From NCBI RefSeq assembly GCF_900069005.2, contig NZ_LN831279.1, positions 2,870,961 to 2,934,960 on the forward strand: 64,000 bases of DNA, in the 5' to 3' direction. Positions 1-64,000 of this stretch are shown here, piece after piece; positions within the stretch are counted from its first letter, which is position 1, and every line of letters begins with the position of its first letter. Source of the DNA: Paenibacillus sp. GM2 (GTDB lineage: Bacteria; Bacillota; Bacilli; Paenibacillales; Paenibacillaceae). The translations under genes and the position numbers were made by a program. The notes below the pieces were generated by a model. The model saw only the letters and a list, made by a program, of their open reading frames with translations, did not search any database and was not told where the DNA came from.

Positions 1-117
1 CTCCCGAGGCCTCATGACTTTTATATCCAATTGGCTGCCTCTGGGATCATTATTCTGTTGTCCCTCATCTTCACCAGTCTGCTCGTCAATGAGCGCAATA
101 GTTACGAAGAGCTATAA
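1..117 (+). CDS. C-terminal end of an integral membrane protein (partial)
   Basis: Only the last 38 codons are present, in frame 1, ending at the TAA at 115-117. The tail has one hydrophobic run (LAASGIIILLSLIFTSLLV) followed by a short polar end (NERNSYEEL), which fits a last transmembrane helix and cytoplasmic tail, for example of a transporter. The family cannot be named from so little sequence. A hairpin terminator follows 19 bases after the stop, so this is the last gene of a rightward unit, convergent with pgmB. Confidence 0.6.
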   Translation, partial: LPRPHDFYIQLAASGIIILLSLIFTSLLVNERNSYEEL

Positions 118-135
118 ATATGTGTAAATGCAAAC

Positions 136-190
136 AGGGCTGCTCCCGATCATCTTCCGATGATGACTGAAGGACAGCCCTAATTTTGTT
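136..190 (+). terminator. Hairpin terminator between convergent genes (copy 1 of a duplicated hairpin)
   Basis: The outer stem pairs AGGGCT..TCC with GGA..AGCCCT and the inner stem pairs ATCATC with GATGAT around a TTCC loop. On the plus strand it is followed by a modest T-rich tail (AATTTTGTTGTTG). It probably ends the partial membrane-protein gene and may also stop leftward transcription from pgmB. A close relative in the same orientation lies at 9964-10018. Confidence 0.7.
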
Positions 191-198
191 GTTGAAGC

Positions 199-876
199 CT
201 ATAATGATGAGCTTTGCTTCAACGCCTGCAACAGCGAAGCTAAACTCAATTTTACAGTGCTATTGTATACGATATCCGCACCTGAAGCTCCCAGCAGCTC
301 CGGATCGCCGATACCAACTGCATACATCCCCGCCGCTTTAATCGCCTCGATTCCGGCTTGGGCATCCTCGATTCCGATACAGCATCGCGGATCGGCACCT
401 GCCAATTCTGCTCCCTTCAGAAAGATGTCGGGGGCGGGCTTGCCCGAAATCCCGTCAGGGTCCGCAATCGCATAGAAGCGGTCCGCCAGCCCAAGCGACT
501 CCAATATTTGCGGTGCATTCTTGCTTGCCGACGTCAATACGGAGGGAACATGATGCTCTGTCAACTGATCGAGCAATTCACCAATCCCTGGGTAGACATG
601 GTCCGGAGCAAGCCCGGCAAGCAGTGACACATAATGCTTGTTTTTGTCTGCGGCCAGCTGCTCACGATGCTTCAGCGAATACTGGTGATCCTTACGCCCA
701 TGAACCAATATCCGCTCCAGGGATTCCATTCGGCTAATTCCCTTGAGCTGTTCGTTAAAATCACGGTCGATTTCGATTCCGATTTGCTCCGCCATCTGCT
801 TCCAGGCCAAATAGTGATACTCTGCGGTATCGGTAATGACGCCATCCAGATCAAATAATACGGCTTGCAGTTTCAT
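199..876 (-). CDS. pgmB: Beta-phosphoglucomutase, HAD superfamily
   Basis: Converts beta-glucose 1-phosphate to glucose 6-phosphate in the cytoplasm. The HAD nucleophile motif FDLDGVITD lies near residues 8-16 and contains the two aspartates. LTSASKNA (motif II) and a late GIEDAQAGIEA (metal-binding motif) also fit, and the length of about 225 residues is usual for PgmB. I chose the ATG at 876 because it has a GGAG nine bases upstream; the ATG at 885 sits on top of that GGAG. Only one base separates it from the stop of the GH65 gene, so the two are co-translated. Inverting GH65 phosphorylases release exactly its substrate, which makes the assignment firm. Confidence 0.93.
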   Translation of the reverse strand: MKLQAVLFDLDGVITDTAEYHYLAWKQMAEQIGIEIDRDFNEQLKGISRMESLERILVHGRKDHQYSLKHREQLAADKNKHYVSLLAGLAPDHVYPGIGELLDQLTEHHVPSVLTSASKNAPQILESLGLADRFYAIADPDGISGKPAPDIFLKGAELAGADPRCCIGIEDAQAGIEAIKAAGMYAVGIGDPELLGASGADIVYNSTVKLSLASLLQALKQSSSL

Positions 877-877
877 G

Positions 878-3226
878 TTAGTCATCTCCTCTCGCTTCGG
901 TCAGGCTAACCACCAGCACATCGTCGAAACGGTATTCCTTCCCGTAAACATTCAGCTTGACTGGAACCTGATCCGTTGCCTTGACGATAAGCCGATCCGC
1001 CGTGACCTCCAATTCCAGGCGCTGTCCTTGCCAATTGATCATAAACTCCAGCTGGCTCCAATGCTCCGGCAGCTGCGGATTTATCCTTAATTCGCCATGC
1101 AGCATTCGCATGCCCGCGAAGCCCATCACAATCACCTGCCAAATACCACCGATGGAGGCTGTATGCATTCCCAAATCAGATGACTTCATCTCGGGTCCCA
1201 GATCAATTTCACAGGCCTGCCTGAACAATCGGTAAGCGAGGGAACGATCGGCGAGATCATTGGCTAGTATCGCGTGCGTTGACAGGCTCAAGGAAGAGTC
1301 ATGGATCGTTTTCGGCTCATAGTAATTGTAATTGGCAATCTTCACATCATTGCTGAACCTGTCCTCTAACCAGTAGAAGAGGATCATCAAATCTGCCTGC
1401 TTGGACACCTGAATATCACTCAATTGCTCCAGACTGTAATCCTCAAAGATCGTATTCACATGCGTCTGATTTTTGTATTTCGTCAAGTCGATGATCCGCT
1501 TCGTCAAGTAAGTATCATCCTGTGGAATAACAAGACCCTCTCCTGGCTGGGGAAGATAGATTTTATTGATGCATTTCATCCAGGCTTCCATCGCATGCTC
1601 CAAATTCAGCAGCTCACTCAAACGATGGAATACGTCAGAATCGCTCTCCTTCAGATTACTGTAGTACTCCATAGCAAGCTGTATATTGAAATGGGCAAAA
1701 TAGTTTGTGAACGCGTTGTTATCCACATGCTCTTTATACTCATCAGGGCCGATTACATCATGAATGCAGTACTGCCCCTTTGCTTCATCCCATTCCAGAC
1801 GGCTGACCCAGAATCGGGCCGTGTCAAAAATAATCTCATAGCCATAATTCTCCATGAAGGCCCGATCGCCTGTAACCATGTAGTATTGCCATACCGCAAA
1901 GGCTACATCGGCAGTAATATGCTGCTCGATAAAGCCGGTCCAGATCTTTGTCTGCTTGCCAGTAACGATATCCACGCGGCCCCATTCCTGGGCCATCTCG
2001 CCATCGCTGGGCCATGCGGCTTCCCACGGGTACATGGCCCCTTCGTAGCCGTTGCTTCTCGCTTTTTTCCTTGCACCTTCAAGTCCTAAATAACGATAGA
2101 TCAGCAGCGATCTCGCCACCTCGGGATTGGAATAAATAAAGAACGGAAGGATGAACATTTCCGTATCCCAGAAGGAATGGCCTTGATAGCCCTCGCCGCT
2201 CAGTCCCTTAGCCGCAATTCCCATCCGTTCGTCATGAGCCGGAGTCATCACCGTTAAATGATAAAGGGCGAAGCGGGCGGCCAATATATCGAACTCATCC
2301 TCCGATTGGATATTCAGCTGATACTGCCTCCACACCTTCTGCTCCCATGCGCAAGCATGCCGGGCGAACAATTCCTCATACCCTTCAGCCGCGCACTGCT
2401 TCAAGGTATTTAGAGCGCAGCCGCGCATCTCCTGCGGCCCCATTCCGTCAAACTGTTTATCCCGGGAGGTATGCACCGTTGTCAGCTTCTCAAGCGAGAA
2501 TTTTTGCCCCTTCATCAGGGTTCCTTGATAACTGAGCATAATCAATCGGCGGTCCATCCGCATAAACGGCTGATCCAGCTCGGCATCGGCAAGAGTAACA
2601 TGATGTACGGTGTGGAACATAAAATTAATATTGGATTCTACCGTTCTCGTCACCATCTCCACATACTTTTTATCGTAAATCCGCTTCTCGCCTTCAAAGA
2701 AATGCTGTGCCCCGCTATTGGATACCTGAGCGTTCACACCGCTCTCAACACTCACATTCACATCATCGTTCAGCGCCTCCAGTTCCATCTTCATAGCGAT
2801 GACATGCAGGTTATCCAACGATACAAACCTTCTGAATTTCAATGCCACCTGCTTGCCGGAAGAAGTTGTCCAAATAAACGACCTTCTTAATTCGGCGGTC
2901 TTCAGATTCAGGGCCCTCACATAATCCTCCGTCCGTACAGACGCATCCAGCCTTTCCCCATCTATAAAAATATTCAATCTAGTCACGTCAGCAGCATTCG
3001 GGAGCTCCGACACTTCCTGCGCATCCGATTTATTAAAGGTTCCGGCTACGAACAGATTTCTGACTTCACCTACATACGGCTCCTCCGCAGCGCTGCGCAG
3101 ACCTATATAACCGTTGCCCAGAGACATGACTGCCTCGGCCTTCCCAAGCAAGCTGCTGGAGAAGGATGACTCGGCAACGATCCAGTTCTTCTCCTTCCCC
3201 GTCCCCAGATCATATTTCATTCCCAT
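878..3226 (-). CDS. GH65 disaccharide phosphorylase (maltose/kojibiose/nigerose/trehalose type)
   Basis: Predicted to cleave an alpha-glucosyl disaccharide with phosphate, giving beta-glucose 1-phosphate and glucose or another acceptor. It has the GH65 layout: N-terminal beta-sandwich (about 1-270), linker, (alpha/alpha)6 barrel and a small C-terminal beta domain. The catalytic acid lies in IGPDEYKEHVDNNAFTN, where the Glu is about residue 496; QGHSFWDTEMF and KQADLMILFYWL are other barrel motifs. About 782 residues is the usual length. The start at 3226 has AAAGGA at good spacing; an in-frame ATG at 3232 sits too close to it. Substrate cannot be fixed from sequence. Several characterised members have His after GPDEY; here it is Lys. 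It follows a sugar ABC importer and precedes pgmB. Confidence 0.88.
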   Translation of the reverse strand: MGMKYDLGTGKEKNWIVAESSFSSSLLGKAEAVMSLGNGYIGLRSAAEEPYVGEVRNLFVAGTFNKSDAQEVSELPNAADVTRLNIFIDGERLDASVRTEDYVRALNLKTAELRRSFIWTTSSGKQVALKFRRFVSLDNLHVIAMKMELEALNDDVNVSVESGVNAQVSNSGAQHFFEGEKRIYDKKYVEMVTRTVESNINFMFHTVHHVTLADAELDQPFMRMDRRLIMLSYQGTLMKGQKFSLEKLTTVHTSRDKQFDGMGPQEMRGCALNTLKQCAAEGYEELFARHACAWEQKVWRQYQLNIQSEDEFDILAARFALYHLTVMTPAHDERMGIAAKGLSGEGYQGHSFWDTEMFILPFFIYSNPEVARSLLIYRYLGLEGARKKARSNGYEGAMYPWEAAWPSDGEMAQEWGRVDIVTGKQTKIWTGFIEQHITADVAFAVWQYYMVTGDRAFMENYGYEIIFDTARFWVSRLEWDEAKGQYCIHDVIGPDEYKEHVDNNAFTNYFAHFNIQLAMEYYSNLKESDSDVFHRLSELLNLEHAMEAWMKCINKIYLPQPGEGLVIPQDDTYLTKRIIDLTKYKNQTHVNTIFEDYSLEQLSDIQVSKQADLMILFYWLEDRFSNDVKIANYNYYEPKTIHDSSLSLSTHAILANDLADRSLAYRLFRQACEIDLGPEMKSSDLGMHTASIGGIWQVIVMGFAGMRMLHGELRINPQLPEHWSQLEFMINWQGQRLELEVTADRLIVKATDQVPVKLNVYGKEYRFDDVLVVSLTEARGDD

Positions 3227-3300
3227 GATCATTTCCTTTCTGTCCGATGCTTTTCCCGCACCTCAAGTCATTCATTTCGTTTCCATTCCAACCATATAAA

Positions 3301-3337
3301 ATGCCCGTTCCCCACCGAGAAGAGGGAGGACGGGCAT
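3301..3337 (-). terminator. Terminator after the ABC importer genes
   Basis: On the minus strand ATGCCCGT pairs with ACGGGCAT and is followed by TTTTATA. It lies 32 bases past the stop of the distal permease and upstream of the GH65 start, so part of the transcription may end here and GH65-pgmB may be expressed at a different level or from its own promoter. Confidence 0.7.
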
Positions 3338-3368
3338 CAAACTTTTCTAACTTGCTGTAAGCCGCTGC

Positions 3369-4199
3369 TTAGCCTTTGACCGCACCCGCCGTAATTCCAT
3401 CGATAATGTTGCGCTGCATCATGATGAAGAATATAATGACCGGGATCGACGCCATGGTTAAAGCAGCCATCGCCAAATGCCATTCATTCATGTATTGCCC
3501 GAAATAAACCGATGAAGCAAGCGGAATCGTCTGATTCTTCTTGGAGCTAAGCGTAATCAACGGAAGCAAGAAATCATTCCAGATCCATAGAGAATGCAGG
3601 ATCGCAATCGTTGTGGTGATCGGCTTCAGCAAGGGAAGGACGATGCGGAAGAACGCTCCGGCAACTCCATTGCCGTCAATCAGAGCGGCTTCCTCAAGCT
3701 CACGGGGAATCGCTTTGATAAATCCGTTATACAGGAACACCGCCAAGGGGATTCCGAAACCCCAATACATGATAATGACCCCGCCAATCGAATCCATCAT
3801 ATACATCTCACTAGCAACTTTCACCAGAGGGATCATCAATGTCTGGAACGGAATGACCAGCGATGATAGGATGAGCATGAATAGTACCGTACTCACCCAA
3901 CCGGGGCGGCGTACAAATTGATAGGCCGCAGGTGCGCTGATCAACAGGATGCCGACTACGGAAATGACCGTAATAATTAGCGAGTTCATGAATACCCCGC
4001 CAAAATTCAATTGCGTCCATACCGTCTTGAAATTATCAAAATGAAGTGTGCTGGGAAGCGATGCAACCGATGAAACAACCTCATTATAGGATTTGAATGA
4101 ATTCACAAACGTTACATACAACGGAAAAAATACAAAGATAGCAATCACAAATAATATGGCGAATATAACCCAATTCCATCTATTTTCGCGCTTTTTCAT
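3369..4199 (-). CDS. Carbohydrate ABC transporter permease, MalG type (CUT1)
   Basis: One of two membrane subunits of a sugar importer. Six hydrophobic segments are visible, the first being WVIFAILFVIAIFVFFPLY near residues 9-27. The cytoplasmic coupling motif EEAALIDGNGVAGAFFRIVLP near residue 190 matches the EAA loop of binding-protein-dependent permeases. 276 residues is typical for MalG-like proteins, and the end (IIDGITAGAVKG) is the usual CUT1 ending. Its ATG overlaps the stop of the MalF-like gene by one base (TAATG), a sign of translational coupling. No ATP-binding subunit is encoded nearby; CUT1 systems of Firmicutes commonly share one MsmX-type ATPase encoded elsewhere. Confidence 0.92.
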   Translation of the reverse strand: MKKRENRWNWVIFAILFVIAIFVFFPLYVTFVNSFKSYNEVVSSVASLPSTLHFDNFKTVWTQLNFGGVFMNSLIITVISVVGILLISAPAAYQFVRRPGWVSTVLFMLILSSLVIPFQTLMIPLVKVASEMYMMDSIGGVIIMYWGFGIPLAVFLYNGFIKAIPRELEEAALIDGNGVAGAFFRIVLPLLKPITTTIAILHSLWIWNDFLLPLITLSSKKNQTIPLASSVYFGQYMNEWHLAMAALTMASIPVIIFFIMMQRNIIDGITAGAVKG

Positions 4200-5083
4200 T
4201 ACATCTCAACCTCCCTGCGCTTCAGCACAAGTGACTGGACAATAGTGACCGTAGCGAGAATGAGGAAGAATATAACGGACTTGGAGGAGGCATATGTGAA
4301 CATATTTCTTCCAAAGCCCTCCGTGTAAATATGGTAGGCTAAGGATTGGGTTGTGCCAAAGGGACCTCCGCCCGTTAAGGAGTAATTCAGGTCAAAGCCT
4401 TTAAACCCGTTGGCAATAGCCAGGAAAAGATTGATCGTAATCGCCGGTCTGATCAGGGGAAATACGACATTTCGCATTCTGCTCCAGTACCCGGCCCCGT
4501 CGATCTCCGAAGCCTCTACCAAATCCTTAGGAACGCCCTGCAGCGCGGATAGATAGATGATCATAAAATAACCGACAGACTGCCACACAGCGACCATAAC
4601 GATAGACCAGAAGGCGTAATCGGGCAAGCTCAACCAGTTTTTTTGAAAAATAGCCCAGCCGGTTGCCGCCCCGATTTGACTAAATTGATTCGTAATAATA
4701 AATTTCCAGATGAAGCCTACAATGACAGAGCCCATAACATAAGGCAGAAAATAAACCGTCCGCAACAGGTTCCTGAATTTGATCGCCCGGTTCAGTCCAA
4801 GGGCCAGCAATAATCCGAATACATTCAGCAAAATTGTGGTTGCGACCACATATTTGGCCGTGAATGTAAAGGACCTCCAGAACGAAGCATCGTGGAACAA
4901 ATTCTGATAGTTCCTCCATCCGATCCAACTGATGTTGCTGCTAATTCCATCCCACTCCTGAAAGCTGAAGATAATAGCTCTCAAGAAGGGAATTAGAATT
5001 ATTAATGTGAAGAACAGGATAGCCGGTGCGACAAAAGCCGCATAAATCCACCATCCGCGAGATTTAATCGTCATATTAATCAT
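4199..5083 (-). CDS. Carbohydrate ABC transporter permease, MalF type (CUT1)
   Basis: Partner membrane subunit of the MalG-like protein. There are six predicted helices, starting with WWIYAAFVAPAILFFTLIIL (about 11-30), and an EAA-type loop VEASEIDGAGYWSRMRNVVFP near residues 190-210. The segment LTGGGPFGTTQSLAYHIY is characteristic of sugar permeases of this class. 294 residues is normal for short MalF-like proteins lacking the large P2 domain. It begins six bases after the solute-binding protein. Together with the GH65 enzyme the importer is inferred to carry an alpha-glucosyl disaccharide or oligosaccharide. Confidence 0.92.
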   Translation of the reverse strand: MINMTIKSRGWWIYAAFVAPAILFFTLIILIPFLRAIIFSFQEWDGISSNISWIGWRNYQNLFHDASFWRSFTFTAKYVVATTILLNVFGLLLALGLNRAIKFRNLLRTVYFLPYVMGSVIVGFIWKFIITNQFSQIGAATGWAIFQKNWLSLPDYAFWSIVMVAVWQSVGYFMIIYLSALQGVPKDLVEASEIDGAGYWSRMRNVVFPLIRPAITINLFLAIANGFKGFDLNYSLTGGGPFGTTQSLAYHIYTEGFGRNMFTYASSKSVIFFLILATVTIVQSLVLKRREVEM

Positions 5084-5089
5084 TCCTAT

Positions 5090-6367
5090 TTATTTTGCTT
5101 TTTGATCCCAAATGTTCTGCAATTCTTGGATAGTCTGATCTTTATCATATTGGGCTCCGACATAGGCTTGCAGAGGTACCGCAAAGTCTTCCGCAATTCC
5201 GGACGGCCACAATTGGAACGACCAAATCAGCGTCTTTTCATCCTTCAAGTACTTGTCCAGATCTTCTGCCAGTGGACCAAGGTCAGGCGTCGTTTCCAAA
5301 TCCGTAAAAGCAGGAATCATCTTATAAGAGTCAACGATATACTTCTGACCATTTTCATGCAGCCAGGTCAAGAACTTCTTACTCTCTTCAATCACCTTGG
5401 AATCCTTGTTAATCGAATAATAAGTCGACACACCTACCGGCATTTTCGTATCTTCAGGATTATCGTTCAGAGGAATCGCGAACATCCCGATATTCATATT
5501 AGGATTGATTTTCGTGATCGAGTCGATGGCCCATACGCCTTGCTGCATCATAGCCGTCTTTCCGGAGGCGAAATCGGAAACCTGATTATCATAGTTAAGG
5601 CCGATTGTATCCGTGCCTTTACCGTAGTCAATCGTCATGTCCAAGACATCAAAGAACCCGTTCAAGTTTTGCAAATCAGCGATCTTTGCTTCGCCTTTGT
5701 ACATCTTTGCGATCATGCCTTCCGAGTCCGGCTCATAAGCAAACGGAAGATTGAATAAATGCTGCCCAAGCACCCAGAACGAGTTGTAGCCTTCAGAATA
5801 GGAAGAAATGCCCGCGGCCTTCAATTTCTCATTGGCTTCCTTCAGCTCCGTTAATGTTGCAGGCAGCTTATCGATACCCGCTTGAGCAAACATATCCTTA
5901 TTGTAAATAAATCCGTAGCCCTCAACAGCAAGCGGGAAACCATACTTCTTGCCGTCAACAGTCATCCCTGGCGCTGAGGATGGGATCACTTTATCCATCC
6001 ATGGCTCTTCGGACAAGTCAACGAGTCTTTCCGACCAATCCTGAATGTCTGTGTAAGCTCTCGTCATGAAAATATCCGGTCCATCGCCAGCCGCAAAACG
6101 GGTTTTCAACAGGGTATCATAATTGCCGGTAACCTGAGCTTCAATCGTGACATTTGGATTTTCAGCCATGTAATCGGCAGCCATCGCCTTGATTTTATCG
6201 GTGATCTCTGTCTTGAAATCCATAATCTTAATCGTTACTTTGCCATTCGAACTTCCCGAATCCGCACTGGAGCCCTCGCTGTTCTTCGGGCTGCTTCCAC
6301 CAGCGCAGCCGCTGATTATGGACAAAGCCACGACGCTGGTGAGAAGCATTAGCATAACCTTGCGCAT
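5090..6367 (-). CDS. Extracellular sugar-binding lipoprotein of an ABC importer
   Basis: Captures the transported sugar outside the membrane. The N-terminus is a lipoprotein signal: charged MRKVMLML, a hydrophobic stretch, then the lipobox ISGC with Cys at about residue 21, followed by a Ser/Gly-rich spacer. The body is a family 1 sugar-binding protein (VTIKIMDFKTEITDKIKAM near the start; ASGKTAMMQQGVWAI and NPEDTKMPVGVSTYYSIN later). 425 residues is normal. The start ATG follows a GGGGG ribosome-binding site. It lies between the two-component regulator and the permeases, the usual order for YesMN-controlled importers. Confidence 0.92.
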   Translation of the reverse strand: MRKVMLMLLTSVVALSIISGCAGGSSPKNSEGSSADSGSSNGKVTIKIMDFKTEITDKIKAMAADYMAENPNVTIEAQVTGNYDTLLKTRFAAGDGPDIFMTRAYTDIQDWSERLVDLSEEPWMDKVIPSSAPGMTVDGKKYGFPLAVEGYGFIYNKDMFAQAGIDKLPATLTELKEANEKLKAAGISSYSEGYNSFWVLGQHLFNLPFAYEPDSEGMIAKMYKGEAKIADLQNLNGFFDVLDMTIDYGKGTDTIGLNYDNQVSDFASGKTAMMQQGVWAIDSITKINPNMNIGMFAIPLNDNPEDTKMPVGVSTYYSINKDSKVIEESKKFLTWLHENGQKYIVDSYKMIPAFTDLETTPDLGPLAEDLDKYLKDEKTLIWSFQLWPSGIAEDFAVPLQAYVGAQYDKDQTIQELQNIWDQKAK

Positions 6368-6460
6368 TTTCTTAACCCCCTAAGTTGTTGTTTGCTACAC
6401 TTCTATTCTAAGAATTCCGTTGATGTCGAAACATAGACTATCTTTACTCAAAATAGTACT

Positions 6461-8011
6461 TTATGAACCTTGTATCCTCTTGCGATATTTTAATGGGGGC
6501 AAGCCGTGTTGCTTACGGAACACCTTGCTAAAATAGCTCTCATCCTGGTAGCCGATCATCTCGGAGATTTTGACCACCGGCAGATCGGTATATTCCAGTA
6601 GAGACTTTGCCTTCTCCATGCGCAGCTCCATCTGATAACTAATGATGGTCATGTTGTATTTCTCCTTAAATCTTCTGGCAATGTATTGGGGACTAAAATG
6701 GAACCTCTCCGCCAGTTCATTCAGGGAGAAATTCTCATGAAAATGCTGTTCGATATAGTCATGGATCAACTGTATGCTCCTGCCCTCGTAACCACTGTTC
6801 CCACATTCCTCGATCAGCCGCCACCATTGTTGAATCCATCTGCTCTCCCACTCCTTAATGCAGCTAATCCATGGAGATAAGGACACGCCTTCCAGATCCT
6901 TGTTCATCTGCAGAATGGCCCGTTCAAGTATATAATTAGCTTCTTTGGTATAACGCTGAAGCTCTGCCAGACTAAGATGCCCATACTGCCCAAGCTCTGC
7001 TGTAAATCCGCGGATTATCTCTTCAACCCGCAGCTTGTCACCATTCTCCAACGCAATATTAAGCTGCAGCTCCCTGTCGGATAACGATGGTTTGTCAAGG
7101 TCTGACTGCTGCCCGGCTATGACAGAAGATTGGATCAACTCCGCGCGTGCACTCGAATATTGCTGCTGTATCTCTAGTAAATTCGAAACATATTGACTCA
7201 CTCCGGTAAATGTCTCCAATCCAATCGTCGAACGCCATGCTGCTGTCATTTTGTTAATATAGAAATTTAAGGAATTCCTCATCCCGCTGCCTGAAGCCTC
7301 CGCTGTAACCAAAACCCACAATTCTTCCTCAAAACAAAAAAGAAGATGGCTCCCAAAACCTGCTAGCATCTCTTGCGCCATATTTTTTATAGCGAAAGAG
7401 AACAGGCTGTTATCCCCGTCATAACGCTGCTTCATCAGACGAGAGCCGTTCTTCATCAGAATGAACGAAATTCTTACGTTATCCGGTGATAGTCCCAGGT
7501 TCCGGCAATAGTTCTCCACTTCAGCTATAGATGTATCATCGCCCTTTAGCAATTGAGACATTTTCTGTTCCATAACGACATTGTCAGCCTGTTGAACCAG
7601 GAAACCCGTATCCCGGCTAGTCCGTTGGCTGCTCACACGCTGCTCGCATAAATCAACGGCCTGTGACAGCGCTTGCTCAAGATCCCGTTTTTTAAAAGGC
7701 TTCAATATATAATCCACACCCTTGGCGCGAATCGTAGCCTGAGTATAAATAAAATCATCATATCCGCTAACGACAATAACCTGAATGTCCGGAAAACCGC
7801 GACGAATGAGATCCAGCAATTGAATTCCGTTCAGCTCCGGCATGCTCATATCGCAAAAGACGATCTCCGGCTTATATTCACGGATGAGTTCCAAGGCCTG
7901 ACTGCCATTCTCAGCTTGGAGCCTCTCGTCAATGCCATACTCATCCCAATCCACCGCCAGCTCAATTCCTTCTCTAACATGTTCTTCATCATCAACAATT
8001 AATACTCTCAT
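6461..8011 (-). CDS. Response regulator with AraC-type DNA-binding domain (YesN type)
   Basis: Cytoplasmic transcription regulator. The N-terminal receiver domain has acidic residues DDEE at 7-10, the phosphoacceptor Asp at 54 in VFCDMSMPELNG, and Lys in YILKPFKK near residue 104. The last 100 residues are a two-helix-turn-helix AraC domain (FSLNELAERFHFSPQYIARRF and VVKISEMIGYQDESYFSKVF). The middle section of about 270 residues is the variable linker typical of YesN proteins. Its ATG overlaps the kinase stop by four bases, so the pair is co-translated. The obvious target is the sugar-binding protein promoter in the 93-base gap downstream. Confidence 0.93.
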   Translation of the reverse strand: MRVLIVDDEEHVREGIELAVDWDEYGIDERLQAENGSQALELIREYKPEIVFCDMSMPELNGIQLLDLIRRGFPDIQVIVVSGYDDFIYTQATIRAKGVDYILKPFKKRDLEQALSQAVDLCEQRVSSQRTSRDTGFLVQQADNVVMEQKMSQLLKGDDTSIAEVENYCRNLGLSPDNVRISFILMKNGSRLMKQRYDGDNSLFSFAIKNMAQEMLAGFGSHLLFCFEEELWVLVTAEASGSGMRNSLNFYINKMTAAWRSTIGLETFTGVSQYVSNLLEIQQQYSSARAELIQSSVIAGQQSDLDKPSLSDRELQLNIALENGDKLRVEEIIRGFTAELGQYGHLSLAELQRYTKEANYILERAILQMNKDLEGVSLSPWISCIKEWESRWIQQWWRLIEECGNSGYEGRSIQLIHDYIEQHFHENFSLNELAERFHFSPQYIARRFKEKYNMTIISYQMELRMEKAKSLLEYTDLPVVKISEMIGYQDESYFSKVFRKQHGLPPLKYRKRIQGS

Positions 8012-9765
8012 TTCGGGTCCTTCCTCTCTTCGCCCTGGTCCAATCCAATGTTCAAGGCTATCATCGTTGCTTCATACGGTACGCTCGTCACTTCCCACGA
8101 AAAATCAGATCCGTAGCGCAGGCGCAAACGCTGCAGTACGTTAATTAATCCGATTCCGTTTTGACCGTATTGCAATTTATTCTCTAAATAATCGCTGTGA
8201 ATCTCAGCGATTTTCTCAGTTGGTATTCCCTTCCCATTGTCGATTACGCGAATCAGCAAGGCTTTATTTTCCGCTTCTCCCTGTGGACTCAATTCAATTT
8301 CAAGCCGGATGCTTCCGTATCCGCGACCCTGCTCAATCCCGTGAACAATGCTATTCTCAATCAGCGGCTGAAGCAGCATCTTCGGTACTTCGATAGTAGC
8401 CGCTTCCGGGGGACAAACCATGTCGAAGCTCAATTTATTCTTGAACCGCCCCAATTGAATGGACATATAATCTTCGATATGACGAATTTCCATGCTTAAC
8501 ATGACAACGTCGCTGCGAAAATCCATACTGTAGCGCAAAATTGACCCTAATTCAGCGATCTTGTCGCTGACTTCATAAGCTTTCATTTTTAATGCAACCG
8601 TACCTATATACTGCATTGTATTGTACAGAAAGTGGGGGTTAATCTGCGCTTGCAGCATCTTCAATTGGGCTGTAGATAATTCCAGCCTGTAACGGTATTC
8701 CCGGTTCATAAATTCATCGAGATTCTGAACCATGGTATAAAAGCGGTTCTCCAAAATACCAAGTTCATCCGTCCTCTGGCTTTTTCTCTTAATGTCAAAG
8801 TAGCCCTGCTCAACCCGAACCATGCTGCGGAGCAGTCTTTTGATCGGAAATATGATGAAATAAGATAGAATAACAGCAAGAACAACGACAAGGACAATCG
8901 CGATCAGCAGGATGACAACGGACTGGCTCATCGTCTTGTAAGCGGACTCATTTATGACTGAGTCGGATACATATTTCACTAAAGTGAAAGGCAGGTTATC
9001 ATTCGCATTTTTCGAATAAATGAAAACCCCCTTCTTCCCATTCATTTCCCCTTCGAAGGAACCCTTGCCGTTCATCATCTTGCTTTGAAGATGCTGCACT
9101 CCGCTTGTTTGCTCCAGCGAGCTGTATAGAAACTGATCTTGTTGATTAATCAACAGGAAATAGGCACTGTCCTGCAGAAGCTGAGTATGAATCAATTTGT
9201 CAATTTCACTCAGGCCTACATAAATGTTAATCGTCCCCAGAACCTCAGAGCCCGGGTAATCCACCAGTTTTTTCTGGATCAGCAGTACTTTTTTGCCGCC
9301 CAGATCCTTTACACTATAAACCGTAGCTTCACCTTTGATCTCATCGTAGTTGCCAAGCATTTGTTTTATATCGTTGTTGTTTACATCCGAGGAGGTAAAG
9401 GTAAGATTTTTAGTTTTGCTGATATATTGAACTCCATGAAACTCAGAACGACTAATATACATCGTGTTCACTTTGTTGTATATGTAGAGCTTCTGGAGCG
9501 GAGAGGTTTCCTTAGAGCGAAAATAGCTCATTAACTGCGGATCTACATAAAAAGAGCTTGTCAGCATATTCAAATCGTCAAAGTAAATTTTCAAATTATT
9601 GGATATAATCTCCATTGCATTTTGATTCAAGTCGATTACTTGCTGCTTCATAGAGCTTGAAATTGTACGGAAAGCGAATAAACTCGCCAGTAAAAACGGC
9701 AGGATCGCAACGCATAGCATAATAATCAGTATTTTTCTAAATAAACTCCCTTTGAGCCAGTTCAT
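8008..9765 (-). CDS. Sensor histidine kinase, YesM type
   Basis: Membrane sensor kinase. From the chosen start, TM1 is at about 11-31 and TM2 at about 282-306, enclosing an extracellular Cache-like region of some 250 residues. A HAMP region follows, then the His_kinase domain with the phosphoacceptor in QINPHFLYNTMQY (His about 378), an N-box LLQPLIENSIVHG (about 464) and a G-box DNGKGIP. The start at 9765 (MNWLKGS) is favoured by a GGGGGAG sequence four bases upstream; the adjacent ATG at 9768 is possible, and the open frame extends further without a ribosome-binding site. It is expected to sense a sugar signal and to phosphorylate the following AraC-type regulator. Confidence 0.92.
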   Translation of the reverse strand: MNWLKGSLFRKILIIMLCVAILPFLLASLFAFRTISSSMKQQVIDLNQNAMEIISNNLKIYFDDLNMLTSSFYVDPQLMSYFRSKETSPLQKLYIYNKVNTMYISRSEFHGVQYISKTKNLTFTSSDVNNNDIKQMLGNYDEIKGEATVYSVKDLGGKKVLLIQKKLVDYPGSEVLGTINIYVGLSEIDKLIHTQLLQDSAYFLLINQQDQFLYSSLEQTSGVQHLQSKMMNGKGSFEGEMNGKKGVFIYSKNANDNLPFTLVKYVSDSVINESAYKTMSQSVVILLIAIVLVVVLAVILSYFIIFPIKRLLRSMVRVEQGYFDIKRKSQRTDELGILENRFYTMVQNLDEFMNREYRYRLELSTAQLKMLQAQINPHFLYNTMQYIGTVALKMKAYEVSDKIAELGSILRYSMDFRSDVVMLSMEIRHIEDYMSIQLGRFKNKLSFDMVCPPEAATIEVPKMLLQPLIENSIVHGIEQGRGYGSIRLEIELSPQGEAENKALLIRVIDNGKGIPTEKIAEIHSDYLENKLQYGQNGIGLINVLQRLRLRYGSDFSWEVTSVPYEATMIALNIGLDQGEERKDPK

Positions 9766-9875
9766 CATACTCCCCCTATATCTCAGACTGTTATTACAAA
9801 AGAATCCCCCTTGCCCAGGCTTTGATTCCGCTTTCAAAGAAACGGACGGGTCAGATGAGGGATTATAGGCTATCA

Positions 9876-9890
9876 ATGAAAGCGGTTGAT
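9876..9890. promoter_or_regulatory. Possible catabolite-responsive element (cre-like)
   Basis: ATGAAAGCGGTTGAT matches the WTGNAANCGNWNNCW form of the CcpA operator with one mismatch (A for the conserved C). It lies about 110 bases upstream of the kinase start, where glucose repression of the disaccharide locus would make sense. One such match is expected fairly often by chance. Confidence 0.25.
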
Positions 9891-9963
9891 AATATTTTAT
9901 CTACTTGAAGGAAATTTATCAATGGATTATTAGTATTACTCCCCTGGGTTAGTCTTACGCAAA

Positions 9964-10018
9964 CAGGGCCACCCCGATCATCTTCCGATGAATTAAGGGC
10001 GACCCTGATTTTTTGTTT
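9964..10018 (+). terminator. Hairpin with T tract (copy 2 of a duplicated hairpin)
   Basis: CAGGG pairs with CCCTG on the outside and TCATC with GATGA around a TTCC loop on the inside, followed by ATTTTTTGTTT on the plus strand. It resembles the hairpin at 136-190, including GCAAACAGGGC and CCCGATCATCTTCCGATGA. No rightward gene lies immediately upstream, which is odd for a terminator in this orientation. Confidence 0.6.
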
Positions 10019-10174
10019 CATCCTTATTCCAGTCCGTAATATCCGCACACGACTTCCCCCACTGCTTTATAAGGCCTGACTTTGCAATACAGCGTGATCA
10101 AAGATGCACAACAGGCAAAGCAATCCTACTAAGCACGGTTCCAAACAGATTATCCGATCTGCGAAAACTATTTT

Positions 10175-10189
10175 ATGAAAACGCATTTT
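10175..10189. promoter_or_regulatory. Possible catabolite-responsive element (cre-like)
   Basis: ATGAAAACGCATTTT matches the CcpA-site consensus at all but one fixed position. It lies about 100 bases upstream of the oxidoreductase start and next to a TTGACT hexamer at 10189-10194, for which I cannot find a good -10 partner. Weak evidence. Confidence 0.25.
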
Positions 10190-10286
10190 TTGACTATATT
10201 TCTGCATAAACTGGCGAGTGTGAATTGGGCCTTTTTTCTATAATGTTCATAAGCAGCACCAATTTATTGATTCATGGAGGGATGAT

Positions 10287-11453
10287 ATGAACCAGCTTCG
10301 TGTCGGGATGATCGGCTACAAATTTATGGGCAAGGCCCATAGCAATGCTTATCGTGCTCTTCCTATGTTCTTTCCACAGGCGCTCAAACCGGAGATGGCT
10401 GTACTATGCGGCAGAAATGAACAAGCGGTCGCAGAAGCAGCTTCCAGATTAGGATGGTCGGAGATTGTAACCGACTGGAGGCAGCTTGTCGCCCGGGATG
10501 ACATCGACTTAATTGATATTAACGCGCCAAGCAATGCTCATAAAGAGATTGCCTTAGCCGCTGCGAAGGCTGGCAAGCATATTTTTTGCGAGAAACCGTT
10601 AGCGCTTACATTAGCTGACTCCCGGGACATGCTTCAAGCCGCAGAAGAGGCTGGCGTCGCCCATATGATCGGCTTCAATTACCGCTTTTCCCCTACGGTG
10701 CAGCTCGCCAAGAAGCTGGTGGAGAGCGGCAGGCTGGGCAAAATTTATCATTTCCGCGCCTGGTTCCTGCAGGATTGGGCTATGGACCCTGAATTCCCGC
10801 TGGTATGGAGGCTGCAGAAGGATATCGCCGGTTCCGGTTCACTCGGGGATCTGGGTGCGCATCTGATCGACTTGTCTCATTATCTTATCGGGGATATCGA
10901 TGAGGTCATCGGCATGAGCGAGACATTTATTAAAGAACGTCCGCTGGCCGAAGAGATGACCGGACTTAGTGCTACAGGCAGTACCAATCCAAATGCGCCT
11001 AGAGGTCAGGTTACTGTTGATGATGCCACCCTCTTTATGGCCAAATTTGCGGATGGTGCTATAGGCAGCTTTGAGGCGACGCGGTTCGCCGCAGGCCATC
11101 GCTCTACGAATTCTTTTGAGATCAACGGCAGTCTCGGCAGCGTCAAATTCGATTTTGAGCGAATGAACGAGCTGGAGGTATATTTCAACTCGGATGATGA
11201 GGATGTGCAGGGATTCCGGCGTGTTCTCGCCACCGATCCGGCCCATGCTTACGCTGAAGCCTGGTGGCCTCCCGGCCATACGATCGGCTTCGAGCATACA
11301 TTCATCCATGAAGTATTGGAGCTTACAGATGCAATACGCGAAGGCAGACAACCTGTGCCCAATTTCCTGGACGGGGTAAAATGCCAGGCCGTACTCGAAG
11401 CCGTCGAACGTTCGATCGAACAGCGTCGTTGGGTTGAGATCGCTGAAATGTAA
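10287..11453 (+). CDS. Gfo/Idh/MocA family NAD(P)-dependent oxidoreductase
   Basis: Likely oxidises or reduces a sugar or glycoside using NAD(P). The N-terminal Rossmann fold starts with VGMIGYKFMGKAHSNAYR near residues 6-22; the family motif EKPLALT lies near residue 98. The C-terminal half has the alpha/beta domain with GDLGAHLIDLSHYLIGDI (about 188-205), whose Asp and His are typical of the active-site helix. 388 residues is normal. The ATG at 10287 has a GGAGG six bases upstream. It is first of three genes in one direction with a ThuA-like protein and a second family member, a pattern consistent with keto-glycoside metabolism. Substrate unknown. Confidence 0.87.
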   Translation: MNQLRVGMIGYKFMGKAHSNAYRALPMFFPQALKPEMAVLCGRNEQAVAEAASRLGWSEIVTDWRQLVARDDIDLIDINAPSNAHKEIALAAAKAGKHIFCEKPLALTLADSRDMLQAAEEAGVAHMIGFNYRFSPTVQLAKKLVESGRLGKIYHFRAWFLQDWAMDPEFPLVWRLQKDIAGSGSLGDLGAHLIDLSHYLIGDIDEVIGMSETFIKERPLAEEMTGLSATGSTNPNAPRGQVTVDDATLFMAKFADGAIGSFEATRFAAGHRSTNSFEINGSLGSVKFDFERMNELEVYFNSDDEDVQGFRRVLATDPAHAYAEAWWPPGHTIGFEHTFIHEVLELTDAIREGRQPVPNFLDGVKCQAVLEAVERSIEQRRWVEIAEM

Positions 11454-11506
11454 GAAAAACAGCAAAGAGCGACTTTTAAATAACCTCTATTAAGGAGATC
11501 GATCAT

Positions 11507-12244
11507 ATGAAAAAGGCATTAATAGTTTGGGGCGGTTGGGACGGACATGAACCAGAGCAGGTAGCGACCATTTTCAAAAACGCTTTGCTGGAGCATCAAT
11601 TCGAGGTGGAGGTTGCCGACACGTTGGATGCATATGCAGATGCCGAGAAATTGCTTGGTCTGGATCTGATCGTTCCCGTGTGGACGATGGGAGAGATTTC
11701 TCAGGAACTCGTTAACAATGTATCGGCAGCGGTCCAGGCCGGAACCGGATTGGCCGGATGCCATGGCGGCATGTGCGACTCTTTCCGCAACAATGTGGAT
11801 TGGCAATTTATGACCGGCGGCCAATGGGTAGCCCATCCCGGCAATGATGGCGTGGAGTATAAGGTAGAGATCAAATCCTCCTCCAGCCCGCTTGTCGAAG
11901 GCATCTCTGATTTTATGGTAAGTACGGAGCAATATTATTTGCATGTGGATCCTGCCGTTGAAGTATTGGCTACGACTCGTTTCCCTATCATTGACGGTCC
12001 GCATCGCCTGAACAAAGCAGTGGATATGCCTGTTGTGTGGACGAAGCGCTGGGGTCTGGGAAGAGTATATTACAACTCTCTTGGCCACCATGCCGACATC
12101 GTCGATCTCCCTCCAGTGAAGGAGTTGATGATCCGGGGACTGCTCTGGGCGGCCGAGGGCAAGGAGCTGGCGCTAAGCGATGGAGCAGCTTTGGGCGGCA
12201 AAGCATACACAGGCATGGGTGACAATCAGTACAACAACGCATAA
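11507..12244 (+). CDS. ThuA-like domain protein
   Basis: Belongs to the ThuA family, which has a type 1 glutamine-amidotransferase-like fold and is linked to trehalose and other disaccharide use. The start MKKALIVWGGWDGHEP fits the family; TGLAGCHGGMCDSFR near residue 87 is the nucleophile-elbow-like turn, and WGLGRVYYNSLGHHADIV near residue 190 is the conserved late His motif. 245 residues is usual. It follows the first oxidoreductase after 53 bases and precedes the second by eight. Its chemistry is not settled; ThuA-like proteins commonly sit beside Gfo/Idh/MocA enzymes that handle 3-keto-glycosides. Confidence 0.82.
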   Translation: MKKALIVWGGWDGHEPEQVATIFKNALLEHQFEVEVADTLDAYADAEKLLGLDLIVPVWTMGEISQELVNNVSAAVQAGTGLAGCHGGMCDSFRNNVDWQFMTGGQWVAHPGNDGVEYKVEIKSSSSPLVEGISDFMVSTEQYYLHVDPAVEVLATTRFPIIDGPHRLNKAVDMPVVWTKRWGLGRVYYNSLGHHADIVDLPPVKELMIRGLLWAAEGKELALSDGAALGGKAYTGMGDNQYNNA

Positions 12245-12252
12245 GAGGGGAA

Positions 12253-13362
12253 ATGAACATGAATAGCGTGAAGGTTGGCATTATTGGATGCGGTAAAATT
12301 AGCGACATATATATGGAGAATTGCGCCAAGTTCGGAGTTCTTGAACTGAGCGCCTGCGCTGACCTTGATGTGGAACGGGCCAAGGCGCAAGCTGCTAAAT
12401 ATAATATTCCCCGCGCATGCTCTACCGAGGAACTTCTTAGCGATCCGGACATTGCGATTATTATTAATCTGACTATTCCGGCGGCTCATGCGGAGATCTG
12501 CTTAAAGGCGCTGGAAGCCGGCAAACATGTGTATGTAGAGAAGCCACTTGCGGTTACACGCCAGGAAGGGCAGCGTATTCTACAAGCTGCGGCACAGAGA
12601 GGGCTGCTCGTAGGCAGCGCACCGGAGACCTTCCTGGGAGCGGGTATCCAGACAGCGCTGAAGCTGATCGAAGACGGGGCGATTGGCCGTCCGGTGTCAG
12701 CGACAGCCTTTATGATGAGCCGGGGGCATGAACACTGGCATCCCGATCCCGAATTCTACTACGCCCATGGCGGAGGGCCGATGTTTGACATGGGGCCTTA
12801 TTATTTGACAGCGCTGATTCAATTGCTGGGCCCTATCTCAAGGATCGCGGGAATTACCGGAATGGCGCTGCAGGAGCGGACAATCTCAAGCGAGAAGAAG
12901 CACGGCAAGAAGATTCCTGTGGAAATACCCACTCATGTTGCCGGAACGCTTGAATTTGATAGCGGAGCGATTGCCTCGCTGATCATGAGCTTCGATATTT
13001 TCGGCGGAAGCAGCTTGCCTCCGCTTGAGATTCATGGAACGGACGGAACGATGCTCGTTCCCGACCCGAATACCTTCGGCGGTCCGGTCAAGTATCGCAA
13101 GCTTGGAGAGAACGAATGGACCGAGGTCCCGCTGCTGGCCGGGTATAACGAGAATACTCGCGGGATCGGCGTCGCCGATATGGCCTATGCCCTGCAATCC
13201 GGACGCCCGCACCGGGCCAATGGAGAGATGGCTTATCATGTGCTTGAAGCGATGTGGGGCTTCCACGATTCCTCGGACTCCGGGCAATATTATCTAATGC
13301 AGAGTACCTGCAGCCGCCCGGCTCCGTTACCGCTGGAGCTTCAGCCTTATACGCTGGATTAG
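12253..13362 (+). CDS. Gfo/Idh/MocA family oxidoreductase (second in operon)
   Basis: Another NAD(P)-dependent sugar oxidoreductase, distinct from the first. The Rossmann motif is VGIIGCGKISDIYMENC near residues 7-23 and the EKPLAVT motif lies near residue 97. MFDMGPYYLTALIQLLGPI (about 178-196) takes the place of the DLGxHxxD helix; here the position usually occupied by His is Tyr, so the catalytic arrangement may differ. 369 residues. An AGAGGGGA sequence precedes two possible starts, 12253 and 12259 (the latter has better spacing). It ends 20 bases before a strong terminator. Confidence 0.85.
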   Translation: MNMNSVKVGIIGCGKISDIYMENCAKFGVLELSACADLDVERAKAQAAKYNIPRACSTEELLSDPDIAIIINLTIPAAHAEICLKALEAGKHVYVEKPLAVTRQEGQRILQAAAQRGLLVGSAPETFLGAGIQTALKLIEDGAIGRPVSATAFMMSRGHEHWHPDPEFYYAHGGGPMFDMGPYYLTALIQLLGPISRIAGITGMALQERTISSEKKHGKKIPVEIPTHVAGTLEFDSGAIASLIMSFDIFGGSSLPPLEIHGTDGTMLVPDPNTFGGPVKYRKLGENEWTEVPLLAGYNENTRGIGVADMAYALQSGRPHRANGEMAYHVLEAMWGFHDSSDSGQYYLMQSTCSRPAPLPLELQPYTLD

Positions 13363-13382
13363 CGCGATATACATGATCCGAA

Positions 13383-13430
13383 AAAGAGCGAGACTTCCGA
13401 TCCTGAACGGATCGGAGCTCGCTCTTTCTT
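13383..13430. terminator. Bidirectional terminator
   Basis: AAAGAGCGAG pairs with CTCGCTCTTT and an inner stem CCGATCC pairs with GGATCGG. T-rich on one side and A-rich on the other, it lies between the rightward oxidoreductase operon and the convergent kdgA gene and can end both. Confidence 0.9.
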
Positions 13431-13449
13431 ATGGGCTAATGACTTCAAT

Positions 13450-14115
13450 TTAGATGCCTTTCGCCTGGCGATAAGCATCCACGTAAGCTGCCGCCTTCTT
13501 GCGGATCAACGAGAAATCCTTGTTCTTCACCGCTTCGTTCGTCAGATCGGAGCCGATGCCTACGGCAACGGCACCCGCTTTAATCCACTCGCTCAGATTA
13601 TCCAGCGATACTCCGCCGGTTGGCATAATGTTTGCTTGTGGCAATGGCCCCTTGATGGCTTTGATCACCGATGGCTCGTACAGGTTGCCTGGGAACAGCT
13701 TTACGATATCGGCTCCTAGCTCAAGCGCCTCGTTAATTTCCTTAATCGTCATTGTTCCCGGCATGACTGGAACGCGATATCTGTTGCACAAGGTAACCGT
13801 CTCAGGGCTGAGGAACGGAGACACCACGAATTCTGCACCGCTAAGAATTGCAGCACGAGCGGTCTCAGCATCCAGGACCGTCCCTACCCCAATAATCGCA
13901 TAAGCGGCCTCATCCGTTGAATCAGATTTATATTTGCGGGACAATTCCTCAATCGCTTTCAAAGCAAATGGAACTGTCATCGTAATCTCAATGACTTTAA
14001 TTCCGCCGGCAATCGCTTCCTCGGCCATGGCGACAACTTCCTCGGCCGTCTCAGCGCGAAGCACTGCAACGACACCTTCTTGCGCAATCTTTTGGATCAG
14101 CTGGATTTTCTTCAT
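13450..14115 (-). CDS. kdgA: 2-dehydro-3-deoxy-6-phosphogluconate (KDPG) aldolase
   Basis: Splits KDPG into pyruvate and glyceraldehyde 3-phosphate, the last step of uronate breakdown. It is a class I aldolase TIM barrel; the Schiff-base lysine is K139 in ADIVKLFPGN, the catalytic glutamate E43 in VIEITMTVP, and the phosphate-binding segment is IMPTGGVS. 221 residues is normal. The product could also be called a bifunctional KHG/KDPG aldolase. It is transcribed alone toward the shared terminator. Its upstream region shares motifs with the kduI promoter, suggesting one regulator. KDG kinase, the preceding enzyme, is encoded at 43311-44273. Confidence 0.93.
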   Translation of the reverse strand: MKKIQLIQKIAQEGVVAVLRAETAEEVVAMAEEAIAGGIKVIEITMTVPFALKAIEELSRKYKSDSTDEAAYAIIGVGTVLDAETARAAILSGAEFVVSPFLSPETVTLCNRYRVPVMPGTMTIKEINEALELGADIVKLFPGNLYEPSVIKAIKGPLPQANIMPTGGVSLDNLSEWIKAGAVAVGIGSDLTNEAVKNKDFSLIRKKAAAYVDAYRQAKGI

Positions 14116-14245
14116 AATCGTTTCTCCTCACCCTCATGTATCTTCTGGATTTTGATAGTTGCCTAAAGGATAAAACATCTCTCTCAAAAAACAGACCTTC
14201 CGATAATGAATTTTCCTTCTCGGCCGTTTCTTTTGGACCTAAATG

Positions 14246-14281
14246 GTTCATTTCCGTTCATAAATCCACAATACTCCATTT
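14246..14281 (-). promoter_or_regulatory. Candidate operator upstream of kdgA, shared with kduI
   Basis: Read on the minus strand this segment has AAATGGAGTA (14272-14281), then TTATGAAC (14256-14263) and AAATGAAC (14246-14253). The same AAATGGAGTA and AAATGAAC occur in the kduI promoter at 17427-17467, in a different order, and also point toward the gene. The inferred binder is the DeoR-type protein encoded between kduI and kduD. Confidence 0.45.
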
Positions 14282-14477
14282 TGCGCTGTATATCCACAGT
14301 TTATTTCTGGCTTTCGAGACTGCTAAGCATGATTAACTCAATCAGAGCAGCCTATACGCTTTAACAAAACACGTCTCGTTCATGGAAAAATCCCGGCTTC
14401 ATAACCCTATTTTTGATAGAAATAACGCTGCCTAAACTCATCCCACATTGAAAAACGGGAAAATACCAAATATAATC

Positions 14478-14509
14478 ATTAATAATTAACATATTTATTA
14501 ATTATATTA
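14478..14509. promoter_or_regulatory. AT-rich operator-like site upstream of the ArsR-like gene
   Basis: The segment contains ATATTTATTAA and flanking ATTAAT repeats and ends 11 bases before the start codon, overlapping the region just upstream of the AGGAGG ribosome-binding site. ATATTTATTAA is also half of the perfect palindrome upstream of the arabinofuranosidase gene (17302-17321), which suggests autoregulation and shared control. Confidence 0.5.
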
Positions 14510-14520
14510 GGAGGCTCGCC

Positions 14521-15423
14521 ATGAAACTGGATCTTACCGAACGATCATTGCCTGTCTATGAAGCGCTGTCCAGCTCTGTTCGTCTGAGGATCATGACGCT
14601 GCTGGTCGAGAAGCCGATGAATATCAAGGAGCTGGCAGAAGCTCTGAATTTAAGCAGCGCGATAATGACGATGCATGTTCGCAAGCTGGAGAATGCTAAC
14701 CTCATCAGCAGTCATATGGCCCCCGGGCGGAGCGGTCTGCAGAAGATATGCACCTTATCCGCTGACGGCATCGAGATTATTTTCCCCAATAAAATGCAGA
14801 ATGAACGTAAAAGCTACCGCACGGAAATTCCGGTGGGCCATTATTCCGATTTCCAGATCGAGCCGACCTGCGGCCTGGCTACGACCGAGCATATGATCGG
14901 CGGCTTCGATGACCCCCGATTCTTCTGGGATCACGAACGGATGAATGCCGGCATCCTCTGGTTCGGGAAAGGCTATGTAGAGTATAAAATTCCTAACTTC
15001 CTGCTGGCAAGCCAAAATCCGGAGGAACTAGTTATTTCGATGGAAATCGCTTCCGAAGCTCCGGAGACGAACAATGACTGGCCATCGGATATTACCTTCA
15101 CCTTGAACGGGGTCAAGCTCGGCTTCTGGACAAGCCCCGGCGATTTCGGCGATCAGCGCGGAAAATACACACCAAAATGGTGGGCGAACCATATCAACCA
15201 GTATGGCCTGCTCAAGCAGCTGCGCATTACGGGAGAAGGCACTTATGTAGATCGTCTGAAGATTTCGGAGATTACGCTAAATGACGTCAACATCCGCGGA
15301 AAGCAATGGACCTTCAGGCTTTCTGTAGAAGAAGATGCCCGTCATATTGGCGGCCTCACGCTGTTTGGCAAAGGCTTCGGCAACTATAACGAGCATCTTA
15401 TATCAGAACTTTATTATACTTGA
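14521..15423 (+). CDS. ArsR-like winged-helix regulator with an unassigned C-terminal domain
   Basis: Residues 1-80 are a winged helix-turn-helix: VRLRIMTLLVEKPMNIKELA, then the recognition region SSAIMTMHVRKLENANLI. The remaining 220 residues are not a domain I can name with confidence. They are rich in aromatic residues and look beta-rich (MIGGFDDPRFFWDHERMNAG, ILWFGKGYVEYKIPNFL, DITFTLNGVKLGFWTSPG), ending with a repeat-like LFGKGFGNYNEHL. I infer a ligand-sensing or carbohydrate-binding module. The gene has an AGGAGG eight bases before its ATG and is convergent with the DUF6171-abfA pair; operator-like motifs suggest that it controls abfA and itself. Confidence 0.78.
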   Translation: MKLDLTERSLPVYEALSSSVRLRIMTLLVEKPMNIKELAEALNLSSAIMTMHVRKLENANLISSHMAPGRSGLQKICTLSADGIEIIFPNKMQNERKSYRTEIPVGHYSDFQIEPTCGLATTEHMIGGFDDPRFFWDHERMNAGILWFGKGYVEYKIPNFLLASQNPEELVISMEIASEAPETNNDWPSDITFTLNGVKLGFWTSPGDFGDQRGKYTPKWWANHINQYGLLKQLRITGEGTYVDRLKISEITLNDVNIRGKQWTFRLSVEEDARHIGGLTLFGKGFGNYNEHLISELYYT

Positions 15424-15477
15424 ATCCCTGCCACCTGGCCTAAACAAAGACATAGCGCTACTTGGGTTATATACCGT

Positions 15478-15741
15478 TCACCACAACGCGCCGCCCGGCA
15501 GCGGACAACTCTTTCGCTTCAGCTTGGCGGCAACAGGAATGATGCAACCGCAAACGGTACAGTTTACCCCATCCAGCAGCTTGGCACAGCCATTGCAAAT
15601 TCGCAGCCGCTCAGCATATACCTCATCATCTACACAATGATCAGAAGTGAACATGGGAGAGGCCAACAGGCGCCGGATGCTCTCCTCCGTCACCTTGTAC
15701 TCCTCCTGACAGCCTTTGCATCCGTTATTTTGCGTGCTCAT
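15478..15741 (-). CDS. Small zinc-ribbon-like protein (DUF6171-like)
   Basis: An 87-residue protein with nine cysteines in pairs: CKGC near the start, then a lone C in SDHC, CNGC near residue 48, CTVCGC near residue 61, and a late C in KRKSCPLPGG. This pattern suggests one or two zinc-binding knuckles. It resembles a family annotated as DUF6171; function unknown. It begins ten bases after the stop of abfA on the same strand, so it is probably the last gene of that transcript, although no functional link to arabinose use is evident. Confidence 0.7.
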   Translation of the reverse strand: MSTQNNGCKGCQEEYKVTEESIRRLLASPMFTSDHCVDDEVYAERLRICNGCAKLLDGVNCTVCGCIIPVAAKLKRKSCPLPGGALW

Positions 15742-15751
15742 CCTGTACCTT

Positions 15752-17263
15752 TTATGCCTTTGCCGCTTGCTGCTTGATCTCCAGCACCGCGACTGACATA
15801 GGCGGCAATTGAACGCTCAGCTTGCTGCCCTCCAGAACAAAGGCATTAAAAGGCTGTGGAACAACCTGATCCGGCTGTTCAAACGTATTGTGAGCATCGA
15901 TCTCAGTAGCGGCTAATATTGTACCGGATACAACGAGCTCCCCGATCCTCTCATCCAGACCGCGCAAATCGATAGTCAGGTCATGGTTATCCGCATGATT
16001 CAGATTACAAAGGCTAATATGAATAATCCCTTCCTGGTCTACGGAAGCCGAAGCCGATACGGCAGGAATATCGCGGCCATTATGACGATAAGCTTCACTC
16101 TCGCAAGTGAATTCGACTCTCTCAGCATCCTGATGCACTTTGAACATATCAAATACATGATAGGTTGGCGTCAAGAGCATTCGCTCGCCTTCCGTTAAAA
16201 TCAACGCTTGCAGCACATTGACCATTTGCGCGATATTCGCCATTCTTACCCGATTATTATGCCGATGAAAAATGTTGAGGGTAACACCGGCAACCAGTGC
16301 ATCGCGGATGGAATTCTGCTGATACAGATACCCCGGCATCGATCCCGGCTCCCTATTGTACCAGGTTCCCCATTCATCAACGATCAGTCCGATACGCTGA
16401 TCTGGATCATATTGATCCATAATCGCACTATGCCGGGTAATCAGCTCATCCATATGCAGAGCTTGCCCCAGCGTTGTGAACCACTCGTCTGTATTGAAGC
16501 CGGTGGCGTCCCCTTTATTTTCCCAGTCCGGACCGAGAATCGTGTAATAATGCAGTGTGATTGAATCCATAAATGAAGATGCCTCGCGCATGAGAACTTC
16601 CATCCAGCGATAATCGTTCCCATTGGGACCACAGGCAATCCGCTGAAGCTTATTATCGCCGTAATTGCGGACATAGGTCTGATACTGGCGATATAGATCC
16701 GCATAATATTCCGGGCGCATATTACCGCCACAGCCCCAGTTCTCGTTGCCAACACCCCAATATTTTACGGTCCACGGCTCCGTCCGTCCGTTCGCTGCAC
16801 GCATGGACGACATTGGAGACTCTCCGCCAAACGTAAGGTACTCTACCCATTCGGACATTTCCCGCACGGTCCCGCTGCCTACATTTCCATTTATGTAAGC
16901 GTCACAGCCAAGCAGCTCACACAACATCATAAACTCGTGAGTCCCGAAATGGTTGTTTTCAACAGCGCCTCCCCATAGCTTGTTAATCATTCGTTTGCGT
17001 GTCTCTCGCGGGCCAATCCCATCCTCCCAATGATAATCATCTGCAAAACAACCACCTGGCCACCGCAACACCGGGATATTGATGCGCTGCAGCGCTTTCA
17101 ATACATCGTTTCTAATCCCCTTGGTATTCGGAATTGGTGAATCCTCGCCCACCCAGATGCCTTCATAGATCCCTCTGCCCAAATGCTCGGAGAAATGTCC
17201 GTAAATCTCTTTGTGGATAAGTCCTTTTCGCATATCTGCATTTAACACAGCACTAGAAGCCAT
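15752..17263 (-). CDS. abfA: Intracellular alpha-L-arabinofuranosidase, GH51
   Basis: Releases terminal arabinofuranose from arabino-oligosaccharides. GH51 (alpha/beta)8 barrel with the acid/base Glu at 174 in [12 protein letters not shown] and the nucleophile Glu at 297 in [30 protein letters not shown] near residue 67 is the signature substrate loop. The C-terminal beta-sandwich ends with [12 protein letters not shown]. There is no signal peptide, so it acts in the cytoplasm on imported oligosaccharides. 503 residues is usual. The start ATG follows a GGGAG. A perfect 20-base AT palindrome 39 bases upstream is the candidate operator of the neighbouring ArsR-like protein. Confidence 0.94.
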
Positions 17264-17281
17264 TGTCTCCCGCCTTTCACT

Positions 17282-17321
17282 TTAATTAATAAAAAAATTA
17301 ATTAATAAATATATTTATTAA
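17282..17321. promoter_or_regulatory. Palindromic operator upstream of abfA
   Basis: TTAATAAATATATTTATTAA at 17302-17321 is a perfect 20-base palindrome. Immediately closer to the gene, TTAATTAATAAA occurs twice (17282 and 17298), 16 bases apart. Half of the palindrome (ATATTTATTAA) recurs upstream of the ArsR-like gene. The position between promoter and start fits a repressor site. Such AT-only palindromes can arise by chance in AT-rich spacers. Confidence 0.55.
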
Positions 17322-17426
17322 CATTATAATAAAGCTCTTACAAGTCCGTCAATGCGCTCCATGCTTCTTACGACTCAAATCCCAACATTTTTTACGGATA
17401 ACGATATTAAACTTATAAATAAACCA

Positions 17427-17467
17427 AAATGAACTTGATAAATGAACATAAATGGAGTAAATTGAAC
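17427..17467 (+). promoter_or_regulatory. kduI promoter with direct-repeat operator
   Basis: A sigma-A-like promoter: TTGATA at 17435-17440, 17-base spacer, TAAATT at 17458-17463. AAATGAAC occurs at 17427-17434 and 17440-17447 on either side of the -35, and AAATTGAAC at 17459-17467 over the -10. AAATGGAGTA (17450-17459) lies in the spacer. Direct repeats over a promoter suit a DeoR-type repressor, here encoded by the second gene of the operon. Confidence 0.5.
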
Positions 17468-17505
17468 ATTAAAGAACTTACTATTTTGTAAAGGGGACTA
17501 TTCAC

Positions 17506-18339
17506 ATGGAAAGACGTTATGCTTCTCATCCAAATGAGGTTAAGCAATTCGATACGGAGCGCCTGCGCGAGGAATTTCATATTCCAACTTTATTTACAGC
17601 TGACAAACTGGAACTCGTATTGACCCATGAAGACCGTATGATCATTGGCGGAGCACATCCGGTTAAGGAAGCGGTTAAATTGGAGACCGATCTGAAGGAA
17701 CTTGGTGTATCCTTCTTCCTGGAGCGCCGCGAGCTTGGTATTATCAATATTGGCGGAGCAGGAAGCGTCACTGTAGACGGAACCGTATACGAATTGGATA
17801 ATAAAGAATGCTTGTTCGTAGGCATGGGCAGCAAAGAAGTTATTTTCAACAGCAAGGATGCTGCAAAACCGGCTAAGTTCTATTTGAACTCCGCTCCGGC
17901 CCATAAAGAATTCCCTACAGCCAAAGCTACGCTTAAAGATGCGGAATCCGCTGAACTGGGTTCGATCACCAATTCTAACGAGCGCAGAATCTATCGTTTC
18001 ATTCATGAGAACGGAATTCAAAGCTCGCAGCTGGTTATGGGTTTGACCCTGCTCAAACCGGGCAATATGTGGAATACGATGCCAGCTCACGTCCATCCTC
18101 GCCGGATGGAAGCTTATGTGTACTTCGACCTGCCTGAAGATGCTGTAGTCGTTCACATGATGGGTGAGCCTACCGAAACAAGACATATCATTATGAGAAA
18201 TGAAGAAGCCGTTATCTCCCCTAGCTGGTCCGTGCATAGTGGTGTGGGCACAAGCAACTACGGCTTCATCTGGAGCATGGCTGGAGATAACAAAATCTAC
18301 TCCGATATGGACCCAGTAGATATGAAAGAGTTAAAATAA
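17506..18339 (+). CDS. kduI: 5-dehydro-4-deoxy-D-glucuronate isomerase
   Basis: Isomerises 4-deoxy-L-threo-5-hexosulose uronate to 2,5-diketo-3-deoxygluconate, an early step after pectin or glycosaminoglycan lyase products are taken up. It is a cupin with the metal-binding motif MPAHVHPRRMEAYVYF near residues 192-207 (His-x-His and Glu) and a later His in SPSWSVHSGVGTSNYGFIW. The N-terminal NEVKQFDTERLREEF is typical of KduI, and 277 residues is the family length. First of three genes with a DeoR regulator and kduD. No unsaturated glucuronyl hydrolase (GH88/GH105) is encoded in the window. Confidence 0.96.
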   Translation: MERRYASHPNEVKQFDTERLREEFHIPTLFTADKLELVLTHEDRMIIGGAHPVKEAVKLETDLKELGVSFFLERRELGIINIGGAGSVTVDGTVYELDNKECLFVGMGSKEVIFNSKDAAKPAKFYLNSAPAHKEFPTAKATLKDAESAELGSITNSNERRIYRFIHENGIQSSQLVMGLTLLKPGNMWNTMPAHVHPRRMEAYVYFDLPEDAVVVHMMGEPTETRHIIMRNEEAVISPSWSVHSGVGTSNYGFIWSMAGDNKIYSDMDPVDMKELK

Positions 18340-18373
18340 AGGTTCAAATGTACGAAAAGAAATGAGGCCCGCT

Positions 18374-19156
18374 ATGAACCCGATCCGACGCTACGAGAAG
18401 ATCATGGAAGTATTGTTGATGAATAAAGAGGTTACGGTAGCAGAGCTGAGCGAGCGGCTGCAGGTAACAGGGAAGACGATTCGTGAGGATCTGTCTAAAT
18501 TGGAGGAACAGGGACTGATTCGCCGCATCCATGGGGGAGCGATTCTCGCCCAGGACGATCAATTCGGTATTTTGCCCTCCAAAGAGCCGATTGCCAAAAA
18601 TGCAGACGCCAAGGTTGAGATCGCCTATGAAGCGCTTCGCCATATCGCCAGAAATGATATTATCGCCCTTGACGGTGGCAGCACAACGCTCGAAATTGCC
18701 CGCCGGCTGGATAATCAGCCGCTTACGGTAGTGACCAACGACGTCTATATCATCAGCGAGCTTGCAACCAAGGATCAGATCCTTCTTGTTGTTCCCGGGG
18801 GATATCGGGTACGCAATATGCTTGCCGGTTCGGAAGCAAATGCCTACGTGCGGCAGCTCAATATTCAGAAAGCATTCATATCGACGACAGGCGTTCATCC
18901 AGAACATGGTCTATCCATATATACCGGTGATTTGATTGATTTCAAGCGCGCATTAATCGATACAGCCCGTGAGACGTTTGCCGTTATCGATCATCATAAA
19001 TTCGGACAATCCGCTCTGCGGACCTTTGCATCTCTCGACGAGATCAGCGCCATCATAACCGACCGCGGACTTACAGCCGAGATTGCTAAACCCTACAAGG
19101 ATATGGGCATCCGAATTTTGACCAGCGGCTACGAGCACGGCCATTCCAATCCATAA
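18374..19156 (+). CDS. DeoR/GlpR family transcriptional regulator
   Basis: Sugar-phosphate-responsive repressor. The N-terminal helix-turn-helix contains VTVAELSERLQVTGKTIREDLSKLEEQGLIRRIHGGA, matching the DeoR signature. The C-terminal DeoRC effector domain has DGGSTTLEIARRL (near residue 97), VVTNDVYI and AVIDHHKFGQSALRTF. I favour the ATG at 18374 (MNPIRRYEKIM) because GAGG lies six bases upstream; an in-frame ATG at 18362 lacks a good site. It lies between kduI and kduD in one operon and probably controls it and perhaps kdgA, using a pathway intermediate as the signal. Confidence 0.92.
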   Translation: MNPIRRYEKIMEVLLMNKEVTVAELSERLQVTGKTIREDLSKLEEQGLIRRIHGGAILAQDDQFGILPSKEPIAKNADAKVEIAYEALRHIARNDIIALDGGSTTLEIARRLDNQPLTVVTNDVYIISELATKDQILLVVPGGYRVRNMLAGSEANAYVRQLNIQKAFISTTGVHPEHGLSIYTGDLIDFKRALIDTARETFAVIDHHKFGQSALRTFASLDEISAIITDRGLTAEIAKPYKDMGIRILTSGYEHGHSNP

Positions 19157-19171
19157 AGGAGCGTTATACTC

Positions 19172-19924
19172 ATGAACTTATTTGATCTATCTGGCAAGAC
19201 AGCTCTCGTAACCGGCGCAGCTGGTGGGCTGGGCCAAGGCATCGCCCTAGGACTCGCAGAAGCAGGAGCAGACATTGTCTGCGCTTCCTACAGCTCCAGT
19301 GAAGAGACTGTTAAGGCCGCTCAGGCATTGGGCCGGAAAGCCTCCGATATTACGGTTGATTTAAGCGATCATTCTATTTTACAACAAACTTTCGACAAGG
19401 CTCTTGAACTGACCGGACATGTAGATATTCTTGTGAACAATGCCGGGATTATTCGTCGTACTCCAGCCAAGGATCACAGTCAAAAAGACTGGTTTGACGT
19501 TATTGATATTAACCTCAACACGGTGTTCCTTCTGTCACAAATCGTTGGCAGACACATGATTGAGAGAGGCAGCGGAAAAATGATCAATATTTGCTCGATG
19601 CTCTCCTACCAGGGTGGAATTAATGTACCAGGCTATACTGCGTCCAAGCATGGCGTTGCCGGTCTGACGAAGGCATTTGCCAATGAGTGGGCAGCAAGCG
19701 GTCTGCAAATCAACGGTATTGCTCCCGGCTATATGGCTACCAACAATACTGCGCCAATTCTTGCAGACGAAGAGAGAACGGCCTCGATCACCGAGAGAAT
19801 TCCTGCAGGACGTTGGGGTACTCCTGACGACGTGAAGGGTCCTGCCGTATTCCTGGCTTCCTCGGCTTCCGATTACCTGAACGGTCATGTTCTGTGTGTT
19901 GATGGCGGATGGATGGCAAGATAA
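19172..19924 (+). CDS. kduD: 2-dehydro-3-deoxy-D-gluconate 5-dehydrogenase (short-chain dehydrogenase)
   Basis: Reduces 2,5-diketo-3-deoxygluconate to 2-keto-3-deoxygluconate with NAD(P)H. The short-chain dehydrogenase cofactor motif is TGAAGGLGQG near residue 15, NNAG near residue 90, the catalytic Ser is in ICSMLSYQGG, and the YxxxK motif is YTASKHGV near residue 155. The end YLNGHVLCVDGGWMAR is typical. 250 residues and the company of kduI make KduD the best name; gluconate 5-dehydrogenase is the main alternative. It follows the regulator by 15 bases and ends just before a strong terminator. Confidence 0.94.
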   Translation: MNLFDLSGKTALVTGAAGGLGQGIALGLAEAGADIVCASYSSSEETVKAAQALGRKASDITVDLSDHSILQQTFDKALELTGHVDILVNNAGIIRRTPAKDHSQKDWFDVIDINLNTVFLLSQIVGRHMIERGSGKMINICSMLSYQGGINVPGYTASKHGVAGLTKAFANEWAASGLQINGIAPGYMATNNTAPILADEERTASITERIPAGRWGTPDDVKGPAVFLASSASDYLNGHVLCVDGGWMAR

Positions 19925-19938
19925 TCTCCTGCTAGATC

Positions 19939-19988
19939 AAAGAGCTGCCTGCAGTTCCTTTATTTAGGGACTGTGGCAGCTCTTTTTT
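19939..19988 (+). terminator. Terminator of the kduI operon
   Basis: AAAGAGCTGCC pairs with GGCAGCTCTTT, with an inner AGTTCCT/AGGGACT stem, followed by TTTTTTATTTT. It is immediately followed by the convergent esterase-like gene and may also serve that one. Confidence 0.92.
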
Positions 19989-19991
19989 ATT

Positions 19992-20813
19992 TTATAAGAA
20001 AAGCCGGCTTAACCATTGGATGCACAGATCCATCCAGGTCGCCACATGAGGATCGATCTGCCCTTCATCTGTGGCCGTCAGCTTGGTAGCCAGCGATAAT
20101 CCGTGCGGTCCTTCCGGATAGATATGCAATTCGAACGGAATGCCATGTCTGCGCATCGCTTGGGCGAACAGCAGGCTGTTCTCCACCGGAACCGCCGTGT
20201 CCTCGAATGTATGCCAGATGAACGCTGGTGGCGTCTTCTCACTCACCTGCTCCTCCAAAGACATCTCAGTAAGCAGCGCTTCCTCCGGGTCCTCGCCTAA
20301 CAAATTATCAAAAGAACCCCGATGCGCATGCTCCCCGCCTGAAATCACCGGATAGCTCAGAATTAATGCGTTTGGCCGATAAATGTCCGTGCCCTGCCCC
20401 TGTTCATCCTGAAGCAGCGGGTTATCCCAGTGGACTCCCAGGCTTGCTGCCAGGTGGCCGCCAGCAGAAAACCCGCAGACCGCAATCTTATCGGCAATAA
20501 TATTCCATGCTTCCGCATTCTCCCGAAGGATACGGATTGCCTTGGACACGTCCAATAATGGCTGCGGATGCTTCCTTGGGGCTACGCTATAATACAAGAC
20601 AAAGGCATGGAACCCGGCTGCATTGAACTCCAGTGCGATCGGTTCCGCTTCACGCTCGGATGTAAATCCATAACCACCGCCGGGACAGATCAGAACCGCC
20701 CCTCTTTTTTGCTCGCCTTTTAAAATGTAAGTTTCCAGCTTGGGGGTAAAACCGTCCTCCAGTTGGCCAGCATATGTACCCTGATCCCATATTTCAACGA
20801 TTTTCTCGATCAT
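19992..20813 (-). CDS. Alpha/beta hydrolase, esterase-like
   Basis: A cytoplasmic serine hydrolase. The oxyanion-hole motif is CPGGGYGFTSERE near residue 43; the nucleophile elbow is CGFSAGGH with Ser at 116. FEDTAVPVENSLLFAQAM near residue 212 supplies the acid and PEGPHGLSLAT near residue 240 the His. 273 residues without signal peptide. This is the BD-FAE/acetylxylan-esterase-like type often found with plant polysaccharide genes, so removal of acetyl groups from imported oligosaccharides is plausible, but the substrate is not shown. Transcribed alone; it starts 159 bases downstream of the chitinase stop. Confidence 0.83.
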   Translation of the reverse strand: MIEKIVEIWDQGTYAGQLEDGFTPKLETYILKGEQKRGAVLICPGGGYGFTSEREAEPIALEFNAAGFHAFVLYYSVAPRKHPQPLLDVSKAIRILRENAEAWNIIADKIAVCGFSAGGHLAASLGVHWDNPLLQDEQGQGTDIYRPNALILSYPVISGGEHAHRGSFDNLLGEDPEEALLTEMSLEEQVSEKTPPAFIWHTFEDTAVPVENSLLFAQAMRRHGIPFELHIYPEGPHGLSLATKLTATDEGQIDPHVATWMDLCIQWLSRLFL

Positions 20814-20872
20814 CTTGTCCTCTCCTCTTATGCCGTATATCCCTCATTATACTGCAAATGGTTGCTTAAGGA

Positions 20873-20902
20873 GAATGAAAAAAGGCCCTAAAAAGGGCCT
20901 AG
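20873..20902 (-). terminator. Terminator of the chitinase gene
   Basis: On the minus strand AGGCCCT (20894-20900) pairs with AGGGCCT (20883-20889) around a short T-rich loop and is followed by TTTTTTCATT. It lies about 70 bases past the chitinase stop. Confidence 0.88.
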
Positions 20903-20971
20903 TTTTACGACATTGTATTTTCATGCTCTCCAAGATGAGAGGCGGAACGTTACCGCCCCCTCCTGCTCGAT

Positions 20972-23900
20972 TTATTGAAGACTCCACAAAGCAGGCACAT
21001 TCGCAGGCTCCCAACCAGCAAGCGACGTATGCGGCTGTAGGCATTTATACACTTTTCCGTTATAGGTCACCAAATCATCTTTGACGTATGCCTTATTGGC
21101 CACCCATGCATCCACGGTTGGTGTAGAGGCTTCGGTTGTAACTGTCACTGCATTGCTAGCAGCCGAGACGTTGCCCGCCGCGTCTTTGGCTATGACAGTA
21201 AAGGTATAACCCGTATTAGGAGATAGATTAGTAATATCCGCCGTAAGCGTCGTGCCGTCCACGGAAGCCGCCAGCGTGGAATCGTTATAAACATCGTAGC
21301 CGGTCACACCCACGTTATCTGTAGAAGCTCCCCAAGCCAGGGTTACACTAGTTTGGGTTTTGGCTGTTGAAGTCAGATTTGCAGGAGCGGTAGGAGGAAC
21401 TGTATCCGTAGGAGAGGATGCATCGGTAGTGACGCTTACGATATTGCTAGCAGCCGAGACGTTGCCCGCCGCATCTTTGGCTTTAACAGTAAAGGTATAA
21501 GTCGTAGCCGGAGATAGACTAGTAATAACCGCCGAGAACGTTGTGCCGTTCACGGAAGCCGCCAGCGCAGAACCGTTATAAACATCGTAGCCGGTCACAC
21601 CCACGTTATCTGTGGAAGCTTCCCAAGCCAGCGATACGCTTGATTGTGTTTTTGCCGTGGAGGTCAGATTTGCAGGGACTGTAGGTGCAACTGTATCCGG
21701 TGCCGTTGGTGTAGTAGTCACAACGTTGCTGGCCGCCGACACATTGCCTGCCGCGTCTTTCGCCTTCACGTAGAAGGATACGGCACTGCCTGCCGGAAGA
21801 CCTGTCGCGGTAAACGTGGTTGTCGTAGAACTGCCGATCAAATTCGAACCTTGATAGATGTCATATCCTGTTACACCGATATTATCGGTAGACGCGGTCC
21901 AGGTTAAGGTAGCGGAGGTTGATGTTTGTGCAGTGATAGCGAGATTTGCAGGTGCGCTTGGAGGTTGTGTATCCGCAGGTGGAGCAGATTGAAGCTGCCA
22001 TAATGTTGGAGCGGCTGACGGCTCCCAACCTGGGATAGAAGTGTGCGCATAAGTACATTTGTAGAGGTTCCCGTTATAAGTAACATAAGCCCCGACTGCA
22101 TACGCAGTATTAGGCTGCCATGCAGGGAAAACCGGGTCGGTAGGCGTCGTCACAGCGATAGAATCACTAGGGGCGGATAGGTTGCCGGACAGATCTCTGG
22201 CAATAATATAGAAGTTGTAAGTGGTTCCTGGCGAGAGCCCGGTAATGGTCTCCGTTGTGCCTTCCGTTGATTTAACTAGCGTGCCATTCTGGTAAATATC
22301 GTAGCCGGCGATATCATCATTATCGGTTGAAGCCCCCCAATTTAGCTTGACCGTCGTTTTGGTCTTGGCAGTGGCGACCAGATGGGTCGGAGTGGTTGGC
22401 GGTTGATTATCGAGGATTGGTGGTAAAGTGGTGACCGAAAGGGCGTTGCTGGCCGCAGAGGAGTTGCCCGCCGCATCTCTCGCTTTAACCGTAAAGATAT
22501 ACGTTGTGCTGCCTGTTAGGCCTTTAATGAGGGCGGTTGTTGTTGCTCCGTCAACCGAGAGAGCAAGCGCACCATTTTTATAAATATCATAAGCCATAAC
22601 GCCTACATTATCGGTCGAAGGGCTCCAGCTTAATGCAACCTTCTTGTCGCCGTGACCTGCATCAGTCAAATTTGCAGGCGCCGTTGGCGGAACGGTATCC
22701 ACAGGCGGCGTGGCTTGACTCAGGTCAGCAGCAACCTTATCTAACAGCTTAGGCCCTGTGCAGTTGAATTTTGGACTTGTGCGGCAATCGGAGCTGAATT
22801 CCCAGAACATCGCGCCGGCAAGATTGTTATTCTTGATGTATTCCGTCTTATAACCGATGGATTCCGTATCATCATAAGAAATAAAGATCTTTGTCGTTGG
22901 ATTGTAGAGATAAGGAACCTTGGCAATGCTGTTGAAATATCGTGTATACCCGTTTTTATTTACATAGTTCGCAGCGAGATCCCCGTAATCAAACACCCCT
23001 GTATTTCCGGAGTTGGTATCATCCCAAGTTCCGTTGGGAGCCCATTTGAACACTGAACCGTTATCTTCCGCGCAGGTCTGGTATTGACCGTCGTTATTCG
23101 GCCCAGGAGGGCAGTTCTTCCAGCTGCGGGCCATGAACTCTAACCCGACAACAAGCTTATTCATAGGCACCCCCGCATTTTTATAAGCCTGGATTGCCCC
23201 GTCCACGAAGAAACCGTTGCTGTAGTAGGGATCGCTAGGATCCCCATAAAGACCCGTATTATGACTGGTCGTAGCTTCAAAAGATCCGCCGTGGAAGTCA
23301 TAAGTCATGATATTGATCCAATCGACGATTTGAGCGATTTTGCCCAGTTCGGTGTTGTCGACGAATTTCTGACTCGCACCGGAAGCGATGGTAAGGATAT
23401 AATGTTGGCCATCCTCAGCTCCTGCTGCATCCAGCTGGTTGCGGATTTCTTGCAGCAGCAGGGTGTAGTTCTGTTTATCCTCCGGTCGGTAGCTATTGCC
23501 TTTGATCGCTTCTACATTCGGATATTCCCAGTCGAGGTCAACCCCATCAAACCCATACGCTCGAAGCGCATCGACAGCCGATTTAGCGAAGTTCTTTCGA
23601 GTTTGATCAGATGCCGCGGTATCGGAGAAGCGGTTGGACCATGTCCATCCCCCGACCGACAGGATCGTCTTCAACTGCGGATTTTGGGCCTTCAGGTTCC
23701 GCAAGGCTCCAAAGTTGCCGCAGGCCGCATCGGCCCAGCAACCGGTGGTTGGCCCGCCAGGTGTAGGGCGCAAGGCATCGGCATCAGGATCACCAAGCAC
23801 GATACTGCCATTAGGGACGTTACCGGATTGAAGTGGAATACCGGAGACGGTACAAGACCATGTATTTTTGTTCGGGTTGTCTATAGCGGTAGAGCCATTG

Positions 23901-24154
23901 CCGTGCTTTCCATCCCAACAAATATCAGCAAACGCATAGTTAATGTGTGTGATTTTGGAGACATCGATATCCGTAACATTATAGCTGCGGCCATAAACGC
24001 CCCAAGATGGGAAATATCCGACGATTTTATAGTTTCCGTTTGAAGTGGCTGCGCTTGCATTTTGTGCACCAACGCCGGATACGACTGACGTAATGATCAG
24101 CAACAGGCAGACGAATGCCATTCCGACCCTTTTTAATACCTTGCTGTAAATCAT
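20972..24154 (-). CDS. Secreted modular chitinase: GH18, five Fn3 domains, two CBM5/12 domains
   Basis: Hydrolyses chitin outside the cell. Order over 1060 residues: signal peptide (1-36, ending near ASA), GH18 barrel (about 42-480) with catalytic Glu210 in DGVDLDWEYP and the partner motif NIMTYDFHGG (281-290), Fn3-1 (486-577), Fn3-2 (582-671), chitin-binding CBM5/12 (676-722), Fn3-3 (728-815), Fn3-4 (820-911), Fn3-5 (916-1008) and a second CBM5/12 at the very end (1014-1060). Both binding modules have the AYxxGxxVxYNGxxYKC pattern. All active residues are present. Fn3-4 and Fn3-5 are almost identical. It has its own AAAGGAGG ribosome-binding site and lies as a single gene. Confidence 0.95.
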   Translation of the reverse strand: MIYSKVLKRVGMAFVCLLLIITSVVSGVGAQNASAATSNGNYKIVGYFPSWGVYGRSYNVTDIDVSKITHINYAFADICWDGKHGNGSTAIDNPNKNTWSCTVSGIPLQSGNVPNGSIVLGDPDADALRPTPGGPTTGCWADAACGNFGALRNLKAQNPQLKTILSVGGWTWSNRFSDTAASDQTRKNFAKSAVDALRAYGFDGVDLDWEYPNVEAIKGNSYRPEDKQNYTLLLQEIRNQLDAAGAEDGQHYILTIASGASQKFVDNTELGKIAQIVDWINIMTYDFHGGSFEATTSHNTGLYGDPSDPYYSNGFFVDGAIQAYKNAGVPMNKLVVGLEFMARSWKNCPPGPNNDGQYQTCAEDNGSVFKWAPNGTWDDTNSGNTGVFDYGDLAANYVNKNGYTRYFNSIAKVPYLYNPTTKIFISYDDTESIGYKTEYIKNNNLAGAMFWEFSSDCRTSPKFNCTGPKLLDKVAADLSQATPPVDTVPPTAPANLTDAGHGDKKVALSWSPSTDNVGVMAYDIYKNGALALSVDGATTTALIKGLTGSTTYIFTVKARDAAGNSSAASNALSVTTLPPILDNQPPTTPTHLVATAKTKTTVKLNWGASTDNDDIAGYDIYQNGTLVKSTEGTTETITGLSPGTTYNFYIIARDLSGNLSAPSDSIAVTTPTDPVFPAWQPNTAYAVGAYVTYNGNLYKCTYAHTSIPGWEPSAAPTLWQLQSAPPADTQPPSAPANLAITAQTSTSATLTWTASTDNIGVTGYDIYQGSNLIGSSTTTTFTATGLPAGSAVSFYVKAKDAAGNVSAASNVVTTTPTAPDTVAPTVPANLTSTAKTQSSVSLAWEASTDNVGVTGYDVYNGSALAASVNGTTFSAVITSLSPATTYTFTVKAKDAAGNVSAASNIVSVTTDASSPTDTVPPTAPANLTSTAKTQTSVTLAWGASTDNVGVTGYDVYNDSTLAASVDGTTLTADITNLSPNTGYTFTVIAKDAAGNVSAASNAVTVTTEASTPTVDAWVANKAYVKDDLVTYNGKVYKCLQPHTSLAGWEPANVPALWSLQ

Positions 24155-24702
24155 GAATTCTCCTCCTTTTTTTGAACAACAGGTACCCCTATCTGCGCTA
24201 AATTACTTGGATATTAAGCAGGCTTGCTCTTGTTAGCGATACTGCGATGCGAATCACAAATCAAGGCCTCACCCCCTTTCAAGTGGGAAGCAATAAATCA
24301 GTAGGGTTGGTATATGGAGAACACAATATCGTGGGGAAAACATAGCAAAAAACACTTAGGTGGAAACACAGCAAAACTAAAGTGTACACCTTCAGGCATG
24401 GGACATGGGTATCGGTATGGGTTTAATTTGAGTGAACATCAAATGGGTGTTAATGAGGTGATATAGCATTCACTTCGCAGAATGAAGCCAGGGGAGAATA
24501 CGAAACACACGCTGAGGTAGCGGTAAGGTTACGATTTGGTACGAAAGTATTTATATGGCAAGGAAAATAAAATATGACTTAAATTGGAGGGATGTAGAAG
24601 GATATCATGGTACGGTCATGAAAGGAGCCTATGACTATTAAATTTATAAACGGCAGTTCTTCGCTTCCAAGCGTCTGTGGTGTTCGTTACTCGTCACAAA
24701 AA
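24155..24702. other. Long spacer upstream of the chitinase gene
   Basis: A 548-base spacer between the nadE terminator and the chitinase start. It must hold the chitinase promoter and possibly regulatory sites. A 50-codon frame on the plus strand (24314-24466) is the only notable open frame and has no good ribosome-binding site. I see no further structure. Confidence 0.5.
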
Positions 24703-24732
24703 AAGTGGAGGGCCATGCATGGCCCTCCACTT
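24703..24732 (-). terminator. Terminator of nadE
   Basis: A perfect 30-base palindrome, stem AAGTGGAGGGCCATG, directly after the nadE stop; on the minus strand it is followed by TTTTTTGTGACG. Very strong predicted hairpin. Confidence 0.92.
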
Positions 24733-24735
24733 ATA

Positions 24736-25557
24736 TTATGATTTCCACCATTCGTCATAAGGGGCCACAGGCAACTGACGTTTATGCTCGCTGCGCAAAT
24801 AGCGTTCCTCGATACTGGCCTTGGTCTTGGTGTCTACTGCTGCGCCAGTTAAATAATCATCCAGCGCTTGATAGGTAATGCCGAGCTCTGCTTCATCGGA
24901 TTGCTGCGGCTTATCATCAAGCAGGTCGGCCGTAGGAACCTTCAAATACAGACGCTCTGTTGCATTTAATTCCTTAAGCAGCTCACGCCCCTGCGCCTTC
25001 GTTAGACCGGCCAATGGCACGAGATCTGCACCACCGTCGCCAAACTTCGTAAAGAAGCCGGTCACAGCCTCGGCGGCATGATCCGTACCGATGACAAGAC
25101 AGCCCGTCTCCCCGCCGATTGCGTATTGGACCATCATCCGCATGCGCGCCTTGGCATTGCCTTTGTTAAAATCAGACATCGGATGTCCGATCGATTGCTT
25201 GACCTGCTCGGAAAAAGCGAGTACCGGTTCCTCGATGTTGACGGCCAGGGATTGATCCGGTCGGATAAAAGTCAGCGCCTCGGCGGCATCCTCCTCATCC
25301 TGCTGTGTACCGTAAGGCAAACGGACCGCATAGAATGTCGCTTCATAACCTTCTGCCCGCAGCTCCTCGACCGCAAGCTGGGCCAAGCGGCCAGCAAGTG
25401 TCGAATCCTGCCCCCCGCTGATTCCAAGGACGAAGCCTTTGGCTCTCGTCTTGCGGCAGTACGCCTTCAGGAAATCCACCCGCTGTCTGATCTCCTCCTT
25501 GGCTTGAATGACCGGCTTCACATGCAGCGCTTTAATGACTTGTTGTTGAATGCTCAT
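24736..25557 (-). CDS. nadE: Ammonia-dependent NAD+ synthetase
   Basis: Adenylates nicotinate adenine dinucleotide and amidates it to NAD+. The ATP-pyrophosphatase P-loop GISGGQDST is near residue 45; [26 protein letters not shown] near residue 155 is the deamido-NAD and ATP site, followed by [10 protein letters not shown]. 273 residues without a glutaminase domain indicates the ammonia-using form. It starts 18 bases after the nadD-like gene and ends at a strong terminator. The order nrtR-pncA-pncB-nadD-nadE covers the whole route from nicotinamide to NAD. Confidence 0.95.
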
Positions 25558-25575
25558 ATTGCTGATGGCTCCTCT

Positions 25576-26190
25576 CTACTTATATAATTTGTGATCTTTA
25601 ATATAGGAATAACATCTGTCGGGCATTAGATAGCGCGGTTCTCCGCCTAATCTGAACTCATCGCGGATATAGCTGGAGCTAATCTCCATCGCCAGCCCTT
25701 TATCGATAAGGTGGAACGTTTGTCCGTCATCGCTATTGCGCAGAATAGGCGACCTGCTGATTGCCGAGAGCATATTAATCCCATCCCTGGCCATTACGAT
25801 GAACTTGTTCTCACGGATAAGCTCCTCGGATTTTTTCCATTTCCCCTCACCGATATCCAGCAGCAGATCGGCTCCCATTATAAAATAAATCTCATCCTCC
25901 GGGTATTGCGCCTTAAAATGCTTAAGCGTTAAATACGTCGCAATCTCCCAGCCTGGCTGCTTCATTTCATAATTATCGGCAACAAATCTATCATTCCCCT
26001 GGATCGCCATCACAATCATGTTCCAGCGATGCTCATCGCTGACATGCATCGTCTTGTCTGGACGCTTGCTTGAACAGGGCAGAAAAATAACCCGATCCAG
26101 CTTGCAACGGTGCATCACCGTACTTGCCGTCCACAAATGCACGTTCGTGATCGGATCAAAGGATGATCCGTAGATTCCTATTTTGGCCAA
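25576..26190 (-). CDS. Nicotinate-nucleotide adenylyltransferase paralogue (NadD-like)
   Basis: Predicted nucleotidyltransferase making nicotinate adenine dinucleotide. The N-terminal motif is IGIYGSSFDPITNVHLW, a changed form of the family's GxFDPxHxGH: Thr replaces the first His and Val the Gly, while the last His stays. The later FIMGADLLLDIGEGKW and the ISSSYIRDEF motif (ISSTxIR type) are intact. 204 residues. It starts with TTG at 26190 behind GGAGG at eight bases. A canonical nadD lies at 53384-53980, so this copy is probably specialised for the salvage operon or for another mononucleotide. Confidence 0.78.
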   Translation of the reverse strand: MAKIGIYGSSFDPITNVHLWTASTVMHRCKLDRVIFLPCSSKRPDKTMHVSDEHRWNMIVMAIQGNDRFVADNYEMKQPGWEIATYLTLKHFKAQYPEDEIYFIMGADLLLDIGEGKWKKSEELIRENKFIVMARDGINMLSAISRSPILRNSDDGQTFHLIDKGLAMEISSSYIRDEFRLGGEPRYLMPDRCYSYIKDHKLYK

Positions 26191-26490
26191 CGCCGATTCC
26201 TCCCCTTGTCTCTCCCTTACTGGAGGTTATATAAAAGTCCTCCTTTGATCTCGAAGCAGCACGGCACGGGTAGCTTATTTAATATTGAATCTTGAAATCC
26301 TACCGGAACCAGACAGGGGGTTTATGAAGTCATGGTTTCTACGGATACCTCTTAAGGGCTCAAGTACAAACTACGTATGATCCCACTTCTTTTGTTCCCG
26401 GCTTCATTCAACTATAGAGTTTTGTAAAATCGCTTATCAAAAGTATAAACCTCAGCGCCAAAAATCCGACTTTTTTAACATAATATTCAC
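26191..26490. other. Spacer between pncB and the nadD-like gene
   Basis: A 300-base spacer. It contains a plausible leftward promoter (26411-26440) and little else that I can recognise, so nadD-like and nadE may be transcribed both from the upstream promoter and from this one. Confidence 0.5.
26411..26440 (-). promoter_or_regulatory. Possible sigma-A promoter for nadD-like/nadE
   Basis: On the minus strand TTGATA (26435-26440) and TATAGT (26411-26416) are separated by 18 bases. This would give a 5' leader of about 215 bases before the TTG start. No nrtR-type palindrome overlaps it. Confidence 0.4.
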
Positions 26491-27990
26491 TTAAGCTTGG
26501 ACTCTTTGGTTTACCTGCTCTTGAATCTTGGCGATCAAGCGCATTTTGTTATCCCAGCATGCCTGGCTTAGATCTACGGGATACTCGGCCGGATTAAGCA
26601 TCCGTTTGTATTCATCCCATAGCAGCTCCAGGTTCTGAGCCGCAAACTGCTGAATCTCGGCCAGCGCCGGCAGCTGATAGACCAATTTGCCCGCCTCGAA
26701 GATCGTATGATGCAGCTCGCGTGCTTCGAAATTAGTAACGAACTTGGCAACATGGGTATGCACCGGATGAAACATTTTCAGCGGATCCTCCTGCTGCGGA
26801 TTCTCATGCATTAGCGCGATATAATCGCCTTCCGATTTCTGATTGGCTTTATTGATGATACGGAACACTTTCTTGCGCCCGGGCGTCGTTACTTTCTCCG
26901 GATTCGCACTGATCTTGATCGTATCCTGCATTTGGCCATGCTCGTCCTCGATCGCGATCAATTTATATACCGCACCCAAGGCCGGTTGATCATAAGCTGT
27001 AATCAGCTTGGTTCCCACTCCCCACACATCGATCTTCGCCCCCTGCGCCTTCAGGTTCATGATCGTATGCTCATCGAGATCATTGGTCGCATAGATATTG
27101 GCCTGCTTGAAACCTGCTGCGTCAAGCATCTTGCGCGCTTCCTTCGACAGATAAGCCAGGTCCCCGCTATCGAGACGAATACCAAGAAAGTTAATCTTCG
27201 GGCCAAGTTCCTTGGCCACCTGGATCGCCGTAGGTACCCCTGATCTTAGCGTATCATAGGTATCCACCAGGAACACGCAATCCTTATGGGCTTCCGCATA
27301 TTTGCGAAAAGCGGTATATTCATCGCGATAGGCTTGAACCATCGCATGGGCGTGGGTGCCTACCGTTGGAATGCCAAACAGCTTGCCGGCTCTGACATTC
27401 GAGGTTGCTTCAAAGCCGGCGATATAGGCGGCCCTTGCTCCCCAGATTGCAGCATCCAGCTCCTGTGCGCGACGGGTGCCAAACTCCATGCTGGTCTCAT
27501 GGCCGATCACCTGCTTGATCCGCGAGGCCTTCGTTGCAATCAAGGTCTGGAAATTAACCATATTGAGCAGAGCAGTCTCAATGAGTTGAGCCTCGGCCAG
27601 CGGCGCCTCGATCTGCATCATCGGCTCATTGGCAAAGACGAGTTCACCTTCCTGCATCGAGCGCACGGTTCCCGTAAATCGAAGCTGTTCCAAGTAAGCG
27701 AGAAATTCCTCGCTATAGCCGTCCTCCCGTAAAAAATCGAGATCGCTCTTCGTGAAGCGGAATTGCTCCAGATACCGGATCACCCGCTCCAGCCCGGCAA
27801 AGACAGCATAACCGTTCTTGAAGGGGATTTTGCGGAAATAGACCTCAAATACAGCCTTGCGGTTATGAATTTGATCCTGCCAATAAGCCTGAGTCATATT
27901 GATCTGATATTTATCGGTATGCAGGGCATAGCTGTCATCCGCATAAGCATAAGCGTCCAGCCGCCCCTCTTTATCCAGACTGTTCTTCAT
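26491..27990 (-). CDS. pncB: Nicotinate phosphoribosyltransferase
   Basis: Joins nicotinate and PRPP to nicotinate mononucleotide. The N-terminal ALHTDKYQINMTQAYW is a classic substrate segment; MEFGTRRAQELDAAIWGARAAYIAGF and GTHAHAMVQAY contain the catalytic and phosphate-binding residues, and LGIRLDSGDLAYLS is the later active-site strand. About 499 residues from the chosen start. ATG 27990 (MKNSLDKEG) has a GAGGAGG at good spacing; the open frame runs 28 codons further upstream into pncA, with no ribosome-binding site. It follows pncA by 16 bases. Confidence 0.94.
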   Translation of the reverse strand: MKNSLDKEGRLDAYAYADDSYALHTDKYQINMTQAYWQDQIHNRKAVFEVYFRKIPFKNGYAVFAGLERVIRYLEQFRFTKSDLDFLREDGYSEEFLAYLEQLRFTGTVRSMQEGELVFANEPMMQIEAPLAEAQLIETALLNMVNFQTLIATKASRIKQVIGHETSMEFGTRRAQELDAAIWGARAAYIAGFEATSNVRAGKLFGIPTVGTHAHAMVQAYRDEYTAFRKYAEAHKDCVFLVDTYDTLRSGVPTAIQVAKELGPKINFLGIRLDSGDLAYLSKEARKMLDAAGFKQANIYATNDLDEHTIMNLKAQGAKIDVWGVGTKLITAYDQPALGAVYKLIAIEDEHGQMQDTIKISANPEKVTTPGRKKVFRIINKANQKSEGDYIALMHENPQQEDPLKMFHPVHTHVAKFVTNFEARELHHTIFEAGKLVYQLPALAEIQQFAAQNLELLWDEYKRMLNPAEYPVDLSQACWDNKMRLIAKIQEQVNQRVQA

Positions 27991-28006
27991 GACTGATTCC
28001 TCCTCT

Positions 28007-28567
28007 TTACTGAATCTCCGCTCCAAGCGAGGCTTTAAAATGACGCAGCGCCCAGACATGGCCTTCCTGATCAAAGCTGGCTACAGCCGCTTCATGGATC
28101 ACAATATGAAATCCTCTATTATAAGCATCAACTGCGGTATGCAATACGCAAATATCCGTGCATACCCCGACCAGATGAAGCTCAGTGATTCCCCTGGCGC
28201 GAAGCTGCAGTTCTAGATCCGTTCCTGCAAACGCGCTGTATCTCGTCTTATCCATCCAATATACATTTTCGGACGCCTTGGTCAGCTGATAGACCTTCTC
28301 CAAGGCGCCATACAACTCGCGTCCCTTCGTTCCTTCCAGATTGTGCGGAGGGAAGAGCCTGGTCTCGGGATGCAGCTGATCCCCTTGTCTGTGAAGATCA
28401 ATGGCGAACACAACATAATCATTATTGCCAATAAACTGTTTGGTAATGTCGACCATCGCCTGCTCAATCGCCTGTCCGGGCTTGCCGCACGTCAGCGCTC
28501 CATCATCGGCCACAAAGTCATTCGTGTAATCAATATTGATTAATGCTCTCTTCTTCACTTCTGTCAT
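28007..28567 (-). CDS. pncA: Nicotinamidase, isochorismatase-like cysteine hydrolase
   Basis: Deamidates nicotinamide to nicotinate. The catalytic triad is visible: Asp13 in NIDYTNDFV, Lys107 in WMDKTRYSAF and Cys140 in GVCTDICVLHTA. DLHRQGDQLHPETRLFPPHN near residue 58 is the metal-binding segment (Asp and two His). 186 residues is typical of nicotinamidases, and the position before pncB makes this more likely than another isochorismatase-like function. It starts 32 bases after the nrtR-like gene. Confidence 0.92.
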   Translation of the reverse strand: MTEVKKRALINIDYTNDFVADDGALTCGKPGQAIEQAMVDITKQFIGNNDYVVFAIDLHRQGDQLHPETRLFPPHNLEGTKGRELYGALEKVYQLTKASENVYWMDKTRYSAFAGTDLELQLRARGITELHLVGVCTDICVLHTAVDAYNRGFHIVIHEAAVASFDQEGHVWALRHFKASLGAEIQ

Positions 28568-28599
28568 CCTGAATCCCTCCCTGATTTTAGCGTCCCCAT

Positions 28600-29385
28600 T
28601 TACTTTCTAACATGGTAAAGCGAATGATTCACATCGGTCGTGGTCTCTGTGAATCGATACAATTGCGTTGGCTTCTTAGAGGTCCGGGTTGTCTTCCTGC
28701 CGGGAACCTCTTCAATGAATGGCAGTGATTTTATTTTACGAGCAAAAGAAGCGTCCAGCGCAATCGCTGAATCATCAGTGACGGTAAGCAGCACCGCCTG
28801 AAGCTCGGAATAAGTGAATTCCTCGGGCAGAAACTCCTTAGCGGCAGTCGTCTCCAGCAGCTTGCGGCGAATCACATCAATTGCATCACGGATGATCCGT
28901 TCGTGATCAAAAGCCAGCTCCAGCTTCAGGACATCCTCAACCGGAAATAGCTCAACTTCACTGGCGTCATCTCCACTCTGGCGATGCTTCAGAAGATGCT
29001 CCGGCACGATGGCATAATGCGCATTGGAGATAATCCATCCCCGTGGATCACGTCCCGGAGTATCGTACACGCCATAATGCTCCAGATGGATGCTGTCAAC
29101 TCCGGTCTCCTCCTTCAATTCTCTGGCAGCAGACTGGAACGCCGTCTCGTCCGGGTTCACGAAGCCGCCGGGCAGCGCCCATTTGCCGGCTTCTATATTC
29201 GGACGCCCTTCACTATCCGTCATGCTCCGCTTGATAAGCATAATATACAGCTTCATAACCGGGGGTTTAAAAGGCTCAGGCTGGCCTGAGAGAATGGTAA
29301 ACACCGCGATATCAGACGTATATCCATCCGGTGTCCTATATTTCTTGACGTCATAGTGCTGCAGCGCCTGTTCATTGGATATCAC
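28600..29385 (-). CDS. Nudix hydrolase with winged-helix C-terminus, NrtR-like regulator of NAD metabolism
   Basis: The N-terminal half is a Nudix domain with a complete Nudix box at about 74-96 (GFVNPDETAF..RELKEETGV), so all catalytic glutamates are present. The last 75 residues (about 185-261) form a winged-helix domain ending FIEEVPGRKTTRTSKKPTQL. This architecture is NrtR, a repressor of NAD genes that responds to ADP-ribose. The start is GTG 29385 behind GGAGG at eight bases; the open frame extends 25 codons upstream through the operator and promoter. It heads an operon of NAD salvage genes. Because the box is intact it may also hydrolyse ADP-ribose, as a few NrtR proteins do. Confidence 0.85.
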   Translation of the reverse strand: MISNEQALQHYDVKKYRTPDGYTSDIAVFTILSGQPEPFKPPVMKLYIMLIKRSMTDSEGRPNIEAGKWALPGGFVNPDETAFQSAARELKEETGVDSIHLEHYGVYDTPGRDPRGWIISNAHYAIVPEHLLKHRQSGDDASEVELFPVEDVLKLELAFDHERIIRDAIDVIRRKLLETTAAKEFLPEEFTYSELQAVLLTVTDDSAIALDASFARKIKSLPFIEEVPGRKTTRTSKKPTQLYRFTETTTDVNHSLYHVRK

Positions 29386-29411
29386 ACTGTGAACCTCCTT
29401 TATTTTAACAC

Positions 29412-29426
29412 TTAACAAATTGTTAA
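29412..29426. promoter_or_regulatory. Palindromic operator at the nrtR-like promoter
   Basis: TTAACAAATTGTTAA is a palindrome with one central base. It lies five bases beyond the -10 of a consensus promoter, over the expected transcription start, and is followed by another GTTAA-like half-site (TGTTAAAAT on the minus strand). Repression by the first gene's product is the natural inference. Confidence 0.6.
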
Positions 29427-29431
29427 TTGTA

Positions 29432-29460
29432 ATTATACTGACCTCTTGCAGCATTGTCAA
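29432..29460 (-). promoter_or_regulatory. Consensus sigma-A promoter of the NAD salvage operon
   Basis: On the minus strand TTGACA (29455-29460) and TATAAT (29432-29437) are both perfect and separated by exactly 17 bases. Such a strong promoter fits a tightly repressed unit. Transcription should start near 29425, inside the palindrome. Confidence 0.85.
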
Positions 29461-29501
29461 CCATATTTATGCAATTTAGGCCCTTACGCACATGAAGCGG
29501 G

Positions 29502-29535
29502 AAAAACCGCCAGGGAAGTTGCCCTGACGGTTTTT
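29502..29535 (-). terminator. Terminator downstream of the AraC-type sensor gene
   Basis: AAAAACCG pairs with CGGTTTTT and CAGGG with CCCTG around a short loop. T-rich on either strand. It lies about 145 bases past the AraC-type gene and just before the nrtR-like promoter, so it isolates the two leftward units. Confidence 0.85.
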
Positions 29536-29678
29536 AAGTTCGAAGAAAATAAATGCTACTTTGCGGCCATTCGGGTGATTTGCCTTTAATCAGAGCTCAC
29601 CTTGAACAGGGCTTACTTTGAACCAGGCTACGTTGATCCGAGCTTGCTGGGGACATCGCTTCTCTCCTCTGTTTCCTT

Positions 29679-31919
29679 TCACATCGCGATATCCACATAT
29701 TCATCGGGCTTGATGCCTTCATACCGGACAAAGGCCCGTTTGAAGGAATAGACATTTTCATAGCCCACGCGACGGGCAATAACATCGATGCCGCATTTTC
29801 TCTCCCGCAGCAGCTCTTTGGCCATTTCCATGCGGAGCCGGCATAAATAATCATAAAAATTAATTCCGGTAACCTCCTTGAAGATTTTCGATACTTTGGA
29901 GACCGACATCTGAAAGATTTCAGCAAGCTGCTTCAACGAAACGTCGGAACTGGTGTAATTCTCGTTGACATACTGCAGCAGCTGGCTGCCAACCTCGATC
30001 GTAGGCATCGAGTTCGAATAGCGATTGCGTTCGCAGATCAGGGTGACGACTTCATATACATAGCTCCACAGCTCCGCGACATCCGATCCTTCCGCTTTAT
30101 TGGCAAACTGCTTCACGTAGATGCCGGTATCCAGATTCAATTCATGCAGCACCCGCAGCATCGTCTCCATCAGTAAAGAGACCAACCGCATTGTACTCGC
30201 TTCGGACAGGCAGCGCTTCCCATTCTCCGCACTGATCTCATGCAGGATTTGCATGGTTGTATCCAGATTCCCGATCTTCAGATTATTGATCAGCTGTACT
30301 TCCCAATCTGTCGGGTAATAGTATTCCACGATCGTCTGAGCCGTTTCTTCCTGAATATCGGGAAGATGGTCGCGTGAGAACATAATAAACTGCAGGCTTT
30401 CGTTAGCCGTGTAATACGATTTGCTAATGCCAACCAGTCCCTTCTCTACCGTCCCGGGCAAGACATACGGATGAAAACCGCAAGCCTGTTCGATCTCTTC
30501 AGTGATGCTGGCGGCGATTCGCTCCATCCTTCCCTCCTGACCAAAAAGGGCCTCCGAGGACAAAATCAGCGCCTTATCGGCATGGGTCACTTCAAACAGC
30601 TCATAATCCAGCCCATGACGCTCCATTACTTTCTCGACAATTACGAGCGTCATCAATTCGATTTTGCGGATCTGGCCGAAATCTGAGACGTCGCGGATCG
30701 CATGGAAGCTAATTAGTACCGTACAGTAATACATCTCATCGGTATAACCGATACCGATTTTTTTCAGCCCATTCATTTGCTGATCATCCGTAAAATATCC
30801 TTTGAGCAGACGCTGGAACAAATTCGACTTGGCAGCTTTTTCATAGTCCTGCATCGATCGCTGAAGCTTCTCATTTTCATGCAGCAGCCGATCAAAGGAT
30901 TTTTCAATGTAATTATATTCGGAACCGGAGATGGGACTGCTCCTGACATCGTCATAACGAATCGCAGCCGAAAGCTTGCTCAGCAAGGCCCCTAACGGAT
31001 GGTAACTGATTTTGGCCAACAGGAACGCGGTTAAAGCGCCAAGCGCGATGGATATCATAATAGCCAGCAGCGAACTGAACAGATTGTTGATACCGATCAC
31101 ACTGCTATCCAGATAAGACATTTTGTACTTCAGATCGCTCTCAAGCGAGGATACCACAAGCTGATAGCTGCCCTGGCTCCCCTGCTCCTCCCCGGCAAGC
31201 CCGGCCTGGGTCTGCCTGTAAATCGACTGCCCCTGCGTCGTTATCAAAATATCGGTGGACTCAATACTGCCAAACCGATGCATATAATCCGAGAAGTAAG
31301 CGCTGTCAATAAATAAAACAAGAACGCCACGCGGTTGGTTCACCACCTCCAAGCTTTGAAAGACCGGAATGACGCGTTTGCTGTTCCCCCACAGCTTCAT
31401 CGTTTCCGGCGGCAGCATTTTGAAATACTGTTGTTCGAGTGCGGTGCTCTCGATTCGCTGCTGCACCTCATTATCGAATACAGCCACGCTGGAGAAAAAA
31501 TCGTCCTCGGCATAGGTCCCCCAAGCAGAAAAAATCTGTTTCTTTTCCGGAAAAACAATCATTCCGAAGGAGAGAATATTCAGGGAGTTGATGGAGTTCT
31601 CGAAGTTCCTACGAATTTCCAGCATCTTTAGAAAATCAAATTCATTTTCATATACGTCTGTATTCTGCATCATTTTCCGGACCCAAGATTCTTCACCCAT
31701 CAGCTTGCCTAAATTTTTGAGCTCCTGCAGTTTATCATCAACGACGACCGCAATCCGATTAGCATCGGAAACATGCTTGTCATGCAGCCGCTGCCTCTCC
31801 TCCCTGATGTTCCGCTGCACATTCAAGCTGCTGAATACAATGATCGGAATAATCAGGATCACGGTATAGGATAAAAAGATTTTTCGAAACGTAACGCTTC
31901 CGAAGTTTCCTAGTCGCAA
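29679..31919 (-). CDS. Membrane-bound AraC-family regulator with extracellular sensor domain
   Basis: A one-component transmembrane regulator. TM1 is at about 14-33, an extracellular Cache-like region of some 240 residues follows, then TM2 at about 279-304 and a cytoplasmic part of some 340 residues. The last 100 residues are an AraC domain (VSLKQLAEIFQMSVSKVSKIFKE; GIDVIARRVGYENVYSFKRAF). 746 residues is the size of such regulators in Paenibacillus. It has no kinase and no receiver domain, so sensing and DNA binding are in one chain. It lies downstream of an LplA/B/C-like importer and probably controls it. Confidence 0.9.
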   Translation of the reverse strand: MRLGNFGSVTFRKIFLSYTVILIIPIIVFSSLNVQRNIREERQRLHDKHVSDANRIAVVVDDKLQELKNLGKLMGEESWVRKMMQNTDVYENEFDFLKMLEIRRNFENSINSLNILSFGMIVFPEKKQIFSAWGTYAEDDFFSSVAVFDNEVQQRIESTALEQQYFKMLPPETMKLWGNSKRVIPVFQSLEVVNQPRGVLVLFIDSAYFSDYMHRFGSIESTDILITTQGQSIYRQTQAGLAGEEQGSQGSYQLVVSSLESDLKYKMSYLDSSVIGINNLFSSLLAIMISIALGALTAFLLAKISYHPLGALLSKLSAAIRYDDVRSSPISGSEYNYIEKSFDRLLHENEKLQRSMQDYEKAAKSNLFQRLLKGYFTDDQQMNGLKKIGIGYTDEMYYCTVLISFHAIRDVSDFGQIRKIELMTLVIVEKVMERHGLDYELFEVTHADKALILSSEALFGQEGRMERIAASITEEIEQACGFHPYVLPGTVEKGLVGISKSYYTANESLQFIMFSRDHLPDIQEETAQTIVEYYYPTDWEVQLINNLKIGNLDTTMQILHEISAENGKRCLSEASTMRLVSLLMETMLRVLHELNLDTGIYVKQFANKAEGSDVAELWSYVYEVVTLICERNRYSNSMPTIEVGSQLLQYVNENYTSSDVSLKQLAEIFQMSVSKVSKIFKEVTGINFYDYLCRLRMEMAKELLRERKCGIDVIARRVGYENVYSFKRAFVRYEGIKPDEYVDIAM

Positions 31920-31972
31920 AGGCCATCCCCTCCTCCGGTTATGAATCCATCATGAAGCAGAAGGAGGAAAAC

Positions 31973-32003
31973 GACGATCTCCCCTGCTAACGGAGAGAAC
32001 GTC
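31973..32003 (-). terminator. Possible terminator after the solute-binding protein gene
   Basis: On the minus strand GACG..CTC..CC pairs with GG..GAG..CGTC with internal mismatches, followed by GTTTTCC. Moderate strength; it lies between the binding-protein gene and the AraC-type gene. Confidence 0.5.
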
Positions 32004-32025
32004 TGTTTTCCCGATTGTACAATCG

Positions 32026-33660
32026 TTATTCGATGCTGTTGTATCTATCAAGCAACTGCTGGTCGATCTCGATCAACTGATCCAACCCTAGCTTTTTCAA
32101 CTCGGAAATATACTCATCCCAGTTATCGAGAGATTTCTGGCCCAAAGCCAGCTTGGTAGCAAGCTCTTCCGAATAGGTTCTAAGATTCGTTAAAATTTTT
32201 GTCTTCGTCTCAAGCTGCTGATCATCGGGAATCGCCAGGTAGTTGGCATTCATGTTGACGAAATATGGCTTGTAATTAAGCATATTCAACTCATGGTCGG
32301 CTTTATCCTTCGATACGCCGGACAGCTCGAACTCCAGATTGGCGAATTGAACGCGAGGGAATACGGTATCCCCGAATAGCGGGCGCCCGGTGACCTGTCC
32401 TGATTTGGCCAGCTCTTCATCCGAACCGTTGTTGATATATACTTTTGCTCCATTGTCATCCCTTTTGTAGGTCTGGCCTTCGATACCCCAGTACAGCAGG
32501 TCCGCATAAGGATCAGAGTAGATCATATCGAAAAATCGGATCGCCGCCTCCACATCTTTGCAGTCTTTGGTAATCGCATATTTTTGCCATACCAGAAACG
32601 GAGGCTCCAATTGCGCAGCCGGGGCTATATGCTCAACGGCTTGAAGCGGCATCAACGGAAGGAAATCACCGCCGCCATTGATCGTGGGCTCCAGATAAGT
32701 TTCCAGATTGTAATCGCTGATGGAAGCCACCTGATTTTCGGTCATCTTCTGCTGCTTCTGCTCTCCCGTAGCCCCGATCAGGCTTGTATCGAGCACCCCT
32801 TCCTTAACAAGCTGCTGCAGATAGAGGAAATAGTCCTTGATACCTTCCTGATACCACGGGGAGACTACCTTTTTATTCTCTACGTCCACCGCCGTAATGT
32901 CGGTGCCAAGTCCGAACCATTGGGCGATTGCGCCCTCAAATTTGCTCGTATCGTAGACCAGAACCTCGTCCGGCTTGCCGTTGCCATTGGCGTCCTTGTC
33001 TCTGATCGCCTTTAACGTGTCCAAATACTCCTTGGCATTGGCTGGGGCCGGAAGATTCAGCTTATCCAGCCAGTCTTTGCGGATCAGCATGCTCAAGGCC
33101 ACGGGCGCCGGCTCCTTCTCCTGATACGTTTTTTTGTGCAAATCACTGAACCAGTACATTTTGCCGTCAGGCGATGTCGTCGTTTTTTTGGCATAAGGGA
33201 ATTCCTGATCGTACATCTTCTTAATATTTCCATTGCTATATTTCTCGATTAGCGGATTCAAATCAAGCAGCACACCCTGCTTGGCCAGGTTCAGAACCGT
33301 CGTATTATCCAGCTGCGAAATATTCACAATGTCGGGGAGAGAGGAACCTGAGGCCATTCTAGTCTGAATAACTACTTTATATTGCTCATTGGGAACCAGC
33401 TCATATTCCAGCTCCAGTCCAGCTTCCTGTATCATTTTATCGACTTCCGTCCACACCGGGTATTTATCTCTATCCTCGAACTTAATGTACTTATTGGAGC
33501 CGGTGGGCCCAAGCAATTTCAGTTTGCTGACATTTTTCTCCGCCGTCGAAGAGCTGCCTCCCTCCTCCTTCTTCACCTCTCCGCCGCCGCAGGCTGTGAT
33601 GGTCCCGAACACAACAACCGCTGCCATCAATGCCATCAATGATCTTCTCCAACGCTTCAT
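32026..33660 (-). CDS. Extracellular solute-binding lipoprotein (LipO/LplA-like)
   Basis: Ligand-binding subunit of an ABC importer. The signal is lipoprotein type: MKRWRRSLMALMAAVVVFG, then the lipobox ITAC with Cys near residue 24 and a Gly/Glu/Ser-rich linker. 544 residues, the larger size typical of LplA-like binding proteins paired with LplB/LplC permeases in Paenibacillus. A calcium-loop-like DKDANGNGKPDE lies near residue 215. It is preceded by the two permease genes after a 175-base gap, and followed by the AraC-type regulator. Ligand unknown; oligosaccharide is likely for the family. Confidence 0.88.
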   Translation of the reverse strand: MKRWRRSLMALMAAVVVFGTITACGGGEVKKEEGGSSSTAEKNVSKLKLLGPTGSNKYIKFEDRDKYPVWTEVDKMIQEAGLELEYELVPNEQYKVVIQTRMASGSSLPDIVNISQLDNTTVLNLAKQGVLLDLNPLIEKYSNGNIKKMYDQEFPYAKKTTTSPDGKMYWFSDLHKKTYQEKEPAPVALSMLIRKDWLDKLNLPAPANAKEYLDTLKAIRDKDANGNGKPDEVLVYDTSKFEGAIAQWFGLGTDITAVDVENKKVVSPWYQEGIKDYFLYLQQLVKEGVLDTSLIGATGEQKQQKMTENQVASISDYNLETYLEPTINGGGDFLPLMPLQAVEHIAPAAQLEPPFLVWQKYAITKDCKDVEAAIRFFDMIYSDPYADLLYWGIEGQTYKRDDNGAKVYINNGSDEELAKSGQVTGRPLFGDTVFPRVQFANLEFELSGVSKDKADHELNMLNYKPYFVNMNANYLAIPDDQQLETKTKILTNLRTYSEELATKLALGQKSLDNWDEYISELKKLGLDQLIEIDQQLLDRYNSIE

Positions 33661-33835
33661 CTTTTACATTCCCCCTAGAAATGTTTGATAACACAAGTAT
33701 TCTATTGCGATCGGATCTGCATGGAGGTTCAATTTTACCAATAAAGAAATCGCTTACATCTTAATGTAGCAACCCTGTTCATGTCTACAGATCCGAGAAC
33801 AAACCTTTTTGTTGTTCCCGAAAAGCGGTTTAGGG

Positions 33836-34744
33836 CTATTCTTTCAAGGAACCGAGAAGCGCTCCCTTGATGAAATATTTTTGAAAAAACGGATAGGTAA
33901 AAATCACGGGCAACGTTGTGAATACGATGATCGCATACTTTAATTGGATATTGGACAGCATCGTAGCCACTGCATTCTTGGCATCATCCAGCGATAGCAT
34001 CTTCAGATCGACGGATTGCTGAACAACAACCCGGTACAGATACATTTGCAGCGGATGAAGCTTCTCATTCGGCAAATACACCAGTGCATCAAACCAGCTG
34101 TTCCAGATGCCGACAATGGAATAGATAGCAATTACCGCCAGAATCGGCTTGGAAATCGGCAAAATAATCTTGAACAGCAGCTGCAAATGGGAAGCGCCGT
34201 CGATAAAGGCGGATTCCTTCAGCCCATCCGGAATTGTCGTAAAGAAGGTCCGAACCAGAATAATGTTCCAGATGCTGACCATCCCCGGAATAATGACTGC
34301 AAACATCGTATTGTATAATCCGAGCTTATTTATGAGCAGGTAAGAGGGGATAAGCCCGCCCCCGAAATACATGGGAATCAGCAGATACGCAACTACCCAT
34401 TTTCTCCCCTTCAGATTTCGCACCGTTAACGGGTAAGCTCCCAGCACGGCCATTAGACAGTTCAATAAGGTCCCGGCGCTGACATAAATCAGTGTGTTGG
34501 AGTAAGCCCACCACATTTTCATATCTTTTACGATCAGCTCATACGAGCCGAGGTTGAAGCCTTTCGGATACCAAAAAACATTCATGGCAGCTACTTCTTG
34601 CGGCGCGCTGATGGACATGATGATAACAAAGTAAAATGGATACAGGGTGATCAAACAGATAATGAATGCGATCGCATATAAAATAATGTCAACGACGATG
34701 GAGCCTTCTCTGATTTTATTTGGATTTCGATGAGCCGAGACCAT
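33836..34744 (-). CDS. Carbohydrate ABC transporter permease (LplC/YtcP-like)
   Basis: Second membrane subunit of the LplA-type importer. Six helices are predicted, the first about 20-40 (IILYAIAFIICLITLYPFYF). The EAA-type loop reads KESAFIDGASHLQLLFKIILP near residue 190; ISAPQEVAAMNVFWYPKGFN is typical of this subfamily. The ATG at 34744 (MVSAHRNPN) has GGAGG six bases upstream. The stop of the upstream permease gene lies 11 bases earlier. 302 residues is normal. Confidence 0.9.
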   Translation of the reverse strand: MVSAHRNPNKIREGSIVVDIILYAIAFIICLITLYPFYFVIIMSISAPQEVAAMNVFWYPKGFNLGSYELIVKDMKMWWAYSNTLIYVSAGTLLNCLMAVLGAYPLTVRNLKGRKWVVAYLLIPMYFGGGLIPSYLLINKLGLYNTMFAVIIPGMVSIWNIILVRTFFTTIPDGLKESAFIDGASHLQLLFKIILPISKPILAVIAIYSIVGIWNSWFDALVYLPNEKLHPLQMYLYRVVVQQSVDLKMLSLDDAKNAVATMLSNIQLKYAIIVFTTLPVIFTYPFFQKYFIKGALLGSLKE

Positions 34745-34755
34745 CTTACTCCTCC

Positions 34756-35688
34756 TTACCACAAGGCATAGTCTGAATATTTGTGGCTTAATGAGTTAGC
34801 AATATATAACAGCGTAAAATTAATTAATGATATGAATAACCCAACTGCCGTCCCCATGCTGAAATTGCCGCCAAGCAGGCCGTCTCGGTACAAATAGGTG
34901 CCTATAACATCCGCCGTTTCATACACCATCGGATTGTAGATCAACAAAATAAATTCGCTGTTCGCCGAAAGCAGACTGCCAATCGCGAAAATAAGCAAAA
35001 TAAAGATGGTCGGACGAATCGAGGGCAGCGAAATATGAAGCATCTGCTTGAATCGGTTAGCTCCATCCATTTTTGCTGCTTCATACAAATTCGGGTCTAC
35101 GGAGGACATGGCCGCCAAATACAAAATACTGCTCCAGCCAAACGACTTCCAGATGCTCGTAATCGTATAAATCGCCGGGAAATAGGCAGGTTCGGTGTTT
35201 AAAGCGATTGGCGTCCCGCCAAACATCTGGATAATGACATTGATTATCCCGTCCACGTTGATAAAGGATAATACCATCCCCGCCACGACTACATTGGAAA
35301 TAAAATGCGGCAGATAACTAGCCGTCTGCACAAACTTTTTAAAGACGCCATGCTTCAGTTCATTTAGCAATAAGGAGAATACAATAGGTACCCAAAAACC
35401 AAACACAAGATAATAAAAGCTGAGCAAGAAGGTATTGCGCATTAATCTTCCGAAGTAAGGTCCGTTAAAAAAATTGATGAAATGCTTGAGTCCTACCCAG
35501 TTCACATCTGTAAACGATAAGAAAGGTTTTCCCGGGTAATAATCCTGAAATGCGATCACTATGCCATACATCGGAATATAGCTGAAAATAAAAAGATGGA
35601 CTAGAACGGGAAGCATTATCAGGTAAAGCTGAGCATTGTCACGAAGGTGAAATGATCGGCGTTTTCCTTGTTGACTGATTGCTTTCAT
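34756..35688 (-). CDS. ABC transporter permease (LplB-like)
   Basis: First membrane subunit of the LplA-type importer. The chosen start ATG 35688 (MKAISQQGKRR) has AAGGGGAAG upstream; the open frame runs 57 codons further with no ribosome-binding site and a sequence unlike a membrane protein. LYLIMLPVLVHLFIFSYIPM (about 21-40) is the first helix, followed by YGIVIAFQDYYPGKPF, a hallmark of LplB-like permeases. The EAA loop is YEAAKMDGANRFKQMLHISLP near residue 200. About 310 residues. No ATPase gene is nearby. Confidence 0.9.
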   Translation of the reverse strand: MKAISQQGKRRSFHLRDNAQLYLIMLPVLVHLFIFSYIPMYGIVIAFQDYYPGKPFLSFTDVNWVGLKHFINFFNGPYFGRLMRNTFLLSFYYLVFGFWVPIVFSLLLNELKHGVFKKFVQTASYLPHFISNVVVAGMVLSFINVDGIINVIIQMFGGTPIALNTEPAYFPAIYTITSIWKSFGWSSILYLAAMSSVDPNLYEAAKMDGANRFKQMLHISLPSIRPTIFILLIFAIGSLLSANSEFILLIYNPMVYETADVIGTYLYRDGLLGGNFSMGTAVGLFISLINFTLLYIANSLSHKYSDYALW

Positions 35689-35932
35689 GGTCTTCCCCTT
35701 TCCCTTGCGATTGCGGTCATTTTTGGGCCCGTTCCGCATTTTCAATATAGCCGCGCCCTGATTTGAAAGGCAAGCAACATATTTTTCTCGGATTCGCAAT
35801 TTTTTCGCAGCAAAACCTCTAAGGCTGAAAAGTTCGTAAATTAACCCTGTTTTATACATCCAAAATTAAATTTGTGACACTTATTCCCCAAAACCCGAAC
35901 AATAACTTGCAAATTCATCTCTTTTTATGTAT

Positions 35933-35938
35933 TATAAT
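35933..35938 (+). promoter_or_regulatory. Possible -10 element upstream of the MpsC-like gene
   Basis: A perfect TATAAT 49 bases before the start codon. A TTGCAA lies 20 bases upstream, wider than usual, so the -35 is uncertain. Confidence 0.35.
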
Positions 35939-35987
35939 TCTTGCATGAACTCCTTATCACCAGTTCATTAAAAGTATGAGGTGACCA

Positions 35988-36344
35988 ATGGTTCATAACG
36001 ATTCCAATGAATTCAAACAGAAGTTGAGCCAGGTATATAATGAGGTGTCCAAGGAATTGTTTGGCTTCGGTACTTCATTATTGAAGACAAGCGTACATCC
36101 CGAAGGAATCGTATTATATGCCAGACATCGTCGTTCCCCCCGCTCTGCGGCTCTGGAGGGCGAGATTCCGGCTTTGAAATATGAAGTCGACTTCTATATG
36201 TCGATGATTTACAAGAAGAAGCTGAAATCCCGGCTTGAAGAGGAGCTTGGGCTTCAGATTGAAGTGCTGCTTCGGGATTATGATCCTGCCACGCAGTGGG
36301 CTGTCACGAACATTCTCTTACAAGAGGTTGTTCCCAAAAAATAA
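35988..36344 (+). CDS. DUF2294/MpsC-like small protein
   Basis: A 118-residue protein of the DUF2294 family, now associated with MpsC of the membrane-potential-generating system in staphylococci. The pattern is an N-terminal helix with EVSKELFGFG, then SVHPEGIVLYARHRRSPRSAALEG, a central DFYMSMIYKKKLKSRLEEELG and the closing LRDYDPATQWAVTNILLQ. It has no transmembrane segment. It stands alone, with no MpsA/MpsB-like genes next to it, so its role here is unclear. The ATG follows AGGTG, and a terminator ends the unit. Confidence 0.78.
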   Translation: MVHNDSNEFKQKLSQVYNEVSKELFGFGTSLLKTSVHPEGIVLYARHRRSPRSAALEGEIPALKYEVDFYMSMIYKKKLKSRLEEELGLQIEVLLRDYDPATQWAVTNILLQEVVPKK

Positions 36345-36437
36345 TTAACCTAGCGGCGCTTTCCTTTTGATTGCATCTTAAGGACTGTCCGCACCAGTAC
36401 CACAAGCAGATGCGGTTATTCTTTGTTTACAATGAAT

Positions 36438-36487
36438 AAGTGCTCTAGTTAGAGATTTTCTTCTACCTAGAGCGCTTTTCTTTTTTT
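36438..36487 (+). terminator. Terminator after the MpsC-like gene
   Basis: AAGTGCTCTAG pairs with CTAGAGCGCTT (one G-T pair) and is followed by TTCTTTTTTTC. It lies upstream of the PotD-like gene and could also act as a leader attenuator for it, but I see no anti-terminator partner. Confidence 0.78.
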
Positions 36488-36533
36488 CAAAATGAAATAG
36501 AAATTGATGTACAAAAACTTTTAATAGGAGTGA

Positions 36534-37616
36534 ATGAGTGTGAAAAAAACATGGGTTAAAGGTCTTTTGGCTTGCAGCCTTGCTGCAATTGTATTGGCCG
36601 GATGCGGAAGCAGCAGCGGTGATGGAAACAGCGCCAACGGCAATACGACAGGTGGCAAACCGCAGAAGCTGGTCATCTCGACCTGGGGCTTCGCTGAGGA
36701 CTTCTACAATAAAGAGGTCTACGAACCGTTCGAAAAGGCCCATAATGTCAAAATCGTGCTTGAAACAGGCAACAATGCGGACCGCCTAAGCAAAATCATG
36801 CAAGGCAGCTCCGATGTCGATGTGATCTATCTGTCCGATTATTACGCGCAGCAGGGCATCGAGGCCGGCGCCTTCGAGACAATCGACCGCAGCCATTTCA
36901 AAAACCTGGAGCATATTTATGAGATCGCTCAAGCCCCTAACGGCGAGGAATATGGTCCTGCCTATACCATTGGCCAACTGGGAATTGCTTATGACCCTCA
37001 AGCAGCCGGAACAACGATCGAATCCTGGGGCGACCTGTGGAAGCCGGAGCTGAAAGGCAAGCTGACGATGCCAAGCATCACCTCGACCAGCGGTCCGATG
37101 ATGGTAGATGCCGCATCGAAAATCTCGGGAAGCGCAGAGTTTAACGAAGATCAAGCTTTTGAACAATTGGCCGCGCTGAACCCAAGCGTCGTGAAATATT
37201 ACAGTAAAACCTCTGAATTCGTAAACATGTTCACCCAAGGGGAAGCCGCAGCCGGGCCGATCATGCAAATGTATCTGAGCGATCTGCAAAAGGCGGTTCC
37301 CGGGATCGAGTTCGTAACGCCAAAAGAAGGCGCCTATGCCATCATCAATACGCTTAACGTAGTTAAGGGAAGCAAAAACAAAGAGCTGGCTGAACAATTT
37401 ATCGATTGGCAGCTTAGCCAAGAAGTCCAAGAAAAAGCCGCAAAAGCCAAAGTAGATTCCCCTGCAAACAAGGACGTGAAACTGACGGAGGAAGAAGCCG
37501 CTGGCGTCACTTATGGAGCGGATGTCGTCGAAAAGCTGCAAAAGCTGGACATGGCATTTGTTAACAGCCATCTAAAAGCTTGGACAGATCGCTTCAACCG
37601 CGAAGTCACCCGTTAA
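36534..37616 (+). CDS. Spermidine/putrescine-type ABC transporter substrate-binding lipoprotein (PotD-like)
   Basis: Binding subunit of a PotABCD-type importer. A lipoprotein signal ends in the lipobox VLAGC near residue 24, followed by a Ser/Gly/Asn-rich linker. The mature part has the family pattern LVISTWGFAEDFYNKEVYEPFEK and a late AEQFIDWQLSQEVQEKAA. 360 residues is usual for PotD-like proteins. Acidic residues expected to bind a polyamine cannot be confirmed by eye. It has its own terminator and is separated from the permeases by over 500 bases. Because adenine deaminase closes the gene group, a purine-related ligand is possible. Confidence 0.85.
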   Translation: MSVKKTWVKGLLACSLAAIVLAGCGSSSGDGNSANGNTTGGKPQKLVISTWGFAEDFYNKEVYEPFEKAHNVKIVLETGNNADRLSKIMQGSSDVDVIYLSDYYAQQGIEAGAFETIDRSHFKNLEHIYEIAQAPNGEEYGPAYTIGQLGIAYDPQAAGTTIESWGDLWKPELKGKLTMPSITSTSGPMMVDAASKISGSAEFNEDQAFEQLAALNPSVVKYYSKTSEFVNMFTQGEAAAGPIMQMYLSDLQKAVPGIEFVTPKEGAYAIINTLNVVKGSKNKELAEQFIDWQLSQEVQEKAAKAKVDSPANKDVKLTEEEAAGVTYGADVVEKLQKLDMAFVNSHLKAWTDRFNREVTR

Positions 37617-37687
37617 TCCCTTACACCAATCTGTTAATTGCTGCTGCAATATTCCGGCATCTTAGGCAGCCTTGTATGCATTCCACG

Positions 37688-37717
37688 AAGCAGGGGCTGC
37701 CCTAGTCCCTGCTTTTA
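37688..37717 (+). terminator. Terminator after the PotD-like gene
   Basis: AAGCAGGG pairs with CCCTGCTT and is followed by TTATT. Readthrough may supply the downstream permease genes. Confidence 0.78.
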
Positions 37718-37930
37718 TTCATTAAACGGGACTTAGAATGGATCGGATCAGGGGCATCATCGATTCCCTTGAAAGGTGGACAACTGCCTTCTGCATGAGC
37801 CTAACGCAAATGTTGGCCAGAGGGTCGATTGGGAGAAGAGAAATTTGTTCACCGATTTATCTTTGTTCTGCACAGCACGAATTAGTGAGGCAACGGATTC
37901 TTTGATGTTTGCCATTTATTAAAGGGATAT
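37718..37930. other. Spacer upstream of the dispersed repeat
   Basis: About 210 bases between the PotD-like gene's terminator and the repeat element. I recognise no gene or clear regulatory site. Confidence 0.4.
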
Positions 37931-38130
37931 GTTCAAAAAGCACGGTTTTCAACACCCAAGCTTATGCTTACCAAACCAGCTTTTCTTCGGAACGCTTCAG
38001 TGGGATGAACCGGGGTCTCCGGAAGCGGAACGTTATCGCAAGAAAACGTACCTTTGCATCGCACCTCTCTCATTTGAGAATTGCTGCGATCAGGTTTTCT
38101 TATCATAAGCGGACTTTTTGAACTACCTCT
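37931..38130 (-). repeat. Dispersed repeat, complete 200-base copy (copy C)
   Basis: Its left end GTTCAAAAAGCACGGTTTT and its right end, read on the minus strand as AGAGGTAGTTCAAAAAGTCC, form an inverted pair. Read on the minus strand it aligns with the repeats at 44473 and 61593 through GATAAGAAAACC, CAATTC..AAATGAG and TTTTCTTGCGAT. It ends two bases before the CAGGAGA site of the PotB-like gene, so any promoter or structure in it could affect that gene. A 70-codon frame inside it is not credible as a gene. Confidence 0.75.
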
Positions 38131-38151
38131 AAAAACAGGAGATTGCCATTC

Positions 38152-38973
38152 ATGAAAAAGCGATACTTGTACCTGCTTCTTGCACCGGGTTTTCTGTTCC
38201 TGACATTGTTCATGATTATTCCGCTGATCCTTACGGTCGGCTCGACTGTATTCAAGGATGGCGGTTTCTCAATCGGGATTTACACACAATTTTTCAAAGA
38301 CGCGTATTTCCTGGATATTCTGGGTACGACCCTGCTTGTCAGCGTCGTGACAACCTTGCTGTGCATTTTGATCGGTTTTCCGGTCGCCTATTATTTATCC
38401 AAGCAGCCGGCGCGCAGAAAAGGCATTATGCTCGCGCTGGCCATCTTTCCATTACTTACGAGCTCGGTCGTGCGCTCTTTCAGCTGGATGATCATACTTG
38501 GCAAAAATGGACTAATTAACAATCTGCTGACGTCCATAGGACTCGTTAAAGAGCCGATCAGCATTTTATACACGCCTACAGCGATGATTATCGGACTTGT
38601 CCATCTGTTCCTGCCTTTGATTCTGATTACGCTGGTTGGCGTGATGGAGTCGATCGATCATGATTTGGTCCAAGCCGCTCAAAGCTTGGGAGCTTCCAAG
38701 CTGACCGCTTTCCGCAAGATCATCTTCCCGCTCAGCATTCCGGGATTGATCGTCGGCAGTATCCTGGTTTTTGTCGGCAGTCTGACGGCCTATACAACAC
38801 CAGCCCTCCTGGGCGGCAAGAAACGCGTTGTAGCTACATTCCTGTACCAGAATGCCATTACACTGAACGATTGGCAGGCAGCCTCGGCTATCGCCACCAT
38901 CATGATGATAATTACCTTTATCGTCATTGGGCTGATGAATAAAGCAGCGGCCAAATTCAAACCGAAGGAGTAG
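38152..38973 (+). CDS. ABC transporter permease, PotB type
   Basis: First membrane subunit of the PotABCD-type importer. The start ATG 38152 (MKKRYLYLLLAPGF) has CAGGAGA nine bases upstream; a TTG three codons earlier is less likely. Six helices, beginning LLLAPGFLFLTLFMIIPLIL. The EAA-type loop reads DLVQAAQSLGASKLTAFRKI near residue 182. The region VYFPLTSSVVRSFSW-like at ALAIFPLLTSSVVRSFSWMI is typical of PotB. The next gene starts four bases after its stop. Confidence 0.9.
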   Translation: MKKRYLYLLLAPGFLFLTLFMIIPLILTVGSTVFKDGGFSIGIYTQFFKDAYFLDILGTTLLVSVVTTLLCILIGFPVAYYLSKQPARRKGIMLALAIFPLLTSSVVRSFSWMIILGKNGLINNLLTSIGLVKEPISILYTPTAMIIGLVHLFLPLILITLVGVMESIDHDLVQAAQSLGASKLTAFRKIIFPLSIPGLIVGSILVFVGSLTAYTTPALLGGKKRVVATFLYQNAITLNDWQAASAIATIMMIITFIVIGLMNKAAAKFKPKE

Positions 38974-38977
38974 AGCT

Positions 38978-39766
38978 ATGAAGAACAAAAATCCTGGGCT
39001 TGCCCTGTTCACTTTTATCGTATATATATTTCTGCTCGGGCCGCTTGTGATTATCGCGGTGACCTCCTTTGAGCCTGGAACCGTATTGAAATTCCCGCCA
39101 ACCGGTTTTTCGCTGCGCTGGTACAAAAATATTTTTGAAGTCGATATGTTTATGAGCACCTTCAAAACTTCTATTTTTGTCTCGCTGCTCGGCAATCTGA
39201 TCGCTATTTTGTTGGGAATCCCTGCGGCTTACGCACTGAATCGCGCATCCTTCAAGGGCAAGGAGACGCTGAATGCGTTGTTTCTGTCTCCCCTATTGAT
39301 CCCAGGGATCGTGCTAGGTTTTACTTTGCTGAAGTACGTCGTGATCACCTTCCATATTCCGGTTTATGCAGCGCTATTGATCGGACACACCGTCATTATG
39401 CTGCCGTTTATTATCCGCGTTATCGGTTCAAGCCTGGCCGGATTCGATTTCGCGGTTGAAGAAGCGGCGCTCAGCCTTGGCTCCAGCCGCCTGTCCACCT
39501 TCTTCAAAGTCGTGCTGCCCAACATCAAATCGGGCATTATCGCCTCGGTGCTGCTGGCCTTCCTGGAGTCGTTCAACAACGTGGACATTTCATTATTTAT
39601 GACCGGTCCTGGCGTTAGTACGCTGCCGATTCAAATGCTGACTTACGTGGAGAATTATTTTGATCCGACCATCGCGGCGATCTCGGTGCTGCTGATGCTG
39701 ATCACTGCAGGATTTATGTTTTTGATCGAAAGACTGCTCGGACTCACCTACTTCACTAAACAATGA
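38978..39766 (+). CDS. ABC transporter permease, PotC type
   Basis: Second membrane subunit. Six helices starting LFTFIVYIFLLGPLVIIAV. The EAA-type loop reads VEEAALSLGSSRLSTFFKVV near residue 165, and SFEPGTVLKFPPTGFSLRWY near residue 30 matches the PotC/PotI pattern. 262 residues is normal. It lies between the PotB-like permease and the ATPase gene, with an AAGGAG site inside the end of the preceding gene, so the set is translationally linked. Confidence 0.9.
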   Translation: MKNKNPGLALFTFIVYIFLLGPLVIIAVTSFEPGTVLKFPPTGFSLRWYKNIFEVDMFMSTFKTSIFVSLLGNLIAILLGIPAAYALNRASFKGKETLNALFLSPLLIPGIVLGFTLLKYVVITFHIPVYAALLIGHTVIMLPFIIRVIGSSLAGFDFAVEEAALSLGSSRLSTFFKVVLPNIKSGIIASVLLAFLESFNNVDISLFMTGPGVSTLPIQMLTYVENYFDPTIAAISVLLMLITAGFMFLIERLLGLTYFTKQ

Positions 39767-39782
39767 ATGGAGGCATACATTG

Positions 39783-40838
39783 ATGGATTTATTGCAACTG
39801 GATAACGTATCGGTCGCCTATGATCAGCAATATATTTTGAAGGACTTCAACCTTTCCATCGAGAAAGGCCACCTTATCTCCCTGCTGGGTCCCAGCGGTT
39901 GTGGAAAGACAACTACACTTCGCCTAATTGCCGGTTTCCTTGAAGCTACGGACGGCAAGTTCTCCTTTGGCGGTCAAGACTATACCCGCGTTCCGATTAA
40001 TAAACGCAACTTCGGCTTTGTGTTCCAGAGCTACGCCTTGTTCCCGCATATGTCCGTCTTCGATAACATCGCCTTTGGCTTGCGGCAGCGCAAGGTCAAA
40101 GAGGATGAGATCAAGCGGCGGGTTATGAGCATGCTGGATGTCGTCAGTCTGGGCGGATTTGAGAAACGCTTTCCTCAGGCGCTCTCCGGCGGGCAAAGAC
40201 AGCGCGTTGCGATTGCACGCGCACTTGTTATCGAACCCGATCTGCTGCTGTTCGATGAGCCGCTGTCCAATCTGGACGCCAACCTTAGGGTCAATATGCG
40301 CGTAGAGATCCGCCGAATTCAGCAGGAGCTGGGGATTACGACCGTCTATGTATCGCATGATCAGGAAGAATGCTTCTCGATCTCTGACCGGGTCGCGGTC
40401 ATGAACAAAGGCATCATCGAACAGCTCGACAAGCCTTCGGTCATCTTCCAATATCCGAAATCGGAGTTCGTTGCCCGTTTTATCGGCTTCAACAACTTCA
40501 TCGATTTCCAGGAGCGCGAGGATGAAGGCTCTTTCTTCAGCCTGCGCAGCGGGGATGATCATTTTCATGCCGCCAAGGTACCGGGAATGCCTGTGTCTAT
40601 GAAGGGAGCGATCCGTCCGGACGATATTATCGCCGGAACGCTTGAAGAAATCCAGGCCGGCGATAATGTGTTGACAGGCAAGGTCAAGGTAAGCACTTAT
40701 CTGGGCCGCAGTTATCAATATGTCGTGGTTACACCACTCGGCGAATTTACCGTGAACAAGGAGATGCAGCAGCCCTATTTGAGCGGGCAAGAAATCCGTC
40801 TGTTGTTTCCATCGGAGAAACTCGTACTTGTCGAATAA
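39783..40838 (+). CDS. ABC transporter ATP-binding protein, PotA type
   Basis: Drives the importer by ATP hydrolysis at the inner face of the membrane. Walker [10 protein letters not shown] near residue 36, Q-loop in [16 protein letters not shown], signature [15 protein letters not shown] near residue 132, Walker [13 protein letters not shown], and switch His in VYVSHDQEE. The C-terminal 110 residues form a TOBE-type regulatory domain (GAIRPDDI..). 352 residues is usual. ATG 39783 has GGAGG nine bases upstream; a TTG one codon before is possible. This is the only importer in the window with its own ATPase. Confidence 0.92.
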
Positions 40839-40855
40839 CAATAGGGGGAACAGAC

Positions 40856-42586
40856 ATGCAAGCAGATTTGCTATTATTACAACCTCATGTGTATAACAGT
40901 TATTTTAAGCAATGGATTCAGCAAAATGTCGCGATTAAGGATGGAAGATTTCTATATGTTGGCCCGCGCGGCGAAGATACGTTTCAGGCGAAGAAAGTGG
41001 TGGATGCCCGCGGTTTGTACATGCTTCCCGGCTTTGTGGATATCCACCTGCATATTGAGAGCACGATGGTGACCCCGGAGTCATTCTCACAGGGCTTGCT
41101 GCGCAACGGCGTAACGACCATCGTGCCGGAGCCGCATGAAATGGCTAATGTGTTTGGCCTTGAAGGGGTGCTGGAGATGATTAATGCGAGCCGGAGCTGT
41201 ACCGCAGATATGTTCTACGCCATTCCAAGCTCCGTGCCAGCTACTCCTCTGGAGACAGCCGGCGGTTCGATCGAGATCGAAGATATGGATGCCTTGCTGG
41301 CCACCGGTGATGTGATCTGCCTGGGCGAAATCATGAACTACGTAGATGTCATCCGTGATCCGGAATGCAAGACCAATCAGATTCTTAAGCATATGCGGGA
41401 GCGTTATCCGGATCTGGTCATCGAAGGCCATGTACCAAAGCTGCTGGATCTGGATTTGGCCCAGGTCATCTATGCCGGGGTTGATTCCGATCATACGCAT
41501 CAAACGGTCGAAGGACTGGAAGCCCGGATCGGCGCGGGCATGTTCATTGAGATTCAGGAGAAATCGATGACCCCCGAGGTTGTGGACTACCTCATTCAGC
41601 ATGATGTATCCGAACATTTCTGCTTCGTTACCGATGATGTGATGGCCGATTCGTTCCGGGAGCGCGGTCATTTGAATCAGATCGTACGCAAGGCGATCCG
41701 GATGGGTATGGCACCGGAGAAAGCGATCTATGCGGCCACCCTCTCCCCTTCCCGCCGGATGAAGCTGCATGATCGGGGAGCGATCGCACCGGGCAAAATC
41801 GCGGACTTCCAGCTTGTATCCGATCTGGGTGAGCTAACGCTCCAGTCCGTTTACAAGAAAGGCTCGGAAGCTTATTCCGCCTCGGGGCCGGTTACCTCCA
41901 TACAGGCACAGACAGCCTCAGCAGCGTACCGTTTCCCGGATCACTTCTACCAAAGTGTCAAGCTCCCTGAGCTTCACGAGGCCGACTTCGCGGCTGCAGT
42001 TGATGTGGAGGACGGCACCTATCGCTGCCGGGTGATGACCGTTGCCGACGGCTCAACATTTACCAAGGAGACTTTGGTCGATTTGGTAGCTGAAGGAGGT
42101 CTGCTCCAATGGGAAAATAGCGATTGCGGCATGATCGCTACCTTCGAGCGCCACGGCAAGCATGGCGGCAAAGCATTTGGACTTATAACGGGCGATACGA
42201 TTAAAAAGGGAGCCATCGCGACGACCTACTCGCATGACAATCACAATCTGCTTGTGGTCGGCCATAACGTACGGGATATGCTGCTGGCTGCAAATACCGC
42301 GATCAAGCAACAAGGTGGCTTCTGCGTCGCGCTGGACGGAGAGATTAAGGCCAATATGCATTTGCCTGTCGGCGGCATTCTAACGGAAGATCCGCTGGAT
42401 ACCGCCGCTGAGGCGGTGAAGCAGCTGCGCGAAGCGATGCAAGCGCTTGGCTATGATCATTACAACCCGATCATGTCCATCGCCACCCACTCTCTGCCCG
42501 TCAGCCCATACCTGAAAATCACAGACCATGGTCTGATTGACGTAAACAGCGGCAAAGTTGTGCCTTTGATGGTGGAGAAGATCTGA
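40856..42586 (+). CDS. adeC: Adenine deaminase
   Basis: Deaminates adenine to hypoxanthine. Amidohydrolase-superfamily barrel with the metal-binding motif DIHLHIESTMVTPESF near residue 62, the conserved VPEPHEMANVFG near 92, and VIEGHVPKLLD and DSDHTHQTVEGLEARIGAGM later; the C-terminal domain has LVVGHNVRDMLLAANTAIKQQGG. 576 residues is the normal length. It starts 17 bases after the ATPase gene, so it is co-transcribed with the PotABC-like genes. That pairing implies the importer could carry a purine or a compound that yields adenine. Confidence 0.94.
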   Translation: MQADLLLLQPHVYNSYFKQWIQQNVAIKDGRFLYVGPRGEDTFQAKKVVDARGLYMLPGFVDIHLHIESTMVTPESFSQGLLRNGVTTIVPEPHEMANVFGLEGVLEMINASRSCTADMFYAIPSSVPATPLETAGGSIEIEDMDALLATGDVICLGEIMNYVDVIRDPECKTNQILKHMRERYPDLVIEGHVPKLLDLDLAQVIYAGVDSDHTHQTVEGLEARIGAGMFIEIQEKSMTPEVVDYLIQHDVSEHFCFVTDDVMADSFRERGHLNQIVRKAIRMGMAPEKAIYAATLSPSRRMKLHDRGAIAPGKIADFQLVSDLGELTLQSVYKKGSEAYSASGPVTSIQAQTASAAYRFPDHFYQSVKLPELHEADFAAAVDVEDGTYRCRVMTVADGSTFTKETLVDLVAEGGLLQWENSDCGMIATFERHGKHGGKAFGLITGDTIKKGAIATTYSHDNHNLLVVGHNVRDMLLAANTAIKQQGGFCVALDGEIKANMHLPVGGILTEDPLDTAAEAVKQLREAMQALGYDHYNPIMSIATHSLPVSPYLKITDHGLIDVNSGKVVPLMVEKI

Positions 42587-42680
42587 GGCCAGATGCCTCT
42601 GGCTAACTTCTACCACTAGCTTCCGGTCACTAACGTCTGGCTATTTAGCATCTGGCCCTGCTCATCTACCCTCTGGCCAT

Positions 42681-42865
42681 CTAACGAAACGTGGTATCGC
42701 TATTTCGACTAAAAAGGGCCTCCCTAAATTCTAACGAAACTGGGGAGCGTTATTTCAGTAAAAGTGCTGCTCAAAACCCCATTTTTACCCGAATAGCGAT
42801 ATGGTGTTTCGTTAGAATTTTTCCGCCGCGATTTTGGAGCTAATAACGATATGGTGTTTCGTTAG
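42681..42865. repeat. Four-copy 26-base repeat, two direct and two inverted, with 50-base spacing
   Basis: The unit is CTAACGAAAC, six variable bases, then CGCTATT or CGTTATT. Copies 1 and 2 start at 42681 and 42731; copies 3 and 4 are inverted and start at 42791 and 42841. Both pairs are spaced by exactly 50 bases. Copies 3 and 4 share GATATGGTGTTTCGTTAGA exactly. The arrangement could fold as nested hairpins. Just upstream (42586-42680) short TCTGGC words recur irregularly. Confidence 0.8.
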
Positions 42866-42903
42866 AGTTTGCCAAACTTGTGCGCAAGAGCTTGTTCGAC
42901 AAA

Positions 42904-42948
42904 AAAGGAGCTATTCCCAAGTAGTATTTACTATTGGGAAGCTCCTTT
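42904..42948. terminator. Long hairpin, terminator between adeC and kdgK
   Basis: AAAGGAGC..TTCCCAA pairs with TTGGGAA.GCTCCTTT with a two-base bulge. On the minus strand it is followed by TTTTTTGTCG, on the plus strand by TCGGCTTTTT, so it can work both ways between the convergent adeC and kdgK genes. Confidence 0.82.
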
Positions 42949-43310
42949 CGGCTTTTTGCCACATGTGACGGGCGCTGCAACCACTTGCAAGTGAAAAACA
43001 GCCATTTTCATATTTTAACGGTTATCAGCAACTCAAAAGACGCGATTTCGATTTTACCAAATAATTTGCTGCCAGTTCTGTTACAATGTTCCCCAATGTT
43101 CCTTCTAAGCAGCTACCATTCCGTTATAGATCATAATGGCTAAATTCCCCTTAGCAATTACACCATTCCCACTATAAATCAAGTTAGTCCAAATTCCTCT
43201 TCTATGCGACTGGTATGTTCGTTACAGTCCGGTTTTATCTGCTCTTACCTGTGACGATCGTGGTAGATGTGGCGATCTATGATAAGCTTATGAACTCCAC
43301 TCTATAACGA
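42949..43310. other. Spacer downstream of kdgK
   Basis: About 360 bases with no gene or motif I can identify; a 69-codon frame at 42934-43143 has no ribosome-binding site and starts inside the terminator. Confidence 0.45.
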
Positions 43311-44273
43311 TTAACGCTCAACATGCGCCTTTCCGGCAAGCAGCCGATCAATTTCCGCCGCACTCGGCAAGCCTTCCCAATCCCCGATCGCTTGTATCAC
43401 CCGGGATCCGATCAGATTTCCGAGACGAACCGCCTCCTCGAGACTGTAATCCTTCAAGAGACCGGCCAAAAATCCGGCGCAAAAGCCGTCGCCCGCTCCC
43501 ACCGTATCGATCACATGCTCCACCTTATAATACGGAACCGCAGACAGCTTGTCATTCTCGAGAATGTAAGTCTCATCATCGCCGCCTTTAATAATGCTTA
43601 CCGCAGACAATTCACCAAGCCTGGCAATGATCTCATCCATCGAATCTGTCTCATAGAGCAGCTTCAATTCATCTAGCCCTGGCAGGAAGTAATCCGCTTT
43701 CATCGCTAGCGGTAAAAGCACCTTTCTAGCCTCTTCCACACTCCACAGCTTCAAGCGTAGATTCGGATCGAAGCTTACCTTAACTCCGTGACGTCTTGCC
43801 ATATCCATCGCTGCTGCAGCCGTTTCGGCACAGGACGAACTTAACGCAGGAGTGATCCCGGTAATATGCAAAATTTTTGCCCCGGCGATATATTCCTCAT
43901 CCAAATGCTCAGGGGTCATCATACTGGCCGCTGACAGCTTGCGGTAATAGTACACAGAGCTTCTTCCGGCTACATTTTCGCGAACCATAAGCCCTGTCGG
44001 AGCTTCCTGCGTGAACGAGGCATGCGATACGTCAACGCCTTCTCCGCGAACCATTTTATAAATGCGATGTCCAAATGGGTCATCACCAAGACGCCCGCAC
44101 CAGCCCACAGAATGTCCAAGCCGGGACAATCCGATCGCTACATTCGTCTCGGCTCCGCCAAATGACGGCGTCAGATCAGAAGTATATTCAAGACCTTTGC
44201 CTCCTTCAGCGATCAATAGCGCCATGCTCTCTCCGAAGGTGATCACTTCCGGATGTGAATTGGGGTAATGCAT
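43311..44273 (-). CDS. kdgK: 2-dehydro-3-deoxygluconate kinase (PfkB family)
   Basis: Phosphorylates KDG to KDPG, the substrate of the aldolase at 13450-14115. PfkB fold: N-terminal VITFGESMALLIAEGGKG, substrate segment FGGAETNVAIGLSRLGHSVGWCGRLGDDPFG near residue 36, and the ATP/anion-hole signature DTVGAGDGFCAGFLAGLL near residue 250 with the catalytic Asp. 320 residues is normal. Related ketohexose kinases cannot be excluded by eye, but the kdu and kdgA genes in the window favour KDG. It stands alone rather than with the other uronate genes; an AAATGAAC word occurs upstream at 44399-44406. Confidence 0.88.
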   Translation of the reverse strand: MHYPNSHPEVITFGESMALLIAEGGKGLEYTSDLTPSFGGAETNVAIGLSRLGHSVGWCGRLGDDPFGHRIYKMVRGEGVDVSHASFTQEAPTGLMVRENVAGRSSVYYYRKLSAASMMTPEHLDEEYIAGAKILHITGITPALSSSCAETAAAAMDMARRHGVKVSFDPNLRLKLWSVEEARKVLLPLAMKADYFLPGLDELKLLYETDSMDEIIARLGELSAVSIIKGGDDETYILENDKLSAVPYYKVEHVIDTVGAGDGFCAGFLAGLLKDYSLEEAVRLGNLIGSRVIQAIGDWEGLPSAAEIDRLLAGKAHVER

Positions 44274-44418
44274 TTCGTCTTCACCATCTCTTTCAATCTG
44301 TCTTCATATTGCGCTGCTATTCATAGACTTATTACTTATGTTCTATTATCTCATTCTTGGACAGATTAGACTATGCATATATTAACTTTTTCGAGAAAAA
44401 ATGAACCCAAACACACCT

Positions 44419-44462
44419 AAAGCGCCAAAAGGGAACTAAAATGCACTCTCCCCTGGCGCTTT
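44419..44462 (-). terminator. Hairpin downstream of RNase J
   Basis: AAAGCGCC pairs with GGCGCTTT and GGG with CCC inside. The T tract is short on both strands. It is the likely end of the RNase J transcript. Confidence 0.6.
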
Positions 44463-44472
44463 ATTCGCTTAA

Positions 44473-44580
44473 AAAGGTGATTCAAAAAGACGTTTTTGAT
44501 AAGAAAACCAATCAAGGTAATTCAAAGATGAGCGACCGCGCTCCATCAAGTAGATTTTCCTGCGATATAGAATCTCATCA
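44473..44580 (+). repeat. Dispersed repeat, one-ended copy (copy A)
   Basis: Starts AAAGGTGATTCAAAAAGACG and continues with GATAAGAAAACC, AATTCAAAGATGAGCGACCGC and TTTTCCTGCGAT, matching the repeats at 61593 (AATTCAAGAATAAGCGACCGC, TTTTCTTGCGAT) and 37931. The opposite end (GTTCAAAAAG..CGGTT) is absent, so it appears truncated. It lies directly downstream of the RNase J gene. Confidence 0.7.
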
Positions 44581-44594
44581 ATTCGAACACTCGC

Positions 44595-46301
44595 TTAAAC
44601 CTCCAGAATCGAAGGCATAATATGCGGGGTCCGGCCAACCTCTCTGATAAAGAATCTGCGCAACACCCGATTGGTTGTCTTGACCCAAGCATTGCTGTCA
44701 TATGGACCTTGTTCGCCCAGCTTCTTCAAGCTTCGCCGCAGTGCCATCTCCGCCCGTCTGAGTAAAGGTCTGGCGTCCTGCATGTATACAAAGCCTCTCG
44801 TTACAATATCTGGCCCGGCGAGAATCTGGCGTGTGGCCACATCCACCGTCATAACGACGATGACAATCCCCTCCTGGGCAAGCTCTTCTCTTTCTTCTAC
44901 CAATTCTTCTTCAAAAGTTCGAATCTCGCCATTGCTGACGATGACCTCTCCCGCGGGTATGCTGCGACCGCGCTTGGCGCGATTGCGGTATACCGATAAC
45001 GTGTCTCCGAGATTCATCAGGAACACTTGCTCCTCGTTCATCCCCGTTTGCATTGCTAATTTTTTATGTGCTAACAGCATCCGGTATTCCCCATGAATCG
45101 GAATAAAATATTTCGGCTGAATAAATCTCAGCATCAGCTTCAAATCTTCTCGACATCCGTGACCGGAAGCATGGATACCGAATATCGAGCCGTAAATGAC
45201 ATTGGCACCAGCCCGCATCAGCAAATCGATACAGCGATTGATATTCGGGCCATTGCCCGGAATTGGCGATGATGAGAACACAACCGAATCTCCCGGATAA
45301 ATGGAAACGGAACGATGCGCACCCGAAGCGATCCGGCTCAGTGCCGCGTTCGGCTCACCTTGGCTGCCCGTACAAATAATCAGGATTCGATTGTCTTCAT
45401 ATTTATCAATTTGTTTAATATCGATTAACATTCCGTCGGGGATACGGATATATCCCAAATCCTGACCGATCGCAAATACGCGCTCCATGCTTCGTCCAAG
45501 AACGGCGATTTTGCGGTTGCTCATGATGGCAGCATCGACAACCTGCTGTAGACGGTTCACATTAGAGGCAAACATAGCAAACAGAATTCGGCCATGGCAA
45601 TTATGGAAGGTTTCAAGAATAGCGTTGCCTACACGATGCTCTGAAGGGGTGAAGCCATCCTTCTCACTGTTCGTGCTATCCGCTAGCAGGGCGAGCACAC
45701 CCTCACTGCCAACACTAGCCATCTTGGCGATATTAGCCGGATGGTCCTCCGGCGTAAAATCGAATTTGAAGTCGCCCGTATGGACGACTGCTCCATATGG
45801 AGTATCAACGACAATCCCGAATGCATCCGGGATACTGTGTGTAGTGCGGAAGAAATGAACGGCGAGATGCTTGTAGGCAAATCTGTCATTCTCCTGAAAA
45901 ACATGCAATTCCGTCTGTTCGAGCATCCGATATTCTTCAAGCTTCGCCCGAACCAGCCCGATTGTTAGCGGTCCACCGTACACAGGAACCTTCAACTGAC
46001 GGAGCACAAAAGGCAGGGCCCCAATATGGTCTTCATGTCCGTGCGTCAAAAATAAACCTTTGATTTTATGCTGATTCTTAACTAGATAACTGACATCTGG
46101 AATAATATAATCGATTCCCGACAGCTTGGAATCGGGAAATTTCAGCCCAGCGTCGATAATAATGATCTCATTTCTAAATTCAATACCGTACATGTTCTTT
46201 CCAATTTCCCCGAGTCCGCCAAGCGAATAAATGCGTACAGGCGGTTGGGAAGGCTTGGAACGCCGGTAATTTTTCACCGGTTTTGGGACAACTTCATTCA
46301 T
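44595..46301 (-). CDS. Ribonuclease J family protein
   Basis: Endo- and 5'-to-3' exoribonuclease in RNA processing and decay. Metallo-beta-lactamase fold with the metal site THGHEDHIG at 86-94, further His and Asp residues (TTHSIPDAFG, VVHTGDFKFD), beta-CASP domain with CTGSQGEPNAALSRIASG, and the HASGHGCREDL and IPIHGEYR motifs. The C-terminal 110 residues are the RNase J tail domain. 568 residues fits RNase J. The N-terminus has an extra basic segment (VKNYRRSKPSQPPV). Paenibacilli may have several paralogues; which one this is cannot be settled here. Confidence 0.9.
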   Translation of the reverse strand: MNEVVPKPVKNYRRSKPSQPPVRIYSLGGLGEIGKNMYGIEFRNEIIIIDAGLKFPDSKLSGIDYIIPDVSYLVKNQHKIKGLFLTHGHEDHIGALPFVLRQLKVPVYGGPLTIGLVRAKLEEYRMLEQTELHVFQENDRFAYKHLAVHFFRTTHSIPDAFGIVVDTPYGAVVHTGDFKFDFTPEDHPANIAKMASVGSEGVLALLADSTNSEKDGFTPSEHRVGNAILETFHNCHGRILFAMFASNVNRLQQVVDAAIMSNRKIAVLGRSMERVFAIGQDLGYIRIPDGMLIDIKQIDKYEDNRILIICTGSQGEPNAALSRIASGAHRSVSIYPGDSVVFSSSPIPGNGPNINRCIDLLMRAGANVIYGSIFGIHASGHGCREDLKLMLRFIQPKYFIPIHGEYRMLLAHKKLAMQTGMNEEQVFLMNLGDTLSVYRNRAKRGRSIPAGEVIVSNGEIRTFEEELVEEREELAQEGIVIVVMTVDVATRQILAGPDIVTRGFVYMQDARPLLRRAEMALRRSLKKLGEQGPYDSNAWVKTTNRVLRRFFIREVGRTPHIMPSILEV

Positions 46302-46788
46302 TATGTGATTAATCCTCTCTAGAAAAATGCAGACGGGGCTAATCTAATTATACTGAAATATAGACGCAATAAAAAGGCATTTCTACAATAGTGTATAGGA
46401 AACGAGTTAAACCCACATGAGATAAGAGATTAGGCCATTTTTGAATTAGTTTGCTCTACAACATAAAATAGCACTCTACAAGTCATTTTCCGGTAAAATA
46501 CGGTTACTACATAGACCTCATAGGGACATTCCCATTCCCTAAGCGGTCTGTTCACTCTGCAAATAGAAAATGAGCTTTGTTTTTGTCTTCTCTCATTTAA
46601 CTATACAAGTTAATGGATGTCCTGGTAATTATTATTTGCCCTATTATCAGTTTCAAGTGAAAACGTAAGTTAAACAATGTAATCCTTAGGAGCTTTAGTG
46701 TAAGTATTGGGCATACGAGGATAAATCTACTTCAGTAGTGTAACCTTTATCTATTCTATTTCGTTTAAATGGGGGAGGCGAAAACAGT
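46302..46788. other. Divergent spacer between RNase J and the IseA-like gene
   Basis: A 487-base AT-rich region with promoters for both neighbours presumably. TGTAAY words occur at 46678, 46699 and 46739, but not in the paired spacing of WalR sites. No gene is supported. Confidence 0.45.
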
Positions 46789-47400
46789 ATGAAATTAAGT
46801 CAGAGGATTAGCTTCACAGTAACAATAGGGGTCTTAGCAATAGGTGTATTGTCATCTACAGTTGGCGCAACTGCGGCCCAAACAATGGATAAGCAAATAC
46901 CTGCTCAAACGGTGGAGAAAGTGGTTGTTACCGATCCGACAGTCATTACTAAGCTGAACAGCACTAGTGTTGCACCATTAGTTAATGAAGCTAAGGAACG
47001 GTATTACCATGTAATGTGTGGTGGGGATGAAACCGACAAAGGTTTCGAATTAAACGGTCAGCAATATCGTTATTTATTTGATGATATCGGAACTCGTGCG
47101 AAGTTGATGGACTACTTAAAGAACGTATATACCGAAACAGCTGCCGCTTACTTGGTAGACAAATATCTCATTACTCACAATGGACGTTTAGCTATAGCTC
47201 AGCTTCATGTAGCTAAAGGCAATATTCTCGAATTTGATAAGGCTACCGCCAAAATGCTGAGCATGACAGAAACGAAACGTGTATACAAATTGTGTGTTCC
47301 TCATCCGGATCATACACTGCAGTCAGAATATATCACTGTGAAATTTAAGAAGATCGGTGACTACTGGAGAGTAGATACTGCTCCGCATGTTATTTTTTAA
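46789..47400 (+). CDS. Secreted IseA-like protein (DL-endopeptidase inhibitor family)
   Basis: The first 30 residues are a Sec signal peptide (MKLSQRISFTVTIGVLAIGV, cleavage near GATAAQ). The mature 170 residues resemble IseA/YoeB, which inhibits cell-wall DL-endopeptidases: EAKERYYHVMCGGDETDKGF, the core YRYLFDDIGTRAKLMDYL, the following AAAYLVDKYLITHNGRLAIAQ, and VKFKKIGDYWRVDTAPHVIF at the end. Two Cys (about 82 and 169) could form a disulfide. The start ATG has GGGGGAGG upstream. It is monocistronic. The assignment rests on pattern memory rather than a clear signature residue set. Confidence 0.62.
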   Translation: MKLSQRISFTVTIGVLAIGVLSSTVGATAAQTMDKQIPAQTVEKVVVTDPTVITKLNSTSVAPLVNEAKERYYHVMCGGDETDKGFELNGQQYRYLFDDIGTRAKLMDYLKNVYTETAAAYLVDKYLITHNGRLAIAQLHVAKGNILEFDKATAKMLSMTETKRVYKLCVPHPDHTLQSEYITVKFKKIGDYWRVDTAPHVIF

Positions 47401-47436
47401 TATACATCATTGTCCAGAAAATAATTTAAAATGACC

Positions 47437-47463
47437 ACCCTGCCGGCATAAAGCTGGCAGGGT
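47437..47463 (+). terminator. Hairpin after the IseA-like gene
   Basis: ACCCTGCC pairs with GGCAGGGT, 36 bases past the stop. There is no T tract, so it may be a stabilising hairpin or a weak terminator. Confidence 0.5.
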
Positions 47464-47780
47464 ATCGGTGCTTCCAGATTTGCTTGCAGCATATTACTTT
47501 CGCTTTAAAATTTCAATCCGTTTCCTCGCTAGGTCATATGCAACTTACGCTGTTTTCCTTCTATCATTTCCCCCCATATTTGCGAAAGCACAGGTTAAGC
47601 ATCCTGATGCTCTTTTCCTCTGTCACAAAATTGACTTATTTCGAGAAGATTCCATCGCATGTGGCCTCAGATTGCAAAATAACAACTGAACAGACACTAA
47701 ACAGATATCAAAGATCGTGTAAATGGGATATTATTAAATCATAGATATATAATTTATATATTTGGGGAGGAACAGAAGGA
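47464..47780. other. Spacer upstream of the GH3 gene
   Basis: 317 bases, presumably holding the GH3 promoter; the last 40 bases are very AT-rich (TAGATATATAATTTATATAT) before the GGGGAGG site. Open frames here lack ribosome-binding sites. Confidence 0.45.
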
Positions 47781-50579
47781 ATGAGCACAAGTAAGATTGG
47801 TATTCCTCTAGAAGGATTTGCCGAATATAGCAGAATGGCTGCCGTAGAAGGGGGAGTACTGCTTAAGAATGAGGACAGGATGCTTCCGATTAAGGAAACA
47901 GAAGTGGTGTCCGTATTCGGCAGATGCCAGATTAATTATTACCGGAGCGGCACGGGATCAGGCGGCGCCGTGAATGTGGAATATGTCATTCATGTATTGG
48001 ATGGGCTGCGCAGCAATCCAAAAGTAACGATTAATGAGCATCTGGCAGAAGAGTATCAGAACTGGATCGCTGAGAACCCGTTCGACAACGGCGGGGGCGG
48101 CTGGGCTGCCGAACCATGGTGCCAGAAGGAAATGCCGTTATCCGATGAGCTGGTGGCAGAAGCGAAACGCGCTTCCGACAAAGCGATCTTCATTATCGGG
48201 CGCACCGCAGGCGAGGATAAGGACAATGCCGATGCAGCAGGCAGCTATCGCCTGACAGCTGAAGAGCAGGATGCGCTGAAGATGGTCTGCAAATATTTTG
48301 ACCAAGTAGCTGTTGTATTAAATGTATCCAACATTATCGATTTAAGCTGGATTGAGGACAAGGAATACGAGGACCATATCAAATCCGTCATCTACGTATG
48401 GCAGGGCGGAATGATCGGGGGACATGCCGTTGCTGATCTGCTCTCCGGAGACGTATCTCCAAGTGGCAAATTGACCGATACCATCGCTTATAGCATCGAT
48501 GATTATCCCTCCACTCAAAATTTTGGCAACGAGATCAAGAACCTGTACCAGGAAGATATCTATGTCGGTTACCGGTATTTCGAGACTTTCTGTCCTGAAA
48601 AAGTACAGTTTGAATTTGGCTATGGCCTCTCCTATACCGAGTTTGACCTGCAAGTAACAGGAGCCAGACAGGTTGGTTCAGGTCTGGATACAGAGCTGCA
48701 ATTGGACGTTGCTGTAAAGAACATCGGCGATACATATGCCGGCAAAGAAGTTGTTCAGGTATACTACGAGGCACCACAAGGCGTGCTTGGCAAGCCTGTC
48801 AAAGCCTTGGGCGCTTTTGCCAAGACCAGCACTCTGCAGCCTGGTGAGACAGAAACGCTTACCATCGCTGTTCCCGTACGTTCCATGGCCTCTTATGATG
48901 ATGGTGGTGCAACCGGACACAAATCTTGCTATGTGCTTGAAGCAGGCGCTTATGAGGTGTATGTCGGCAACAGCGTAAGGAATGTGGAAAAAGTACGTAT
49001 CCATGACCAAGCTGCATTCATTGCTGAAGAGCTTATCGTCGTTGAGCAACTTGAGGAAGCAATGGCTCCTGTAGAGAGCTACACTCGTATTAAGCCTGGA
49101 AATCCAAAAAATAACGGCGTTTATGAAATCGATTTCGAAAAGGTTCCAAGACGCTCAGTATCGATGAAAGACAGAATTGAAGCGCGCTTGCCGCAAACCT
49201 ATCCACAGACCGGAAATCAAGGCATCCTCCTAAAGGACGTACAAGCCGGCAGAGCCAGCCTTGAACAATTTGTAGCCCAGTTGACGAATGAGGAGCTGGC
49301 TACAATCGTCAGAGGCGAAGGAATGAGCAGCCCGAAAGTCACTTCCGGAACAGCTGCCGCGTTCGGCGGGGTCGGTGATAGTCTTCTTGATTATGGTATT
49401 CCTGTAGCCTGCGCGGCTGACGGTCCTTCCGGCATCCGCATGGATAGCGGCTTGAAGGCAACCCAGCTGCCGATCGGAACATTGCTCGCTTCCAGCTGGA
49501 ATACTTCGTTGGTTGAATCCCTGTATGTGATGGAAGGGCAAGAACTGCTGCAAAATGAGATCGATACCTTGCTGGGACCTGGCATCAATATTCACCGCAA
49601 TCCGATGAACGGCCGGAATTTCGAATATTTCTCGGAAGATCCATACTTAACCGGATGCTTTGGGGCCGCTGTAACTCGCGGTATCAAGAAAGGCGGTTCC
49701 AGTGCGACCGTGAAGCACTTCGCATGCAACAATCAAGAGAAGGCTCGTTCCAAGGTCGATTCCATCGTCTCTGAAAGAGCGTTGAGAGAGATCTATCTGA
49801 AAGGCTTCGAAATGACCGTAAAATTAGGAGAAGCCACTTCCATCATGACTTCGTACAATCCGATCAATGGACACTGGGCGGCTTCCAACTATGATCTGAA
49901 CACAACCATTCTCAGAAATGAATGGGGTTATGAGGGCATTGTCATGACAGACTGGTGGGCGATCATGAATGATGTGGCAGACGGCGGAGAACCAAGCTGG
50001 AAATATACTTCGTTTATGGTGCGAGCTCAGAATGATTTGTATATGGTCGTGAATAACAATGGGGCAGAGATCAACTCCAGAGAAGATAACACGCTTGAAG
50101 CGCTGAAGAATGGAACCTTGACGGTTGGGGAGCTGCAACGATGCGCTATCAATATTTGCAAATTTATTATCAATGCCCCTGTATCTGCAAGGGAGCCTAA
50201 GCCGGCTGAAGAAATCATTCTATTCCAAGCCTTCACGAACGCTCCTGAGACCCAATCTGGCCAAACCGTCCAAGAACTGTCAAAAGAGACGAATGTCCAC
50301 ATTGATGCCAAGGATCAACCGGTTTATTTCAAGGTCGCTGAACCGGGAGTATACGGAGTCGTCGTTAATATGTGCTATAAAGCTACCAATTTGTCGCAAT
50401 CCGCATGTAATCTCGTCCTTAACGGTGAGATTCTGACGACCGTTCAGACGAACGGTACCGATGGCAACTGGATTACCCAGAAGCTGTCCAGATTTGAGCT
50501 GGAAAAAGGCTTCTATGAACTAAAAATAGATTTTGTGAAGCCTGGCATGGAAATTGGCTGGATTGAGCTTATTCATTAA
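47781..50579 (+). CDS. GH3 beta-glucosidase with reversed domain order
   Basis: Cytoplasmic beta-glycosidase, probably releasing glucose from beta-glucosides. Unlike most GH3 enzymes, the (alpha/beta)6-sandwich domain comes first (VEGGVLLKNEDRMLPIKETE near residue 27), then an Fn3-like domain (about 260-415, AGKEVVQVYYEAPQG), then the TIM-barrel domain (about 470-800) with the nucleophile Asp724 in GIVMTDWWAIM and the KHFACNNQE segment. The final 100 residues form a beta-rich module (VYFKVAEPGVYGVVVNMCYK) that may bind carbohydrate. 932 residues; no signal peptide. ATG follows GGGGAGG. Such swapped GH3 enzymes are known in Ruminococcus and Butyrivibrio. Confidence 0.9.
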   Translation: MSTSKIGIPLEGFAEYSRMAAVEGGVLLKNEDRMLPIKETEVVSVFGRCQINYYRSGTGSGGAVNVEYVIHVLDGLRSNPKVTINEHLAEEYQNWIAENPFDNGGGGWAAEPWCQKEMPLSDELVAEAKRASDKAIFIIGRTAGEDKDNADAAGSYRLTAEEQDALKMVCKYFDQVAVVLNVSNIIDLSWIEDKEYEDHIKSVIYVWQGGMIGGHAVADLLSGDVSPSGKLTDTIAYSIDDYPSTQNFGNEIKNLYQEDIYVGYRYFETFCPEKVQFEFGYGLSYTEFDLQVTGARQVGSGLDTELQLDVAVKNIGDTYAGKEVVQVYYEAPQGVLGKPVKALGAFAKTSTLQPGETETLTIAVPVRSMASYDDGGATGHKSCYVLEAGAYEVYVGNSVRNVEKVRIHDQAAFIAEELIVVEQLEEAMAPVESYTRIKPGNPKNNGVYEIDFEKVPRRSVSMKDRIEARLPQTYPQTGNQGILLKDVQAGRASLEQFVAQLTNEELATIVRGEGMSSPKVTSGTAAAFGGVGDSLLDYGIPVACAADGPSGIRMDSGLKATQLPIGTLLASSWNTSLVESLYVMEGQELLQNEIDTLLGPGINIHRNPMNGRNFEYFSEDPYLTGCFGAAVTRGIKKGGSSATVKHFACNNQEKARSKVDSIVSERALREIYLKGFEMTVKLGEATSIMTSYNPINGHWAASNYDLNTTILRNEWGYEGIVMTDWWAIMNDVADGGEPSWKYTSFMVRAQNDLYMVVNNNGAEINSREDNTLEALKNGTLTVGELQRCAINICKFIINAPVSAREPKPAEEIILFQAFTNAPETQSGQTVQELSKETNVHIDAKDQPVYFKVAEPGVYGVVVNMCYKATNLSQSACNLVLNGEILTTVQTNGTDGNWITQKLSRFELEKGFYELKIDFVKPGMEIGWIELIH

Positions 50580-50631
50580 TCCCCCGGCTCTTGTCCAGTC
50601 TGGCAAAACGCTAGCTGAATCATTACAAAAG

Positions 50632-50679
50632 GACGCTGCCCGCTGTTGATTGATAACAGCATAAGGCAGCGTCTTTTGT
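50632..50679. terminator. Bidirectional terminator between GH3 and the yqeM-like gene
   Basis: GACGCTGCC pairs with GGCAGCGTC, with an inner GCTGTT/AACAGC stem, followed by TTTTGTT on the plus strand and CTTTTGTAA on the minus strand. Confidence 0.88.
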
Positions 50680-50698
50680 TGACGCATTCCATCAGGTA

Positions 50699-51490
50699 TT
50701 ACTTCACGGCCACATAGAACAGTCTAGCTGCCCCCTCGGCCGATTCTCCCCAATTGAAGTCGCCATAGCAGTGAATCTCACGAAAGCCGCATTGCAGCAG
50801 CTCACGCTCCACCCAGGCCGGATCATAGGCCCGTTGGATATGGTACTCTTCAAAGCGGCGGTATAGATTCCCACCCTGCTCCGCTTCGCGTGCAAAAATC
50901 GTCAAGTGATGCTCAATCTCGCATCTCTCATCATCGAACTCACAAGTCCAAATATAAGAAACCGAAGGCTCATCTAATATGAAGGGCTGCTCTTCATCAT
51001 ACTGCCGCAGTGTATTCGGATGATGAACATCGAACAGGAACGTCCCGCCCGGCTTCAATCCTTCATAGGTTCTGCGGAAAGTCTCGACGACCTCTTCTTC
51101 TTCCAGCAAATAATTTATGCAGTCGCAGAAGGAGATCACAGAATCAACCGGCTCCGGCAGTTCCCATTCCGTCATATTCTGCTGCACCCAATTCACTCTG
51201 CCATCTTGAAAGAGCCGAGCGCCTTGCGAGGTGATCTCCAAGCGCTGTCTAGCGACAGACAGCATGTCCGAAGACAGATCAATACCCGTCACCGTCAGGC
51301 CCGAATTCACCAGCGGAATCGTCATGCTCCCCGTCCCGCAGCCCAGATCGACGACGGTCTCAGGCTTGCCGTAATGCTCCCAGGCCGTATGCGCAAATGA
51401 GAGCCAATCAGAGTAGGGCATATCTGCCATCAATTCATCGTATACGTAAGCAAATTTTTGGTATGAAGCCAAATTCCCCATCTTTCTCAC
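50699..51490 (-). CDS. Class I SAM-dependent methyltransferase (YqeM-like)
   Basis: Methylates an unknown substrate. SAM-binding motif I is VVDLGCGTGSMTIPLV near residue 42, motif II TGIDLSSDML, then INYLLEEEEVVETFRRTYEGLKPGGTFLFDVHHP with the post-III glycine. 263 residues. Position at the end of the yqe cluster, as in Bacillus subtilis where yqeM follows rsfS, supports YqeM. The GTG at 51490 has AGGAG at six bases; ATG 51481 (MGNLASYQKFAYVYD) has AGGTGA at five and is equally possible. It lies downstream of cvfB after a 49-base gap with a repeat fragment. Confidence 0.87.
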   Translation of the reverse strand: MRKMGNLASYQKFAYVYDELMADMPYSDWLSFAHTAWEHYGKPETVVDLGCGTGSMTIPLVNSGLTVTGIDLSSDMLSVARQRLEITSQGARLFQDGRVNWVQQNMTEWELPEPVDSVISFCDCINYLLEEEEVVETFRRTYEGLKPGGTFLFDVHHPNTLRQYDEEQPFILDEPSVSYIWTCEFDDERCEIEHHLTIFAREAEQGGNLYRRFEEYHIQRAYDPAWVERELLQCGFREIHCYGDFNWGESAEGAARLFYVAVK

Positions 51491-51501
51491 CTGACTCTCC
51501 T

Positions 51502-51532
51502 AGAGGTTGTTCAGAAAGTTCGCTTTTGAACA
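51502..51532 (+). repeat. Dispersed repeat, end fragment (copy D)
   Basis: AGAGGTTGTTCAGAAAGTTC followed by GCTTTTGAAC matches the AGAGGT end of the repeats at 61593 and 37931 (AGAGGTNNTTCAAAAAGTCC). Only this end is present, squeezed between cvfB and the methyltransferase gene. Confidence 0.6.
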
Positions 51533-51539
51533 CGTACTC

Positions 51540-52442
51540 TTATTCTTGATCGGCTTGTTCCTGCTCCGCAGACTTCAGATAGGTCCAGCTCTCTTTCTGG
51601 ATTACCTTGCCTTCCTTCATCAGCTTCCCAATCGCCCGCTTGAATGCCGCTTTGCTGATGCCGAATTTCTGCTTAATCAAATCGGGCGGCGTCGAATCGG
51701 AATAAGGCATGCCCCCGGTCGATCGACTCTCCAAATAGGCTAGTATTTTATCAGCATCTTCATTGCGGCCGATCTCTTTGGGTGCTGACATGGACAGATT
51801 GACCCTTCCATCCTCGCGTACATGCGTTACGCGGACCTGAACTCGTTCTCCAAGGCGGAGCAACCGCGCTCTCTCCGAGGAATGAATCATTCCGATCACT
51901 CCAAACCCGAGCACTCCGCCGTCCACGATGACGAAGGTACCCATTTGCAGCGGTTTATAGACGATGGCCTCCAGCCATTGATTGTTCCAGCTTGTCGGAG
52001 CATGGAATGCATGCGGCGCAAGTTCCTGTTCTCCAGCAAGCTTCGCCTTCAGTCTGCCCTGCTTGTCATGCTCCATAATGACGTAGACCTTATCCCCAAC
52101 TTGCGGATGAAGCTCACGCAGTTCCGGCAGCTCACGGATTGGCAACAACAGCTGGCGCCCCAGCCCCATCTCAAGGAAGCAGCCCAGCCGCGGGTGAACA
52201 TCGGCCACTTCCAGAAGGGCCAGCTCGCCAAGCGTCAGCATGGGGCGCTTCATTGTCGCCGCTAGCCGATCCTCTGTATCGTAGAACAGAAATACGTCGA
52301 CAGTATCTCCTTGCTTCACCGAATGCGTGAGCTCCGAATAATGGAGCAGCACATCCCGGTCTCCACTCTTAAGAAAATAACCAAAAGGAGAAACTTCCCG
52401 ATCAACTGGAAGCGATACGACCGTACCTGCAATCAAACTCAT
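51540..52442 (-). CDS. cvfB: CvfB/YitL-like S1 RNA-binding protein
   Basis: An RNA-binding regulator known in staphylococci as conserved virulence factor B. It has consecutive S1-like beta-barrel domains: SLPVDREVSPFGYFLKSGDRDVLLHY at the start, MLTLGELALLEVADVHPRLGCFLEMG near 70, and YKPLQMGTFVIVDGGVLGFGVIG near 155. The C-terminal 70 residues form a winged helix (LIKQKFGISKAAFKRAIGKLMKEGKV). 300 residues. Its ATG overlaps the rsfS stop by four bases, so it is translated with it. Insertion of cvfB between rsfS and yqeM differs from Bacillus subtilis. Confidence 0.88.
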   Translation of the reverse strand: MSLIAGTVVSLPVDREVSPFGYFLKSGDRDVLLHYSELTHSVKQGDTVDVFLFYDTEDRLAATMKRPMLTLGELALLEVADVHPRLGCFLEMGLGRQLLLPIRELPELRELHPQVGDKVYVIMEHDKQGRLKAKLAGEQELAPHAFHAPTSWNNQWLEAIVYKPLQMGTFVIVDGGVLGFGVIGMIHSSERARLLRLGERVQVRVTHVREDGRVNLSMSAPKEIGRNEDADKILAYLESRSTGGMPYSDSTPPDLIKQKFGISKAAFKRAIGKLMKEGKVIQKESWTYLKSAEQEQADQE

Positions 52443-52786
52443 ACGTTCTCCACTACCTTGGCATCAGACCAAAGACGTTCGATATTGTAATATTCCCGCT
52501 CATCACGATGGAAGACATGAACAACCACATCGCCGAGATCCATGAGTACCCAGCGCGCCGAATCGATTCCTTCAATCCCCCGAATATTGGCTCCGAGATC
52601 CTGGGCGCGTTTGCGCACCTCGGTCGCGATTGCCTGTACCTGGGTATCCGAGTTACCGTGGCAAATAATAAAATAGTCGGCGATCAGGGATACCTCTTTT
52701 AAATCCAATACAACGATATTCATTGCTTTCTTATCTTCCACTGCCTTATAGGCTGCGTTCATCAATTCCATAGGTGATACTGCCAT
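52439..52786 (-). CDS. rsfS: Ribosomal silencing factor RsfS
   Basis: Binds ribosomal protein uL14 and blocks subunit joining under starvation. Small alpha/beta domain: MELMNAAYKAVEDKKAMNIVVLDL, then IADYFIICHGNSDTQVQAIATEV and the late GIDSARWVLMDLGDVVVHVFH and YYNIERLWSDA. 115 residues is the family length. Overlaps cvfB by four bases and follows yqeK after 35 bases. Confidence 0.95.
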   Translation of the reverse strand: MAVSPMELMNAAYKAVEDKKAMNIVVLDLKEVSLIADYFIICHGNSDTQVQAIATEVRKRAQDLGANIRGIEGIDSARWVLMDLGDVVVHVFHRDEREYYNIERLWSDAKVVENV

Positions 52787-52821
52787 TCAATCTACCTCCT
52801 GCAATTATTTATTCCCATCTT

Positions 52822-53403
52822 CTACTTATCATCATAACCAAGCCTTCTAACTAAATCATTACGAGCCAGTACCGTCAGCGGAAAAATAATCTTCTGCTTC
52901 TCGATCAAGAACGTAATTGTCGAATCAAATCCGGCCACTAACGCCTTGTCCAGATTGTGCTCAGCCAGCTCGCGCATGTCGTCAACCCCCGGAAAATTGC
53001 GTCCGGGCTCAATATAATCCGCAAGACAGACAATCTTGTCCAGCAACGTCATGCCAACTCTTCCCGATGTATGGTAACGGATCGCATCCAGTACCTCCGG
53101 ATCTTCTATCCCGTACTCATGCTCTGCCACAAAAGCCGCTACCTCGGCATGCAATAGCTGCTTATCATATTCCAGCAGTTCCGGATTCAGTCCATGCTCA
53201 CGCATCACCGCTTCCTGCCGCTCTACCGGCCAGTACTTGGCCAAGTCGTGCAGTAATGCAGCTAAATCAGCTTTGACCGGATCAGCTCCATAGCGCTCCG
53301 CCAAGCTTACGGAGGACGCCATTACACCTTCCACATGCGTCCAGCGTCTTGCTGGCATTTGTGCGGATACAATGTCCAACAACTCATTTCGAGTGTATCG
53401 CAT
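52822..53403 (-). CDS. yqeK: HD-domain hydrolase YqeK
   Basis: Family linked to symmetrical diadenosine tetraphosphate hydrolysis. HD-type metal residues: RRWTHVEGVMASSV (His near 23), LAALLHDLAKYW (His-Asp near 52), LLHAEVAAFVAEHEYG and AIRYHTSGRVGMTLLDKIVCLADYIEPGR. 193 residues is typical. The start ATG 53403 lies inside the end of nadD (20-base overlap) and has AAGGAG within nadD, so the two are tightly coupled. Confidence 0.94.
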   Translation of the reverse strand: MRYTRNELLDIVSAQMPARRWTHVEGVMASSVSLAERYGADPVKADLAALLHDLAKYWPVERQEAVMREHGLNPELLEYDKQLLHAEVAAFVAEHEYGIEDPEVLDAIRYHTSGRVGMTLLDKIVCLADYIEPGRNFPGVDDMRELAEHNLDKALVAGFDSTITFLIEKQKIIFPLTVLARNDLVRRLGYDDK

Positions 53404-53980
53404 ACAAACCGCTCCTTATGATATATTCATATACCTCTTCCGTCACCATGTAACGAATCGAGTGCCCCGCGGCGCTCCGTTTGCGGATCAAGCTTGACGA
53501 TATATCCACTAGCGGCATATCCGCGAGCAATACCGTATCCTGAATGAAAGAGGGCATAAGGTCAAGCTCCAGGAAGCTGCCCGGCCTTTGCAGTCCGATA
53601 AAATGCAGCATCGAAGCCAGTTCCTCAATCCCCTCCCATTTTGGTAAATAGTTCACCATATCTGCACCGATAATGAAGTAAAAATCCAGTTCAGGATGCA
53701 GCTGCTTTAGCTCTCTGATCGTATCTATCGTGTAGGATACGCCACCGCGCTTAAGCTCGATATCCAGCGTCTTGAAATCGGCATGATTGCGGATCGCCGC
53801 CGCCACCATTTCAAGACGTTCCTCACCGCTAACCCCGGATTTGCTCTTATGCGGGGGAATATGGGAAGGCATGAACCAGACCTCGTCCAGGGCATACTGC
53901 TCTCGGGCGGCTTCAGCCGCTAATAAATGTCCGAGGTGAATCGGGTCAAATGCTCCTCCCATGATACCAACTTTTCTCAT
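53384..53980 (-). CDS. nadD: Nicotinate-nucleotide adenylyltransferase
   Basis: Makes nicotinate adenine dinucleotide from NaMN and ATP. Canonical motif GIMGGAFDPIHLGHLL at 5-20 with both His residues, FMPSHIPPHK near residue 36, FYFIIGADMVNYLPKW near residue 100 and the ISSSLIRKR motif near residue 165. 198 residues. It is the standard housekeeping copy in the yqe cluster, in contrast to the altered paralogue at 25576-26190. Confidence 0.95.
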   Translation of the reverse strand: MRKVGIMGGAFDPIHLGHLLAAEAAREQYALDEVWFMPSHIPPHKSKSGVSGEERLEMVAAAIRNHADFKTLDIELKRGGVSYTIDTIRELKQLHPELDFYFIIGADMVNYLPKWEGIEELASMLHFIGLQRPGSFLELDLMPSFIQDTVLLADMPLVDISSSLIRKRSAAGHSIRYMVTEEVYEYIIRSGLYAIHSK

Positions 53981-54000
53981 CTGGTCTTCCTCCTGCAGCT

Positions 54001-54291
54001 CTAAGGCAGCTCGATCTGCTTATACTCGGTCGATTCCTTATACAAAATAATCGTTCGTCCAATCAATTGTACAAGTTCTGCCCCTGCGCCGGCTGCCAAC
54101 TCCTCTGCAATCTCTCGCGGATCGTCCAGATTGTTGTTCAGAACGGATACTTTGATCAGCTCGCGGCGCTCCAGCGCCTCCGAGATATGGCGGATCAGCT
54201 GATCATTCGTTCCTCCTTTGCCGACTTGAAAAATAGGTTGAAGGCTATGAGCCAATCCCCGTAAATAACGTTTTTGCTTTCCACTTAACAT
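54001..54291 (-). CDS. yhbY: CRM-domain RNA-binding protein YhbY
   Basis: Binds pre-50S ribosomal particles. The CRM fold is clear: LSGKQKRYLRGLAHSLQPIFQVGKGG, then the LIRHISEALERRELIKVSVLNN segment and AAGAGAELVQLIGRTIILYKES. The GxxG loop is here VGKGGTN. 96 residues is normal. Known as yqeI in Bacillus subtilis. Twenty bases separate it from nadD. Confidence 0.95.
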   Translation of the reverse strand: MLSGKQKRYLRGLAHSLQPIFQVGKGGTNDQLIRHISEALERRELIKVSVLNNNLDDPREIAEELAAGAGAELVQLIGRTIILYKESTEYKQIELP

Positions 54292-54353
54292 CTAGAATCA
54301 AAACCCCTTATAGTTATTAAATAGTATTGAAAATCTAATCATTACTCTATCTA

Positions 54354-55220
54354 TTAGCCCAGACTTGCCAGTACAGCCGACTTCATCGCCTCGATGGGAG
54401 CGGGCCTTCCTGTCCAATATTCAAAGGCATATGCGCCTTGATATACAAACATACCAAATCCATTGTGAATGGTACAGCCCCTCTGCTCTGCCTGCCGCAG
54501 CAGCTCTGTCTGCAGCGGATTATAGATCAGATCGCTTACAACGATTCCCTCCGGAATCCTCTCTGGATCAAGCGGGATATCATTGATCTTCGGGTACATC
54601 CCAACGGAGGTTGTATTAATTAAAATGTCGACGCCCGAGATATAAGCACCGATCTGCTCCAGCCCGCAGCCCGTGATATTGCCGAGGTGGGCCCATTCCA
54701 CTGCAAGCTGCAAAGCCGACTCCTTTGTCCGATTAGCGACAATCACCTGCGCTGGCCGCTCCAGCAACAAGGCATAAATAATCCCCCGAGCTGCTCCGCC
54801 TGCACCGATGACCAGCACCTTCCGTCCGGACAGATCGGGGACAGCTTCTTCCTTCAGTGAACGAATATAGCCGATCCCGTCCGTATTATAGCCCTTCAGC
54901 CGGCCTTCGTCGTTGACAATCGTATTAACCGCGCCGATATAACGCGCCCCTTTATCAATCTCATCGAGATCATCCATAACCTCTACTTTGTGCGGGACAG
55001 TCACATTCACGCCTCGAAAGCCGAGCGCGCGAATCCCCTGAATGGCATGGCGCAGATCCCCCCGCTTCACATGAAACGGCAAATAGGAGCCGTGCAGGCC
55101 AGTTGCCTGCAAAGCCGCCATATGCATCGCTGGAGATTTGGAATGGAGTATCGGGTCGCCCATTACGCCCAGTAACAGCGGCAACCCGTTATTTTCCCGC
55201 ATCAGATTCGTCTCCTCCAT
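54354..55220 (-). CDS. aroE: Shikimate dehydrogenase
   Basis: Reduces 3-dehydroshikimate with NADPH. Substrate site LLGVMGDPILHSKSPAMHMAAL near the start, catalytic Lys in GVNVTVPHKVEVM, the Asp in YNTDGIGYIRSL, and the cofactor motif VIGAGGAARGIIYAL with NRT (NADP-specific) after the next strand. 288 residues. ATG 55220 has GGGGAGGGG six bases upstream; the frame extends five codons to a TTG without a site. Sits between yqeH and yhbY as in Bacillus subtilis. Confidence 0.95.
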   Translation of the reverse strand: MEETNLMRENNGLPLLLGVMGDPILHSKSPAMHMAALQATGLHGSYLPFHVKRGDLRHAIQGIRALGFRGVNVTVPHKVEVMDDLDEIDKGARYIGAVNTIVNDEGRLKGYNTDGIGYIRSLKEEAVPDLSGRKVLVIGAGGAARGIIYALLLERPAQVIVANRTKESALQLAVEWAHLGNITGCGLEQIGAYISGVDILINTTSVGMYPKINDIPLDPERIPEGIVVSDLIYNPLQTELLRQAEQRGCTIHNGFGMFVYQGAYAFEYWTGRPAPIEAMKSAVLASLG

Positions 55221-55289
55221 GATGCCCCTCCCCAATCAATTTAACCAAACCTGCGAAATCGAACTTTGGATGCGTACCTTATCAACAAC

Positions 55290-56417
55290 CTAGATCAGCG
55301 ATGGACGCAGCATGACCTTGATCCCTTTTGGCACATGCACTGCGATGACTGCACCCATGTCGTTATTCACCTTGACCCAGCCCAGACCGGAGATGAAGAC
55401 ATCCACCTTCTGACCCTTGGCAATTTTGAACTCATGCCTCGTCCATTCCGGCAGATCCTCCAGATTGTCGCGGCTTGGTGGGGCCAGCAATTCGCCGGCA
55501 TGATCTGCGAACAACTCATCCGCCCGCTCCAGCTTCGTCCGGTGCAGCTTGATCCGCGAGCTGCTGAAGCAGGTGAACGACTGTCGTTCCCCCTGAATGA
55601 AATCGAAGCGGCCGAAGCCGCTGAAGAAGATCGTCTGGCCTTCATTCAATTGATATACAGCCGGTTTAAGCGGCTTGTCCGGCATAATAGTACCAAGATC
55701 CTGAGCACTTACCAGCTCGCTGTATCTTGAAGGGTACACAATCCCCGGTGTATCAATAATCGCTCCACCATCATCAAGCGGAATATGCACCATGTCGAGC
55801 GTTGTTCCAGGATAGCGGGAAACTGTCAATTCCTGATCCAAGTCGCTGTATTCACGGATCAGGCGATTGATTAGCGTAGATTTGCCTACATTGGTCGCCC
55901 CGACCACATAAACGTCCCGATTGCCTCGATGCCGCACTACAGCATCAAGCAGACGGTCAAAGCCGCTGTTCTGCTTGGCGCTGCAAAGGATAACATCCTC
56001 TATTTTCAGCCCCATATCCTTGGCTTCCTTCTGCACCCAGTTGCGAATCTTGTTCCAATTCGAGACCTTCGGCAGCAGGTCGGTCTTGTTCACGGCTAGC
56101 AATACTGGATTGTTGCCAATGAACCGCTGCAGACCGGAAATAACGCTCCCTTGGAAATCAAATAAATCAACGATATGAACCACAAGCGCCTTCTTCTCGG
56201 CAATTTGACCGAGCAGTCTTAAGAATTCGCTCTGCTCTACCGTAACGGATGATGCTTCATTATAGTTCTTAATCCGAAAACAGCGCTGGCATATGATTGG
56301 TTCTCTCTCCAGCGCTTGCGTCGGAATATATCCCGGTTTGGACGGATCTTCACCTTGCAGCTGCACTCCGCAGCCACTGCAATGAAGAGCGTCTTCTCTT
56401 ACCTGGACTTCTGTCAT
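55290..56417 (-). CDS. yqeH: Circularly permuted GTPase YqeH
   Basis: GTPase needed for 30S ribosomal subunit assembly. The N-terminal zinc finger has CSGCGVQLQG and CQRCFRIKNY. The GTPase motifs come in permuted order G4 (NKTDLLPK), G5 (CSAKQNSG), G1 (GATNVGKSTLINRL), G2 and G3 (DTPGIVY), as in the YqeH/YlqF class. 375 residues is typical. Its ATG overlaps the yqeG stop by four bases. Confidence 0.96.
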   Translation of the reverse strand: MTEVQVREDALHCSGCGVQLQGEDPSKPGYIPTQALEREPIICQRCFRIKNYNEASSVTVEQSEFLRLLGQIAEKKALVVHIVDLFDFQGSVISGLQRFIGNNPVLLAVNKTDLLPKVSNWNKIRNWVQKEAKDMGLKIEDVILCSAKQNSGFDRLLDAVVRHRGNRDVYVVGATNVGKSTLINRLIREYSDLDQELTVSRYPGTTLDMVHIPLDDGGAIIDTPGIVYPSRYSELVSAQDLGTIMPDKPLKPAVYQLNEGQTIFFSGFGRFDFIQGERQSFTCFSSSRIKLHRTKLERADELFADHAGELLAPPSRDNLEDLPEWTRHEFKIAKGQKVDVFISGLGWVKVNNDMGAVIAVHVPKGIKVMLRPSLI

Positions 56418-56941
56418 TTTCTATTGTCCTCCTCAAGCCATAATCCCGTCTTGCCTAGACGTCGTCTGACGATACGCTCCAGCCTACGGTTAATCCGAGT
56501 ACCGAGACCTTCATCGGCTATAGAAATCGGCAGCACCAGCACAGTATATAAACCCTGTCGGTTCCCTCCGAATACATCCGTCATGAGTTGGTCTCCGACC
56601 ACGATCGTCTGTTCCGGAGCCAGTCCCATGATTTGCATCGCTCTGTGGAACGGCGTTCCGAACGGTTTTCTCGCCTTATGCACGAATTCAATATTTAAAG
56701 GGGATGCGAATACGGATACCCTGTCAAAATTGTTGTTTGACACAATCACCAGCTTCAACCCGGCCTGCTTCACCTTCTCAAACCATTGGGTCAACTCTGG
56801 GGTTGCCGAAGGCACCTTGGCTCCTACGAGGGTATTATCCAAATCGGTAATAATCCCGCGGTACCCATCGGCATATAGCTTATCCAAATCAATGTCAAAC
56901 ACACTGTCTACCCGTAAAGCAGGCAAAAACTTCTCAAACAA
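56414..56941 (-). CDS. yqeG: HAD-family phosphatase YqeG
   Basis: Predicted phosphatase of HAD subclass IIIA. Motif I GIITDLDNTLVGAK holds both aspartates; motif II is VIVSNNN, and VVGDQLMTDVFGGNR is motif IV. I chose TTG 56941 (LFEKFLPALRV) because GAGGTGA lies five bases upstream, and it gives 175 residues, the family size; the open frame extends 38 codons upstream across a terminator hairpin. First gene of the yqe cluster and overlaps yqeH. Confidence 0.92.
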   Translation of the reverse strand: MFEKFLPALRVDSVFDIDLDKLYADGYRGIITDLDNTLVGAKVPSATPELTQWFEKVKQAGLKLVIVSNNNFDRVSVFASPLNIEFVHKARKPFGTPFHRAMQIMGLAPEQTIVVGDQLMTDVFGGNRQGLYTVLVLPISIADEGLGTRINRRLERIVRRRLGKTGLWLEEDNRK

Positions 56942-57016
56942 TTCGTTCACCTCGGTTTCATACGACACACTATACCATAATCTTTCCCCGACTTCCTTAT
57001 ATTTTAAAAAAGAAAA

Positions 57017-57043
57017 TGTCCCCGGCGCAAGCGTCCAGGGACA
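57017..57043 (-). terminator. Terminator after the transglutaminase operon
   Basis: TGTCCC pairs with GGGACA with an inner CGC/GCG stem; on the minus strand it is followed by TTTTCTTTTTT. It separates the MoxR operon from the yqe cluster. Confidence 0.85.
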
Positions 57044-57070
57044 AGTCTGATGCAAACATGTGACGGTTGT

Positions 57071-59302
57071 TTATTTTTTGCCATGATTGATGCGGGACAG
57101 CTTGTGACACAGCCGTTGGACACTGAGCCAATCCGCATTTGTCGCTGTCATCGGACTGTACATAGCACTTTCATATTTCTGTAACAAATGATCAAGAGTC
57201 CCCGAGAGCTCGGGCTGCTGCTCCCTGATCCGTTCGAACATTTCGCGAACCGTCTCATGCTCATGACGTTCGAACCCTTGCCGCTGCAGCTTCTTTACGG
57301 TACGCAAAGTTCCGTATGCAATCTTATCCGCATAGGTCAACGATCTGCCGAGGCGCAGGCGAACGAAGCCATAATAGATACGCTCCCGTAACTGATACAG
57401 AAGCCAGATGACCGCAAGCAATATAATACTCCCTGAAACATAACGTATCGCCGTGGTGTTGGCTGATAACCAGGAGGTCTCGTTCTCAACAGCGCTGTCC
57501 TGAACAATCTCCTCTGAATCCGGTTCATCCGCTGCAACTTCCTCCGGCGACTCATCCGCATATAACAACGGAGCCGTAAAGCCCGGCGTAGCTTCAAACG
57601 GAATCCAGCCGTATTCACCGAAGTACAATTCAGCCCAGGAATGGGAATCAGAATTGTTCACCTGGTACGCTGTTGATGTCGCTAGAGCCGGTCTCCCCCT
57701 CATATCCTCGGGATCCGGCTGGCTCCCCGGGCCATACCCTTTCACCCAGCGAGCCGGAATTCCTTGCGAACGCGCCATCATGACCATCGCGGTCGAAAAA
57801 TAGTCGCAGTAGCCTTCTTTTACTTCAAATAAGAAGCTGTCCACGAAATCCTTGCTCCGACGCAGTGAAATATCAGGTTTGTTCGTGTACTCATAGTTAG
57901 CCCGCAAATATTCCTGGAGAAGCTCCATTTGCTTGTACGGAGTATCCCCATCCGCTGTAATCTCTTCCGCCAAATCCTTAACCCGCTCAGGCAATGAAGA
58001 GGGAACCTGCAAGTACGCTTCGTCGATGGGAACCTTATATAGATGCTTATAGCTGGCTCCACGCAGTTCAGTCAATGGAATGACAGGAATTTCTGATGTC
58101 ACCTTATATTTAACCGGATAATCCGGCTGTGAGCCCCGGAAGCCTCCGCCCCAGCGCAGCTCCCCCTCCTGTGCGGCCCAGCTTAGCTTGGGATTTCCGC
58201 CACGATCCTCGTCCAGTAAAGATACCTTAGTAATGAAGTAACCCCCAAACAGAACCGGATAAGCTTCGTCCGACTCCATCGTAATGGTCTGCTCCACTTC
58301 CCTCATTTCAATATTTCCAGCCTGCTCATGAGTCAGGCCCGCAGGGGTAGTCATTCCGCGAAAGACCTCATAGTCCCGCTTTTCCTTATCAAAGTCAGCC
58401 CAGCCTTTTCCGGTATAGATATGTCTCGTCTCACCGCGCCAATAAGTACGCAGCGGCGAGTCTACCGACATCACCGGACTGTAATTGAATTCGAAGCCTC
58501 CGCCAAGCTCGGTATCATCTCGACTGTAACCGGAGAGAACTTCCTGTGCGTCGGAGTCTTTGTTCGTGATCGCATTTGATATAGCAGACTGTACTTCGCC
58601 GCCGCTCCCCTGTCCTCCGCTTCTCCCCTTCCAAGCTGTATAAGGATCGGTAAGTATAGGAGACACGGGAGGCACACTCGTGCCGATCAATAATACCCCT
58701 GCGAAAATAAGCAGAATATTGGAGACAATCTTGAACGGATACTTCCGCAGTCTAAGCCAGCCATAAGGATAAGCTATTTGATAATCGCGCAGATGAAGAC
58801 AGACGAGCCAGCCGAGGCCGGCAAATACCGTCCAGGCTACATTTTGCCATAATTGATAAGGAGTAAAAGAATCCAGAATGGCAAAAGCGACCAGATCCGC
58901 TGCCAGAAACAGCAAAATATATTTTCGCGTAAGAAGTAGTCTTGATATAAGCTCCATGGCTAACCAGGTGATTAAGGCGAACCAAATATATGGGATAAAT
59001 TCCATAAGCATTTGCAAAATCTGATCGGGAAACAATCGTCCGTACGGCATGTAAATCCCATACCTGATCAATATTATCCGACAAATAATCACAATAGAGA
59101 GCAGCTTGCCGATATTTCGCACCAGGGAAGCTACAGGCAGAATAGCAATCGCCGCCACAATGATCAGTGTCCAAGTTACAATATCGGTCGTCTCTTGGAG
59201 CCAGATTGGCTCTGTAAAGCTAACCCACTGCATCCCTAGCAGGATAATCCATAACATTTTAAAGAGACGATACCAATAAACCGGTTCATCGGAGCGCTTC
59301 AA
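57071..59302 (-). CDS. Membrane transglutaminase-like protein (DUF3488/TgpA type)
   Basis: Integral membrane protein with six to seven helices in the first 215 residues, a large extracytoplasmic region, a transglutaminase core and one more helix near residue 620 (VSGSIILLAVIWLLYQ), then a cytoplasmic tail. The catalytic Cys is in VKEGYCDYFSTAMVMMARSQ, the His in SDSHSWAELYFGEYGWIPF, with the third residue probably Glu or Asp in FEATPGF. 743 residues. It overlaps the DUF58 gene by four bases. MoxR, DUF58 and transglutaminase genes commonly occur together (yeaC-yeaD-yebA in Bacillus subtilis); the substrate is unknown. Confidence 0.9.
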   Translation of the reverse strand: MKRSDEPVYWYRLFKMLWIILLGMQWVSFTEPIWLQETTDIVTWTLIIVAAIAILPVASLVRNIGKLLSIVIICRIILIRYGIYMPYGRLFPDQILQMLMEFIPYIWFALITWLAMELISRLLLTRKYILLFLAADLVAFAILDSFTPYQLWQNVAWTVFAGLGWLVCLHLRDYQIAYPYGWLRLRKYPFKIVSNILLIFAGVLLIGTSVPPVSPILTDPYTAWKGRSGGQGSGGEVQSAISNAITNKDSDAQEVLSGYSRDDTELGGGFEFNYSPVMSVDSPLRTYWRGETRHIYTGKGWADFDKEKRDYEVFRGMTTPAGLTHEQAGNIEMREVEQTITMESDEAYPVLFGGYFITKVSLLDEDRGGNPKLSWAAQEGELRWGGGFRGSQPDYPVKYKVTSEIPVIPLTELRGASYKHLYKVPIDEAYLQVPSSLPERVKDLAEEITADGDTPYKQMELLQEYLRANYEYTNKPDISLRRSKDFVDSFLFEVKEGYCDYFSTAMVMMARSQGIPARWVKGYGPGSQPDPEDMRGRPALATSTAYQVNNSDSHSWAELYFGEYGWIPFEATPGFTAPLLYADESPEEVAADEPDSEEIVQDSAVENETSWLSANTTAIRYVSGSIILLAVIWLLYQLRERIYYGFVRLRLGRSLTYADKIAYGTLRTVKKLQRQGFERHEHETVREMFERIREQQPELSGTLDHLLQKYESAMYSPMTATNADWLSVQRLCHKLSRINHGKK

Positions 59303-60552
59303 CCGCGGCCACCCCCTAACAATACAGGCAGCTCGGTTAGAGACGATAACTGAATGCCAGCGATTTCCTGACGGTTATATAGAGATCCGGGACGCATACG
59401 TGAATCCACATTCCCGGTGCTGTTGATATGAATATGAAATGGAGCCATTTGGCTTCTTTTGGCCCAGCGCAGCATATCGAACAGAAGCTGATCTGCCAGT
59501 GGAGTAATTATAATAAAGAACGCCCCTGCATTAAACAGTTCCTTGCGCTGTTCAAGCTGAGCCTGATAATTACCGCTGCCTTCCGGACTAATATCTACTA
59601 ATTGATGCAGCATTTGCTGGCGCTCAAGCGGACTCTCCGTCGGGGCACTGCCCCAAACCTCTCGGCCAAGAATACACAATCCCATGTTGATTCTCTCTCG
59701 GCCTCCAAATTCCAGTAAAGAAGCAACCGTTGATACGGCCAGTTCAAACGCCTCCCGAGCAACATAACTGCCAGCATGAGCATCCAGTATAATCATCGTC
59801 TTCGGAATTGATTCACGCTCGAATTCCTTCGATTTCCAGGAGCCTGTCTTCGCCGTGGCATTCCAGTGGATTCTCGAAATTCGATCCCCGTAAATATAGT
59901 CCCTTACCCCGTTTATTTGTGTCGTCTCACGGCGCGATTGCAGGATCGTAGTCTCAGGTCCGGAATAGCGGGAGTTGCGGCTGAATAATTGCCAGCGCGG
60001 GATGAAGATCGTCCGCGGGAGTACATAGAACTCTCCTTCTGCCCGGAACGCTCCTTCATGCTCCAACAAACCGAAAATATCCTTAGAACGGAACTCCGTC
60101 GCCCGAAAGCTGTATTTTCCCCGTTCCAGCGGTGGGGTCTGATAGATAAGCTCCAAATGGCTTCCTAGGCGCGGGACCATGCTATCCTCATACTTCCAGG
60201 AATCTCCGTTATGCCGCTGCAACTGCTCATTTACTATTAAATAAGGAAGCATAATAAGAGTAGGCAACTGCAGCCTTAGCTTCACCTCAACCTGGCTTCC
60301 GGCTTGGATGGCCTGCTTCCCCGTTAATTCGCCGTTCAGCGATAAGCTACGCTGTCCTCTGACCCGCTTTACGCCCGCCAGACTGCAGATGACCCAATAC
60401 AACGCCAGCACATTGATCATTGTAAACAGCATGAACGATGTCTTTCCACCCTGAAACAATACGTATAACAAACAAATGAACCATAATGAAGCCGCTTTCC
60501 AAAAATTCCCGGAAGTCAGACCTGATTTTACTGCACTCATTATGCCCCGCAT
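59299..60552 (-). CDS. DUF58 domain protein
   Basis: Two adjacent hydrophobic segments near residues 15-55, then an extracytoplasmic or cytoplasmic DUF58 domain with the signature GDRISRIHWNATAKTGSWKSKEFE near residue 228 and a von Willebrand A-like core (MIILDAHAGSYVAREAFELA). 417 residues is typical. It starts two bases after the MoxR stop, with GGGGAG six bases ahead of its ATG. It is likely to act with the MoxR ATPase as a chaperone pair. Function in this organism is unknown. Confidence 0.9.
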   Translation of the reverse strand: MRGIMSAVKSGLTSGNFWKAASLWFICLLYVLFQGGKTSFMLFTMINVLALYWVICSLAGVKRVRGQRSLSLNGELTGKQAIQAGSQVEVKLRLQLPTLIMLPYLIVNEQLQRHNGDSWKYEDSMVPRLGSHLELIYQTPPLERGKYSFRATEFRSKDIFGLLEHEGAFRAEGEFYVLPRTIFIPRWQLFSRNSRYSGPETTILQSRRETTQINGVRDYIYGDRISRIHWNATAKTGSWKSKEFERESIPKTMIILDAHAGSYVAREAFELAVSTVASLLEFGGRERINMGLCILGREVWGSAPTESPLERQQMLHQLVDISPEGSGNYQAQLEQRKELFNAGAFFIIITPLADQLLFDMLRWAKRSQMAPFHIHINSTGNVDSRMRPGSLYNRQEIAGIQLSSLTELPVLLGGGRG

Positions 60553-60554
60553 CG

Positions 60555-61511
60555 TTATCTCCCCACAGCTACAGGCACTTGGATCTGCCGCAGGATCTGG
60601 AACAGCACCTGATTGCCGTTCATGTTGCCGAGTCTGGATTCCGGGCGCAATAAAATTCGATGTCCCAGGACATAGGGAGCTAAAATTTTGATGTCATCCG
60701 GCAGGACAAAATCACGGCCTTGCAGGAATGCAAATGCCTTCACCGCTGTGAGGAAAGCAATCGAGGCCCGAGGCGAGGCACCGAGCAGAACGTCTGCATG
60801 CTCTCTTGAGCGCCGTACGATCTCTAGCAGATAGTCGGTCACGATCTCACTTGCATGTACGTCACGGATTTGCTGCTGCATTTGCCCGATCTCTTCCATC
60901 GTCGTCACCGGTCTCAATTGATCTACAGGCTGGCCTTGCTGATGGGAATACAGCATATTCTTCTCTGTCTCTGCATCAGGATAACCGATCTGAATCTTCA
61001 TCATGAAGCGATCGAGCTGGGCCTCGGGAAGATGATAAGTCCCTTCGAAATCGATCGGATTCTGGGTAGCGCAAAGCATAAATGGATGCGGGAGATCATA
61101 GGTTACGCCGTCTGCGGTCACGCTGCGCTCCTCCATCACTTCCAGCAATGCCGATTGTGTCTTCGTGGTTGCCCGGTTGATCTCATCAACCAGCAGTATG
61201 TTGGTCATAACCGGCCCTGGCCGGAACACAAAGCGCTCCTCATGAGGATGGAACACGGAGACGCCCGTTATGTCACTAGGCAAAATATCAGGATTACACT
61301 GTATTCTGCGATATTCTCCATTGATTGATTTACTCAGAGCCTTAATCAGCTGGGTCTTGCCAGTTCCGGGAACATCCTCTATCAAAACATGCCCGCCGGC
61401 TAGTAGCGTTGTTAATAGAAGCTCAATCTCGAATGACTTGCCTAATATACAATTCTGCAGATTATCACGAATGGCAGAAAGTGCCGTAGTAATTGGTTCA
61501 TTTACAGGCAT
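60555..61511 (-). CDS. MoxR-family AAA+ ATPase
   Basis: Cytoplasmic AAA+ ATPase, probably a chaperone for the DUF58 partner. Walker A EDVPGTGKTQLIKAL near residue 50, Walker B ILLVDEINRATTKTQSALLEVMEER, sensor region PFMLCATQNPIDFEGTYHLPEAQLDRF, and the C-terminal lid GASPRASIAFLTAVKAFAF. 318 residues from ATG 61511 (MPVNEP), which has GGGG eight bases upstream; a TTG six codons earlier lacks a better site. First gene of the operon. Confidence 0.93.
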   Translation of the reverse strand: MPVNEPITTALSAIRDNLQNCILGKSFEIELLLTTLLAGGHVLIEDVPGTGKTQLIKALSKSINGEYRRIQCNPDILPSDITGVSVFHPHEERFVFRPGPVMTNILLVDEINRATTKTQSALLEVMEERSVTADGVTYDLPHPFMLCATQNPIDFEGTYHLPEAQLDRFMMKIQIGYPDAETEKNMLYSHQQGQPVDQLRPVTTMEEIGQMQQQIRDVHASEIVTDYLLEIVRRSREHADVLLGASPRASIAFLTAVKAFAFLQGRDFVLPDDIKILAPYVLGHRILLRPESRLGNMNGNQVLFQILRQIQVPVAVGR

Positions 61512-61592
61512 AAGCTTGTCCCCTTCCAATCATCGTTTACTATATCTCCCTATTTTACATGATATCGCTAGACTAAGTATACTCAAGTTCAT

Positions 61593-62002
61593 AGAGGTCA
61601 TCCAAAAAATCCGCTTTCGCTCAAAAAAACCAATTGGGGCCAATTCAAGAATAAGCGACCGCAATTCAAAGGCAGGTTTTCTTGCGATTTAAAATTCCGT
61701 CAACTCCGTTGATAACTTATTTATTTTAAGCCCAACATAAAGCAGCACTGTAAATTTATTAAACAGCGGTTCTGAATTTCACTTGGGCCTAAGTAAATGC
61801 TTGCTGATGCAAGTTTCCAGCGTACTCACTACAAGCAATGCTTGCTGATGCCAGGTTCCTGCGGAAACATCTCAGATGCCCGCGTACTGATCACAAGCTA
61901 ATATGCTTGCGAGGTCTGTTCTACGAAAACGTGTAGTTCCACTCCTCCTCAGTCTTTGGCTTTATCCCATCTTCACAGTGCTAATAACCGTACTTTTTGA
62001 AC
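61593..62002 (+). repeat. Dispersed repeat, 410-base copy with internal duplications (copy B)
   Basis: Begins AGAGGTCATCCAAAAAATCC and ends, read on the minus strand, GTTCAAAAAGTACGGTT, the same two ends as the 200-base copy at 37931. The first 110 bases match copy A (AATTCAAGAATAAGCGACCGC, TTTTCTTGCGAT). The middle holds AATGCTTGCTGATGC twice, 41 bases apart (61796 and 61837), and a third weaker unit near 61881. No reading frame is conserved. It fills the gap between the MoxR promoter and the spoVA terminator. Confidence 0.75.
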
Positions 62003-62011
62003 GCGCATAAA

Positions 62012-62054
62012 AAAAGAGCGTACCTCTCGCCGAATGGCTTAGAGTCGCTCTTTT
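62012..62054 (-). terminator. Terminator of the spoVA operon
   Basis: AAAAGAGCG pairs with CGCTCTTTT; on the minus strand it is followed by TTTTTATGCG. It lies 16 bases past the spoVAE stop. Confidence 0.88.
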
Positions 62055-62069
62055 ATGTTCCCGCTTATC

Positions 62070-62420
62070 TTATCCTTTTGGTCGGACGACAAGTGCAGCC
62101 AGGAAGGAGAAAATGATCGCTGCCGAGATACCGGCGCTGGTGACCTCGAAAATCCCGGTAATGACGCCAATCCAGCCATCCCGCTGCAGCTCGGAGAGTG
62201 CGCCGTGAACCAGCGAGTTGCCAAAGCTTGTGATTGGCACCGATGCTCCCGCCCCGGCGAATTTTACAAGCGGATCATATAGTCCGAATGCATCCATCAC
62301 CGCCCCGATAACAACAAGGGTACTCATCGTATGTGCGGGAGTAAGCTTGAACACGTCGAACATGATTTGCCCGAGTACACAGAACAGTCCCCCAACGATA
62401 AAAGCCCATAGAAAAATCAT
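62070..62420 (-). CDS. spoVAE: Stage V sporulation protein AE (SpoVAEb)
   Basis: Small membrane component of the channel that moves dipicolinic acid and calcium into the spore. Starting at ATG 62420 (MIFLWAFIVGGLFCVLGQIM) it has 116 residues, the family length; the open frame extends 80 codons upstream inside spoVAD and is not real. Four helices are expected; GAGASVPITSFGNSLVHGAL near residue 55 is the conserved segment also seen in SpoVAC. It overlaps spoVAD by four bases. Confidence 0.93.
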   Translation of the reverse strand: MIFLWAFIVGGLFCVLGQIMFDVFKLTPAHTMSTLVVIGAVMDAFGLYDPLVKFAGAGASVPITSFGNSLVHGALSELQRDGWIGVITGIFEVTSAGISAAIIFSFLAALVVRPKG

Positions 62421-63439
62421 GCTGAACCTGCCTCTCTTTCCAGAGCCACCGCATGAGCGATACACGGGATGCTCTCTCCCTGCTGATAGGATAGCGGGGA
62501 TAACAGCGCACCCGTCGCAACGACCAACACACGATTCAGCTCTCTTTGTTTCATTTTTTTCATAATATGTCCATAAGTAACGACCGCAGAGCACCCGCAG
62601 CCACTGCCTCCAGCCATGACAAAATTCTGTCTCTCCCGATCGAAGATCATCAGCCCGCAATCATTGAATTCGGTCTTATCCATGGATAGTCCGTCCTTGC
62701 TTAGAACATCCTTAACAATAGCATGTCCTACCGAGGCCAGATCGCCGGTTACGATTAAGTCGTAGTCCTCCGGCCCCCGTCCTGTATCGCGGAAATGCGT
62801 GACGATCGTATCGGCTGCTGCCGGGGCCATGGCGGCTCCCATATTAAAAGGGTCCTTGATCCCCATATCCTGAATGCGTCCAATCGTCGCATGTGTGATG
62901 CGAGGCCCGGTCCCTGATGAGGAGACTACGGCGCAGCCGGAGCCTGTAATCGTATATTGAGCTGTTGCCGGTTTTTGTGATCCGTATTCCGTTGGATAGC
63001 GGAACTGCTTCTCCACGGTGCAGTTATGGCTGGCCGTCCCGGCCATCGCATATTTGGCACCCCCGGCATCTACAATCATGGCCGCGATGGCAAGGCTCTC
63101 CATCGAGGTTGAGCAGGCCCCAAATACGCCGAGGTAAGGGGCGGCAATATCTCGGGCAGCGAAGGTTGCGCTAATAATCTGATTCATCAGATCGCCGCCA
63201 ATAAAGAACTGGAGCTGCTCTTTGGTGATGCCTGCATTCATAAGCGCCAGCGAAGAGGCGTGTTGGAGCAGCTTGCGCTCCGCTTTCTCCCAGGTCTTCT
63301 CATCAATCTCCAGGTTGTCGTAGATAAAGTCAAAACTTGAAGAGAGCGGCCCGTCTCCCTCTTCTGGGCCAACCACGGTCGCCGCCCCAATAATCGTCGG
63401 TTTGCTGCGGAACTCCCAGGTTTGTGCACCGGTCAGCAT
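62417..63439 (-). CDS. spoVAD: Stage V sporulation protein AD
   Basis: Peripheral dipicolinic-acid-binding protein of the SpoVA channel, with a thiolase-like fold. Characteristic segments: FIYDNLEIDEKTWEKAER near 42, GVFGACSTSMESLAIAAMIV near 103, AQYTITGSGCAVVSS near 152, NMGAAMAPAAADTIVTHFRD near 200 and AGGSGCGCSAVVTYGHI near 285. 340 residues is typical. It starts one base after the spoVAC stop and overlaps spoVAE. Confidence 0.96.
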   Translation of the reverse strand: MLTGAQTWEFRSKPTIIGAATVVGPEEGDGPLSSSFDFIYDNLEIDEKTWEKAERKLLQHASSLALMNAGITKEQLQFFIGGDLMNQIISATFAARDIAAPYLGVFGACSTSMESLAIAAMIVDAGGAKYAMAGTASHNCTVEKQFRYPTEYGSQKPATAQYTITGSGCAVVSSSGTGPRITHATIGRIQDMGIKDPFNMGAAMAPAAADTIVTHFRDTGRGPEDYDLIVTGDLASVGHAIVKDVLSKDGLSMDKTEFNDCGLMIFDRERQNFVMAGGSGCGCSAVVTYGHIMKKMKQRELNRVLVVATGALLSPLSYQQGESIPCIAHAVALEREAGSA

Positions 63440-63440
63440 T

Positions 63441-63941
63441 TTAATGCGCCCCCCCTAGGCCAAAAATCACATGTACAACTCCCACGATAAAAGCGGCTAC
63501 CACACCAAATACAATGACGGAGCCAGCCAATTTGAACATATTGGCCCCTACGCCAAGCACTAGACCCTCCGCCTTTGATTCAATCGCCGAGGAACACATC
63601 GAGTTGGCAAATCCGGTAACCGGAACGGCTGAACCGGCGCCTGCCCACTGTGCTATCTTATCGTATACACCAAGCGATGTCAGAATAACGGATATAATGA
63701 TCAATACAGCAACGGTCGGGCTGCTCGCTTCCTTCGAGGACATTCCGGCAAAGGTCATGAAGAGCTGCTGGATGCACTGGCCGATGAAGCAGATGAAACC
63801 GCCCACCAGGAAGGCCTTTAAGCAATTTTTGAAGATATTCGACTTCGGCTTATGGGAATCAGCAATCTGCTTATAGTCCTCTTCAGTCAACGAGATGGAG
63901 TTCAACCTGAACCGGGCGCCTGATTTTGTCTTTGTTGGCAC
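63441..63941 (-). CDS. spoVAC: Stage V sporulation protein AC
   Basis: Membrane protein of the SpoVA channel; reported to act as a mechanosensitive channel in Bacillus subtilis. After a basic N-terminus (MPTKTKSGARFRLNSISL) four or five helices follow, with GAGSAVPVTGFANSMCSSAIE near residue 103 as the conserved loop. 166 residues. The start is GTG 63941 behind AAGGAGGG at seven bases. Only 59 bases of upstream sequence are in the window, so whether spoVAA and spoVAB precede it is unknown. Confidence 0.95.
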   Translation of the reverse strand: MPTKTKSGARFRLNSISLTEEDYKQIADSHKPKSNIFKNCLKAFLVGGFICFIGQCIQQLFMTFAGMSSKEASSPTVAVLIIISVILTSLGVYDKIAQWAGAGSAVPVTGFANSMCSSAIESKAEGLVLGVGANMFKLAGSVIVFGVVAAFIVGVVHVIFGLGGAH

Positions 63942-64000
63942 TATTGTCCCTCCTTCTTGTGATTTGATTCCTCTCCTAACACTGCATATTCATTATTTGC
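63942..64000 (-). promoter_or_regulatory. Upstream region of spoVAC with ribosome-binding site
   Basis: Contains the AAGGAGGG ribosome-binding site. On the minus strand a TGAATA resembles a sigma-G -35, but I see no good CATACTA-like -10 at the right distance. Promoter identity is unresolved. Confidence 0.3.

Follow-up and report, generated by a model that had tools for sequence, protein, structure and literature searches.

The window regulator, encoded at 14521–15423 (+ strand) of the 64,000-nucleotide Paenibacillus sp. GM2 stretch that was analysed as a whole (the window), is likely to be a sugar-released, autoregulated one-component repressor of abfA, with an arabinose-containing ligand at a CBM-like domain. 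The 300-aa product combines an ArsR-type winged helix with this CBM-like C-terminal domain. The abfA gene (15752–17263, − strand) is convergent with the regulator gene and encodes a GH51 alpha-L-arabinofuranosidase of 503 aa (Pfam Alpha-L-AF_C, E 5.5e-53; NCBIfam ArfA model 251 bits, under the cut-off of 625). The genome also carries an L-arabinose isomerase gene, araA (PF02610, 262 bits).

Operators and candidate promoters in the window

When the window was scored at 63,975 positions with a palindromic 26-bp operator profile learned from abfA upstreams, three sites reached at least 15, all at the regulator and abfA promoters. The operator, with the core TTRRTTAAT-W6-ATTAAYYAA, is present in one copy at the regulator and in two tandem copies at abfA, and the sites were assigned to neither strand. 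Operator 1 (14481–14506, score 23.3) lies over the expected transcript start of the regulator, just 5′ of the ribosome site, and includes ATATTTATTAA at 14491–14501, 5′ of the regulator gene. The abfA-proximal operator 2 (17281–17306, score 25.2) has a 24-bp core at 17282–17305 with 0 mismatches to TTRRTTAATW6ATTAAYYAA, and the abfA-distal operator 3 (17297–17322, score 20.0) adjoins the −10 box and includes the perfect 20-mer TTAATAAATATATTTATTAA, located exactly at 17302–17321.

Candidate promoters, identified by consensus match only, were located for the regulator at 14448–14476 on the + strand (TTGAAA 14448–14453, 17-bp spacer, TATAAT 14471–14476) and for abfA at 17323–17352 on the − strand (TTGACG 17352–17347, 18-bp spacer, TATAAT 17328–17323). 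The candidate −10 boxes directly precede all three operators, which overlie the expected start sites, and this placement fits repression. Positive regulation, in which the sugar-bound regulator would activate abfA, is quite unlikely: although HlyU, an ArsR-fold protein among the structure matches, is titled a transcriptional activator, operators downstream of −10 boxes and over start sites are in a position that usually blocks transcription, and an ArsR-family regulator of Caldicellulosiruptor bescii with sites in the same kind of position was concluded to be a ‘repressor’ in PMC8579813.

Judged from the sequence, the operator sites are genuine and appear functional. The preliminary description had reported an AT palindrome common to both genes; the sites were confirmed, whereas the 20-bp unit was replaced by the 26-bp operator. 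The 20-mer was rejected as the operator unit, since relatives keep the 26-bp register, with its centre shifted by 2 bp. Perfect unspaced 20-bp palindromes numbered two in the window, against a mean of 0.08 in order-1 random windows. The 5.85-Mb genome holds one exact copy of TTAATAAATATATTTATTAA, at this locus; with up to 3 mismatches it occurs in 4 places, 3 of them at the locus, compared with 5 places for the reversed control pattern, so the number of such places is at chance and their clustering alone is informative. A wider regulon in the same genome was likewise discarded, as TTRRTTAATW6ATTAAYYAA with up to 3 mismatches gave 7 places, 4 of them at the locus, and its reversed counterpart gave 5, which puts core matches away from the locus at chance level.

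Conservation and genomic linkage

According to the preliminary description, its proposal would be refuted if relatives with the regulator lacked the palindrome at abfA; instead, the operator proved to be conserved there. Operator scores of at least 15 were obtained for 27/28 abfA upstreams beside an orthologous regulator, in comparison to 1/31 GH51 upstreams not beside one. The 28 upstreams comprise 22 from a set of 56 GH51 rows and 6 from loci of the regulator-relative scan; the remaining GH51 rows are the 31 controls and 3 genes (G029, G053 and G056) beside regulators of 53–54% identity, which belong to neither group. None of the controls has a window-type regulator as its immediate neighbour; several are less than 10 kb from a further family member, and G046 adjoins a broken one. 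The single abfA upstream lacking the operator (L136) has no site at either gene, and a 67% regulator occurs on a different contig of the genome with the best-scoring control (G041).

Operators were found at both genes in convergent as well as divergent arrangements. Four loci repeating genomes already included (L137, L139, L141 and L142) were removed before the operator profile was trained, and its cross-validation was carried out on 120-bp upstreams. Trained on 16 divergent pairs, the profile placed 11/12 convergent abfA and 11/12 regulator upstreams above the fifth-best control, and 9/12 and 4/12, respectively, above the best. Reverse training on the 12 convergent abfA upstreams converged on a slightly different AT-rich pattern, which set 16/16 divergent abfA upstreams above the fifth-best control and only 2/16 above the best; for regulator upstreams the corresponding fractions were 10/18 and 0/18. 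The regulator sites of some convergent relatives are weak (L038 6.0, L039 4.3, L041 8.8, L037 10.0), and in distant clades the motif scores drop with distance, most members of less than 50% identity reaching at most about 10.

An origin of the palindromes as promoter or A-tract elements, or as binding sites for a different regulator, e.g. AraR, with no relation to the window regulator, is highly improbable, as the sites track the adjacent regulator and occur at both genes, whether convergent or divergent. The AraR operator, moreover, contains G and C. In favour of such an origin, the sites are nearly pure A/T and located at promoters, arabinose use in this genome proceeds through araA, and abfA of C. 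bescii also bears an AraR site (PMC8579813).

The association of the regulator with abfA extends to gene order, as GH51 genes of at least 67% identity were present no more than 751 bp from the regulator, convergent or divergent, in 28/30 distinct orthologue loci (regulator identity at least 64%). By raw count, 100/105 family members have a gene from a glycosidase cluster or from a sugar-type ABC cluster at most 3 ORFs away. In this count, clusters were named by one Pfam-scanned representative each, the names of the GH127 cluster and of a second permease cluster were assigned by eye, and L050 was scored as lacking a GH although tblastn detects abfA there. Three Rhizobium/Sinorhizobium members directly precede an annotated arabinofuranosidase. 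One scan gave at least 592 relatives of the regulator, and 259 plasmid records were listed besides. Relatives occur in several bacterial phyla beside plant-sugar genes, and family members are frequently annotated merely as ‘ArsR family transcriptional regulator’.

Winged helix and C-terminal domain of the regulator

The DNA-binding part of the regulator (residues 1–79; 14521–14757, + strand) contains Pfam HTH_5 at residues 19–64 (E 3e-9, 37 bits against a cut-off of 22), in agreement with the standard winged helix described previously, and HTH_5 was found in 45/45 scanned family members (E up to 0.01). In VIA comparisons with known structures, the winged helix was similar to PH1932 (2cwe, Z 13.1) and CzrA (4ggg, Z 12.4), and the regulator thus belongs to the ArsR-type winged-helix superfamily. 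Among the matches listed from PDB sequence searches (22 in one search, the best 60 of 118 in another), all were winged helices.

Past residue 112, the regulator had no Pfam or NCBIfam match (E up to 1), and CBM profiles were absent among its 16 Pfam matches at the same limit; the preliminary description had likewise left the C-terminal domain unassigned. As the VIA list for the whole-regulator model was filled mainly by winged helices, with residues 97–300 matched to 2cdp, 2cdo, 4qaw, 3wnp and 9h6h (Z 10.0–10.5), the C-terminal domain was modelled separately. This candidate sugar sensor (residues 94–300; 14800–15420, + strand; 207 residues) was predicted by AlphaFold2 to be a confident beta-sandwich (pLDDT 93.3, pTM 0.90). 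Structure prediction and fold comparison, proposed in the preliminary description as the way to assign the domain, indicated a CBM6/35/36-like beta-sandwich with Z about 10.

The closest folds of the predicted C-terminal model in VIA were CBM6, CBM35 and CBM36, the rows so named having Z 8.8–10.5 and rmsd 2.7–3.1 over 116–124 aligned residues with an identity of just 6–15%; the best rows were 2cdp (CBM6, Z 10.5), 2w47 (CBM35, 9.7) and 1w0n (CBM36, 9.5). Rows 1–24 (Z 9.3–10.5) included 11 CBM-titled chains and 13 glycosidases or CITases matched at an accessory domain. The best Foldseek match in the PDB was CBM36 with xylotriose (1ux7, E 1.5e-4) and the second a Cry toxin. The domain thus has the jelly-roll beta-sandwich of CBM6/35/36 in its predicted model only, and since Cry toxins and Eph receptors share the same sandwich (VIA Z 8.5–9.2), sugar binding is not proven by the fold alone. 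An existence of the domain as a free module was rejected, as its full-length matches in 59 relatives were frames of 271–382 aa, i.e. of whole-regulator size, and the remainder were fragments; the exception to regulator-sized frames was a partial match inside a 752-aa frame of G272 in the phylum sample.

It is rather unlikely that abfA is regulated through these sites by a metal or redox effector, as in classical ArsR/SmtB proteins, or that the C-terminal domain only oligomerises. Such readings are consistent with the ArsR fold, with C117 of the C-terminal domain, which is invariant in both family alignments (A1, 45 sequences; A2, 81 sequences), with H52 and C77, respectively invariant and nearly invariant in A2 only, and with a CBM-like sandwich showing no function by itself. 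Against them, residues 1–79 contain one cysteine only (C77), C117 is the sole invariant cysteine of the 45 and 81 aligned sequences, and glycosidases and sugar-type transporters make up most neighbours. Furthermore, the NCBIfam metalloregulator model NF033788 gave 41 bits, below its cut-off of 55, and none of the metal-ligand Cys/His sets of alpha3 or alpha5 was invariant in the winged helices of the 45 and 81 aligned members. Metal sensing was rejected on the basis of this sub-cut-off score, the lacking metal-site cysteine pattern and the sugar-gene neighbours. Sugar sensing by an ArsR-like regulator, as suggested in the preliminary description, is in turn supported by the predicted CBM6/35/36-like model and the glycosidase and sugar-transporter neighbours.

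Proposed mechanism and related systems

We infer that the regulator binds DNA as a dimer and represses transcription, and that its ligand is an arabinose-containing sugar. The ArsR-type winged helices of the dimer would grip the 26-bp AT-rich inverted repeat, of which one copy covers the expected transcription start of the regulator itself and two copies, in tandem at a distance of 16 bp, cover the start of abfA; RNA polymerase would be blocked by the bound repressor. Once fragments of arabinan or arabinoxylan are taken up, a sugar containing arabinose may occupy the CBM6/35/36-like beta-sandwich, upon which the regulator would release the DNA and arabinofuranosidase would be produced.

Known systems share parts of this arrangement. 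The ArsR/SmtB metalloregulators have the same winged-helix fold (VIA Z about 10–12 for CzrA, SmtB and NolR), whereas they are about 100–120 aa long and the window regulator is 300 aa with an extra C-terminal sandwich, lacks the metal-site cysteine pattern and resides in a sugar-gene neighbourhood. CBM6, CBM35 and CBM36 resemble residues 94–300 in predicted fold; in contrast to these modules of about 120–140 residues, the window domain has 207 residues, no sequence match, a fusion to a DNA-binding domain and a presumably cytoplasmic location. In RsgI-type anti-sigma factors of cellulolytic clostridia, a CBM serves as a plant-polysaccharide sensor, membrane-bound and extracellular, whereas the module of the window regulator would act as an intracellular sensor in direct fusion with the DNA-binding domain.

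AraR, a GntR-type arabinose repressor, is similar in the proposed role, i.e. repression of arabinose- and arabinan-use genes (PMC8579813), and different in its DNA-binding and sensor families; neither a GntR-type DNA-binding domain nor a LacI-type sensor was among the Pfam and NCBIfam matches of the window regulator. The closest counterpart is ArbA (also ArbR), a predicted ArsR-family regulator of abfA in C. bescii, whose gene is divergent from abfA and for which three sites were predicted, in addition to one for AraR (PMC8579813). Both belong to the ArsR-type class, are encoded next to abfA, have sites predicted in its promoter region and are presumed repressors, and they differ in that the window regulator is convergent with abfA. 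The two are probably homologous, and the passages of PMC8579813 covered here mention for ArbA neither a CBM-like domain nor members outside Caldicellulosiruptor. Given the earlier prediction of ArbA, the idea of such a regulator acting on abfA has a precedent; new here are the predicted sensor fold, the putative operator with controls, and the breadth of the family. In the literature covered, mostly papers outside subscription, there was no binding or ligand test for CBM-like ArsR regulators and no mention of such a sensor.

On balance, we favour the view that the family constitutes a previously undescribed class of intracellular carbohydrate sensors, in which a CBM6/35/36-like module fused to an ArsR winged helix governs plant-glycan use, arabinofuranosides first, in Bacillota, Alphaproteobacteria, Deinococcota and probably Spirochaetota, with same-genome paralogues specialised to GH51, GH43, GH2 or GH27 targets. 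ArsR proteins are known chiefly as metal sensors. Should the sensor prove to be a carbohydrate module, a testable role would follow for hundreds of genes, and a readable operator for the clade of the window regulator; for bacteria of soil, gut and rhizosphere, the family would then define regulons of hemicellulose and pectin use, and it would supply sugar-inducible parts for engineering.

Operator sites at the regulator gene and abfA

The regulator gene (14521-15423, +) encodes a 300-aa protein with Pfam matches to helix-turn-helix families only, the best being ArsR HTH_5 with 37 bits (cut-off 22), and the NCBIfam metalloregulator model returned 41 bits, below its cut-off of 55. The convergent arabinofuranosidase gene abfA (15752-17263, −; GH51) is accompanied by kduI (NCBIfam 445 bits, cut-off 250) and by genes for a KDPG/KHG aldolase and a DeoR-type regulator, a neighbourhood which suggests a pectin-catabolism setting where an enzyme acting on arabinan side chains would make sense. 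L-arabinose isomerase is encoded in the same genome. Between regulator and abfA, 10 bp past the abfA stop, an 87-aa cysteine-rich ORF was identified (15478-15741, −; DUF6171 match of 31.7 bits, cut-off 27). Three TGAAC direct repeats seen by eye upstream of kduI (17430, 17443 and 17463; span 17430-17467) could serve as operator for the DeoR-type regulator, whose gene immediately follows kduI.

Orthologue loci, with a regulator at least 64% identical to that of the window, numbered 30 distinct cases, and 28 of these carried a GH51 gene of at least 67% identity within 751 bp of the regulator, in convergent (12, as in the window) or divergent (16) orientation. The 28 abfA upstream regions yielded a 26-bp palindromic profile, tTTAATTAATATATATATTAATTAAa, and three places in the window reached the operator threshold score of 15: 14481-14506 before the regulator gene, where the preliminary description had placed a related AT-rich element, and 17281-17306 and 17297-17322, two tandem copies at abfA, 16 bp apart. 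The core at 17282-17305 matched TTRRTTAATW6ATTAAYYAA with 0 mismatches. The perfect 20-base palindrome described earlier, TTAATAAATATATTTATTAA, is present before abfA at 17302-17321, but not as a unit of its own: it falls within the outer operator copy, its centre shifted by 2 bp from the conserved one.

In the whole genome, TTAATAAATATATTTATTAA had one exact copy and four places with up to 3 mismatches, three of them in the regulator-abfA locus; since the reversed control pattern gave five places, the number itself is at chance level, and only the clustering is telling. Perfect unspaced 20-bp palindromes occurred twice in the window against an average of 0.08 in order-1 random windows, and a single one had a chance of 0.0006 when base composition was taken from the 120 bp preceding abfA. 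The other one, GAGGGCCATGCATGGCCCTC (24708-24727), is GC-rich and unrelated.

Candidate promoters, proposed from consensus match only, were TTGAAA-17-TATAAT for the regulator and TTGACG-18-TATAAT for abfA. Both end just before the operators, which would thus cover the expected start sites, and this predicted placement matches that of an autoregulated repressor.

Controls on the operator profile

The relatives search gave 56 GH51 genes, of which 31 not beside a window-type or 53-54% identical regulator served as controls. The proposed link of operator and abfA was retained in relatives having the regulator, as 27 of the 28 abfA upstreams beside an orthologue scored at least 15 (median 28) versus 1/31 controls (median −11), a comparison that is partly circular because those 28 upstreams trained the profile. 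When training was restricted to the 16 divergent pairs, 11/12 convergent abfA upstreams exceeded the fifth-best control and 9/12 the best, with corresponding counts of 11/12 and 4/12 for the convergent regulator upstreams. Reverse training was weaker (divergent abfA upstreams 16/16 and 2/16; regulator upstreams 10/18 and 0/18). The top four controls (G041, G040, G025, G048) came from genomes with family members elsewhere, so some of them may be real unlinked targets; many low-scoring controls likewise came from such genomes. At one orthologue locus, from a metagenome assembly (L136), the operator was absent at both the regulator and the GH51 gene.

Two broken family members were also found, one with two stops (G046:C11:2923-3291), adjoining a GH51 gene without operator, and one in several pieces (G010:C2:1988004-1988728, in L134).

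The C-terminal tail

The preliminary description had given the ArsR-like protein an unassigned tail of 220 residues and supposed it to be a variant that senses sugar and controls the arabinofuranosidase. Residues 94-300 were modelled alone from 81 sequences with AlphaFold2 (pLDDT 93.3, pTM 0.90), giving a predicted CBM-like fold. The top Foldseek match against PDB was CBM36 with xylotriose (E 1.5e-4), followed by a Cry toxin (2.4e-4). VIA rows 1-24 (Z 9.3-10.5) comprised 11 CBM-titled chains and 13 glycosidases or cyclodextran-forming enzymes, the latter aligning outside their catalytic part; among the matches were CBM6 with neoagarohexaose (Z 10.5, rmsd 2.8 over 123 residues), Xyn30D (Z 10.1), whose CBM35 was also listed alone, and a GH98 endoxylanase domain (Z 9.9). 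The same superfold occurs in Cry toxins and in Eph ligand-binding domains (Z 8.5-9.2), and the modelled fold is therefore only suggestive of sugar binding. Invariant residues in the 81 sequences include W147, Y155, W203, P206-D208, W220 and Q227, which by residue type rather than position appear to be of the kind used by sugar sites. A partial tail match within a 752-aa open frame of a distant genome of the phylum (G272:C151:15426-15950) may represent the domain as part of a different kind of protein.

Family distribution and proposed regulation

Family members were present in 46/59 genomes (own, genus, order), many having several, and the tree of 105 family proteins showed several clades (good support at 70/102 inner branches; a long-branch warning was raised). 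Neighbours were named by clusters with Pfam-checked representatives and counted within three ORFs as raw numbers: a GH gene occurred near 86/105 members, a sugar-type ABC gene near 45/105, and either near 100/105 (95/105 as immediate neighbour). Clusters included GH51 (40), GH2 (29), GH43 (18, 9 and 4 in three clusters), GH27 (9) and one taken for GH127 by eye (5/105). A misfit was L056, by similarity also L143 and L147, adjoining an addB-like gene by eye. Some members lie in twos within a short stretch of one genome, near genes of GH43 and GH2 type (L114, L115, L124, L125), which suggests diverged sugar specificities.

Among the best 80 of at least 592 named loci in other genomes, 43 had a GH51 match, within 1 kb in 38, including Caldicoprobacter, Ruminiclostridium, Lapidilactobacillus and a Spirochaetes bin. 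The family is patchy, as the tail domain occurred in 15 of an even sample of 299 genomes from the phylum, own included.

Plasmid records gave 259 matches, mostly from Rhizobium (149) and Sinorhizobium (67), with six each from Deinococcus and Enterococcus. In three of nine regions inspected, the regulator gene immediately precedes genes annotated as arabinofuranosidase and ABC transporter; in S. meliloti pSymB the regulator and arabinofuranosidase genes flank an ABC operon; three regions had other sugar transporters or GH43 adjoining the regulator, one contained a partial GH51 match that stops at an IS, and one was too poorly annotated to classify. Linkage to arabinofuranosidase therefore extends across phyla, although the two rhizobial enzymes that were compared share only 27% identity with that of the window. 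A family member on an Enterococcus faecalis plasmid (L285) has a copy of IS1216 nearby and a partial match to GH51 on its upstream side.

ArsR genes stand as annotation in a Geobacillus arabinan cluster (PMC4428132) and in an ara cluster of Lactobacillus rossiae (PMC4855831). ArbA, the predicted abfA regulator of Caldicellulosiruptor bescii (PMC8579813), likely belongs to the same family, judged by its description. Relative to the literature searched, novelty lies in the fold predicted for the sensor, in the control-tested 26-bp operator, in the paired sites at abfA and in how widely the family is spread.

Expression of abfA is very probably under autoregulated repression via the operators, and the modelled tail is fairly likely to bind a sugar. 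The mechanism overall, with the exact sugar left out of the claim, is probable; that both parts hold with a ligand containing arabinose is somewhat favoured.
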